Origin: Desulfuromonadaceae bacterium
GTDB lineage: Bacteria; Desulfobacterota; Desulfuromonadia; Geobacterales; Pseudopelobacteraceae
Direction: 5' to 3'
DNA length: 43,589 bases
Assembly (NCBI GenBank): GCA_028688955.1
Contig: JAQTXD010000023.1
Span: 1-43,589 of the forward strand
Shown piece by piece: positions 1 to 43,589 of this stretch. The notes beneath the pieces were generated by a model. It saw only the letters and a list, made by a program, of their open reading frames with translations, ran no database searches and was not told the DNA's origin. The position numbers and the translations under genes were made by a program. Position 1 is the stretch's first letter, and each line of letters begins with the position of its first letter.

Positions 1-290
1 TCACCCCGCACACAAAATTCAAAGCAGAAGCCTACATCCTTAACAAAGAAGAGGGTGGTCGTCACACTCCATTCTTCAACGGCTACCGTCCACAGTTCTA
101 CTTCCGTACAACGGACGTTACCGGTGTAGCAGAACTTCCTGCCGGCATTGAAATGGTTATGCCTGGCGACAATGTCGCAATGACGATCAAACTTATAACT
201 CCGATTGCAATGGACGATGGTCTCCGCTTTGCTATCCGTGAGGGTGGCCGTACGGTCGGCGCCGGTGTTGTAGCTTCAATTATTGAATAA
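1..290 (+). CDS. tuf: Elongation factor Tu, C-terminal part (5' truncated by window)
   Basis: Reading from base 3, an open frame of 95 codons ends at TAA 288-290. It matches the C-terminal barrel of EF-Tu: a TPHTKF start, the [17 protein letters not shown] block, a TDVTG segment, and a final GRTVGAGVV motif. EF-Tu delivers aminoacyl-tRNA to the ribosome as a GTPase; the G domain lies outside the window. rpsJ starts only 24 bases after the stop with no terminator between, so the gene is probably the distal end of an str operon that reads into the S10 operon. Confidence 0.97.
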
Positions 291-314
291 ACAAGTTACG
301 TAACGAGGTTATCA

Positions 315-623
315 ATGCAGAGCCAGAAGATTAGAATTCGCCTTAAGGCATATGATCACAAATTACTTGATGTTTCCGTCGGAGAAATTGTTGATACGGC
401 AAAAAGAACTGGTGCACGTGTAGCCGGTCCGATTCCTCTGCCGACTGTCATCAATAAGTATTGTGTTTTACGTGGACCGCATGTTGATAAAAAATCACGT
501 GACCAATTTGAAATCAGAACACACAAACGCTTAATTGATATACTAGACCCTACACAGCAGACAGTTGATGCCCTCATGAAGCTGGATTTATCTGCCGGCG
601 TTGATGTCGAAATCAAGCTGTAA
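315..623 (+). CDS. rpsJ: 30S ribosomal protein S10
   Basis: The 102-residue product has the normal S10 length and the family N-terminus ([12 protein letters not shown]) and core (GPIPLPT, then [20 protein letters not shown]). S10 lies in the 30S head and, with NusB, also takes part in rRNA antitermination. The ATG follows a GAGG-type ribosome site at 304-308. It is the first gene of the S10 operon and sits directly behind tuf. Confidence 0.98.
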
Positions 624-654
624 CCGCTACTACGACTGAATAGGACTGAATATG

Positions 655-1281
655 ATGAAAGGTATCATCGGAAAAAAACTGGGAATGACCCAGATATTTC
701 TTGAAGACGGAACGCGGGTCCCGGTAACTGTTGTACAAGCAGGACCTTGTTACGTTGTTCAGAAAAAATCAACTGACTGCGATGGCTATTCAGCTGTTCA
801 GGTTGGTTTTGAATCGGTAGCTGCGGCTAATGTAAATAAACCGTACCTCGGCCACTGCACAAAGTCAGGCCATGGTGTTTTCAGGCATCTGCGTGAATTC
901 AAAAATGACCAGGTTGACTCCATGAATGTAGGTGATGAAATCACCGTCAATGAGTTTACTGTAGATGACGTCATTGATGTTACCGGTACAAGTATTGGTA
1001 AAGGCTTTCAAGGCGTTATCAAGCGATGGAACTTTAAAGGCGGACGTGCTTCCCATGGATCACGTTTTCACCGTGCACCCGGATCGATCGGTGCTTCTGC
1101 CACACCATCTCATGTGTTTAAAAACAAGAAAATGCCTGGTCAGATGGGAAACGCAAAAGTTACGGTTCAACGACTTAAGATTGTGCGAATAGATGCTGCT
1201 GAGAATCTTCTCTTGATAAAGGGCGCAGTTCCTGGCCACAAGAATTCAATTATTACGATTAAAAAGAGTGTTAAAGCTTAG
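655..1281 (+). CDS. rplC: 50S ribosomal protein L3
   Basis: L3 is an early-assembly protein that reaches the peptidyl transferase centre. The frame shows the start [15 protein letters not shown] and the conserved loop [13 protein letters not shown] followed by KMPGQMG. Two tandem ATGs (652, 655) are possible. AGGA at 642-645 lies 6 or 9 bases upstream, and the second gives the usual MKG start, so I chose it. Length is 208 residues, normal for the family. Confidence 0.97.
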
Positions 1282-1298
1282 TATTCGGGAGTTTGAGT

Positions 1299-1922
1299 AT
1301 GCCTTCAATCGCTGTATATAATATGAGCAAACAACAGGTCGGCGAAGTACAGCTCTCCGATGACGTGTTTGATGTTGAGGTAAGAGAGAGTCTTATACAC
1401 CAGGCTCTGCGAATTCAGCTTGCAAATCGTCGTGCGGGAACTGTTGCAGTCAAGAACCGTTCAGCAGTGCGCGGTGGCGGTAAAAAACCGTTCAAGCAGA
1501 AGGGCACTGGCAATGCACGACAGGGTTGCAGTCGCGCACCGCAGTATCCCGGCGGTGGCGTTGCGTTTGGGCCACAGCAAAAAACGTATAACCTCAGCAT
1601 GAATAAAAAAGCCAGATGCGCCGCACTTTGCTCCGTACTGACGTACAAACTGCAGACAAATAATATAACTGTTCTTGACAAGATTGAGTTCGATAAAATA
1701 TCAACTCAATCATTCGTCGGTTTTTTGAACACTTTTGATTTGAAAAAATCACTGATTGTAACGGATGATTTTAATAACAACCTGTTTCTCTCAGCTCGAA
1801 ACGTACCTCATATTAAAATGCTGAAGCATGATGCACTTAATATCCACGACATGCTTAAGTATAAGCACATCATATTTACTGAGGGTTCTGTGCTATCGAC
1901 CGAAGGAGTATTGCAAAAATGA
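1299..1922 (+). CDS. rplD: 50S ribosomal protein L4
   Basis: The 207-residue product has the L4 tunnel-loop signature [18 protein letters not shown] and the PGGGVAFGP block. L4 lines the exit tunnel; in enterobacteria it also represses its own operon, which I cannot judge here. The start ATG at 1299 is preceded by GGGAG at 1287-1291, which favours it over an upstream in-frame TTG at 1293. The stop overlaps the rplW start as ATGA, implying translational coupling. Confidence 0.97.
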
Positions 1923-2203
1923 ATATTTACTCCGTAATTAAAAAGCCGCATGTTACTGAGAAAACCTCTTTAGGGTCGGATTCAAACAATACTGTCGCTA
2001 TTGTGGTAGATAAATCTGCTAACAAGATCGAAATTAAGCAGGCAGTCGAAAATCTTTTTAAAGTTAAGGTGTCTTCTGTCCGCACTGTAACCGTGGCCGG
2101 TAAAGTTAAACGTGCTGGTAAAACTTTAGGCAAACGTTCCAACTGGAAAAAAGCATATGTAACGCTCCAGGAAGGGCAATCAATAGATTTCTTCGAAGTC
2201 TAA
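1919..2203 (+). CDS. rplW: 50S ribosomal protein L23
   Basis: This 94-residue protein begins [16 protein letters not shown], the classic L23 start, and ends with the [13 protein letters not shown] segment. L23 sits at the tunnel exit and is the docking site for trigger factor and SRP. Its ATG overlaps the rplD stop by four bases. Confidence 0.97.
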
Positions 2204-2224
2204 CTAATACGTTTGGGGTTCACA

Positions 2225-3049
2225 ATGGCAATCAAAAGCTATAATCCAACTTCGGCTGGACGCAGACATCAAACATGCTCTGCGTTCGCTGAAATAACTA
2301 AAACTACTCCTGAGAAATCTTTGCTTGTTTCACTTAAAAAAAGTGGCGGCAGAAATTCTAATGGTCGTATAACTTCTCGTCATCAGGGCGGCGGTCACAA
2401 ACAGAAATATCGTATCATCGATTTTCGTCGTGATAAGCGCAGTATCCCTGCAACTGTTGCAAGTATAGAGTATGACCCGAATCGCAGTGCGCGAATTGCA
2501 CTTTTGAATTATGCTGATGGTGAGAAACGTTATATTCTTGCCCCTCTCGATTTGAAAGTAGGCGATGTCATTATCAGCGGTCCTGAGGCTGACATTAAAC
2601 CAGGGAATTCATTGCCACTCCGTGCAATCCCACTCGGTACTGTCATTCATAACATCGAATTGAAAATAGGGAAGGGTGCTCAGTTAGCTCGAAGCGCCGG
2701 TACCTTTGCTCAACTCATGTCAAAAGAAGGCAAGTATTCACAGGTAAAACTCCCTTCGGGTGAAGTGCGCTTGGTCCTTCAAGACTGCTATGCAACGATA
2801 GGCCAGGTTGGTAATACGGACCATGAAAATGTAAATATTGGTAAAGCGGGTCGTTCACGCTGGTTGGGGAGACGTCCAAAGGTTCGTGGTGTAGCTATGA
2901 ACCCTGTTGACCATCCGCATGGTGGTGGTGAAGGGCGCACATCCGGTGGACGTCATCCGGTAACTCCGTGGGGTATCCCTACAAAAGGTTACAAAACACG
3001 TACAAATAAGACTTCGGATCGCTTCATTGTAAAAAAGCGTAGTAAATAA
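2225..3049 (+). CDS. rplB: 50S ribosomal protein L2
   Basis: The 274-residue product shows the L2 landmarks: the [17 protein letters not shown] block near the N-terminus and the strictly conserved [14 protein letters not shown] loop near the C-terminus, which carries the histidine important for peptidyl transfer. ATG 2225 ([14 protein letters not shown]) is the family start; an upstream in-frame start at 2213 would add only four residues and is not favoured. Confidence 0.98.
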
Positions 3050-3071
3050 TTCGTTGAGAGGCTGAGATACC

Positions 3072-3350
3072 ATGGCACGTTCGATAAAAAAAGGTCCATT
3101 TATTGATGACCACCTGAATAAAAAAGTCCTCGCTGAAGGTCCTAATTCTAAAAAAATTATTAAGACCTGGTCGCGCCGTTCAACGATAAGCCCTGATTTT
3201 ATCGGGTGCAGTTTCGCGGTCCATAATGGTAAAAAATTCATCCCTGTTTTTGTAACTGAGAACATGGTTGGCCACAAAATGGGTGAATTCGCTCCAACAA
3301 GAACTTTTCACGGCCATGCCGCTGATAAAAAGAGCAAAGTCAAGAAATAG
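3072..3350 (+). CDS. rpsS: 30S ribosomal protein S19
   Basis: A 92-residue protein starting [15 protein letters not shown] and holding the motifs WSRRSTI and [13 protein letters not shown], diagnostic of S19. It sits in the 30S head, contacting S13 and the A-site region. A 22-base gap separates it from rplB. Confidence 0.98.
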
Positions 3351-3365
3351 TAAGGGAGCATTTAA

Positions 3366-3701
3366 ATGGAATCCAACGCTAAACTCTCATCTGTACGCCT
3401 TTCGCCGCGTAAAACACGCCTAGTTGTTGATCTTGTGCGTGGAAAGGGCATTCAAGATGCACTTAATATTTTGCGGTTTATGCCACAACCATCTGCAAAA
3501 CTTGTTTCAAAATTACTTAAGTCTGCTGTAGCAAATGCAGAACAAAAGGGCGTGTCTGATGTTGATCGCCTTTTTGTAAAAACAATATTTGTTGATGGTG
3601 GTGCTGCACTTAAACGTTTTGTTCCTCGTGCAATGGGGCGTGCCAGCAAAATACGTAAGCCTACTAGTCATATTGCTGTAACCCTTTCAGACTCGAAATA
3701 G
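3366..3701 (+). CDS. rplV: 50S ribosomal protein L22
   Basis: The 111-residue product contains the L22 pattern [18 protein letters not shown] at the N-terminus and the hairpin [17 protein letters not shown] near the end, the loop that lines the exit tunnel next to L4. GGGAG at 3355-3359 serves as ribosome site for ATG 3366. Confidence 0.97.
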
Positions 3702-3723
3702 TTTTATAACGTGGAGGTGTAGG

Positions 3724-4356
3724 TTGGGACAAAAAATTAATCCGATTGGTTTTAGACTCGGTGTAACAAAAACTTGGGATTCAAAGTGGTACGCAGAAGC
3801 AGATTATGCAAAACTTCTCCATGAAGATATTGCTATTCGTAAATTTCTAAAAAAACGCCTTTATAGTTCAGGTGTTTCTAAGATCGAAATCGAACGAGCT
3901 GCCAACAAGTGCAAAATTAATATTTTCACTGCCAGACCGGGTCTTATCATTGGTAAGAAGGGTTCTGAAGTTGAAACAATTAAAAAAGAACTTGCCCAGA
4001 TTTCTGCGAAAGAAATCTTTATCACTATAAATGAAGTTCGTAAGCCAGAGTTGGACGCACAGTTGGTTGCCGAGAATGTTGCACTTCAGTTAGAGCGTCG
4101 TATAGCGTTCAGAAGGGCAATGAAAAAGAGTGTTACATCCACTCTTAAATTCGGTGCAAAGGGCATCAGGATTACCTGTTCTGGCCGACTTGGCGGGGCT
4201 GAAATGTCGCGTACTGAATGGTACCGTGAAGGGCGAGTGCCACTTCACACCTTGCGGGCAGACATCGATTACGGTTTTGCTGAAGCAAAAACTACATACG
4301 GCTTGATAGGTATCAAGGTCTTAATTTTCAAAGGCGAAATTCTGCCTGGTAAGTAA
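3724..4356 (+). CDS. rpsC: 30S ribosomal protein S3 (TTG start)
   Basis: The 210-residue frame begins [12 protein letters not shown] after the initiator, as in nearly all S3 proteins. It holds a KH RNA-binding domain with the GLIIGKKG loop, and the C-terminal [14 protein letters not shown] block. S3 forms the mRNA entry channel with S4 and S5. The start codon is TTG, supported by GGAGG at 3713-3717 six bases upstream and by the conserved N-terminus. Confidence 0.97.
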
Positions 4357-4390
4357 TTTTCTTTAAATTGCACAATAGGAGCACGTATCA

Positions 4391-4813
4391 ATGTTAATGC
4401 CGAAACGGGTAAAACATAGAAAACAGATGAAGGGTCGTATGTCCGGTAAACCTTGCAGGGGGATTGAACTCTCTTTCGGTGAGTACGGTCTGCAAGCAAC
4501 TGAATGTGGTTGGCTTGATTCGCGTCAAATTGAAGCGGCTCGTATTGCAATGACTCGTTATATAAAGAGGGGTGGCAAAATATGGATACGTATTTTCCCG
4601 GACAAACCCCTTACTGCAAAACCAGCGGAAACCAGGATGGGTAAAGGTAAAGGATCCCCGGATTCGTGGGTATGTGTTATAAAACCAGGTATGGTTCTGT
4701 ATGAAATGGAAGGCGTAACGGAAGAAATTGCCCGCGAAGCACTTAGGCTTGCTGCCCATAAACTGCCTATATCTACAAAGTTTATATTGAGGGGAGATGC
4801 CCATGAAGCCTAG
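4391..4813 (+). CDS. rplP: 50S ribosomal protein L16
   Basis: L16 organises the A-site region of the large subunit. The 140-residue product begins [17 protein letters not shown] and includes [22 protein letters not shown], both family hallmarks. Its last codons overlap the start of rpmC by 11 bases, a common arrangement for this pair. Confidence 0.97.
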
Positions 4814-5006
4814 TGAACTCAGAAAAATTTCAGCTGAAGAGCTCCTTAAAAAGCAGGTTGAATCAACTCAGGAGCTTTTTAATCTTAAATTCCAGCTTCA
4901 CACTGGTAGACTTGAAAATACTTCCAAGCTTAAAACCCTTCGTAAGGATATAGCCAGAATTAATACAATTCTCACCGAGAGTAAGGCAGGGGGAGTATCA
5001 AAATGA
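4803..5006 (+). CDS. rpmC: 50S ribosomal protein L29
   Basis: A 67-residue helical hairpin protein ([17 protein letters not shown], later [18 protein letters not shown]) typical of L29, located beside L23 at the tunnel exit. I chose ATG 4803 because GGGGAG at 4791-4796 is correctly spaced for it; an in-frame ATG at 4797 abuts that site and is too close. The stop overlaps rpsQ as ATGA. Confidence 0.96.
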
Positions 5007-5260
5007 GTGAACGTGGACACAGAAAAACTCAAGTAGGCGTTGTTGTTAGTGATAAGATGGAAAAAACCGTTGTAGTAAAGGTTGACCGACTTGTTAAGCA
5101 TAGCGTCTACAGCAAGTATATCAAGCGCAGCGTTAAATATAAGGTTCATGATGAGCTTAACAGTTCTAAAGTTGGTGATCGAGTTCAAATTATCGAATGT
5201 CGACCGTTGAGCAAGGACAAACGCTGGAGCCTTAAGCAGATAATTGAAAGTATCTCTTAG
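5003..5260 (+). CDS. rpsQ: 30S ribosomal protein S17
   Basis: An 85-residue OB-fold protein with [19 protein letters not shown] and [11 protein letters not shown], standard for S17, which binds 16S rRNA during early 30S assembly. Its ATG overlaps the rpmC TGA. Confidence 0.97.
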
Positions 5261-5278
5261 CATAGGGAGTAACATCTA

Positions 5279-5647
5279 ATGATTCAAATGCAGACAGTGT
5301 TGGATGTAGCCGACAATTCAGGTGCAAAAAAACTTTTTTGTATTAAAGTCCTGGGCGGTTCAAAAAGAAAATACGCAGGAGTTGGTGACATTATCGTAGC
5401 CTCAGTTCGCGAGGCTATGCCTAATTCTAAAGTTAAAAAGGGTGATGTTGTTAAAGCCGTCGTTGTTCGGACTGCTAAGGCTTTGGGTCGTCCTGATGGT
5501 TCATACATCCGCTTTGATGATAATTCAGGTGTTGTTATCAACAATGCGAAGGAACCGGTAGGTACTCGTATCTTCGGTCCGGTTGCCAGAGAATTGCGTG
5601 CTAAAAAGTTTATGAAAATTATTTCTCTTGCACCGGAAGTACTATAA
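5279..5647 (+). CDS. rplN: 50S ribosomal protein L14
   Basis: The 122-residue sequence is near canonical: [18 protein letters not shown] at the start and FGPVARELR near the end. L14 lies at the subunit interface (bridges B5 and B8) and is the target of the silencing factor RsfS. GGGAG at 5265-5269 precedes the ATG. Confidence 0.98.
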
Positions 5648-5665
5648 AAATATCGGAGAATGATG

Positions 5666-5986
5666 ATGCAAGTCACAAAACCTCATGTAAACAAGGGTGA
5701 TACCGTTATGGTCATCGCCGGTAAAGAAAAAAGTAAAACGGGGAAAGTGCTTCAATTATTGCCGAAAAAGAACGGCGTAATTGTAGAAGGCCTCAATTTA
5801 GTCAAGCGGCACGTTAAGGCCAAAGGGAATGAATCTGGTGAGATCAAGGAGAAAGAAGCTCGAATTCATATCTCCAACGTAATGCCGTTTTGCTCTAAAT
5901 GCTCTAAACCTGTGCGCACAAGTAAAAAAGTTTTAGAGAATGGCGAAAAACAGCGTGTTTGTGTTAAGTGTGGCACAGCTCTTTAG
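5666..5986 (+). CDS. rplX: 50S ribosomal protein L24 (zinc-ribbon form)
   Basis: The protein has an N-terminal KOW motif ([13 protein letters not shown]) and a C-terminal CSKC...CVKC ribbon that probably binds zinc. L24 starts 50S assembly. Three tandem ATGs exist at 5660, 5663 and 5666; GGAG at 5655-5658 is best spaced for the third, giving 106 residues. Confidence 0.95.
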
Positions 5987-6010
5987 AATTACTTTGGAGG
6001 AATTTGTCTA

Positions 6011-6550
6011 ATGTCTCGTTTAAAAGATATATATACATCAGAAATCGTACCTAAACTGCGTAACGATTTTAACTACAAGTCTGCAATGCAAGTCCCGCAG
6101 ATCACAAAAGTAGTTGTCAATATGGGTTTGGGTGAAGCAATCCAGAATGTAAAAATTCTTGACTCGGCTACAACAGAGCTTGGTCTGATAACTGGACAAA
6201 AGTCAGTTATCACAAAAGCAAAAAAGTCGATTGCAACTTTTAAACTTCGTGAAGGTATGCCAATTGGTTGTATGGTTACGCTTCGTCGTGACCGTATGTT
6301 TGAGTTTCTTGACCGTTTAATAAATGTGTCTCTTGCAAGGGTACGCGATTTCAAGGGCGTGTCGGGGAAAGCGTTTGACGGTAAAGGTAACTATACACTG
6401 GGTATTAAAGATCAACTTATATTCCCTGAAATTAATTACGATAATGTAGATAAAATCAAAGGGATGAATATTACTATTGTAACAACTGCAAAGACAGACG
6501 AGGAAGGCAAAGCACTTCTCAAGTACCTGGGCATGCCGTTCAGGAACTAA
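6011..6550 (+). CDS. rplE: 50S ribosomal protein L5
   Basis: The 179-residue product shows the L5 motifs [11 protein letters not shown], then [16 protein letters not shown], and ends [19 protein letters not shown]5 binds 5S rRNA with L18 and contacts the P-site tRNA. GGAGG at 5996-6000 lies 10 bases before the ATG. Confidence 0.98.
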
Positions 6551-6567
6551 GTTATCTGGAGGATTCT

Positions 6568-6753
6568 GTGGCAAAAGTATCAATGATTATCAAGTCGCAA
6601 CGCCCACCTAAGTTTAAGGTTCGCCAGCACAATCGCTGCCCGATCTGTGGTCGTCCAAAAGCGTTTTACCGCAAGTTCGAGATGTGCAGAATCTGTCTGC
6701 GCAAGTATGCCTCGTCTGGCCAGATCCCCGGCGTGATTAAATCAAGCTGGTAA
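6568..6753 (+). CDS. rpsN: 30S ribosomal protein S14, short zinc-binding type (GTG start)
   Basis: At 61 residues this is the short zinc form of S14, with [20 protein letters not shown] giving the four-cysteine site and the ending [11 protein letters not shown]. Start is GTG at 6568 with GGAGG at 6558-6562. The longer zinc-free form is absent from this window. Confidence 0.97.
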
Positions 6754-6793
6754 CCATCAGCCATATAGATTAAGAGACAGGAGCAAATTCACG

Positions 6794-7192
6794 ATGTCCA
6801 TGACAGACCCAATCGCTGACATGCTAACCAGGATTAGAAACGCAAACATGGTTAAGCACCAAAAAGTCGATATCCCATCATCCAATATGAAAGTCAGTAT
6901 TGCTAATGTATTAAAGCAAGAAGGCTTTATTAAAAACTATAAGGTTATTTCTGATAATCTTCAGGGTGTTTTGCGTGTTTATTTAAAGTACATTGATGAG
7001 AAAGATAGTGTCATTAATGAGATAAAGCGTGTCAGTAAACCGGGTGGCAGAGTTTATGTCAAGTCGGAAAATATACCGTTAGTCAAAAGCGGTCTCGGCA
7101 TTGCGATTCTTTCAACATCAAAGGGTATTATCACTGATAATGTTGCCCGTAAGTCGGGTGTTGGCGGCGAACTGATCTGCACCATCTGGTAA
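6794..7192 (+). CDS. rpsH: 30S ribosomal protein S8
   Basis: A 132-residue protein with the start [14 protein letters not shown] and the ending [12 protein letters not shown], both signatures of S8. It binds helix 21 of 16S rRNA and in E. coli also represses the spc operon. An in-frame ATG at 6800 is an alternative start; AGGAG at 6779-6783 favours 6794. Confidence 0.97.
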
Positions 7193-7217
7193 TATTAGCG
7201 ACAAGGAGTAATTTTAG

Positions 7218-7757
7218 ATGTCTAGAATAGGTAAATTGCCAATTGAAATACCGAAGGGTGTCAAAATATCATTTACGGATTCAGTACTTTCTGTACAGGG
7301 CCCGAAAGGTGAGTTGACCAGACTGATTATGCCAGTAGTCGCCCTTGATATTCGTGAAACTTCTATTGAAGTTACAAGATGTGATGACTCCACTGCAGCA
7401 CGTGCTGCCCATGGATTGACTCGCACGCTAGTCAATAATATGGTTGTTGGAGTGACGACAGGGTTTCAAAGAGACTTAGAAATTAACGGAGTCGGTTACC
7501 GTGCTGAAGTCAAAGGCAAGGAACTTGTCCTTGCTCTTGGTTATTCGCACCCGGTTAATTTTCCAATTCCTGATGGAATAACTATTGATGTTGATAAAAT
7601 GACTAAATTATCTGTTAAAGGTTTCGACAAAGAATTGGTTGGTCAGACTTCTGCTAAAATCAGGTCATTCCGCTCTCCTGAGCCTTATAAAGGTAAAGGG
7701 ATTAAGTACGCTGACGAGACTATCCTGAGAAAAGCCGGTAAAACAGGCAAGAAATAG
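7218..7757 (+). CDS. rplF: 50S ribosomal protein L6
   Basis: Two repeated L6 domains in 179 residues: [15 protein letters not shown] and VQGPKGEL in the first, [13 protein letters not shown] and [12 protein letters not shown] in the second. L6 sits near the factor-binding site. AAGGAG at 7203-7208 precedes the ATG. Confidence 0.98.
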
Positions 7758-7776
7758 TCTTTATAAGGAGAAACTT

Positions 7777-8142
7777 GTGGCAAAAACATCTATTAAAACT
7801 ATTACGCGGTTGAAGCGTCAAGTAAGAGTTAGAAAAAAAGTACGTGGAACAACTGTCCGTCCTCGCTTAAACGTTTTTAAAAGTGCTCGTCATATCTATG
7901 CACAAATTATAGACGACACAACAGGCTGCACACTTGTAGCAACCTCAACGCTATCAGAAGCTGCAAAAGAATTAACCAGCACTGGTAATGTTTCTGCTGC
8001 TACACTTGTAGGTAAGGAAATTGCAAAGTTAGCGCTTATAAAAGGCATTTCGTCTGTTGTTTTTGACAGAAATGGCTTTCTTTATCACGGAAGGATCAAA
8101 GCACTTGCTGATTCGGCCCGTGAATCTGGGTTGAATTTTTAA
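7777..8142 (+). CDS. rplR: 50S ribosomal protein L18 (GTG start)
   Basis: 121 residues with the L18 pattern: a basic N-terminal stretch ([12 protein letters not shown]), [20 protein letters not shown], and the ending [16 protein letters not shown]. It binds 5S rRNA with L5. The GTG start at 7777 follows AAGGAG at 7765-7770. Confidence 0.97.
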
Positions 8143-8160
8143 GCATACGGGAGGTTTTCT

Positions 8161-8649
8161 TTGAGTAGGATAAATCCAGCAGAACTCAATCTTAATGACA
8201 GGGTTGTTCATATTAGTCGAGTTGCCAAGGTAGTTAAAGGCGGTCGACGATTTAGTTTCTCGGCATTAATTGTTGTTGGCGATGGCAATGGCCATGTGGG
8301 TTATGGTCTTGGTAAAGCGAATGAGGTCCCAGAAGCGATACGAAAAGGTGTTGAGCAGGCTAAAAAGAATCTTATTAAGGTTCCTGTCAACTCTACCCAA
8401 ACCATCCCATTTGAAATAGAGGGCAAGTTTGGGGCGGGGCGTCTACTTATGAAGCCGGCATCTGCTGGTACAGGCGTAATAGCTGGTGGTGCCGCTCGCG
8501 CAATTTTTGAGGCAGCCGGTATAAATAACATACTTTCCAAATGTTTAGGTTCTAATAACCCACATAACGTTATAAAAGCTGCTTTTGCTGGACTTAAAAG
8601 ACTTAAGACCCCAGAGGAAATTGCCGCCCGTCGTGGTATTACAGAATAA
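8161..8649 (+). CDS. rpsE: 30S ribosomal protein S5 (TTG start)
   Basis: The 162-residue protein carries the S5 double-stranded-RNA-binding region ([19 protein letters not shown], then HVGYGLGKA) and the C-terminal S5 domain with [14 protein letters not shown]5 shapes the decoding region together with S4. TTG 8161 is supported by GGGAGG at 8149-8154. Confidence 0.97.
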
Positions 8650-8671
8650 TAAAATTTGTGGGGAATCAATT

Positions 8672-8848
8672 ATGAGTACGATGCTTAAAATTACGCTTGT
8701 TAAAAGCACTATATGCGCACCCAAAAAACATTGTGCCGTAGTCGCTGGACTTGGCCTGTCGCGGCTTAACCAGACTGTTGAACGCCAGGATAGTCCTCAA
8801 ATTCGAGGCATGATTAACAAGATTGGTCATTTATTATCTGTTGAATAG
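8672..8848 (+). CDS. rpmD: 50S ribosomal protein L30
   Basis: A 58-residue protein, LKITLVKSTICAPKKH then GLGLSRLNQTVERQD, matching L30. The true start is ATG 8672 preceded by GGGG at 8660-8663; a longer upstream extension in this frame overlaps rpsE and is not credible. It sits between rpsE and rplO as in most bacteria. Confidence 0.95.
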   Translation: MSTMLKITLVKSTICAPKKHCAVVAGLGLSRLNQTVERQDSPQIRGMINKIGHLLSVE

Positions 8849-8866
8849 ATAAAGGGGTTGATTCAC

Positions 8867-9310
8867 ATGGAACTTAATAATCTGAGACCTTCAATCGGGT
8901 CCACTAAAAACAGAAAGCGTATCGGACGCGGCACTGGATCCGGCCATGGAAAAACTGCAACTAAAGGTCATAAGGGCCAGAAAGCCCGATCTGGTGGTAG
9001 TATAAAAGCCGGTTTTGAGGGTGGTCAGATGCCGTTGCAACGTCGTCTGCCGAAACGTGGTTTCACACCAATAGACAAAGTTGAATTCTCACTTGTAAAT
9101 ATCAGTCAGTTGGATGTTTACGAGGCAGGATCTGTTGTAGACAGTGCATCACTCGTGTCCAAGGGTCTTATTAAATCTGACCGTTTTGCCATCAAGATAC
9201 TTGGAAACGGTGATATAAGCAAAGCCGTTAAGATCATCGCCAATAAATTCAGCCAGACTGCTAAGGATAAAATTATTGCGGCCGGTGGCAGTTTTGAGGA
9301 GATTGCATAG
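8867..9310 (+). CDS. rplO: 50S ribosomal protein L15
   Basis: 147 residues starting [18 protein letters not shown] and carrying the glycine-rich [18 protein letters not shown] segment plus [16 protein letters not shown]15 is a late 50S assembly protein. ATG 8867 follows AAAGGGG at 8851-8857; a TTG nine bases earlier is less likely. The stop overlaps the secY start by one base (TAGTG). Confidence 0.97.
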
Positions 9311-10617
9311 TGTTTGAAGCTCTCCAGAATATATTCAAGATTCCTGAGTTAAAAAAACGAGTATTATTTTCTTTAGGGATGCTTGCCGTATATCGCGTTG
9401 GTTGCCACATACCAACTCCTGGAATCGATCGAATTGCTTTGTCGCATTTTTTTAAGCAATCTCAAGGTACACTTCTGGGCCTTTTTGATATGTTTTCTGG
9501 AGGTGCGTTAGAACGTCTTACCGTTTTTGCTCTTGGAATTATGCCGTACATTTCATCATCAATTATTTTTCAACTTCTTACTGTTGTTGTGCCTGCGATT
9601 GAGAAGTTGTCAAAAGAAGGTGAATCCGGTCGCAAGAAGATTATCCAGTACACCCGCTATGGGACAGTCGTATTAAGTATTGTTCAGGGCATGGGGGTTG
9701 CGGTCGGGCTTGAAAGTATGCGTGGACCTGCAGGTGAATTGGTTGTACCGAGTCCAGGTTGGGGTTTTAGGATTTTAACTGTTATAACGCTTACTGCAGG
9801 GACGGCATTTGTTATGTGGCTCGGAGAACAAATGTCTGAAAAGGGTATCGGTAACGGGATATCTTTGATTATTTTTGCCGGAATTGTTGTAAATATTCCT
9901 AAAGCATTGGGTAACACAGCGAAACTCGTAAATGCAGGCCAGCTATCGCTTTTCATTTTACTCTTTGTTTTGGCTATAATGTTTGCAGTTATTGCCGTGA
10001 TCGTCTTTGTGGAACGTGGACAGAGAAGATTATCAATCCATTATGCAAAGCGAGTTGTTGGTCTTAAAACCTTCAATGCTCAAACTTCGCATTTGCCATT
10101 AAAGATTAATATGGCTGGCGTTATCCCACCGATATTTGCTTCATCAATAATAATGTTTCCGGCAACAATAGCAAATTTTATTAACATCCCTTGGGTACAA
10201 GAAGCTGCAAAGAGTTTGTCGCCGGGTAAATTAATATACAACATCTTTTTTGTTGCATTTATCGTTTTCTTCTGCTACTTCTACACGGCTGTAACGTTTA
10301 ACCCAATTGATGTCGCTGACAACATTAAAAAGCAAGGCGGCTATATTCCTGGTATTCGTCCGGGTAAAGAAACATCTGATTTTATTGATACAGTACTTAC
10401 GCGCCTCACGTTTGCAGGTGCAGTGTATATATCGATTGTTTGTGTGTTGCCTTCTATCTTGATAGGTAAATTCAATCTACCGTTCTATTTTGGCGGCACA
10501 GCTCTCCTTATCGCTGTTGGTGTTGGTATGGATACTGTTTCTCAGGTTGAATCTCACCTTATTACAAGGAATTATGAAGGTTTTCTTAAGGGTGTGCGTA
10601 TTAAAGGGAGGCAATAG
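9310..10617 (+). CDS. secY: Protein translocase subunit SecY (GTG start)
   Basis: The 435-residue membrane protein is the channel subunit of the SecYEG translocon. Visible hallmarks are the N-terminal [18 protein letters not shown] helix, the plug-region [26 protein letters not shown] segment, cytoplasmic loop [11 protein letters not shown]-type sequence, and the [24 protein letters not shown] loop. Ten hydrophobic segments fit the family. It is translationally coupled to rplO by a one-base overlap, the normal spc-operon place. Confidence 0.98.
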
Positions 10618-10620
10618 ATT

Positions 10621-11286
10621 GTGATTGTTGTACTTTTTGGCCCCCCTGGATCAGGCAAGGGTACCCAGGCTCAATTCATAGTTGAGCATTTTGGTATTCC
10701 TCAGATATCTACTGGTGATATGTTACGCGCTGCAGTAAAGGCTGGTACGCCTCTCGGTGTAATAGCGAAATCAACTATGGACGCTGGCGGTCTTGTCTCT
10801 GATGAAGTTGTTCTTGGATTAGTCGCAGAGCGTGTCGTTGCAGATGACTGCGCTAAAGGGTTTGTGTTGGATGGTTTTCCCCGCACAATACATCAGGCCG
10901 ATTCGTTAATTTCATTTCTGAAGGAATCCGGTAAGAGTATAAACTTTGTAGTCTCCTTGGATGTTGATAGGCAGGATATTATCAATAGGTTGTCGGGTCG
11001 TCGCACGTGTCCGGCATGTGGTAAAGGCTACCATATATTCTTTAACAAGCCTGTTTGTGAATCTGTCTGTGATGCGTGTGGGACAACCCTAATCCAGCGT
11101 GCAGATGATACTGAGGAAACTGTAATTAATAGAATTGATGTGTATGATGAGCAAACGTCAGCACTTAAAAAATATTTTAAAGAATTAGGTGTTCTGTTTT
11201 GCATCTCCGGTTCAGGTCAGATATCTGATATTCAAGCTCAGATAGCGTCTATATTAACCTCGGGCGGTATTGGTGATCATTCTTAA
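10621..11286 (+). CDS. adk: Adenylate kinase (zinc-LID type)
   Basis: Adk interconverts ATP plus AMP and two ADP. The 221-residue sequence has the P-loop [10 protein letters not shown] at residues 7-16, the AMP site [10 protein letters not shown], the DGFPRT motif, and a long LID with four cysteines (CPAC...CDAC) that probably binds zinc, as in Gram-positive and many deltaproteobacterial enzymes. GTG 10621 starts three bases after secY. Its end overlaps map by 14 bases. Confidence 0.97.
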
Positions 11287-12019
11287 ATCTCGTGATGAGA
11301 TCGACAGAATGAGAGTTCCATGTCGTATCGTTGCTGAAATTCTTTATGGTTTACGTGCGCTTGTGAAGCCTGGTGTTACCACCTTTGAGCTTGACTTATT
11401 TGCTGCTAATGAAGCCAGAAAACGTGGTGCGAAATGTGCGTTTCGTGGGTATCATAATTATCCAAGTTCTTTGTGCTGCTCTCCGAATGAACAGGTTGTA
11501 CATGGGATACCCAACAAAAGCGCTTTGAAATCCGGTGATATAATCAGTATGGATTTTGGTGTTCTTGTTGATGGTTATTATGGTGACTCCGCAATTACTG
11601 TGCCTGTTGGCGAGATATCAGCCGCTGCTAACATGCTGATAACAGTAACGGAAGAGTCATTATATGCGGCAATAGATGCAGCTCAATCTGGTAATCGCCT
11701 TGGAGACGTATCATTTGCTGTTCAGAGTTATGTAGAAAACAGAGGATTCTCGGTAGTTAGAGACTTTGTTGGCCACGGAATCGGTAAGAGCTTACACGAA
11801 GATCCACAAATACCAAATTATGGTTTGCCTTCCAAAGGCGTAAAGCTCAAACCTGGGATGGTTCTTGCTATTGAGCCGATGATAAATGAAAAGTCTCATG
11901 AGGTTAGGGTTCTTGATGATAATTGGACTGTAGTAACCTGTGACGGGGGGTTGTCTGCTCATTTTGAGCATACAGTTGCCATTACAGAACATGGTCCTGA
12001 GATATTAACTCGGATATAA
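11273..12019 (+). CDS. map: Type I methionine aminopeptidase (GTG start)
   Basis: Removes the initiator methionine from new proteins. The metal ligands of the M24A family are visible: the two aspartates in [15 protein letters not shown], the histidine in [12 protein letters not shown], and the glutamates in LAIEPM and [11 protein letters not shown] 11273 gives the usual [10 protein letters not shown] start (248 residues); a TTG one codon earlier is possible. It overlaps adk, indicating coupled translation. infA, often between map and rpmJ, is not here. Confidence 0.96.
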
Positions 12020-12042
12020 AAATATCCTTGCAAGGGGTTTTT

Positions 12043-12156
12043 ATGAAAGTTCGTGCATCAGTAAAAAAAATATGTGACAAGTGTAAAATTGTAAAACGTA
12101 AGGGTGTTGTTCGTGTTATCTGCGACATCCCTAAGCATTCTCAACGTCAGGGATGA
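12043..12156 (+). CDS. rpmJ: 50S ribosomal protein L36 (zinc form)
   Basis: A 37-codon frame: [19 protein letters not shown] at the N-terminus and [13 protein letters not shown] at the C-terminus. The three cysteines and histidine form the zinc site of the C+ form of L36. AAGGGG at 12031-12036 lies seven bases before ATG 12043. Placement between map and rpsM is standard. Confidence 0.95.
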
Positions 12157-12179
12157 GTTATTAAAGGGGGGTATTTCCA

Positions 12180-12548
12180 TTGGCACGTATTTCGGGTATT
12201 GATTTACCAAAAAACAAGCGAATTGTTATCGCATTGACGTACATTTACGGGATTGGCAATTCATCAGCGGAAAGAATTATCGCTGCAAGCCAGATAAATC
12301 CAGATACGCGTACTGACAAACTTACAGAAGCTGAAGTTGCTCGACTTCGTGAAGAGATTGATCGCAATTGTAAAGTCGAAGGTGACTTGCGTCGTGAGAT
12401 CTCAATGAACATAAAGCGTCTTATGGATCTTGGATGTTACCGAGGATTACGTCATCGTAAGGGACTCCCTTGCAATGGACAACGCACAAAAACAAATGCA
12501 CGTACTCGTAAAGGTCCTGCACGTACTGTCGCCGGTAAGAAGAAATAA
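12180..12548 (+). CDS. rpsM: 30S ribosomal protein S13 (TTG start)
   Basis: 122 residues starting [14 protein letters not shown], with LTYIYGIG, the [28 protein letters not shown] tail region (here split: [13 protein letters not shown] then [11 protein letters not shown]) and a basic end. S13 contacts P-site tRNA and L5. TTG 12180 follows AAAGGGGGG at 12163-12171. Confidence 0.97.
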
Positions 12549-12573
12549 TTAAAACTAGCCCTGGAGAATACGA

Positions 12574-12969
12574 ATGGCAAGCCCATCAAAAAAGGTAGTT
12601 CGTAAGAAAAAAGAACGTAAAAATATCTCAAATGGTGTTGCTCATATACAAGCTACCTTTAACAATACCATTATTACAATCACAGACCCGGTTGGGAATG
12701 TAATTGCATGGTCAACTGCTGGCGCTAAAGGTTTCAAAGGCTCACGAAAAAGCACTCCGTTTGCTGCTCAAATTGCTGCTGAGGATTGCGCTAAAAAGGC
12801 CCAGGAACATGGTATGCGTACAGTGGAAGTTTATGTCAAAGGCCCTGGCTCCGGTCGTGAATCAGCTCTTCGTGCTCTTCAGGCCGCAGGTTTTAATATA
12901 AGTTTTATTAAGGATGTCACCCCTATTCCGCATAACGGGTGTCGACCACCAAAAAGAAGAAGAGTTTAA
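12574..12969 (+). CDS. rpsK: 30S ribosomal protein S11
   Basis: 131 residues with the S11 core [18 protein letters not shown], the [14 protein letters not shown] block and the ending [16 protein letters not shown]11 lines the platform near the mRNA exit. ATG 12574 lies eight bases after a GGAG site at 12562-12565. Confidence 0.98.
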
Positions 12970-13002
12970 CATTAAGCGTTACAACTTTTAAGGGGGTTTT
13001 CA

Positions 13003-13629
13003 TTGGCTCGATATACAGGACCTTCATGCCGTTTGTGCAGAAGAGAAAACACAGAACTATTTTTAAAGGGCGACCGTTGCTACACAGACAAGTGTGCAAT
13101 TAAGCGTCGTAATTATGCTCCTGGTCAGCATGGACAGGGCAGGACTAAGGTTTCGGCATACGGCACACAGCTGCGTGAAAAGCAAAAAGTTCGTAGAATT
13201 TATTGCATTTTAGAGAAACAGTTCCGCAGTTACTTTAAGTTAGCTGATCGCATGAAGGGTGTAACTGGCGAAAATCTTCTTTCTTTACTTGAAAGGCGTT
13301 TTGATAACGTTACTTACCGTCTCGGTTTTGCTTCTTCCCGGTCTGAATCCCGTCAGCTTGTCCGTCATGGTCATTTTACAATTAATGGACGTAAGGTAGA
13401 TATCCCATCAATTCAGCTTAAAGCTGGAGATGTTATTGAATTGCGTGAAAAGAGTCGCAAGGTAGTTGCTATCAACGATTCTCTGGAAGCTGTTGTTCGT
13501 CGTGGAATCCCGCAGTGGTTAGAGCTAGACCGTGATACCTTTAAAGGCACGCTGAAAGGCGTACCAACTCGTGAGGATATCACAACTCCAATCCAGGAAC
13601 AGCTCATTGTAGAGCTCTATTCTAAGTAA
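13003..13629 (+). CDS. rpsD: 30S ribosomal protein S4 (zinc form, TTG start)
   Basis: 208 residues. The N-terminal [18 protein letters not shown] and later C make the zinc site of C+ S4; the S4 RNA-binding domain follows ([29 protein letters not shown]). S4 initiates 30S body assembly and, in E. coli, regulates the alpha operon. TTG 13003 follows AAGGGGG at 12990-12996. Confidence 0.97.
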
Positions 13630-13694
13630 TTTCTGGTGATGGCTGATTCTAGTTTCGAACGACGACCGGGTTTTTATTTCCGGAGGAGGTAGCA

Positions 13695-14717
13695 ATGTAT
13701 AAAAACTGGCGAGATCTTATTAAACCAAAACAGTTACAGGTTGAAAAAGATACTCTAACAGCTACTTATGGCAAGTTTTATGCTGAACCATTTGAACGCG
13801 GTTTTGGTACAACTTTGGGTAACTCTCTAAGACGTGTTTTGCTCTCATCTCTTCAAGGTGCGGCCATCACATCACTCCGCATAAAAGGTGTTTTGCACGA
13901 GTTTTCTGCAATACAAGGCGTTACTGAAGACGTCACTGATGTAATTTTGAATCTCAAGGGTGTTAGATTGAAATTACATTCATCTGATCAGTCGACGATT
14001 CACTTTAAACATAAAGGTGTTGGTATTATCACAGCTGGTGATCTTGTTTCCGGCCACAACGTTGAAGTTATGAATCCGGAACATTACATTGCTACTTGCG
14101 GAAAAGATGCAAACCTTGAAGTAGAATTAACCGTAAAAATGGGCAAAGGCTATGTATCTGCTGATCGTAATCGTGATGAAAAATCACCAGTCGGTACTAT
14201 TCCAATTGACTCGATTTACACCCCGATAAAAAAAGTTAATTTTTCAGTTACCAACGCCCGTATCGGCCAAATGACTGATTACGATAAGCTTAACCTTGAG
14301 GTCTGGACTGACGGAAGTGTTAAGCCGGAAGACGCTGTCGCCTATTCAGCTAAAATATTAAAAGAGCAATTATCAATCTTTATCAACTTTGATGAAGAAT
14401 TTGAACCGCAGGTAGATGAAGAGTCACAGGAAGATAAGGATAAAGTAAATGAAAATCTTTATCGGACAGTAGAAGAGCTCGAGCTGTCGGTCAGGTCTGC
14501 TAATTGTTTAAAAAATGCCGGCATCAAGTTGATTGGTGAACTTGTGACCAAGTCTGAGTCGGAAATGCTTAAAACACAAAACTTTGGTCGTAAATCGCTT
14601 AATGAGATTAAAGATATTCTATCGGATATGGGGCTTACATTCGGTATGAAAATTGACAGCTTTCCAGATCCTGAACTGATGATCCGGTTACGTGGTGAGC
14701 AAAAAGAAGAAGAGTAA
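13695..14717 (+). CDS. rpoA: RNA polymerase alpha subunit
   Basis: The 340-residue protein has the dimerising N-terminal domain ([19 protein letters not shown] near residues 35-53) and, after an acidic linker at about 233-250, the DNA- and activator-binding C-terminal domain ([15 protein letters not shown], then [14 protein letters not shown]). GGAGGAGG at 13681-13688 is a strong ribosome site. It lies in the alpha operon between rpsD and rplQ as usual. Confidence 0.98.
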
Positions 14718-14756
14718 ATATCGATATTTGGTCAAGAATAGAAAGGAATATTATAT

Positions 14757-15221
14757 ATGCGTCACAAAAGTGCTGGAAGAAGACTCGGAAGAAAGACAAG
14801 CCATCGCGAGGCGATGTTCAGAAATATGGTAACCTCTCTTCTTGACCATGGTAAAATTACTACTACTGATGCTAAAGCTAAAGAAATACGCGTTGTTGCA
14901 GAGAAGATGATTACGCTTGGCAAACGTGGTGATTTGCATTCCATGCGTTTAGCTGCGTCGGTCATTCGTGAAAAATCTGTAGTTTCCAAGTTATTTTCTA
15001 CAATAGCTCCGCGTTATAAAGAGCGTCTTGGCGGTTATACGCGAATCATCAAGCTTGGTATTCGTCAGGGTGATGCTGCGCCGGTCTCTTTAATCGAACT
15101 TGTAGAAGAAGAGATCAAACCAGGCAAGATTAAATCAGCTCCACCGGCTGCAAAAAAAGTATCACAACCATCTGTTTCTGCTGCTCCTGCACCTGTTGAA
15201 GAGAATTCTGTGGAAGCGTAA
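14757..15221 (+). CDS. rplQ: 50S ribosomal protein L17 with Ala/Pro-rich tail
   Basis: The conserved L17 body is clear: [24 protein letters not shown] (read as [15 protein letters not shown] then HREAMFRNM), [16 protein letters not shown] and RLGGYTRI. The total of 154 residues is longer than the roughly 120 of many L17 proteins. The extra about 35 residues are rich in Ala, Pro, Lys and Glu and look disordered. Last gene of the ribosomal cluster; a strong terminator follows. Confidence 0.97.
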
Positions 15222-15240
15222 TTAACGTAAAATATAATCA

Positions 15241-15282
15241 AACAAGAAGCGGCGTGGTTTTACCACGCCGCTTCTTGTTTAT
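15241..15282 (+). terminator. Terminator of the ribosomal cluster
   Basis: Perfect 17-bp inverted repeat (15241-15257 with 15263-15279), loop TTTTA, GC-rich core GCGGCGTGG, followed by T residues. It lies 19 bases after the rplQ stop. Confidence 0.93.
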
Positions 15283-15625
15283 TGTCTCTGGTCTTTAAAC
15301 GTAAACGTACATACTGTATTGATGTAATGGGTAACAGAATTGCCTTTTGCAAGCATTATTGTGAACGTAACATTCCGGCATTTCTTTCGTTACATATCTG
15401 GATTATCACTTATCGTGCTCATATTCTTGGCTTATGAGTTCTGACGGTATTTTATTAACCTATTTCTAGTACATGGTATTTCAATGTTGTCACATTTTTT
15501 ACGTGTGAATGGTTACACAATTCAGTGAACCTTGAGCAGTAATTGAAGTTCTATTGGGTTGTTCCGGTTTCGCGCGGTATATCTATGTATTATGCGCTGG
15601 TGCTACTGCAGGGAGATGTCACGTA
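15283..15625. other. Gene-free spacer before the kinase gene
   Basis: About 340 bases with stops in all frames and AT-rich composition. I see no RNA gene. It contains several loose ACGT-type words (for example AAACGTAAACGTAC near 15297 and TTACGTGTG near 15498) but no convincing dyad or promoter. A weak promoter for the kinase gene must lie here if the upstream terminator works. Confidence 0.5.
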
Positions 15626-16132
15626 ATGATTTGTTCGCGTCAAAACCTTATTCTTATTGGTATGCCTGGAGCAGGCAAAAGCACTGTAGGAATAATTCTG
15701 GCGAAGTTGACTATTCGTGACTTTGTGGATACTGACGTACTTATTCAGTCTGAGCAAAAACGGACATTACAGGACATAGTAGATATGGATGGTTATGAAG
15801 TGCTCCGTAAAATAGAAGAGGATGTTCTACTTGGTTTACACGTAAAAAACAGTGTTATTGCTACTGGAGGAAGCGCAGTTTACAGTCACAGCGCCATGAC
15901 TCATCTCAAGTCCTCCGGCACCGTTGTATTTATCGATGTAGATATCCCCACACTTGAATCCAGAGTTCACAACTATAGGACGAGAGGTCTTGCAAAACGT
16001 CCTGATCAGACTTTTGCAGAGATGTTTCAGGAACGTTTTACCCTGTACACAAAATATGCTGATTTTACGATAAAAAATGGCGGATTGACCCAGGAAGAGG
16101 TCTGTGCTTACATCATGACCTTTGTAAAATAG
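15626..16132 (+). CDS. Shikimate-kinase-like P-loop kinase
   Basis: 168 residues from ATG 15626 (GGGAG at 15611-15615 upstream); a longer frame from 15554 has no ribosome site. Family features seen: Walker A GMPGAGKST at 12-20, DTD at 35-37, an LRKIE segment matching the shikimate-binding FRxxE, and ATGG near residue 80. Differences from true AroK: the substrate glycine triplet GGG reads GGS, and the lid is RTRGLAKRPD rather than the usual RPLL type. It therefore phosphorylates a small molecule, but shikimate is not assured. It stands alone, 181 bases before selD, and no other aromatic genes are nearby. Confidence 0.7.
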   Translation: MICSRQNLILIGMPGAGKSTVGIILAKLTIRDFVDTDVLIQSEQKRTLQDIVDMDGYEVLRKIEEDVLLGLHVKNSVIATGGSAVYSHSAMTHLKSSGTVVFIDVDIPTLESRVHNYRTRGLAKRPDQTFAEMFQERFTLYTKYADFTIKNGGLTQEEVCAYIMTFVK

Positions 16133-16313
16133 CAGCCTATCAGTTCAACATTAAATCAGTACATCAAGTGCTGACGTATAATGATTTTGATAGGAGCGTC
16201 TGCCGCCTGGTAATATGCCGCCAGCTGTTTTTATTGTCGCTGGGCATGTCGGGGTATTCCTGTTTGAATTTCTGCTTGTTCTGTCGTTGTAACAAATTTC
16301 AGGAGATGTTTTC

Positions 16314-17360
16314 ATGACTGACAAATCGATTCGACTCACCCAGACGGTCAAGGGTGCGGGGTGTGCCGCTAAACTTTCTCCTGGTGACCTTGACCGGGCA
16401 CTGTGTGGTCTTGACTTGCCGGTGGATGCGAATCTGCTTGTCGGCCTCGACAGGGCAGATGATGCTGGTGTTTACCGCGTGTCTGATGAACTCGCTTTGG
16501 TTCAGACGCTCGATTTTTTCCCGCCGATGGTTGATGATCCGTTCTGTTTTGGACAAATTGCTGCAGCTAACGCTCTCAGCGATATTTATGCCATGGGCGG
16601 CATTCCGAAAACCGCGATGAATATCGTGGCTTTTCCGGCAAAAACAATGGATATCTCGATCCTCCGCGCGGTTATTGAAGGCGGGTTGGACAAGATGCGT
16701 GAAGCCGGTGTCGTGCTGGTTGGTGGTCATACCGTTGAGGATAGTGAACTTAAGTATGGCCTGTCTGTAACCGGCTATATCCATCCTGGCAGAATTCTAA
16801 CGAAAAAGAGCCTGCAGGTCGGAGACTGTCTGATTCTTACAAAACCCGTAGGAACTGGAGTTGTTTCTACTGCTATTAAGGCCGGACTTGCCGATGAGGT
16901 GGTGATAGATCGGGTAACTCTGGCAATGGCTACCCTGAACCGTGTTGCTTCTCTGATAATGGTTCGATTTACGGTTCATGCATGTACGGATATCACCGGT
17001 TTTGGCTTTTTGGGACATTTGGCAGAGATGGTTGTGGATTCCGGACATGGAGTACGCATCACTGCCGCGTCTGTGCCGATGTACGCGGAAGCCCTTGAGT
17101 GGGCTGCCATGGGCTTGATTCCAGCCGGTGCCTATACCAATAAAAGTTTTCGTGGATCATTTGTCGATATCAGCGCATCTGTTCCCCAAAATGTTCAGGA
17201 TCTACTCTTTGACCCGCAGACATCCGGCGGGTTGCTGATTGCGGTTGCGTCTGCGGAGGCAGATGCCCTTGTTGCCGCCTTGAAAACAGCCGGGATTGAA
17301 TGTGCTGCGATTGTTGGAGAAGTGGTTGCGGATCCGGGTGAAAGGATTATTGTCGAATAA
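16314..17360 (+). CDS. selD: Selenide, water dikinase (selenophosphate synthase), Cys form
   Basis: SelD makes selenophosphate from selenide and ATP, the selenium donor for selenocysteine and 2-selenouridine. The 348-residue protein has the glycine-rich N-terminal loop with Cys17 and Lys20 (KGAGCAAK), matching the catalytic pair of the E. coli enzyme; residue 19 is Ala instead of Cys. The Cys17 codon is TGT, so this is not a selenoprotein. PurM-type motifs follow (ADDAGVY, DFFPPMVDDP, NALSDIYAMGG, VGGHTVED, TDITGFGFLGH, DPQTSGGLL). AGGAG at 16301-16305 precedes the ATG. yedF follows after 19 bases. Confidence 0.96.
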   Translation: MTDKSIRLTQTVKGAGCAAKLSPGDLDRALCGLDLPVDANLLVGLDRADDAGVYRVSDELALVQTLDFFPPMVDDPFCFGQIAAANALSDIYAMGGIPKTAMNIVAFPAKTMDISILRAVIEGGLDKMREAGVVLVGGHTVEDSELKYGLSVTGYIHPGRILTKKSLQVGDCLILTKPVGTGVVSTAIKAGLADEVVIDRVTLAMATLNRVASLIMVRFTVHACTDITGFGFLGHLAEMVVDSGHGVRITAASVPMYAEALEWAAMGLIPAGAYTNKSFRGSFVDISASVPQNVQDLLFDPQTSGGLLIAVASAEADALVAALKTAGIECAAIVGEVVADPGERIIVE

Positions 17361-17379
17361 ATATTGTGTGGAGGTATAT

Positions 17380-18000
17380 ATGATAGGTGAAATTGACTGT
17401 CGAGGCATGAATTGTCCTGCGCCGGTACTGCACGTCAGAGATACTCTTGAAAAGGAGGCTCTTATCGATGTCACGGTGATTGTGGACAATGAGGCTGCCC
17501 GGCAGAATGTCAGCCGTTTTCTTGAACATCAAAATTATCTGGTACGCTCTGAGACTTTTGGAGATGATTTTAAAGTTGTTGGCACCAAGGGTGATGTAGG
17601 GCAGCAGCAAGCTCCCGACTTGTCCTCTCCGGTGCCCGTTATCAACGTGCGCGAAACCGGAGTAAAGAAGATCATGGTGCTAGTTACAACAGTCCACATG
17701 GGTCATGGTGATGATGGGCTGGGTGACATGCTCATGTTCAACTTTCTCAAAACCCTGAAGGAAATGGGACCGGAACTCTGGCGTGTTGTCTTTGTTAACG
17801 GAGGCGTCAGTTTTACGGCCGAAGGATCTGAAGCGGTGCCTATCCTACAAGAGTTGGTCAGGACCGGAGTTCAAGTGTCAGCGTGTGGTGCCTGTCTCGC
17901 ATATCTCCATATTCTTGATAAAATTCGGGTTGGCGAAGTGACGAATATGCTAGATATAGTTACCGGAATGAAGGACGCTGATACTGTTGTTACGATCTGA
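17380..18000 (+). CDS. yedF: YedF, sulfurtransferase-like selenium metabolism protein
   Basis: The 206-residue protein joins two domains: an N-terminal TusA-like fold (residues 1 to about 70) with the CPAP motif at Cys12, and a C-terminal DsrE-like domain (about 110-206) with a CGAC pair near residue 170. This architecture is the YedF family, which travels with selD and probably handles selenium or sulfur as a persulfide-type carrier; the exact role is unsettled. I chose ATG 17380 because GGAGG at 17370-17374 is well placed and the TusA fold starts there. The longer upstream frame overlaps selD. Confidence 0.9.
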   Translation: MIGEIDCRGMNCPAPVLHVRDTLEKEALIDVTVIVDNEAARQNVSRFLEHQNYLVRSETFGDDFKVVGTKGDVGQQQAPDLSSPVPVINVRETGVKKIMVLVTTVHMGHGDDGLGDMLMFNFLKTLKEMGPELWRVVFVNGGVSFTAEGSEAVPILQELVRTGVQVSACGACLAYLHILDKIRVGEVTNMLDIVTGMKDADTVVTI

Positions 18001-18003
18001 CAG

Positions 18004-19113
18004 ATGCACCGTATGGAAGTATCTTATTCAAAGAACTGCGTGAACATGAATCCTGGATTGCGTGACCCGGGGGAAATATCGAGAACAAACATGCCGGAAA
18101 AGATTGTGTTCGCCCCATGCCTGATTGACAGCCACTGTTTCATTGATGTGAGGACACCTCTGGAGTTCGAGGACGATCATATCCCTGGCGCATATAATGT
18201 TCCGCTTCTCTCAAACGAAGAACGGGTGGAAATCGGGACTATCTACAAGCAGATCGGTCCTATTGAGGCCCGCAGGCGGGGGCTGGAATTAACCTGCTCC
18301 CGTTTTTACGATATGGTTGATCAGATTATCACTCTGTCTGCCGGACGGCCGATTATTGTCTATTGCTGGCGGGGTGGGTTACGCAGCCATTCTGTTGCCA
18401 CACTGGTTGAAACCTGCGGGACACATGCCGTGCAGCTTGTCGGAGGATATAAGTCCTTTCGTGCTCATGTGAGTGAATACTTTGACCTGTGTGACTTCAA
18501 ATCTCCTCTGCTTGTTATGCACGGCATGACCGGGACCGGCAAGACAACGTTCATCAACGGCCTCGACCGGGCAAAATGGGCAACCATCGATCTGGAAGGT
18601 GTTGCCTGCCATAGGGGATCTGCCTTTGGTGCTCTTGGGCTTCAGCAGATAATAACCCAGAAGCATTTTGAAACAATTCTGTGGGATACCTTCAGACGTC
18701 TGCCTGTTGACCGCCCGATCGTGCTGGAGGGAGAAAGCCAGCGCATCGGCAAATATTCCCTGCCGGGACGGCTGTACCAGAAGATGGCGGAGAGTTGCAA
18801 AATATGGTGTTATGCCTGTCTTGAAACCCGGGTGATCCGGCTTACCCAAGAGTATGCTTGCCTTGAATACAAGGATGAGATGCGGGAAGCCCTTGAACGT
18901 ATCAGAAAAAAGCTTGGTGGAATCCGTCATGCAGAACTGAGGGATATGATTGAGGGGTGGAACGTTGCAGGAGTTGCCCGGGGTTTGATAGAAGGGTACT
19001 ACGACAAAATGTATTACAAACACCGCCCTTGGACACCGGATCTGGAATTGGATTTGGAGGATTTCGGATCGGCTGAATCGATGCTTGAAAAATTCTGGAA
19101 TGCTCGGACATAA
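18004..19113 (+). CDS. mnmH: tRNA 2-selenouridine synthase (MnmH/SelU)
   Basis: MnmH replaces sulfur by selenium in the wobble 2-thiouridine of certain tRNAs, through a geranylated intermediate, using selenophosphate. The sequence has an N-terminal rhodanese domain (IDVRTPLEFEDDHIPGA, active Cys at 121 in VYCWRGGLRS, VGGYKSFR) and a P-loop domain (GMTGTGKTTF from 174). It starts three bases after yedF, suggesting coupling. ATG 18004 has no good ribosome site, and ATGs at 18013, 18046 or 18091 are possible; the last puts the rhodanese at the family distance from the start. Confidence 0.93.
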   Translation: MHRMEVSYSKNCVNMNPGLRDPGEISRTNMPEKIVFAPCLIDSHCFIDVRTPLEFEDDHIPGAYNVPLLSNEERVEIGTIYKQIGPIEARRRGLELTCSRFYDMVDQIITLSAGRPIIVYCWRGGLRSHSVATLVETCGTHAVQLVGGYKSFRAHVSEYFDLCDFKSPLLVMHGMTGTGKTTFINGLDRAKWATIDLEGVACHRGSAFGALGLQQIITQKHFETILWDTFRRLPVDRPIVLEGESQRIGKYSLPGRLYQKMAESCKIWCYACLETRVIRLTQEYACLEYKDEMREALERIRKKLGGIRHAELRDMIEGWNVAGVARGLIEGYYDKMYYKHRPWTPDLELDLEDFGSAESMLEKFWNART

Positions 19114-19318
19114 CTGGCAGCGTGCCGGGTAGCATATGGCTGACGCGTCGGGTTGTTGAGAAGAATCAGCCCGGTGCGGGAGAAATACATTCATATCGGT
19201 TGTATTCCCCATATTGACTCGGTTGCCCTGACTCAAATAGAATCATCAGTATGATACATCAGTTGATTTTTTCCGCTTATATCCCCCCAATTGTTACAAT
19301 CATCGGCAATACATTCTT

Positions 19319-19726
19319 TTACTTCTCCGCACCTGCAGCATGTTTGGCAGCCATTTTCTGGCGGTATTCAACGATGTCTTTTCTGAGAGAGTGCAGTTGT
19401 GCGATCTTTTCATCCACCAGTTGGGTGTGTTTGTCAAGAATGGCTACAAGTTTTGGAATCATCTGGTTGGTCTCTTTTGCCTCACCATAGGCAATGTACA
19501 AGTCCTGCATCTCTTTAATGGTCAGTCCCATGTTCTTAAGCTTCATGATGAATTTAATGCGCCTGACATAATAAGGGGAGTAGCCCCTGTTGGCCCCATC
19601 TACCCGCTCTTCAGATTCAATTATTCCGACTTCCTCCCAGTACCTGAGAGTCCTTGTCGTTAAGCCGATGCTCTTTGCCAAGTCACCGATTGAAATTATC
19701 TGGTTGCTATCTTCGTTTGTACTCAT
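19319..19726 (-). CDS. MerR-family transcriptional regulator
   Basis: 135 residues. The N-terminal winged helix (IGDLAKSIGLTTRTLRYWEEVGII, split here as IGDLAKSIGLTTRTLRY then WEEVGII) with RGYSPYYVRRI and the following long coiled-coil helix are classic MerR. There are no cysteines for metal sensing, so the ligand is likely organic; MerR proteins such as LiuR control acyl-CoA catabolism in proteobacteria. It diverges from the icmF operon. A conserved motif in the icmF and thiolase promoters is its probable operator. The C-terminal end is Ala/Lys-rich. Confidence 0.88.
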   Translation of the reverse strand: MSTNEDSNQIISIGDLAKSIGLTTRTLRYWEEVGIIESEERVDGANRGYSPYYVRRIKFIMKLKNMGLTIKEMQDLYIAYGEAKETNQMIPKLVAILDKHTQLVDEKIAQLHSLRKDIVEYRQKMAAKHAAGAEK

Positions 19727-19764
19727 AAAAACCGCCTTAAAAAATGTCCATATGCTCAGTGTAG

Positions 19765-19793
19765 TTATTATGTCTGAATGGTCGTTTTGTCAA
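19765..19793 (-). promoter_or_regulatory. Sigma70-type promoter of the MerR gene
   Basis: On the minus strand: TTGACA (19793-19788), 17-base spacer, TAATAA (19770-19765), about 40 bases before the start codon. It faces away from the icmF promoter at 19940. Confidence 0.65.
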
Positions 19794-19939
19794 CAGTGCA
19801 ATCTAAAACAGCACCTGATAATCGATCATCCTGACACATGGATTCTTTAGAATGGAGTGCGATTGTATGTGCATAAATGCAGTAGGACTATAGTATGTCA
19901 TTAATATACGGTAGATTTAAAAAACCATTATATTATTAG

Positions 19940-19968
19940 TTGACATGCACGTAAGCGGAATATATAGT
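19940..19968 (+). promoter_or_regulatory. Promoter of the icmF operon with putative MerR operator
   Basis: TTGACA at 19940-19945, 17-base spacer, TATAGT at 19963-19968. The first 15 bases, TTGACATGCACGTAA, are identical to those of the thiolase promoter at 41152. The shared word covers the -35 box and half the spacer, where MerR proteins bind. Confidence 0.65.
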
Positions 19969-20019
19969 GGCGCCTGTCGTACGTAAATAACTCTATCAAC
20001 TTTTTTGGAGGGGGCCAGT

Positions 20020-20556
20020 ATGTCAAGCAATGAACGTGGTGATGAGGGAGTTCGACTTCTCAGTGAGTTGAGCAAGGAAGAGTTGATTAGAATTATTGTT
20101 GACGATGCAAAAAACTGGCTTGCTCACGACGGACTATGGTTTCAGGCGGTTGAAAAACGCTATGGCATGGATGTCGCCGTCGACATTGATACGGAGGCAT
20201 GGCACTATTTTACGACCATTGAAGCACGGCGTATCATGGACCGTCTCGGCATAGCTGCTGGCGGAGGCATTCCGGCGCTGGTAGAGTGCCTTAAACATCG
20301 TTTTTATGCTCGACTCAATCTGCAAGACGTTATCGAACAGAGTGATACACGTGTTGTCTTTCGCATGCTGGACTGCCGGGTGCAGTCTGCCCGCAAGCGC
20401 AAAGGGCTGGCTGATCATCCCTGCAAGTCGGTCGGTATTGTTGAATATGGCGAGTTTGCCAGGGCGGTTGATCCACGTATAAAAACCAATTGTCTTGCCT
20501 GCCCGCCTGATGCCCACCCGGATGAATTCTGGTGTGCCTGGGAGTTTACCCTTTAA
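20020..20556 (+). CDS. Conserved cytosolic protein (possible DUF6125 family)
   Basis: 178 residues from ATG 20020, chosen because GGAGGGGG at 20007-20014 fits it and not an upstream start at 20005. No signal peptide or membrane segment. Seen: conserved tryptophans ([19 protein letters not shown]), a helix-rich middle, and a C-terminal Cys-containing part ([20 protein letters not shown]). It resembles small cytosolic proteins assigned to DUF6125, whose function is unknown; this assignment is from memory. It is the first gene after the MerR-type promoter and lies 34 bases before icmF, so it may help the mutase or its substrate. Confidence 0.7.
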
Positions 20557-20590
20557 ACAACATAAGTATCGATATAGGGGGAGGACGTAT

Positions 20591-23500
20591 ATGAGTTCAG
20601 CAGCAATTGGGTCGTACAAAACAATCCACAAAGTCCGTATAGTCACAGCTACCAGCCTGTTTGACGGCCATGATGCCACTATAAACGTTATCCGTCGTAT
20701 TCTGCAGGCTTCCGGCGCCGAGGTCATCCATCTCGGCCATAACCGCTCAGTTGAGGAAATCGTTACTGCCGCCATTCAGGAAGATGCCCAGGGGATCGCG
20801 GTTAGTTGCTATCAGGGTGGCCATGTCGAGTTTTTCAAGTACATCGTTGACCTGCTCAAAGAACGAGGGGAGGAGCATATCAGAGTATATGGCGGTGGTG
20901 GCGGCGTCATTGTACCGGATGAAATTGCCGAGATAGAAGCGTATGGTGTCCGTAAAATTTTTTCACCCGATGATGGACGCCGAATGGGATTGCAGGGAAT
21001 GATCAATCTGATGTTGGAGGATTGCGATTTTGCCCTTGAGCGTGACATAGCTGCGGAAACATCACGACTGGCCCAGCAGGATATCCGTGCGGTAAATACG
21101 CTGATTACTCTGGCTGAACAGGCGGTTTATGACAATGAATCCGGATATGCCACCCTTCGTGGCACAATTAAGCAGATGGCCAAGGATGTACCGGTAGTCG
21201 GAATCACCGGAACCGGTGGTGCGGGGAAGAGTTCCCTTACCGACGAACTGGTACTGCGCTTCACGCGTGATTTTCCCGACAAAAGTGTTGCCATTCTGGC
21301 GGTTGACCCTTCGCGCCAGCGAACCGGTGGTGCCCTGCTTGGTGACCGTATTCGAATGAATTCCATTAACTCGAATCGAATCTATATGCGGTCACTTGCT
21401 ACAAGAGATTCCCAGACGGAGCTTTCTGCAGCCATTCAGGACGCAATTGATGTGGTGCGTGCCGCCGGATTTGACCTCGTGTTTGTTGAAACCAGCGGCA
21501 TAGGCCAGGGTAACGCAGGGGTGGTAGGGGTGTGCGACGTCTCACTCTACGTCATGACCTGTGAATTCGGTGCTCCGACCCAGCTGGAAAAAATCGACAT
21601 GCTTGATTTTGCCGATGTCGTTGCCATCAATAAATTTGAACGCAAAGGGGCGGAAGATGCCCTTCGCAATGTCCGCAAACAATATCGCCGCAACCGCAAC
21701 CTTTTTGATGTGGCAGACGAAGCCCTGCCGGTGTTCGGGACAATCGCGTCCCAGTTTAACGATCCCGGCACCAACGTTTTGTATATGAAACTGCTTGAAG
21801 TCATTAACGGCAGAAAAAGTACGGAATGGCATTCGACACTCAAGATTACTGAAAAGGAGAGCCTGAAAAAATACATCATTCCCCCGGACCGCGTTCATTA
21901 TCTGGGAGAAATAGTACATGCCGTGCGCGGCTATCGCGTACAGGTAAAGGCTCAGGTCGACGTTGCCAGACGTCTCTTTCAGCTGCGCGGAGCCCGCGAA
22001 GTTGTGGGTGATGCCGTGGCGCAGGCCGAACTCGACAAACAGCTGATGATCTTTGAGTCCCGCTTGCATGAAGAACCGAAAAAAATTCTGAGAGAGTGGC
22101 CGGAGCTGAAGGCGTCGTATCGTCGCGATCAGCTGATAACCAAAGTACGGGACAGTGAAATACGGAGCGATCTCTTTACCACGACACTCTCCGGCACCCG
22201 TATTCCCAGAGTCTGTCTCCCTGATTATGCCGATCTGGGTGAAATTCTACGCTGGTGCATGTTGGAAAACGCCCCCGGGTACTTTCCGTTCACGGCAGGA
22301 GTATTTCCTTTCAAACGAGCCGAGGAGGATCCCAAACGCCAGTTTGCCGGTGAAGGCACTCCCGAGCGTACCAATCGCCGTTTTCACTACCTTTGCAAGG
22401 ACGATGACGCCAAGCGGCTTTCGACGGCTTTCGACGGATTGACCCTCTACGGAGAAGATCCGGACTATCCGCCTGATATCTATGGCAAGATTGGCGAGAG
22501 CGGCGTTTCTATCTGTACCGTCAAAGATATGCAGAAACTGTTTGCCGGTTTTGATCTCTGTGCGCCTAATACGAGTGTTTCGATAACTATTAACGGTCCG
22601 GCTCCGATGATGCTCGCTTTCTTCTTCAATGCTGCCACCGAGCAGCAAGTTGATCTGTTCCGGGAGAAAAACGGCCGTGAACCATCCGCTGATGAATATC
22701 TTCACATCCGTGCCTGTACCCTGCAAACAGTGCGCGGTACCGTGCAGGCGGACATCCTCAAAGAGGATCAGGGACAGAATACCTGCATTTTCTCGACTGA
22801 ATTTGCCCTCAAGATGATGGGGGATATACAGCAGTATTTCATTGAGCAGAAAATACGGAACTACTATTCTGTCTCGATTAGTGGCTATCATATTGCCGAA
22901 GCGGGAGCTAATCCGATAAGTCAGCTCGCTTTTACTCTTTCCAACGGCTTTACTTTCGTTGAGTACTACCTGTCACGCGGCATGCACATCGATGATTTTG
23001 CCGCAAATCTTTCCTACTTCTTTTCCAATGGTCTCGACCCGGAATATACCGTCATCGGTCGCGTGGCGCGGCGGATCTGGGCGGTGACAATGCGAGAGAA
23101 GTACGGTGCCAATGATCGCAGCCAGAAGCTGAAATATCATATTCAGACATCGGGGAGATCACTGCATGCCCAGGAAATGAATTTCAACGACATCCGCACA
23201 ACTCTGCAGGCGCTGATGGCTATCTATGACAACTGCAACTCCCTGCATACCAATGCGTATGATGAGGCGGTCACAACCCCGACCGAAGAATCGGTGCGAC
23301 GGGCTATGGCAATCCAGATGATTATAACCAAGGAGTTTGGACTGGCCAAAAACGAAAATTCTTTGCAAGGCTCATTCATCATCGAAGAGCTGACCGATCT
23401 GGTAGAAGAAGCGGTCATGGCAGAATTCGATCGTATTGACCAGCGAGGCGGAGTCTTGGGTGCCATGGAAACTCAGTATCAGCGGTCACGGATTCAGGAT

Positions 23501-23839
23501 GAATCAATGCTGTATGAACATAAAAAACATAGTGGCGAACTGCCGATCGTCGGTGTCAACACGTTTATCAACCCGCGTGCCGATGAAGAGGGGTTCAATA
23601 CTACTGGAGAATTGGCCCGTGCAAGTAAAGAAGAAAAGGAACAGCAGATTCTGAATCTTCGAGCGTTCCAAGAACTTAACCGGGACAAGGCACCGGCGGC
23701 ACTGAGGCGGTTACAGGAAGCGGCCATAGCCGGCGAAAATATTTTTGCCGAGATGATGGAAACGGTAAAAGTTGCCTCACTGGGGCAGATAAGTCATGCG
23801 TTATACGAAGTTGGTGGGAAGTACCGCAGGAATATGTAG
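20591..23839 (+). CDS. icmF: IcmF: fused B12-dependent acyl-CoA mutase and G-protein chaperone
   Basis: IcmF interconverts isobutyryl-CoA and n-butyryl-CoA (and often pivalyl/isovaleryl-CoA) by a radical rearrangement. The 1082-residue protein has three parts. First is a B12-binding domain ([10 protein letters not shown] near residue 23, lower-ligand histidine). Next is a MeaB-like GTPase ([12 protein letters not shown] from 204, [27 protein letters not shown]). Last is a mutase barrel from about 537 to the end. The substrate segment reads [11 protein letters not shown], as in IcmF, rather than the Tyr/Arg-type TMYANRPWT of methylmalonyl-CoA mutase. [15 protein letters not shown] is also IcmF-like. 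ATG 20591 has GGGGGAGG just upstream. Confidence 0.95.
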
Positions 23840-23914
23840 ACCCGATTATCAGGGACTGTATGCTTGATATTATGATTTTGGACGAGCGCATACTGCCATG
23901 TGTGCTCCTTTCAA

Positions 23915-23942
23915 GGCCGGAGGTGGCTTACGGCCTCCGGCC
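23915..23942 (+). terminator. GC-rich hairpin after icmF
   Basis: Nine-bp perfect stem GGCCGGAGG/CCTCCGGCC (23915-23923 with 23934-23942) with a 10-base loop. No T run follows, so an intrinsic terminator is doubtful; it may protect mRNA ends or attenuate transcription into the nitroreductase gene. Confidence 0.45.
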
Positions 23943-23975
23943 GTATGATTTCCGCACCGCCCTGGAGTAATGAAA

Positions 23976-24500
23976 ATGGATATTTTTCAGGTTTTTCGTG
24001 ATCGCCGCAGTATCAGAAAATACAAAGACTCGCCGGTTGAACAGGAAAAAATTGAACAGATTCTTGATGCGGCGCGTCTGGCCCCCTCATGGAAGAATTT
24101 ACAGTGCTGGCGTTTTCTGGTATTGACTGAACCGGTTAAAAAAGAGGCGCTTCTTTCTGTCTTTACCGATGACAATCCCGGCAAGAAAGCTATTGCGCAG
24201 GCTCCAGTGGCCGTTGTGATATGTGGGAATCCTGCTGAATCGGATATGAGTCACGACATTGACTACTATGTGGCGGATGTTGCCATAGCCTTTGAACACC
24301 TCTGTCTGGCGGCCCATGCTCTTGGACTCGGGACCTGCTGGATGGGACTTTTCGATGAAGCGACGCTAAAACATAAACTCGATATTCCGGACAATTTGCG
24401 GGTTGTTGGGATCACCCCGCTCGGATATCCTGACCAGGAACCAAAACCGAGGCCACGTAAGGATCTGAACGAAATCGTTTTTTTTAACACGTGGCACTAA
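23976..24500 (+). CDS. Nitroreductase-family flavoprotein
   Basis: 174 residues; FMN-dependent NAD(P)H oxidoreductase fold. Seen: RRSIRKYKDSPV at the N-terminus (phosphate-binding arginines), APSWKNLQCWRF, and GLGTCWMG near residue 115, followed by VVGITPLGYPD. Its physiological substrate cannot be told from sequence. GGAG at 23964-23967 is eight bases before ATG 23976; an upstream ATG at 23970 is too close to it. Confidence 0.88.
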   Translation: MDIFQVFRDRRSIRKYKDSPVEQEKIEQILDAARLAPSWKNLQCWRFLVLTEPVKKEALLSVFTDDNPGKKAIAQAPVAVVICGNPAESDMSHDIDYYVADVAIAFEHLCLAAHALGLGTCWMGLFDEATLKHKLDIPDNLRVVGITPLGYPDQEPKPRPRKDLNEIVFFNTWH

Positions 24501-24528
24501 TCCATTTCGGCAGTTCGGAGATACTATC

Positions 24529-25695
24529 ATGCTGACGCACACAGAAGTAATGTCGAGAGTTTCCAGAATGCAGGAGCAACTCCAGGCCAAGGGGCTTGAT
24601 GGCGCTTTATTTATTTTTGCGATAGACGTGTACTATTTTTCCGGCACGCGCCAGAATTCAACACTGTGGATTCCAGTTGAGGGTGAGCCGATACTGATGG
24701 TCCGTAAAAGCCTTTCCCGGGCAAAGGAGGACAGTCCGCTCAAGGATATTCGTCCCTTTCCGTCAAGCAAGGAGTTCGCTGGGATCCTTCCTCCAGCAGC
24801 GCTGAAAATCGGTTTCACCTATGACGTGGCGCCGGTCCAGCATTTTAATTTTTACGCCAAACTGCTGGCTGACCGTGAGCTTATAGATATTTCCCTGCTC
24901 AACCGGGAAGTCCGTTCGGTAAAATCTCCCTACGAAGTGGAACAGATAAAGGCGAGTGGCGATGCCCTCTCTTCTGTCTTTGCCCAGGTTCCCGACTTTC
25001 TGAAAGAGGGAATGCGTGAGCTTGATCTGACTGCTGAATTTGAATGCCGGCTGCGTAAATCAGGCAATGAGGGGATTGTGCGCATGAGGGCGTATAATCA
25101 GGAACTTTCAGGCGGTTTAGCGGTGTCGACCGGTGGTGCAAGTTACGGTTTTCTTGATGGGCCGGTCACCGGCAGAGGCCTCTCCAATGCCGCACCCCAA
25201 GGTGCTACCCGTGATATTATTGCCCGGAACACGCCTATATTGATTGATTACGTCGGTGTCTTTAATGGCTACAATACGGATATGACCAGAATATTCGTTA
25301 TCGGTACGCTTGATCCGGAGTTGCAGAGAGCTTTTGATCTTGCCCTGGATATTCAAAATTTTGTCCAACGGGAGTTAAAACCGGGTGCCATCTGTGAAGA
25401 GTTGTTCTTCAAGGCGCTGGAAATAGCCGATAAGGGCGGGTTTGGCAGTAGTTTTATGGGGATGCCGGGTGAACAGGCGCGTTTTGTTGGCCATGGAATT
25501 GGCCTTGAGGTGGATGAGTACCCGGTACTTGCGCAAGGATTTAAAGTTCCACTTCAGGCTGGCCAGATTATCGCTATTGAGCCGAAGTTCAATATCCCGG
25601 GCAAAGGGGCCGTAGGTATTGAAAACACCTTTGCAGTCACCCCCGCTGGCGGTCAAAAGCTGACAAACATTCCGGATGAAATTGTCTTTTTATAA
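24529..25695 (+). CDS. M24-family peptidase (Xaa-Pro aminopeptidase-like)
   Basis: 388 residues: a creatinase-type N-terminal domain (about 1-130) and a pita-bread catalytic domain. The metal ligands appear in order: two Asp in DYVGVFNGYNTDMTR, His in GHGIGLEVDEYP, Glu in AIEPKF and Glu in GIENTF. This fits a Pro-peptidase or related hydrolase acting in the cytosol (no signal peptide). It starts 28 bases after the nitroreductase gene, probably in one transcript; I see no functional link to acyl-CoA metabolism. Confidence 0.9.
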   Translation: MLTHTEVMSRVSRMQEQLQAKGLDGALFIFAIDVYYFSGTRQNSTLWIPVEGEPILMVRKSLSRAKEDSPLKDIRPFPSSKEFAGILPPAALKIGFTYDVAPVQHFNFYAKLLADRELIDISLLNREVRSVKSPYEVEQIKASGDALSSVFAQVPDFLKEGMRELDLTAEFECRLRKSGNEGIVRMRAYNQELSGGLAVSTGGASYGFLDGPVTGRGLSNAAPQGATRDIIARNTPILIDYVGVFNGYNTDMTRIFVIGTLDPELQRAFDLALDIQNFVQRELKPGAICEELFFKALEIADKGGFGSSFMGMPGEQARFVGHGIGLEVDEYPVLAQGFKVPLQAGQIIAIEPKFNIPGKGAVGIENTFAVTPAGGQKLTNIPDEIVFL

Positions 25696-26009
25696 TGATT
25701 TAAAGACCAGGTATGTATGAACCACGGATTGTTTCGGCGCACAAACATGTGGTCAACAGCGTGGGACCTGACAATATACATGCTCTCTGCTCTGCCAAAT
25801 AGTTTCAGAAATGACAGCAGTGTTCTTCATATGAGGAAATTCAGGTGACAGCTCTTCGTAAATCGCTCTCATACGCCAAAATTAAATTGACTGTGACCTG
25901 CTTTAATGGTAGGTCACAAGATTGGAAATGATTGTAGGCTCTTCCCACTTGAGATAGCGGGTTGTGACCGTGCGCGATTATGGCCGATTTAATTAAAAGG
26001 AGTGATCTT
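25696..26009. other. Gene-free spacer upstream of the CBS gene
   Basis: About 310 bases with no credible coding frame. It holds the inverted repeat at 25892-25918 (separate entry), a second TGTGACC word near 25965, and the AAGGAG ribosome site of the next gene at 25997-26002. No terminator is evident after the peptidase gene. Confidence 0.5.
25892..25918. promoter_or_regulatory. Inverted repeat, probable operator
   Basis: Perfect 8-bp arms TGTGACCT and AGGTCACA (25892-25899, 25911-25918) around 11 bases. A TTGACT at 25888-25893 could be a -35 box overlapping the left arm. The half-site TGTGACC recurs near 25965. The size suits a dimeric activator or repressor; the regulator is unknown. Confidence 0.5.
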
Positions 26010-26597
26010 ATGAGTAGAGAATTTGAAATACTGAAATCGTACCGCTTGAAGACTGGTTCGTATTTTACGCGTCCAACACAGGTTCTGCCCGCGCGTGTCT
26101 CGTTGAGTGATCCCGCACTTTCGGTCATAACCGATCTAAGCAAGGTGTCGTTGGTTGTTGCTCGTCCTAACGCGACAATGGAAAGTGCCAATTCAAAAAT
26201 GATACGGTACGGCGTGCGTATGCTGGTTGTACTTGATAGCAATGATCAGGTCGCCGGACTGCTGACGGCAAATGATTTGCTGGGTGAAAAGCCGATGCGC
26301 TTTCTGCAAAACATGGGTGGCACATATGCTGATATTATGGTGCGTGACCTTATGACATCGCAACGGGAACTTGAAGTGATGAAAATTGATGACGTAAAAA
26401 ATGCTGAAGTCGGCCATATTGTGGCCACACTGAAAAAATCAGGCAGGCAGCATGGTCTCGTTGTTTCTGAAGGAGCAGATGGTAAGCAGACCGTATGCGG
26501 TATTTTCTCCGTTACCCAGATTGCCCGTCAACTTGGATTTGATGTGGCACAAACGTTGGCTGAAGTTGAAGCGGTAGTTGTTGCAAGCGGCAACTAG
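26010..26597 (+). CDS. CBS-domain protein
   Basis: 195 residues from ATG 26010 (AAGGAG seven bases upstream; an upstream frame start at 25980 is unlikely). Two CBS-type halves can be seen: one around residues 45-90 (NATMESANSKMIRYGVRMLVVLD then VAGLLTANDLLG) and one around 105-175 (VRDLMTSQRELEVM, then HGLVVSEGADGKQTVCGIFS). CBS pairs bind adenosyl compounds and act as energy sensors. No catalytic domain is attached. A bidirectional terminator separates it from the phasin gene. Confidence 0.82.
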   Translation: MSREFEILKSYRLKTGSYFTRPTQVLPARVSLSDPALSVITDLSKVSLVVARPNATMESANSKMIRYGVRMLVVLDSNDQVAGLLTANDLLGEKPMRFLQNMGGTYADIMVRDLMTSQRELEVMKIDDVKNAEVGHIVATLKKSGRQHGLVVSEGADGKQTVCGIFSVTQIARQLGFDVAQTLAEVEAVVVASGN

Positions 26598-26661
26598 AGG
26601 ATAGTGACGCAGATCACGGCCTTTTGTGAGCCGCTCGTTCAATAGCTTATTGTTCGCACAA

Positions 26662-26690
26662 AAAAGGGTAGCCGTATCGGCTACCCTTTT
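26662..26690. terminator. Bidirectional terminator between CBS gene and phasin 1
   Basis: Perfect 13-bp stem AAAAGGGTAGCCG/CGGCTACCCTTTT with loop TAT, A run on one side and T run on the other. It can end both converging genes. Confidence 0.9.
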
Positions 26691-26719
26691 CTTTACGCTA
26701 TGCACTGAAACTGTTCTGA

Positions 26720-27247
26720 TTACTTGGAGGCTATTGCCAAGGATGCAGGAGCAAAAGAGAAAGCATCTGTTGTGACCTTTTTTGCCAGTGCAAAATTATC
26801 GTTTACATAGCTCTGGAATGCGTCAAATCCGAAATTGAAGGTGTCGTTCCAAAATGTAACAACTGCTTTTGCATCATTGGGGAGCAGTTTTGTGGCAGCT
26901 TCAATGAATGTCTGTGCCTCATTCTTAAGGACTGCTGCCTGGCCAAATGATTCGTTGGAAAATATTTCCAAGGCTTCCAGGCTTTTTGCCGACGCATCTG
27001 TGGAGGTTACATCGAGCTGCAGACCTGCTTCAAGGAATTTCTTGAAATTAACCAGGGTTGTCTGGCTTTCCTTGACGCATGTGGTGACGACGTTCTTACC
27101 CTCTTCAGGAACAGCAGGTGACGCTGCCAGAATCTGGTCTACTGCTACGGCGGTCTGAGTTGAAATTGTGTTGAGGGCTTCGAAGCCGGCGTCAAGAAGG
27201 TTTTTGTTGAAGTCGGTAGTCTCTTTGTTGAAGTCTGAAGTTGCCAT
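26720..27247 (-). CDS. Phasin 1 (PHA granule-associated protein)
   Basis: 175 residues, no cysteine-rich or catalytic motifs, mostly amphipathic helix with many Ala, Asn, Thr and Phe. It shares with the product at 40405-40935 the words FEALNTIS near the start, VPEEGK in the middle, and a WN-FQ-(V)N-NFALA(K/R)KV segment near the end. Phasins coat PHA granules. The gene lies beside phaE/phaC genes and has an AGGAG ribosome site on the minus strand. Identification as phasin rests on this context plus the phasin-like helical pattern. Confidence 0.85.
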   Translation of the reverse strand: MATSDFNKETTDFNKNLLDAGFEALNTISTQTAVAVDQILAASPAVPEEGKNVVTTCVKESQTTLVNFKKFLEAGLQLDVTSTDASAKSLEALEIFSNESFGQAAVLKNEAQTFIEAATKLLPNDAKAVVTFWNDTFNFGFDAFQSYVNDNFALAKKVTTDAFSFAPASLAIASK

Positions 27248-27302
27248 TTGTAATCTCCTTTTTTATGTTGATCTGATAAATAAAATGCTCTACTTGAAAC
27301 AA

Positions 27303-27330
27303 AATTTAACATAAATTAAACAAAAGTCAA
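27303..27330 (-). promoter_or_regulatory. Promoter of phasin 1 with TAAACAAAA box
   Basis: Minus strand: TTGACT (27330-27325), 16-base spacer, TAAATT (27308-27303). The spacer begins with TTTGTTTA, so the box (plus strand TAAACAAAA 27317-27325) overlaps the promoter. A similar GAAACAAAA lies at 27296-27304. Confidence 0.55.
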
Positions 27331-27395
27331 GAATAAATTTAAAATATGCATAAATATTGCTTTTTCGTATAAATAAATATAGAATGACTTCCATG

Positions 27396-27426
27396 TTGTT
27401 TCTGTTTAAGAAGTAACTTCTATAAT
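27396..27426 (+). promoter_or_regulatory. Probable promoter of the XRE regulator gene
   Basis: A perfect -10 TATAAT at 27421-27426. Upstream TTGTTT at 27396-27401 is a weak -35 at 19-base spacing and lies in TTGTTTCTGTTTA, a word resembling the TTTTGTTTA box of the PHA promoters, so autoregulation is possible. Confidence 0.4.
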
Positions 27427-27481
27427 CTCCGGTCGAATCCGGTGCAATTATTAAATGCAAAGAGGGCAGGTACTTACAGAC

Positions 27482-28111
27482 ATGATTAGCAAAGAGCAGA
27501 AAGACCTTTTTAGAAAATCGGTGGGCAAACTCCTCGAAAAACGTCGCCTTGAAAAAGGGATGAATCGTAAGGAAATCGGCGTAGCATTAGGCTATGAAGG
27601 CAATAGTGCCATTCAGGTGGTTGCGCGGTTCGAGTCGGGACGTGCCGGCGTTCCAAAAGCCAAGATCGAGAAACTGCTTGAAATACTGAATATCACGAAT
27701 AAGGATTTTGGACTTGTCGGGTCAAAATCGGTGAAAAATTTCATCGCAGCGAGTGGTTTTCTTCGCTCGCCAGCTGCTCCGTGGAGCAACGCCGTGGTCG
27801 ATTTCATGGAGGCTACAGAAGCAAATCTGATGAAGCAAGCGCTTGCGGATGAGGATAATTCAGGAGATCAACCGGTGGACTCGACAACTGATATGTACCA
27901 GGATGTCATTCGTATTATGAGGTTGTGCCGGGTTCAGAAAAAAGATGTTAAACTTTCGCTTTTTGAACGGCTTGATCTTCTTGACAGTCTCTGTGACGGA
28001 GACGAAGACAAGCTCTCAGAGATGCTTGCCATTATAAAAATTGATCCGGCTGAGGCATATCGTGAAATAGAAGAGCGCCTGATGGAGCGGCTGAAGGGCG
28101 GTAAAGACTGA
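27482..28111 (+). CDS. XRE-type helix-turn-helix regulator of the PHA locus
   Basis: 209 residues from ATG 27482 (an ATG at 27455 is the alternative). Residues about 8-65 form a Cro/CI-like HTH (VGKLLEKRRLEKGMNRKEIG, then ALGYEGNSAIQVVARFESG, and LEILNI). The rest is acidic and helical with no recognised ligand domain. It is not related in sequence to PhaR of Ralstonia or Paracoccus as far as I can tell. It lies between phasin 1 and phaE, so repression of phasin and synthase genes until granules form is a reasonable inference. Confidence 0.78.
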   Translation: MISKEQKDLFRKSVGKLLEKRRLEKGMNRKEIGVALGYEGNSAIQVVARFESGRAGVPKAKIEKLLEILNITNKDFGLVGSKSVKNFIAASGFLRSPAAPWSNAVVDFMEATEANLMKQALADEDNSGDQPVDSTTDMYQDVIRIMRLCRVQKKDVKLSLFERLDLLDSLCDGDEDKLSEMLAIIKIDPAEAYREIEERLMERLKGGKD

Positions 28112-28168
28112 CTTTCAGGCGCATTTTTGCCCCTGCTGCGGTATTTTTTTATTATTGTCATTTTTTGC

Positions 28169-28215
28169 TTGCACTAAACAAAAAATACGGCTATTAATTA
28201 TTTAAGTTTTGTTTA
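28169..28215 (+). promoter_or_regulatory. Promoter of phaEC with two TAAACAAAA boxes
   Basis: TTGCAC (28169-28174), exactly 17 bases, TATTAA (28192-28197). TAAACAAAA at 28175-28183 directly follows the -35 box; an inverted copy TTTTGTTTA lies at 28207-28215, just past the -10. Confidence 0.6.
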
Positions 28216-28287
28216 TCCTGCAATATAGTATTCAGGGTGGATGTGGATTGGTGATGAAATTACGTTTTTATGAGAGGAGATAACTGT

Positions 28288-29646
28288 ATGCAGGATTTTT
28301 TTAAGCAGCAACCTGGTTGGCTGAAAGCATGGAAAGAAAATCAGGAGGCATTGACGAAACAGTTTGCGGGATTGGGTGAGGATTGGCTCAAAAATATGTC
28401 TGGCGGAAAAGGGTTAAATGCGGACTTTTTTGAAGGCTGGTTCAAGTCACAGGGCAATTTGGAAGAACAGTTCAAAGAGTTCAGTGCGCGCATGAACGAA
28501 ATGATGCGTAATGTCTGGGGAAACAAAATCCCGGCGGATATGATGAAGTACATGAATACAAGCTTTATTGAGGCGTTTTATAAAAATTGGCTTGCCGGTA
28601 TTGAGCTGCCCGGTGGCATTAAGAATCCTCTGGGTGTTGATGGCGGTTGGCAGCAGGCAACCAACTTCCTCCGCTCCTTTATGGAGAAGGAAAATCCATT
28701 CTTCTCAGCTTTCAACAGCGGCAAATTAAATGACCAGATAAGCAACATTATTGGGATGTTAAAGGGTGCTTTTGGGAGTGAAGGTTCCGCATTTGCCGAT
28801 TTTATTGGGAACTATCAGTCCCAGTTCGGTAAGTTATTTGATTCTTCATCGGCTCAGGGCGCGGAGAAGCTTTCAGAGGCCTTTGACGTGTGGGTGAAGG
28901 AAGTCACTAAGCAGCTTTCAGCGCCGAAATTAGGACTCAGTAGAGAAGTTGCGCAGGATATATCCCTGGCGTTGGTGTCGACTCAGGATTACTTCAAGGC
29001 CTATTCGAAAATGACGCAGTTTGTTGAAAAAACCTCGAGAAAGGGCAACATCCGCTTCCAGACCAAGCTGAGCGAGGCTGCACTGAAGAATAAACCGGTA
29101 ACCAAGTTTACTGACTTCTGCAACCTGTGGGCATCTGAAAATGAAGCAGTATTTCTTGAAGTAATGGGCACTGAAGAGTTTGCCAAGATTCAGGGAGAAT
29201 TTACCGATGCCGGTCATCGTCTGAAGATTCAGAGTGGCAAACTCATGGAAAAGGCACTTGAGCCTACTCCGATCGCTCTCAAGCGCGACCTCGATCTTGC
29301 TATTGGGGAAATACAACAGTTGAAACGTGACATGAGAGCATTTCGCCGCGAGATACAGGCCGTTCAGAAAGAAGCCGAAGTTGCCCGAGGGGCGAAAGCG
29401 GCCGCAGAGGAAATTGCAAAAAATGCCAAAATCGCCGTGAAAGCAGCGGAGACTGCAGCACAGGAAGAACTGAAAAAAGCGAAAGAAGCCGTTAAAGCTG
29501 CTGAGGTTGCTGCGCAAAGTGAAGCCAAAAAGGCAAAGGCCGCCGAGGCTGCCGTGGCAGCACTCACAAAACAGGTAAATGCCGACAGTAAAGCTGCTAA
29601 GGCTGCACCGAAAGCTACCACTAAAACCAAGTCCAAGATTGATTAG
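28288..29646 (+). CDS. phaE: PhaE-type subunit of class III PHA synthase, with long Ala/Lys tail
   Basis: 452 residues from ATG 28288 (AGGAGA at 28275-28280). It lies 11 bases before phaC, as PhaE does in class III systems. PhaE has no catalytic site and activates PhaC. Helical segments rich in Trp/Phe (FFEGWFKSQGNLEEQF) and LSREVAQDISLALVSTQDYF resemble the family. From about residue 347 to the end the sequence turns to Lys/Ala/Glu repeats (KAAETAAQEELKKAKEA style) and a basic end, much like the histone-type tail of PhaF phasins, so the protein is longer than the usual PhaE of 350-370 residues. Confidence 0.85.
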   Translation: MQDFFKQQPGWLKAWKENQEALTKQFAGLGEDWLKNMSGGKGLNADFFEGWFKSQGNLEEQFKEFSARMNEMMRNVWGNKIPADMMKYMNTSFIEAFYKNWLAGIELPGGIKNPLGVDGGWQQATNFLRSFMEKENPFFSAFNSGKLNDQISNIIGMLKGAFGSEGSAFADFIGNYQSQFGKLFDSSSAQGAEKLSEAFDVWVKEVTKQLSAPKLGLSREVAQDISLALVSTQDYFKAYSKMTQFVEKTSRKGNIRFQTKLSEAALKNKPVTKFTDFCNLWASENEAVFLEVMGTEEFAKIQGEFTDAGHRLKIQSGKLMEKALEPTPIALKRDLDLAIGEIQQLKRDMRAFRREIQAVQKEAEVARGAKAAAEEIAKNAKIAVKAAETAAQEELKKAKEAVKAAEVAAQSEAKKAKAAEAAVAALTKQVNADSKAAKAAPKATTKTKSKID

Positions 29647-29657
29647 GGGAGGACACG

Positions 29658-30773
29658 ATGCAAACGTTTCCACATAAAATAAAAGAATCTCTGAACGACT
29701 TAACTTCGTTCACTGAAAGTCTTAAAAAGGGAGTTGAAAACCTTGTCTCCCTTGATGAAAGAGCATCCGGTTTCCCGGACGATCATGACAGCTGCGGGAC
29801 CTGCAGAACCTGCCGTAGATGCTGCTCGCTGAAAGAGGTGGTGTTTCAGGACGGCAAGCGCACGCTCTATCGCTACAAACAGCGTGCTAAAAAAGTCAAC
29901 TCAGTACCGACACTAATGGTATACGCCATGGTAAACCGCTATACCATGCTCGACCTGCAGCCGAATCGTTCCATGATTCGTAACCTGCTCGATGAAGGTC
30001 AGGATCTGTACATAATCGATTGGGGCTATACCGATAGAATGGATCGATTCATGACGATGGAGGACTATATCGATGGCTTCATCAATGACTGTGTAGACCA
30101 TATTCGCGAAAAGCATAAACTTGACTCTATCAATCTGATCGGGATTTGTCAGGGCGGAACGTTTTCAACAATTTATGCCGCACTCTACCCGGAAAAAATC
30201 AAAAACTTCATTCCGATCGTCACCCCGGTCGATTTCGATACGAAAGCCAGTTTGCTGAACGTATGGTCTACCGAGTTTGATGCGGATCTGTTGATAGATG
30301 CATACGGAAATGTGCCCGGCGACATGATGAATCAGGCGTATACGATGCTGCAGCCGTTTACCCTGAGCATAAGCAAGTACATCAACATGGTGAACATCAT
30401 GGAGGATGCAGATAAACTAGCCGACTTCCTGCGTATGGAAACCTGGATTTTTGACAGCCCTGATCAGCCGGGCGAAACGTTGCGACAGTTTCTCAAAGAT
30501 TTATTCCAGGCGAACAAGCTTGTAAAGGGTCAGTTTGTCCTGGGCAAGCGCACAGTTGATCTGAAAAACATAACAATGCCGATCCTCAATATTTTTGCTG
30601 AATTTGACACACTGGTACCACCTGTTTCTTCAAAGGCGCTACGTGATCACGTCAGCAGCAAGGATATACAGGACTTGTCGTTCCCGGTCGGTCATATAGG
30701 TATATTTGTGTCCGGGAAAACACAGAAAACGTTGGCTCCCAAAATATCCGAATGGCTCAACGCACGAGCGTGA
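29658..30773 (+). CDS. phaC: Class III PHA synthase catalytic subunit with Cys-rich insert
   Basis: PhaC polymerises 3-hydroxyacyl-CoA to polyester. The 371-residue protein has the nucleophile Cys164 in GICQGG, Asp317 in AEFDTLVPP and His346 in PVGHIG. All three are exactly 15 residues later than the C149/D302/H331 of the Allochromatium vinosum enzyme (numbers from memory). An insert of about that length would explain this: near residues 41-56 lies DDHDSCGTCRTCRRCC, with five cysteines in 11 residues, which is unusual. Length and the separate phaE make this class III. GGGGAGG at 29646-29652 precedes the ATG. Confidence 0.95.
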   Translation: MQTFPHKIKESLNDLTSFTESLKKGVENLVSLDERASGFPDDHDSCGTCRTCRRCCSLKEVVFQDGKRTLYRYKQRAKKVNSVPTLMVYAMVNRYTMLDLQPNRSMIRNLLDEGQDLYIIDWGYTDRMDRFMTMEDYIDGFINDCVDHIREKHKLDSINLIGICQGGTFSTIYAALYPEKIKNFIPIVTPVDFDTKASLLNVWSTEFDADLLIDAYGNVPGDMMNQAYTMLQPFTLSISKYINMVNIMEDADKLADFLRMETWIFDSPDQPGETLRQFLKDLFQANKLVKGQFVLGKRTVDLKNITMPILNIFAEFDTLVPPVSSKALRDHVSSKDIQDLSFPVGHIGIFVSGKTQKTLAPKISEWLNARA

Positions 30774-30830
30774 GACAGCGGTTTATATAACCGGATGATG
30801 TATTTCATCAACTAACTTAGAGGAGATTTT

Positions 30831-31592
30831 ATGAACATCAAGGATCATGTTTTTGTTGTTACGGGCGCTGCTCGTGGATTGGGCCTCGCCTTTGCCAAGG
30901 ATCTGTCCGATTTAGGAGGAAGATTGGCACTGGTTGATATGAACAGTGAAGGGTTGGAGAAGGCTGCAGCTGTACTGCGTGAGCAGGGAGCTGAAGTGCG
31001 GTGCTATACCGCAAATATAGCTTCGGAAGAAGAGGTCGTTGCCCTCTTCAATGATATCCAGAGTGATTTCGGCCAGATTGACGGTCTTATCAATAATGCC
31101 GGTATTACCCGTGATGCCATGCTGGTTAAGCGCACTAAAGATGATGATATTGTTACGATGTCATTAAAAGACTGGCAACAGGTAGTTGACGTCAATCTTA
31201 CCGGTACCTTTCTGTGTGGTCGCGAAGCCGCAGCACATATGGTTAAGGGAAATCGCAAGGGCGTGATAGTCAATATCAGCAGTATCTGCAGAAACGGAAA
31301 TATTGGCCAGAGCAACTACTCAGCTACTAAAAACGGTGTTGCCGCGCTTACCTCCACATGGGGTAAGGAGCTGTGCCGGTATGGCATACGGGTTGGCGCC
31401 ATCGCCCCCGGATACGTCAACACTGAAATGGTGTCGCAGATCCGCCCTGATGTATTAGGGAAAATCACGGCTCTGGTTCCGCTGGGACGTTTGGCTGAGC
31501 CGTCTGAAATTGCCCACACCGCTCGCTACATCATTGAAAACGACTACTTCTCAAGTCGAACCATAAGTGTTGATGGTGGTTTCCGCCTGTAA
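30831..31592 (+). CDS. Short-chain dehydrogenase, acetoacetyl-CoA reductase or 3-oxoacyl reductase-like
   Basis: 253 residues with the Rossmann motif TGAARGLG, the NNAG motif, catalytic Ser in VNISSI, and Tyr/Lys in NYSATK. These define a classical SDR of the FabG/PhaB type. It follows phaC by 57 bases with GAGGAG just upstream, so it probably supplies (R)-3-hydroxyacyl-CoA to the synthase. A second reductase at 38742 could do the same; which is the main PhaB is open. Confidence 0.88.
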   Translation: MNIKDHVFVVTGAARGLGLAFAKDLSDLGGRLALVDMNSEGLEKAAAVLREQGAEVRCYTANIASEEEVVALFNDIQSDFGQIDGLINNAGITRDAMLVKRTKDDDIVTMSLKDWQQVVDVNLTGTFLCGREAAAHMVKGNRKGVIVNISSICRNGNIGQSNYSATKNGVAALTSTWGKELCRYGIRVGAIAPGYVNTEMVSQIRPDVLGKITALVPLGRLAEPSEIAHTARYIIENDYFSSRTISVDGGFRL

Positions 31593-31625
31593 TCAGCACC
31601 TATTAATAACGTACCGTTTTATGCT

Positions 31626-31660
31626 AAGCCCCCTTCTATTTCGATAGAAGGGGGCTTTTT
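31626..31660 (+). terminator. Terminator after phaE-phaC-reductase operon
   Basis: Perfect 14-bp stem AAGCCCCCTTCTAT/ATAGAAGGGGGCTT (31626-31639, 31644-31657) with TTCG loop and a T run. The giant carboxylase gene therefore needs its own promoter. Confidence 0.95.
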
Positions 31661-31758
31661 TGTTTTTATTACGAAAAACTCTATCAGTATGAATATTTAG
31701 ATGTTTGAAATAATGTTTTAAATCTGAAGTAAAAAAATTTAGTCAGATCATTTTTTTC

Positions 31759-31787
31759 TTGAATTTTGTTATACATTAGCATATCAA
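31759..31787 (+). promoter_or_regulatory. Candidate promoter of the carboxylase gene
   Basis: TTGAAT (31759-31764), 17-base spacer, TATCAA (31782-31787). The spacer begins TTTGTTATA, one mismatch-type relative of the TTTTGTTTA box. The surroundings (31665-31830) are very AT-rich and otherwise empty. Confidence 0.4.
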
Positions 31788-31832
31788 AAACAATAATAAT
31801 AAAACATCGTATCGTATTGTGGTTTACAAAGA

Positions 31833-31876
31833 GGTGGTTTTTTAAAAATTACCAGCTGGACTTACTTAGGAGTAAG
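31833..31876 (+). promoter_or_regulatory. Structured leader before the carboxylase gene
   Basis: Two possible RNA hairpins: GGUGGUUUUU pairing with AAAAAUUACC (31833-31853, two G-U pairs), and CUUACU/AGUAAG around UAGG (31861-31876). The AAGGAG ribosome site at 31893-31898 follows. Whether this is regulatory is unknown. Confidence 0.3.
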
Positions 31877-31906
31877 CAGCCAAATCTACCTGAAGGAGCC
31901 TAACTT

Positions 31907-34900
31907 ATGACAACTGCACCAACAAACGATCGCTTCTTTGAGCTAGCCGAACAACTTGCATCTGACTTTTCGTTACTGAAGGGTGTCAGCCGCTCGAATC
32001 GTGCCCGTCAGAAGAGAGAAGTGGAAACGGCCCTTACAGGACTTGTTGACCACAGTACTGTTGAAAAGACTACAAAGTGGCTTAAAAGCCTGGATGTCGA
32101 TGCCTACATCAGGGAGACGGTTGACCCATCGGAGCAAAAAGGGCGAATAGGTTTCAAGGCTGTCGTGAAGCAGCTGAAACTTAAAATTGTGGAAGAAATT
32201 TCTTTCGGACCATTATACTGCGTTGAGGCCGAGTTTGATTTTGACGGCTATCAGCGCCGTCTCTGTCTGCTGGGGCAGGATAGAAATACCAATAATGGTG
32301 TGTGGGGACCGGAACACCACCGCAAGGCCATTGAAATAATCCGAAAATATGAACGCTATTCGGTGCCGGTGATCACATTTATCGACACCCCGGGTGCCGA
32401 TGCGGGAGAGGTGGCCAACGCCAACAACCAGGCCCATTCAATTTCCCACTTTATCGCTGAAATGGCGAACCTGAATGTTCCGTCAGTCAGTATAATTCTT
32501 GGAAACGGTTATTCCGGCGGAGCTATCCCTCTGGCCACAGCCAACATCCTGCTCTCTGTCCGCGACGGTGTACTCAATACGATTCAGCCCAAGGGGCTGG
32601 CTGCCATCGCCAGAAGCCTGGATCTTAGCTGGCAGGAGTGTGCGAAATACGTCGGCGTCAGTGCCTATGAACTCTATCAGCAGGATTTCGTAGACGGCAT
32701 CATAGACTACGTGCCCGGTGAAAAGGGACAGCAGCTGGAGAATTTACGGAATGTCATTGTTTCGGCAGTAAACGCCATCGAGAGCCGGGCACTCACATTT
32801 GTCAGAGAGACCGACGGTGTGCTCGACCACTATCGGGAGAATCTGCTCCGCTATATCAACCCTTCGGACAAACTCAAGGCGCTTAACAGCCTGTCGGCGC
32901 TCTCCCGTACCCATTTTGCTACCGAGTATTGCAATGTCTTCGGCATCACATACCGCTACATGCGTTACCTCAGTTTGCGGGGTCGTATAAAGTCGACCTC
33001 ATCGGCAAATTACAGTCGCTCCACCAATGTGGTCACGCCCAAGGGTGACCTGATGATGCGAGTTCAGGAAGAGCAGGCGAACGCCTTTGCCAGTTGGCTC
33101 GATAAACCACTGCACATCCGCTATGACGACAATTTGTCAGCCAGTTACAAAACCTATCTTGATCGTAAGCAGCAGGTATGTGATGAGCGTGGCCGTCTGT
33201 CCAAGCTTATTCTTGGTGACCCCGGCGTCAATTTTGAGAAAGCCCAGCAAACTACCTACCTTACCTACGGGTTCCACCTTTACAATCTCTGGAAGTCATG
33301 GAGCCAGAACAATTTTATGGCACTGATCAAGTATCTCGGTTCAGCGACAGCCTTTACTGCTCCGGCTAACGCTGCTGAAATGACGGTACTTGATGTAATT
33401 ACCCTGTCAGATTTTCGTGAGGGGATGATCCGTGAGTGCCAGAACTGTATTATCTTCGACCTGGTGTATGATCAGATCATTTCCGACCTGCGCCCGATTG
33501 CCGCTGAAGCCAAGGATACCAATACGTTCTCGAAGAAGTCGTTCCGGGCACTCCTTGAGTCGTCAATCCAGGCTGCAACAATCAAGTTAAAGAAATTGTT
33601 TGGCGAGGGGGGCGTTGATGAAACAAGCCTCGAAGACAATTTTTACAGCTGGTTAAATACACTCCTGCAGCATCCGCAGATGAAAAACTTTATCCGTCCG
33701 GTGCAGGAATGGAAAAAGATTCAGTATCCGCGTATTTCAGAGCCGCTGTTTGCCATTGTCACGTTCCTGTTTGAAAAACTTCTACTGGAGTATGTCGAAT
33801 CCGAGCGTGAAGGGCGCGAGTATGACGGCCGCATAAAGTTGCGCGACTTGGGTATGAAAGATTTCTGGAACCGCTTGACCACTGCGTATAATGATCTGTT
33901 GATCCAGGATGTGCTGCTGCAGGATAAACGGGCGAAAAACTGCCGTTTCGAGACAATTGTTGCCGAGTTTTTTACCGATTTCCGTGAACTTGACAGCGAT
34001 CTGATGACTGCTGACCCGGCGAATTTCCCCGGTTTCCGTCAATCAATCGAGAAAGCGCTGGATGCCGGCATTAAGCCATGCGGAGTCATCACCGGTCTTG
34101 CCAAACTCAAAAAAGACGGGGATCATCCGGCGACCAGGGTCGGAGTGGTCATATCCAATCTGGATTTCCAGGCGGGGGCATTTGACATGCCGTCGGCGGA
34201 GAAATTCTGTAACCTCCTGCTTCAGTGTGCCCGCCGCAAACTTCCGGTTGTTGCCTTCATCTCTTCGGGTGGTATGAATACCAAAGAGGGCGCCGGTTCG
34301 CTATTCTCCATGTCGATAGTCAACGACCGCATCACCCGCTTTATCCGTGACAACGAACTCCCTGTCATCTGTTTCGGTTTCGGCGATTGCACCGGCGGCG
34401 CCCAGGCATCCTTTGTCACTCATCCGCTGGCGCAGACATATTATTTCTCCGGCTGCGGCATGCCATTCGCCGGGCAGATAGTTGTACCCTCCTATCTCCC
34501 GTCGACAGTAACACTGTCCAACTATCTCAGCGTTGTTCCCGGGGCCATGCAGGGACTGGTCAAGCACCCCTTCAATCAGGACCTTGACAAACAGCTTCGA
34601 GCTATCGATCCCGCCATACCTACGCCGGTTGAAAGTGTGATGGATGTTTGTCACCGTGTGTTTAAAGGACTCTATCGCCCAGATATCGATATTTCCGCCA
34701 CTGAAAGTGCTTCACTGGTGGATGAACGCTCACTGCTGAAACCGGTTAAACGCACCCTGATTCACGCCCGCGGCTGTACGGCAGCCAAGCTGATTCTGGT
34801 GGCACAGCGTGAAGGTATTGAAGTTGTGCTGGTACAATCCGATGCCGATATGGATTCGGCTGTTGCCGCCCAACTCACCGATAAGGATACGCTTATCTGC

Positions 34901-36478
34901 ATCGGCGGCAACACCCCGGACGAGTCTTATCTCAATGCCAAGTCGGTGCTGCGTATTGCCGAGCAGCAGAAGGTCGATTCACTTCATCCCGGTATCGGCT
35001 TCCTGTCGGAAAATGCCGACTTCGCCCTTATGTGCCGGAATCGTGGGATTAACTTTGTCGGTCCCTGGTTCTCCAGTATGGAGCTTATGGGCAACAAGAC
35101 CAACGCGATTGACACGGCCATGAAGGCTGGCGTCCCCGTAGTTCCAGGTAGCCACGGCATCATTGACAGTGTGGAGACCGGTATGGAGGTTGCCAGGGCT
35201 ATCGGCTATCCAGTTCTGCTCAAAGCTGTTCACGGCGGCGGCGGCAAAGGGATCAAGGTTGTGGAAGTTCAGGAGGATTTCCGTGAAACGTTCTTCACCA
35301 TATCCTCGGAAGCCCGGGCTGCCTTTGGCTCAGGCGACATCTATCTTGAAAAATACGTTACCAATCTGCGTCATATCGAAGTCCAGATCCTTCGCGATGC
35401 CCATGGCAATTGCCGCATTCTCGGTTTGCGTGATTGCTCCGTTCAGCGTAACAACCAGAAAATTTTCGAAGAATCCGGATCTACCATGCTGCCGAAAAAT
35501 CTTGAGCAGGATGTACTCCGCTATGCAGAGCTTATCGCCAATCAGGTAGACTACGTCGGCGCAGGAACCGTTGAGTTTATCTTCAATCTTGACGAAATGG
35601 CCATCTATTTCATGGAGATGAATACACGACTGCAGGTCGAGCATCCGGTAACGGAACAGGTCACCGGTGTTGATATTGTTGCCAATCAGTTCAGGATCGC
35701 CGGAGGCGGGTCTATTGCTGATATCGTCTACAATCCGAGCGGGTACGCTATTGAAGCCCGAATTACTGCTGAACGCACCGTTGTGGAGGGAGGAGCAATC
35801 TCCTTCATTCCAACTCCAGGCAATGTCACCGCCTTTAGTATTCCTGCGGCTGACCATATCAAAGTCATAAAGATGATTGATGCCGGAAAGCCGATTACCC
35901 CCTACTATGACTCACTGATGGCTCAGGTTATTGTCACCGGAAAAGATCGAAATGATGCAGCCGATAAACTGCTCACAGCCCTGGAGGGCACAGTAATACA
36001 GGGCGTTCATACCAATATTCCTCTGCTCAAGCGGGTCCTGAGAGATGAAACATTCCGCACCGGGATCTATAACACCCAGTATCTTCCCGGTTTCCTTGAG
36101 CGCATAAATGTTGAGGAGATGATCTCCGAGGGAGAAGAAGCGTCAGGTTCCGCACAGGTCGTGCTTGACCGATCCGCTATTGAAATTGAAGGAAGCCGCG
36201 AGCTCAAAGTCCTCTCTCCCTCAACCGGAGTGTTCTACGATTCTTCATCTCCCACTGAGCCGCCATTTGCACCGATCGGAAAAACGGTGAAACTGAGAGA
36301 TACTATTGGCTTGCTGGAAGCTATGAAGCTGTTTGCACCGGTATCTCTTAATACCTGTAACCCTGGTGGCGTTTTTTATGATGCCGACAAGACGTATGAA
36401 ATAGTTCGTATCATTCCGACGCCTGGACAGGCGGTCAACAAGGGAGACCTGCTGTTTGTTATCAAGGAGGTGGTTTGA
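31907..36478 (+). CDS. Single-chain acyl-CoA carboxylase (CT-alpha, CT-beta, BC, BCCP)
   Basis: 1523 residues carry a complete biotin-dependent carboxylase. Residues about 80-300 are AccA-like (FIDTPGA near 158, GNGYSGGA near 204). About 300-730 is a long spacer without a recognised motif. About 730-930 is AccD-like (AFISSGGMNTKEGAGSLF near 785). About 945-1410 is biotin carboxylase (HARGCTAAK in place of the usual NRGEIA, HPGIGFLSEN, HGGGGKGI near 1108, MEMNTRLQVEHPVTE near 1238). The end is a BCCP with EAMKL, biotinyl Lys1474. The alpha-before-beta order is reversed from PccB-type fused subunits. It would carboxylate acetyl-, propionyl- or longer acyl-CoA; the substrate is not visible. KAS III follows after 96 bases. 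Confidence 0.9.
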   Translation: MTTAPTNDRFFELAEQLASDFSLLKGVSRSNRARQKREVETALTGLVDHSTVEKTTKWLKSLDVDAYIRETVDPSEQKGRIGFKAVVKQLKLKIVEEISFGPLYCVEAEFDFDGYQRRLCLLGQDRNTNNGVWGPEHHRKAIEIIRKYERYSVPVITFIDTPGADAGEVANANNQAHSISHFIAEMANLNVPSVSIILGNGYSGGAIPLATANILLSVRDGVLNTIQPKGLAAIARSLDLSWQECAKYVGVSAYELYQQDFVDGIIDYVPGEKGQQLENLRNVIVSAVNAIESRALTFVRETDGVLDHYRENLLRYINPSDKLKALNSLSALSRTHFATEYCNVFGITYRYMRYLSLRGRIKSTSSANYSRSTNVVTPKGDLMMRVQEEQANAFASWLDKPLHIRYDDNLSASYKTYLDRKQQVCDERGRLSKLILGDPGVNFEKAQQTTYLTYGFHLYNLWKSWSQNNFMALIKYLGSATAFTAPANAAEMTVLDVITLSDFREGMIRECQNCIIFDLVYDQIISDLRPIAAEAKDTNTFSKKSFRALLESSIQAATIKLKKLFGEGGVDETSLEDNFYSWLNTLLQHPQMKNFIRPVQEWKKIQYPRISEPLFAIVTFLFEKLLLEYVESEREGREYDGRIKLRDLGMKDFWNRLTTAYNDLLIQDVLLQDKRAKNCRFETIVAEFFTDFRELDSDLMTADPANFPGFRQSIEKALDAGIKPCGVITGLAKLKKDGDHPATRVGVVISNLDFQAGAFDMPSAEKFCNLLLQCARRKLPVVAFISSGGMNTKEGAGSLFSMSIVNDRITRFIRDNELPVICFGFGDCTGGAQASFVTHPLAQTYYFSGCGMPFAGQIVVPSYLPSTVTLSNYLSVVPGAMQGLVKHPFNQDLDKQLRAIDPAIPTPVESVMDVCHRVFKGLYRPDIDISATESASLVDERSLLKPVKRTLIHARGCTAAKLILVAQREGIEVVLVQSDADMDSAVAAQLTDKDTLICIGGNTPDESYLNAKSVLRIAEQQKVDSLHPGIGFLSENADFALMCRNRGINFVGPWFSSMELMGNKTNAIDTAMKAGVPVVPGSHGIIDSVETGMEVARAIGYPVLLKAVHGGGGKGIKVVEVQEDFRETFFTISSEARAAFGSGDIYLEKYVTNLRHIEVQILRDAHGNCRILGLRDCSVQRNNQKIFEESGSTMLPKNLEQDVLRYAELIANQVDYVGAGTVEFIFNLDEMAIYFMEMNTRLQVEHPVTEQVTGVDIVANQFRIAGGGSIADIVYNPSGYAIEARITAERTVVEGGAISFIPTPGNVTAFSIPAADHIKVIKMIDAGKPITPYYDSLMAQVIVTGKDRNDAADKLLTALEGTVIQGVHTNIPLLKRVLRDETFRTGIYNTQYLPGFLERINVEEMISEGEEASGSAQVVLDRSAIEIEGSRELKVLSPSTGVFYDSSSPTEPPFAPIGKTVKLRDTIGLLEAMKLFAPVSLNTCNPGGVFYDADKTYEIVRIIPTPGQAVNKGDLLFVIKEVV

Positions 36479-36574
36479 CGCTCTGAGTAATTAGTCGTTA
36501 CGTATTGTCCGCCACCATTTGGTTGGACAGGCCACCATACATAAATAAACCATTAACTATACAAAGGAGATCTT

Positions 36575-38500
36575 ATGAAACCGTTCAGACTTAACAAACA
36601 CGGAAAACTTGTGCTTCCCTGCAGTATCTTCATCGATCTCGATTTCTCAATCATTTCCAGCCTTGACCACTTGCAGGCCATCGTTCGCCGGGACTTTGAA
36701 GGGAAGGCGCCGACAGGAACCGAAATTGCCAAACGGGCTGCCGCCGGTTCATATACAACTCGCTATGATCTGTTGCGTGACATCAGTCTTAATCTTTTCT
36801 GGGCAAACCGCTTCGCTTTGACTATGTATGACAAACGACCGACGCGATGGAGGGATGTCCCACGCAATCGCGAAGATGTGTTCGTGGCTTTATTGGAACC
36901 ATGGACGGATGCCAAGGCAAAGTCGGAAAGTGTACGCGATGCCTACAAACAACTGGGGGCCAAATGGAATCAAACTGTTGAGGACGAGTTGTTCGAGTCG
37001 CTCTTCGATATTTTCTCGAACAAGCTCTATCGCGCACAGGAACTCCCCCCGCTCAAGGCCACGATTGCCGAGGCGCTGGCTACCCCTGACGCAATGACGA
37101 CCATCCTCCGTAAATATGATCCTGATTTCAAGCGCTACAGCGATGTTGAAATTCTTGATGCTTCAGAAGAACAACCTGAACTGGAGGCGCTCCGGCGCTG
37201 GGCGATGGTGCTTCACAACCAACACCCCTGGGATAGAAGCCGGTCCAAGCTGAAAACCTTTGACGAGATGGAAGATGATGATGTCGTCGTACTGTTTTAT
37301 CCAAAATCTCGCGAAGTAGTCGACTTTATACATCGCGTGAAAAGTGGAACCATGCCAACCCCGCAATCGCCGAAGCCGGATCCTGAGTGCAAGCCGGTGA
37401 CTCCGCTCCTGCCGTTGGTACTTGCAACAGATACTCCGGTCCGGCCGAAGATTGAGTCGCTTGCGATCCGCAAGGGTGAGGTCATCTGTAATAACGATGA
37501 TGTCGTCCGGAACTCTCCGCCTTCGTGGTCACCGATGAGTGCAGATGAAATTACGGAGAAAACCGGAATCGAGCAACGCTGCTACACTGTCGAACCGCTG
37601 GAAAACATCGCTCTTGAGGCAGCTCGGGCAGCAATGAAGCATGCCGGTAGAGCACCGGGAGAAATCGGTGCGGTGCTGTTCTGCACCTGCACTTCGAGCA
37701 GACTGATTCCCTCGACTTCTACCTGGCTCTCAGGACAATTGGGCATCTCGCAGACTCATTACTCGGCCGACATTATCGCAGCATGTGCCGGATTCCCTTA
37801 TGGAATGGGAGCTGCGGTCCGTCTGATGCGTGAGGTTAATCGTCCGATTCTTCTGGTATGTGCAGAGAAGTTCTCGGATAAGATCGGCAATGCGCGACCG
37901 TCGCGAATGATCTTTGGCGACGGGGCTGCAGCGTTGGTCATTGCGCCGACCGATGGTGAGCGTGATATCGAGGTTGTTCAGACGTATGCCAGCGGACCAT
38001 TCAGCCAGGTTAACTCCATTATCTGGCCGAACTTTGACTACGATAATGACATCACCGTGTATGGACCCGAAGTAAAGAAATTGGTCAAGAGGTATCTTGA
38101 CCAGATGATGAATGAACTTTCCGAACTCAAAAGCGTCAAAGGTGGCAAAGCGCTTATTGACGATATCGACGTCATCGTACCTCATCAGGCAAACAAGACT
38201 ATGATCATTGAAATTGCTGTGCCCCAGGGGATCAAGGCGGAGGATATCTATTTTAACATCGCCAAAGTCGGCAACGCATCATCGGCAAGTATTCCTACCG
38301 CAATGGCGGATGCAGTCTATGAAGGGGCGATCACCAAGCGGTCTCTGATCTTTGCCCCTGGATTTGGTGCCGGAGCTGTCGGCGGATATGTTGTAATGTG
38401 GCTTGACCCGGCAATAGTTGCACCGGAGAATACTACTGACGACCTTACCATGGTACCATCGCCGAAGGCGGCACCTTCGTCACTTGAAGGCGTCATTTAG
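36575..38500 (+). CDS. KAS III-type condensing enzyme with extra N-terminal domain
   Basis: 641 residues. The C-terminal half (about 295-625) is a thiolase-fold ketoacyl synthase III with the Cys-His-Asn triad: C404 in AACAGF, H537 in VPHQAN, N567 in VGNASSAS. KAS III enzymes condense an acyl-CoA with malonyl-ACP or malonyl-CoA. The first about 290 residues match no family I know: they are soluble and mixed, with a Trp-containing helical part and a Pro-rich linker (residues about 265-295, TPQSPKPDP). The gene directly follows the carboxylase gene, consistent with use of its product. AAAGGAG at 36562-36568 precedes the ATG. Confidence 0.88.
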   Translation: MKPFRLNKHGKLVLPCSIFIDLDFSIISSLDHLQAIVRRDFEGKAPTGTEIAKRAAAGSYTTRYDLLRDISLNLFWANRFALTMYDKRPTRWRDVPRNREDVFVALLEPWTDAKAKSESVRDAYKQLGAKWNQTVEDELFESLFDIFSNKLYRAQELPPLKATIAEALATPDAMTTILRKYDPDFKRYSDVEILDASEEQPELEALRRWAMVLHNQHPWDRSRSKLKTFDEMEDDDVVVLFYPKSREVVDFIHRVKSGTMPTPQSPKPDPECKPVTPLLPLVLATDTPVRPKIESLAIRKGEVICNNDDVVRNSPPSWSPMSADEITEKTGIEQRCYTVEPLENIALEAARAAMKHAGRAPGEIGAVLFCTCTSSRLIPSTSTWLSGQLGISQTHYSADIIAACAGFPYGMGAAVRLMREVNRPILLVCAEKFSDKIGNARPSRMIFGDGAAALVIAPTDGERDIEVVQTYASGPFSQVNSIIWPNFDYDNDITVYGPEVKKLVKRYLDQMMNELSELKSVKGGKALIDDIDVIVPHQANKTMIIEIAVPQGIKAEDIYFNIAKVGNASSASIPTAMADAVYEGAITKRSLIFAPGFGAGAVGGYVVMWLDPAIVAPENTTDDLTMVPSPKAAPSSLEGVI

Positions 38501-38741
38501 CATCACTGTGGATAAGACGATGTGCGCTGGAGACGGGAGTTCGAATAACACAGAGCAACGAAGCAACAGACAAATAAAGTTTTTACGGTACAGCCTTGTT
38601 CACCATACAGGTAAAACTCAGGATGACTGTATCAGGAATATTCTTCACTGTTTTGATCCGTTGCCCAGTTGCTCCGTGTTTCTCATGCTTAGTTAGGTTC
38701 ATGAAAGTATAAAGAAACTTTTAAAACAAAGGGAGAGAGAC

Positions 38742-39578
38742 ATGAGTGAAATAGACCTTACGCAAAACGATAACACTTCCACACGAGTCGGAAACAAACT
38801 AAAGGGACGGGTTGCATTTGTAACAGGTGGTACCCGCGGCATCGGAGCCTCTATCTGCCGCAGTCTTGCCAGTCAGGGAGCTACCGTTGCGGCAGGCTTC
38901 ACCGGTAACGAAAAGGCCGCGACAGAGTTCCGTGATTCCTTCACGGAGACGTACGCCACGTCGGTCAGTATTCATAAAGGCAATCTGGGCGTTCCGGAAG
39001 ATTGCCGCCGCACCATTGACGAAGTCATTTCGAATCACGGACGACTTGACATCCTTGTCAATAATGCTGGTATTACCTGTGACAAAACAGTACTGAAGAT
39101 GATGGACGATGATTGGTTCAACGTCCTCAATGTTAATCTGTCTGGCGTGTTTTTTCTCTGTCAGGCTGCCCTGCGACACATGGCTGAGCGCGGCAGTGGA
39201 CGTATTGTGAACGTATCAAGCGTTATCGGTGAGATGGGGAATATCGGTCAGGCAAACTACGCTGCATCGAAGTCGGGGTTGTTCGGGTTGACAAAGACGC
39301 TCGCACGGGAAGCTGCTTCACTGCTTGCCCGGTCGGGGAAACTCACAGAGCCCAATGGGATCGGCATTACAGTTAACACCGTCACCCCCGGATTCATTGC
39401 AACAGAAATGCTAGGTCATATCCCCGAAAAAGTGATGGAGAAAATACTGGCTCAAATCCCTCTCGGCAGACTCGGCAAGCCGGAAGAGATTGCGCGTGTC
39501 GTGCACTTCCTTGCGGCCGATACGTCCTCCTACATTACCGGTCAGGTATGGGGTGTGAATGGCGGATTGGATATGTAA
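38742..39578 (+). CDS. phaB: Acetoacetyl-CoA reductase or 3-oxoacyl-ACP reductase
   Basis: 278 residues, classical SDR: VTGGTRGIG, NNAGIT, Ser in VNVSSV, Tyr/Lys in NYAASK, ending VNGGLDM, very like the LNGGLHM end of Cupriavidus PhaB. An N-terminal extension of about 20 polar residues precedes the Rossmann fold. It reduces 3-oxoacyl thioesters with NAD(P)H. It stands 241 bases after the KAS III gene. The spacer shows no terminator, so it may share its transcript. The gene symbol is likely but not certain. Confidence 0.8.
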   Translation: MSEIDLTQNDNTSTRVGNKLKGRVAFVTGGTRGIGASICRSLASQGATVAAGFTGNEKAATEFRDSFTETYATSVSIHKGNLGVPEDCRRTIDEVISNHGRLDILVNNAGITCDKTVLKMMDDDWFNVLNVNLSGVFFLCQAALRHMAERGSGRIVNVSSVIGEMGNIGQANYAASKSGLFGLTKTLAREAASLLARSGKLTEPNGIGITVNTVTPGFIATEMLGHIPEKVMEKILAQIPLGRLGKPEEIARVVHFLAADTSSYITGQVWGVNGGLDM

Positions 39579-39636
39579 TCGGGTGCCGGTTGATTATGTC
39601 GGCGCCAATTTGATGGTCATAACATAGGCAAAACAT

Positions 39637-39669
39637 AAAAAGCCCTGCTTTGAAAGAGCAGGGCTTTTT
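39637..39669. terminator. Bidirectional terminator
   Basis: Perfect 13-bp stem AAAAAGCCCTGCT/AGCAGGGCTTTTT (39637-39649, 39657-39669), loop TTGAAAG. It lies between the converging reductase and CBS genes. Confidence 0.93.
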
Positions 39670-39696
39670 ATGTGAACTGCTGAAAGAACAAAAAAA

Positions 39697-40179
39697 CTAT
39701 GCCTTGTCTAATTTCCGCAACAGCATGTTTTTAAGATTTCTGTCAGCATTAATGTCATCGATGATAGATTGAAGAGTATTTATTTTTATATCCTGCTCAG
39801 CAATGATCAGCTTCACTACATCTCCGATTGATACAATGCCCGTAACACGGCCGTTCTCAACTACCGGCAGGTGTCGCAGCTGCTTTTCTGTCATAAGGTC
39901 AATGCACTCTTTTGTCGTACTTTCAAGGGTTACGGTTATAACGGTATCAGTCATGATATCTCTGACCAGGGTATCACTGGATGATCGTCCCTTCAATAAA
40001 ACTTTACGTGCGTAATCACGTTCGGAGAGTATGCCTACAAGCGTTCCACCCTCCATAACTGGGAGAGCCCCGACATTCTTTTCTGACATGAGCGTAATTG
40101 CTGCCAGCACTGTCGCATCGGGTGCAATAGAAAATATACCCCCTTCTTTTGTCAGCTGAATATCCTTGACTGTTTTCAT
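39697..40179 (-). CDS. CBS-pair protein
   Basis: 160 residues made of two clear CBS motifs: FSIAPDATVLAAITLM with GALPVMEGGTLVGILSERDYAR, and VTLESTTKECIDLM with RHLPVVENGRVTGIVSIGDV. Such stand-alone CBS pairs usually bind AMP/ATP or related ligands and modulate partners. No partner is visible in the sequence. A GGAGG site precedes its ATG on the minus strand. It is the second CBS protein flanking the PHA locus. Confidence 0.9.
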   Translation of the reverse strand: MKTVKDIQLTKEGGIFSIAPDATVLAAITLMSEKNVGALPVMEGGTLVGILSERDYARKVLLKGRSSSDTLVRDIMTDTVITVTLESTTKECIDLMTEKQLRHLPVVENGRVTGIVSIGDVVKLIIAEQDIKINTLQSIIDDINADRNLKNMLLRKLDKA

Positions 40180-40285
40180 CGTTGTTTCCTCCGTAAATAG
40201 AATGATATTTTATTATTCTAGCAACTCATCTCGTACTAGTAAAGCAACATCTTCTCTTTTTACAATGAAAACACTATTTAGTACG

Positions 40286-40350
40286 AAAAACGGCAGTCAC
40301 CGCGCCCTGATTGAATTGTTTTCAACCTGAGGAACAGTGCTGCCGTTTTT
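40286..40350. terminator. Long structured element, possible bidirectional terminator
   Basis: Outer arms AAAAACGGCA (40286-40295) and TGCCGTTTTT (40341-40350) are perfect complements. Inside are GTCAC/GTGC-like ends and a TTGAA/TTCAA stem (40311-40325 region). It follows phasin 2 and precedes the CBS promoter region, so it may end phasin 2 transcription. Confidence 0.55.
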
Positions 40351-40404
40351 GTAACTAGCTTATATCTTTTGTTTTATTAAAAAAACTATGAATAAAAAAG
40401 TTGC

Positions 40405-40935
40405 TTACTTAGTTGCAGCTTTCTTGTCAGCTTTTGGAGCTTCTGCTGCTAAATCGCCCATCACTTTGCGGGCAAGTGCGAAGTTCTGAGTAACGAAATT
40501 CTGGAAGCTCTGGTAGTTGCTGTTCAGTGTGCCGTTCCAGAAATCAACAACCGGTTTTGCTTCTTTAGGGAGCTGCTCGGTAGCTTTTTTGAGCAATTCA
40601 CTGGTTTCTTTCTGTAAAGAATCTACCTGGCTGAAGGCGCTGTTGTAGAGCGTTTCGATAGCTTCAAGGCCTTTGGCAGATGCATTTGGGCTTGTCCAAT
40701 CGATTTCCAGGCCGCTCTCAACGAATTTTCTCTGGCTTGACAAGCCCTTCTCATTTTCCTTGAAGAACATATTTACAGCTTTCTTTCCCTCTTCTGGAAC
40801 ATTCGGGGTTGCATCAAGAATCTGGTTTGCTGCTTTAGCTGCCTGGTTTGAAATGGTATTGAGGGCCTCAAAGCTCTCTTTTACTGCGTTCTTGTTGAAG
40901 TCTAAAATTTCCTGGGCTACGTTTTGTTTTGACAT
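40405..40935 (-). CDS. Phasin 2
   Basis: 176 residues from ATG 40935, chosen by its AAGGAG ribosome site and by alignment of MSKQNVAQEILDFNKN with the phasin 1 start; an upstream frame extension covers the promoter and is not real. Shared with phasin 1: FEALNTIS, VPEEGKK, ASAKGLEAIE-type block and NFALARKV. The last 15 residues are Ala/Lys-rich. It probably coats PHA granules like phasin 1. Different tails and regulation may give separate roles. Confidence 0.88.
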   Translation of the reverse strand: MSKQNVAQEILDFNKNAVKESFEALNTISNQAAKAANQILDATPNVPEEGKKAVNMFFKENEKGLSSQRKFVESGLEIDWTSPNASAKGLEAIETLYNSAFSQVDSLQKETSELLKKATEQLPKEAKPVVDFWNGTLNSNYQSFQNFVTQNFALARKVMGDLAAEAPKADKKAATK

Positions 40936-40998
40936 GATCGATCTCCTTTTTAAGTTTTTCCCGTCTTCTGGTGATTTCCAGTACGTTTGATAAACAAC

Positions 40999-41027
40999 AT
41001 TTAAACAAAAAATAAATATTGTGTCAA
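40999..41027 (-). promoter_or_regulatory. Promoter of phasin 2 with TAAACAAAA box
   Basis: Minus strand: TTGACA (41027-41022), 17-base spacer, TTAAAT (41004-40999). The box TAAACAAAA (plus strand, 41002-41010) overlaps the -10 end of the spacer; a second partial copy, TAAACAACA, lies at 40991-40999. Confidence 0.6.
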
Positions 41028-41151
41028 GAAAAAAATAATGCACGGAAAAAATTGTTTATATCTTGTTTTTTTTGTATATTCACGCTAGCATGTACGAAAG
41101 TCAAATAAATTCGAAATACAACTAATATGTATAAACGTGTTTTGAAATTGC

Positions 41152-41180
41152 TTGACATGCACGTAAACTGGAATTATATT
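41152..41180 (+). promoter_or_regulatory. Promoter of the thiolase gene with putative MerR operator
   Basis: TTGACA (41152-41157), 17-base spacer, TATATT (41175-41180). Bases 41152-41166, TTGACATGCACGTAA, equal those of the icmF-operon promoter, and GGAAT recurs just after. Confidence 0.65.
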
Positions 41181-41213
41181 TCAGTCAACTTTGTATGAAA
41201 GAGGAGCATACCT

Positions 41214-42389
41214 ATGAACGAAGTTTATGTAGTTGAGGCGTTACGCACCCCATTTGGTTCTTTTGGCGGCTGTTTGTCAGATGTTGAAGCACCTCAGTTG
41301 GCGGCAACCGTCATGAAAGGTCTTTTTGAAAAGACCGGTCTACCTCCAGAGGCGGTTTCTGAGGTTATTATTGGCCAGGTACTTTCTAGCGGTTGTGGGC
41401 AGGCACCGGCTCGCCAGGCCATGCGTGCTGCCGGTATACCCGACACTACGCACGCCATGACAATTAATAAGGTCTGTGGCAGTGGTTTGAAGTCAATGAT
41501 GCTTGCCAATGACAGTATCCGTCTTGGTGAGTCTGAGGTGGTGATAGCTGGAGGAATGGAGAATATGAGTTTGTCTCCATATATGCTTACAAAAGGCCGT
41601 AACGGCTATCGCATGGGCCACGGTTCACTGCTTGATCTACTGATTTATGATGGCCTGCAGGACCCCTGGTCCGGGCGGCATGTGGGTGAAATCGGTGAGG
41701 AGAGTGCTGCTCGCGCGGGACTTACCAGAGCCGAACAGGATGATTTTGCAATCAGATCCTATGAACTCTCCCAGGCTGCCGTCAAAGGTGGCATCTTTGT
41801 GGACGAGATAGTTGCTGTTGTTAAAAAAGGCAAAAAAGGTGAAGAAATTGTTGCTACGGATGAAGAACCGTTCAAAGGTGACTCCAGCAAATTTTTTCAA
41901 CTGAAATCGGTGTTTAAGAAGGACGGCACTATAACAGCAGGAAATGCTTCAACCATTAGCGACGGAGCATCTCTGGCGGTATTGACTAACGAAGCCGGAC
42001 TGAAAAAATACGGACTCAAGGCAAAAGCACGCATTGTTGCTACATCAACAGCAAGCCGCCATCCCGACTACTTCCCGGAAGCTCCGGTGACTGCAATTGA
42101 GAATGTCTGCGCCAAAGCAGGGCTTACGATTGCCGATATAGACTTATTTGAAATTAACGAGGCATTTGCTTCGGTCCCATTGCTGGCTATCAAGGGATTA
42201 AATATCCCCCTCGACAAGGTTAACGTCAATGGTGGTGCATGCTCCATCGGTCACCCGCTTGGTGCCAGCGGAGCGCGTATTGCTGCGACGATTATTCGTG
42301 AATTGCACAGGCGAAATCTGCGCTACGGTCTAGCCACTCTCTGTATCGGTGGGGGTGAAGCTGTTGCCGTTATTTTTGAGAGAGTTTAA
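41214..42389 (+). CDS. Thiolase (acetyl-CoA acetyltransferase)
   Basis: 391 residues. Catalytic residues are in family positions: Cys88 (NKVCGSG), His347 (SIGHPLGASG) and Cys377 (LCIGGGEA; usually GGGQG). The enzyme joins two acetyl-CoA to acetoacetyl-CoA or works in the breakdown direction. The MerR-type operator it shares with icmF, and the crotonase downstream, favour an acyl-CoA degradation role; the same enzyme could also feed PHA. GAGGAG at 41201-41206 precedes the ATG. Confidence 0.95.
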   Translation: MNEVYVVEALRTPFGSFGGCLSDVEAPQLAATVMKGLFEKTGLPPEAVSEVIIGQVLSSGCGQAPARQAMRAAGIPDTTHAMTINKVCGSGLKSMMLANDSIRLGESEVVIAGGMENMSLSPYMLTKGRNGYRMGHGSLLDLLIYDGLQDPWSGRHVGEIGEESAARAGLTRAEQDDFAIRSYELSQAAVKGGIFVDEIVAVVKKGKKGEEIVATDEEPFKGDSSKFFQLKSVFKKDGTITAGNASTISDGASLAVLTNEAGLKKYGLKAKARIVATSTASRHPDYFPEAPVTAIENVCAKAGLTIADIDLFEINEAFASVPLLAIKGLNIPLDKVNVNGGACSIGHPLGASGARIAATIIRELHRRNLRYGLATLCIGGGEAVAVIFERV

Positions 42390-42404
42390 GCAATAGATAT
42401 TAAT

Positions 42405-42520
42405 TATCTGCCACGGAGGCAGAGTTAAAAGGCAGTAAGCAAAGTCAATGATTTTTAAAATTGTGTTCTTTGTTTATTTACATTTGATACTGTCTTTTCC
42501 CGGTGTCTCCGTGGCGGATA
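42405..42520. repeat. Imperfect palindromic repeat (MITE-like)
   Basis: Outer arms of about 33 bases: left 42405-42437, right 42488-42520. They share CCACGGAG/CTCCGTGG and, further in, AAAAGGCAGTA against its complement TACTGTCTTTT, with about 25 of 33 pairs matching. The centre is AT-rich. It has no coding frame. It could be a non-autonomous mobile element or a long hairpin that separates thiolase from crotonase. Confidence 0.55.
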
Positions 42521-42562
42521 GATTCGTTTTTTTAAGACCTACACGATTACGAAGGGGGAGCT

Positions 42563-43345
42563 ATGAACTATAACAATTTGCTGGTTGAAACCACCGATGG
42601 TATTACAACTCTGACAGTCAACCGCCCTCAGGTGCTTAACGCGCTGAATGGCGATGTTGTCCGTGAACTGGAATGCGCACTGTACGAACTTGATCTGGAT
42701 GTGACTGTTAAGGCGGTTGTCTTGACAGGTGCCGGTGATAAGGCGTTTGTTGCCGGTGCGGATATCAAGGAAATGTCCGAAATATCATCATTTGACGCTC
42801 TTAGCTTTGCCCGTCGGGGGCAGAGTCTGATGAAACTGATAAACAAGATGGGCAAACCGGTCATCGCTGCCGTCAACGGCTATGCGCTTGGTGGAGGGTT
42901 GGAGTTGGCTCTTGCATGTGATTTTATCTATGCCTCGGAAAAAGCTAAATTCGGTTTCCCTGAAGTTGGGCTTGGCGTCATCCCCGGTTTTGGCGGTACC
43001 CAAAATCTGGCACGGCTGATTGGGCCTAACAAGGCAAATGAGCTGGTATTTTCCGGTCGGATTATATCTGCCTCAAAAGCACTTTCCTGGGGGATTGTAA
43101 ACGAGGTGTTTCAGGCGGATGAACTGCTGCCAAAAGCACTTGAAACTGCTCGTGAAATTGCTTCCAAAGGGTCGCTCGGGGTTGCCTCTGCCAAGGATGC
43201 AATTGTTAACGGTATGAATATGTCAAAAGAAGACGGTTTCCGTTATGAGGCTGCCCTGTTCGGTGTGCTGTTTGCCACCGGTGATCAGCGCGAAGGGATG
43301 GGGGCGTTTCTCGAAAAACGTGCGGCGCAATTCAAGGGCAATTAG
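42563..43345 (+). CDS. Crotonase (enoyl-CoA hydratase / 3-hydroxybutyryl-CoA dehydratase)
   Basis: 260 residues with the crotonase oxyanion-hole and catalytic glutamates: Glu114 in GGGLELALACD and Glu134 in GFPEVGLGVIPG. AGADIKEM forms the first CoA loop. It hydrates enoyl-CoA to (S)-3-hydroxyacyl-CoA in beta-oxidation or butyrate-type pathways. AGGGGGAG at 42551-42558 precedes ATG 42563. No promoter is obvious; the palindromic repeat lies before it. Confidence 0.93.
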   Translation: MNYNNLLVETTDGITTLTVNRPQVLNALNGDVVRELECALYELDLDVTVKAVVLTGAGDKAFVAGADIKEMSEISSFDALSFARRGQSLMKLINKMGKPVIAAVNGYALGGGLELALACDFIYASEKAKFGFPEVGLGVIPGFGGTQNLARLIGPNKANELVFSGRIISASKALSWGIVNEVFQADELLPKALETAREIASKGSLGVASAKDAIVNGMNMSKEDGFRYEAALFGVLFATGDQREGMGAFLEKRAAQFKGN

Positions 43346-43397
43346 TTGAAAACCACAGTGAACCTGCAAAGATACTGAGTGAACAAACTTTTTATAC

Positions 43398-43426
43398 TTG
43401 ACACTGGCGTTAAGTATGACTATACA
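43398..43426 (+). promoter_or_regulatory. Promoter of the last gene, with dyad
   Basis: TTGACA (43398-43403), 17-base spacer, TATACA (43421-43426). A dyad TACTTGAC-N6-GTTAAGTA spans 43396-43417, overlapping the -35 box. It loosely recalls the TTGACATGCACGTAA motif (TTGACA at the same place, then CGTTAA). Confidence 0.55.
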
Positions 43427-43461
43427 CAATGCAGCAGTTATCATATCACGAGAGGTTTACT

Positions 43462-43589
43462 GTGGAAGCCACCCGTCAAATATACTGGAACATCGGCCAC
43501 GGTGTTGTTATTCCGATGTACATCCTGGTTTTCGCCGTAATCGGCTTCATGGCCTGGGGATTCTGGCAGCGTCTGCCGATCTGGCGTCA
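43462..43589 (+). CDS. N-terminus of a membrane protein (possibly Etf-linked Fe-S oxidoreductase), cut by window end
   Basis: A GTG start at 43462 opens 42 codons to the end of the window: MEATRQIYWNIGHG, then a hydrophobic helix (VVIPMYILVFAVIGFMAWGFW). Fe-S oxidoreductases with a membrane-anchored N-terminus, found next to etfBA and acyl-CoA genes in Geobacter relatives, start in a similar way (recalled, not compared). Their role is to pass electrons from acyl-CoA dehydrogenases and Etf to quinone. AGAGG at 43451-43455 serves as ribosome site. Identity remains open until the rest is seen. Confidence 0.5.
   Translation, partial: MEATRQIYWNIGHGVVIPMYILVFAVIGFMAWGFWQRLPIWR

Follow-up and report, generated by a model that had tools for sequence, protein, structure and literature searches.

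The closest described relative of the enzyme reported here is AccS of Shewanella oneidensis, which the published account presents as a multiple-domain ACCase with a domain order unlike that of eukaryotes, and places in Shewanella and a few gammaproteobacterial genera (PMC11602165). The same account puts accS in divergent orientation to the LysR gene accR, and describes an accR mutant as having lower accS expression together with slow growth (PMC11602165). This study was the only description of the family found in the literature, and a paper on the structure 9kkm may exist in subscription journals; the 'AccADCB' of a Berkiella genome paper merely lists genes. On the metabolic side, the nearest system is the engineered cyanobacterial route through the acetoacetyl-CoA synthase NphT7, for which the source gives the thiolase reaction as unfavourable (Keq about 1e-5) and the route through malonyl-CoA as irreversible at the expense of one ATP (PMC4693188).

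We analysed a stretch of 43,589 nucleotides (the window; contig JAQTXD010000023.1 of assembly GCA_028688955.1) from a Desulfuromonadaceae bacterium. Judged from its sequence, the gene at 31907..36478 encodes an AccS-type (AccADCB) single-chain acetyl-CoA carboxylase (ACC). It adds a member from a new lineage to an architecture that is rare but already known. Whereas Shewanella accS lies beside accR, the window AccS lies beside PHA and KASIII genes in a genome that also has canonical ACC, and no LysR was among the families identified in the scanned neighbours.

Domain architecture and family membership

The AccS gene and its parts are as follows.

31907..36478, + strand: AccS/AccADCB-type single-chain acetyl-CoA carboxylase, ATG start, 1523 aa; matches PDB 9kkm_A with 1631 bits over residues 1-1521
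32285..32752, + strand: AccA-like carboxyltransferase (CT) half, residues 127-282 (Pfam ACCA, 7e-32)
32777..33976, + strand: spacer, about residues 291-690, modelled by AlphaFold2 as almost entirely helical
33977..34726, + strand: AccD-like CT half, about residues 691-940 (NCBIfam accD, 1e-10)
34745..36085, + strand: biotin carboxylase (BC) domain, residues 947-1393 (Pfam; alignment with the genome's own AccC)
36143..36475, + strand: biotinyl domain, residues 1413-1523 (NCBIfam BCCP, 4e-11; Biotin_lipoyl, 2.2e-5)
36326-36328, + strand: codon of the biotin-carrying Lys1474, in EAMK (by motif position)

Pfam matches above cut-off to ACCA (residues 127-282), Biotin_carb_N (947-1056), CPSase_L_D2 (1064-1269) and Biotin_carb_C (1283-1393), together with NCBIfam matches to accD (691-838, 1e-10) and BCCP (1413-1520, 4e-11), set out the order AccA-like, helical spacer, AccD-like, BC, BCCP in one chain. 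Every domain thus matches the family of its corresponding canonical subunit (AccA, AccD, AccC or AccB). The accD and BCCP scores, like those against the AccA and AccC equivalogs, lie well below the NCBIfam cut-offs, and the domains are therefore divergent from the free subunits. The stretch 121-210 aligns with positions 298-387, in the C half of the 493-position Pfam Carboxyl_trans model, and the AccD match comes about 480 residues later, so the two CT halves are swapped relative to PccB. The AccD-like half does not precede the AccA-like half, as it does in PccB-type and eukaryotic CT.

Single-chain long-chain acyl-CoA carboxylases and eukaryotic ACC likewise combine BC, BCCP and CT in one chain, in the order BC-BT-BCCP-CT. 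Unlike them, AccS has CT first, with its halves in opposite order, and the window protein has no BT or ACC_central match in Pfam. Compared with canonical ACC, AccS is four subunits fused in one chain, with a helical spacer and no AccD zinc ribbon. The Pfam scan of the spacer (residues 301-688) returned nothing beyond chance (best E 0.054), and the AlphaFold2 model of residues 1-945 (mean pLDDT 80.7) makes it almost entirely helical. The original prediction, read from the letters of ORF 31907-36478, is borne out on these points: profiles recognise both the AccA-like and the AccD-like part, the domain order and the reversed CT halves are as described, and the long spacer has no Pfam match beyond chance and is, in the predicted structure that had been proposed as a check, helical.

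Relatives were compared in a set of 61 AccS sequences. The AccA-like half carries a GYSGGA loop at residues 201-206 (YSGGA in 61/61) and the AccD-like half a CTGGAQ loop at 828-833 (60/61). A single CxxC, at 511-514, occurs in residues 1-946, against two in the genome's own canonical AccD, and the AccD-like half is without the four-cysteine zinc ribbon of that subunit. Aligned with the genome's own AccC, the BC domain retains the glycine-rich ATP loop and MNTRxQVEHPVTE, the latter as MNTRLQVEHPVTE at residues 1238-1250, and QVEHP is present in 59 of the 61 sequences. The catalytic roles of these BC and CT motifs are those generally known for such enzymes. Residues 954-959 read ARGCTA where the AccC type has NRGEIA, and 49 residues lie C-terminal to the biotin lysine of EAMK (1471-1474; 61/61), where the genome's own AccB has 36.

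The sole end-to-end PDB sequence match was to 9kkm/9w4a, 'Acetyl-CoA carboxylase multifunctional enzyme AccADCB' (phmmer, 1631 bits). The title of 9kkm, released 2025-11-19, is that of a cryo-EM structure of the acetyl-CoA carboxyltransferase holoenzyme dimer of Shewanella oneidensis, mutant E1238A. A Foldseek search with the model of residues 1-945 aligned 920 columns of 9kkm (TMq 0.82, 47% identity). Among the 50 Foldseek matches listed, only 9kkm joins a good fit to an alignment long enough to span the spacer; the remaining rows, CT chains belonging to different ACC, PCC and related enzymes, cover too few columns or fit poorly. Homology to the Shewanella enzyme thus runs from end to end, spacer included, and the two proteins share domain order, length class (1517 vs 1523 aa), ARGCTA and the longer BCCP end.

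These comparisons change how several features first singled out in the window gene are to be read. ARGCTA is there, and so is the tail behind Lys1474, longer by 13 residues; the former is shared by 58 of the 61 sequences and by Shewanella AccADCB, and the latter ranges from 48 to 63 residues among relatives. Across the aligned sequences, ARGCTA, the extended BCCP end and the spacer are family traits and not peculiarities of the window gene. A novel architecture, which the original prediction implied, is ruled out by the full-length match to the solved structures 9kkm/9w4a, and by the S. oneidensis member studied in PMC11602165. A survey of other genomes had been suggested as a further check, with the claim to be dropped if many distant phyla shared the order as a well-known family: several distant phyla do share it, but the family is hardly well known.

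Distribution of AccS and coexistence with canonical ACC

When one genome per species was scanned, 121 AccS relatives came to light, of which the best 80, representing 77 loci, were analysed. These come from Desulfuromonadales, Planctomycetota, Verrucomicrobia, Lentisphaeria, Kiritimatiellae, many gammaproteobacteria and two Rhodobacteraceae, with taxa taken from the titles of records that are mostly MAGs, so that single records may be misbinned. At 60 of the 77 loci the chain lies in one frame (1507-1722 aa, window included), and full-length copies outside the gammaproteobacteria occur in Desulfuromonadales, Planctomycetota, Verrucomicrobiota/Lentisphaerota and a Rhodobacteraceae MAG. The family is thereby widened from Shewanella and the few gammaproteobacterial genera named in PMC11602165 to several phyla. 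In a phylum sample, the AccS spacer was found in 1 of 395 genomes, namely the window's own.

The AccS tree comprised 61 sequences (the window and 60 of the 77 loci; 17 were excluded as cut by contig ends or broken in frame), and the structure alignment 40. In this quick LG+G4, midpoint-rooted tree, the copies of the window's class join the Planctomycetota sequences L062 and L063 with SH-aLRT 99-100, which suggests that AccS was acquired by transfer in this class, most likely from a Planctomycetota-like lineage into that of the Desulfuromonadales.

Canonical AccA, the only subunit searched, was above the NCBIfam cut-off in 7 of 23 AccS genomes (23 of 24 loci, L108 being left out): a Rhodobacteraceae MAG, Saccharospirillum and five genomes of the window's class, four of them with Desulfuromonadales or Desulfuromonadaceae in the title and one, L067, titled Deltaproteobacteria but assigned to this class. 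For the remaining 16 the top AccA match was AccS itself and the rest were much weaker. All five window-class genomes in this survey carry AccA, and the window genome has canonical AccA, AccD, AccB and AccC as well as two FabH above cut-off. Serving as sole ACC, a trait common among AccS members without strictly defining them, is therefore not what the window genome presents; because the four canonical genes coexist with AccS, its role is less likely to be that of the sole-ACC members, and the identity of the enzyme is untouched. AccS apparently has two life styles, one as the seemingly sole ACC and the other as an extra ACC tied to storage-polymer genes.

Two minor features of the survey deserve mention. 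At four loci AccS falls into two frames or ORFs (L047:14738-19322, L045:4812-9337, L046:3430-7288 and L126:1-4377, the last broken close to the spacer/AccD boundary), through either a real split or assembly error. A plasmid search gave a single match, an AccS spacer with 38% identity on the conjugative plasmid pOXA436 (L170, 9001-10266), with genes of the OXA-48 family and of the LysR type close by; we take it to be captured Shewanella chromosomal passenger DNA.

PHA gene neighbourhood and its variants

The setting of AccS among PHA and KASIII genes, which the original prediction did not touch, is the most informative part of the locus.

26720..27247, - strand: another phasin-like protein, with 48% identity to that at 40405..41043
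28270..29646, + strand: PhaE, class III PHA synthase subunit (Pfam PHA_synth_III_E, 3.6e-24, above cut-off)
29658..30773, + strand: PhaC, class III PHA synthase catalytic subunit (TIGR01836, 454 bits, cut-off 365)
30831..31592, + strand: SDR1, ketoacyl reductase (NF006072, 366 bits, cut-off 298)
31626..31657, + strand: terminator-like hairpin of 14 pairs with a T run, between SDR1 and AccS
36575..38500, + strand: KASIII fusion, an N-terminal region of about 275 aa and a FabH-like domain (residues 323-608)
38742..39578, + strand: FabG2, a FabG/acetoacetyl-CoA-reductase-like SDR (NF009466, 250.5 bits, above the cut-off of 222)
40405..41043, - strand: phasin-like small protein; similar proteins lie near the PHA genes of related loci
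41214..42389, + strand: acetyl-CoA acetyltransferase, the thiolase of the conventional PHA route (TIGR01930, 413 bits, cut-off 240.55)

The genes thus run PhaE, PhaC, SDR1, hairpin, AccS, KASIII fusion, FabG2, two opposite-strand genes and thiolase. PhaE scores below the cut-off of NCBIfam TIGR01834 (74.8 bits against 154.95), as does FabG2 for TIGR01830 (278.8 against 297.75) and TIGR01829 (276.8 against 302.1). The protein at 40405..41043, presumably a phasin from its resemblance and place, matched no family in Pfam or NCBIfam. The hairpin has the longest stem among the listed sites of a search that yielded 21 sites against 13.3 expected in shuffles; since it separates SDR1 from AccS, AccS probably starts its own transcript. 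Misassembly or contamination is unlikely to explain the cluster, given a ribosomal-protein run on the contig (noted by eye) and the recurrence of the gene order in other genomes; the contamination value of the assembly is 5.91.

In the KASIII fusion, Cys404, His537 and Asn567, which we take to be the catalytic Cys-His-Asn as in FabH, are invariant in 11 of 11 aligned copies, and the window domain aligns with FabH 2ebd. The fusion has the KASIII domain with Cys-His-Asn expected of an NphT7-like acetoacetyl-CoA synthase, and no chain named NphT7 was among its listed PDB matches. Its N-terminal region (36575-37399) is strongly conserved among the 11 copies and gave no family above cut-off (best Pfam Aip3p_Bud6_N, E 0.0027). 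An AlphaFold2 model of it built with 11 close relatives was poor (pLDDT 40.9).

Among 277 genomes of the class, the AccS spacer was found in 12, the KASIII N-terminal region in 12 and class III PhaC above cut-off in 16 (25 match at E 0.001). All 12 spacer-positive genomes have class III PhaC (hypergeometric 5e-18), and by genus all 8 AccS genera fall within the 11 PhaC genera of 82 (5e-9), neither value being corrected for kinship or for the spread of an island; joint movement of the genes on a single island could produce this pattern. The count of 12 excludes G128, a 70% complete genome with fragments of AccS and KASIII and no class III PhaC match, the inclusion of which makes the overlap 12/13. 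AccS, or a piece of it, shares a contig with class III PhaC in 8 of the 12 genomes and lies on a different contig in four. The KASIII fusion accompanies AccS in 9 of the 12.

In related genomes AccS mostly adjoins the KASIII fusion, and the pair lies on either side of PhaEC depending on the genome. Two loci (L042, L044) have PhaE-PhaC-SDR1-AccS-KASIII followed by an SCP2-type thiolase, and FabG2 is not present there as a gene of its own; in L050/L067 and L047 KASIII is upstream of AccS. At L040:12256-13572 and L041:5377-6564 (complement), an SCP2-type thiolase occupies the place of the KASIII fusion near AccS.

The carboxylase itself also varies. At five loci (L146, L147, L148, L149 and L151) a long carboxylase chain, homologous in all five, comes after the same KASIII fusion; the one copy scanned (L146:11112-15296) has biotinyl, ACC_central and Carboxyl_trans matches above cut-off, a weak BT match and no BC domain in the family scan. 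Its best PDB relatives are eukaryotic ACC chains. In L151, which reads PhaE-PhaC-KASIII-carboxylase-FabG, this eukaryote-like chain occupies the AccS slot between KASIII and FabG2. Long matches to it occur in 5 of the 277 class genomes, all five with KASIII and class III PhaC (264 genomes had some match, those listed beyond the long ones being short and confined to the biotinyl region). Because three of the five (G141, G182, G241) also carry AccS, the swap is one of locus and not a clean replacement by genome. Two carboxylase architectures beside one KASIII argue that KASIII wants the product of a carboxylase.

A proposed malonyl-CoA route to PHA and its alternatives

Our data are consistent with a model, which we consider the probable one, where AccS is an ACC additional to the canonical enzyme and supplies malonyl-CoA for PHA monomers by way of the neighbouring condensing enzyme. 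The type of enzyme is known, and the PHA role is read from domains, fold family, coexistence with canonical ACC genes, co-occurrence and gene order. The BC domain would use ATP and bicarbonate to carboxylate the biotin on Lys1474, and the biotinyl domain would ferry the carboxyl group to the active site of the AccA-like and AccD-like halves, turning acetyl-CoA into malonyl-CoA; the helical spacer of this enzyme, which has no AccD zinc ribbon, probably serves to organise the dimer. Malonyl-CoA would pass to the condensing enzyme (the KASIII fusion or, in two genomes, the SCP2-type thiolase), whose formation of acetoacetyl-CoA would be irreversible and would consume one ATP, and after reduction by an SDR the 3-hydroxyacyl-CoA would be polymerised by PhaEC. 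Enzyme activity, KASIII substrate, direction of transfer and flux into PHA are inferred. The presumed reaction of the KASIII fusion, malonyl-CoA plus acetyl-CoA to acetoacetyl-CoA, is that of the NphT7 route, which is engineered, whereas the window holds a proposed natural gene cluster; the fusion could, for its part, require malonyl-ACP and not malonyl-CoA. As a thiolase (41214-42389) belongs to the same cluster, the malonyl route is not needed, and it would be an addition and not the only way to PHA.

Several observations count against this model. Two genomes (G021, G202) have class III PhaC and neither carboxylase, and three (G024, G032, G068) have AccS and no KASIII fusion match; in G024 and G032, AccS and PhaEC are accompanied by an SCP2-type thiolase in place of the fusion, and we know of no use of malonyl-CoA by such an enzyme. 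AccS could alternatively be a surplus ACC that serves ordinary fatty acid synthesis and travels with PHA genes only through a shared transferred island. Housekeeping is probably its usual role, given the 16 of 23 AccS genomes without canonical AccA above cut-off, and the shared contigs in 8 of 12 class genomes and the hairpin that sets AccS apart from PhaEC-SDR1 fit such a reading, which we nonetheless regard as unlikely: the window genome has its own AccA, AccB, AccC and AccD, the AccS-KASIII pair changes sides of PhaEC and lies on a separate contig from class III PhaC in four genomes, and elsewhere a different carboxylase stands behind the same KASIII.

It is more doubtful still that AccS, KASIII and FabG make some other malonyl-derived acyl chain, such as a special fatty acid or short polyketide, with PHA not required. 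The FabH-like KASIII domain, the N-terminal region without an assigned role and the SCP2-type thiolase of several clusters would suit such a product, but class III PhaC accompanies the spacer in every one of the 12 genomes. A divergent duplicate carboxyltransferase alongside the genome's canonical enzyme also recalls an inhibitor-insensitive copy guarding against natural ACC inhibitors; this seems very improbable, as a Pfam scan of seven window neighbours gave no sign of antibiotic synthesis or export and the PHA association would be left unexplained.

Beyond the supply of malonyl-CoA by AccS, we tentatively entertain, at somewhat less than even chances, a broader proposal: that some Desulfuromonadales have put together a natural, ATP-driven route to PHA, with a dedicated single-chain carboxylase feeding a KASIII acetoacetyl-CoA synthase, AccS or the BC-less eukaryote-like chain having been recruited to the same slot. 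No natural malonyl-CoA/KASIII/PHA cluster was found described in the literature, judged by titles and abstract openings, and AccS as a spare copy among PHA genes looks new for this bacterial group. If the malonyl-CoA route to PHA holds true, nature already uses the ATP-driven shortcut engineered in cyanobacteria, and the KASIII fusion becomes a new enzyme candidate for bioplastic production. Lastly, at two related loci a short ORF lies ahead of the KASIII fusion (L067:7308-7871 and L152:1149-1904); the former matched no family in Pfam or NCBIfam, and by our reading both presumably resemble the start of a FabY-type ketosynthase.
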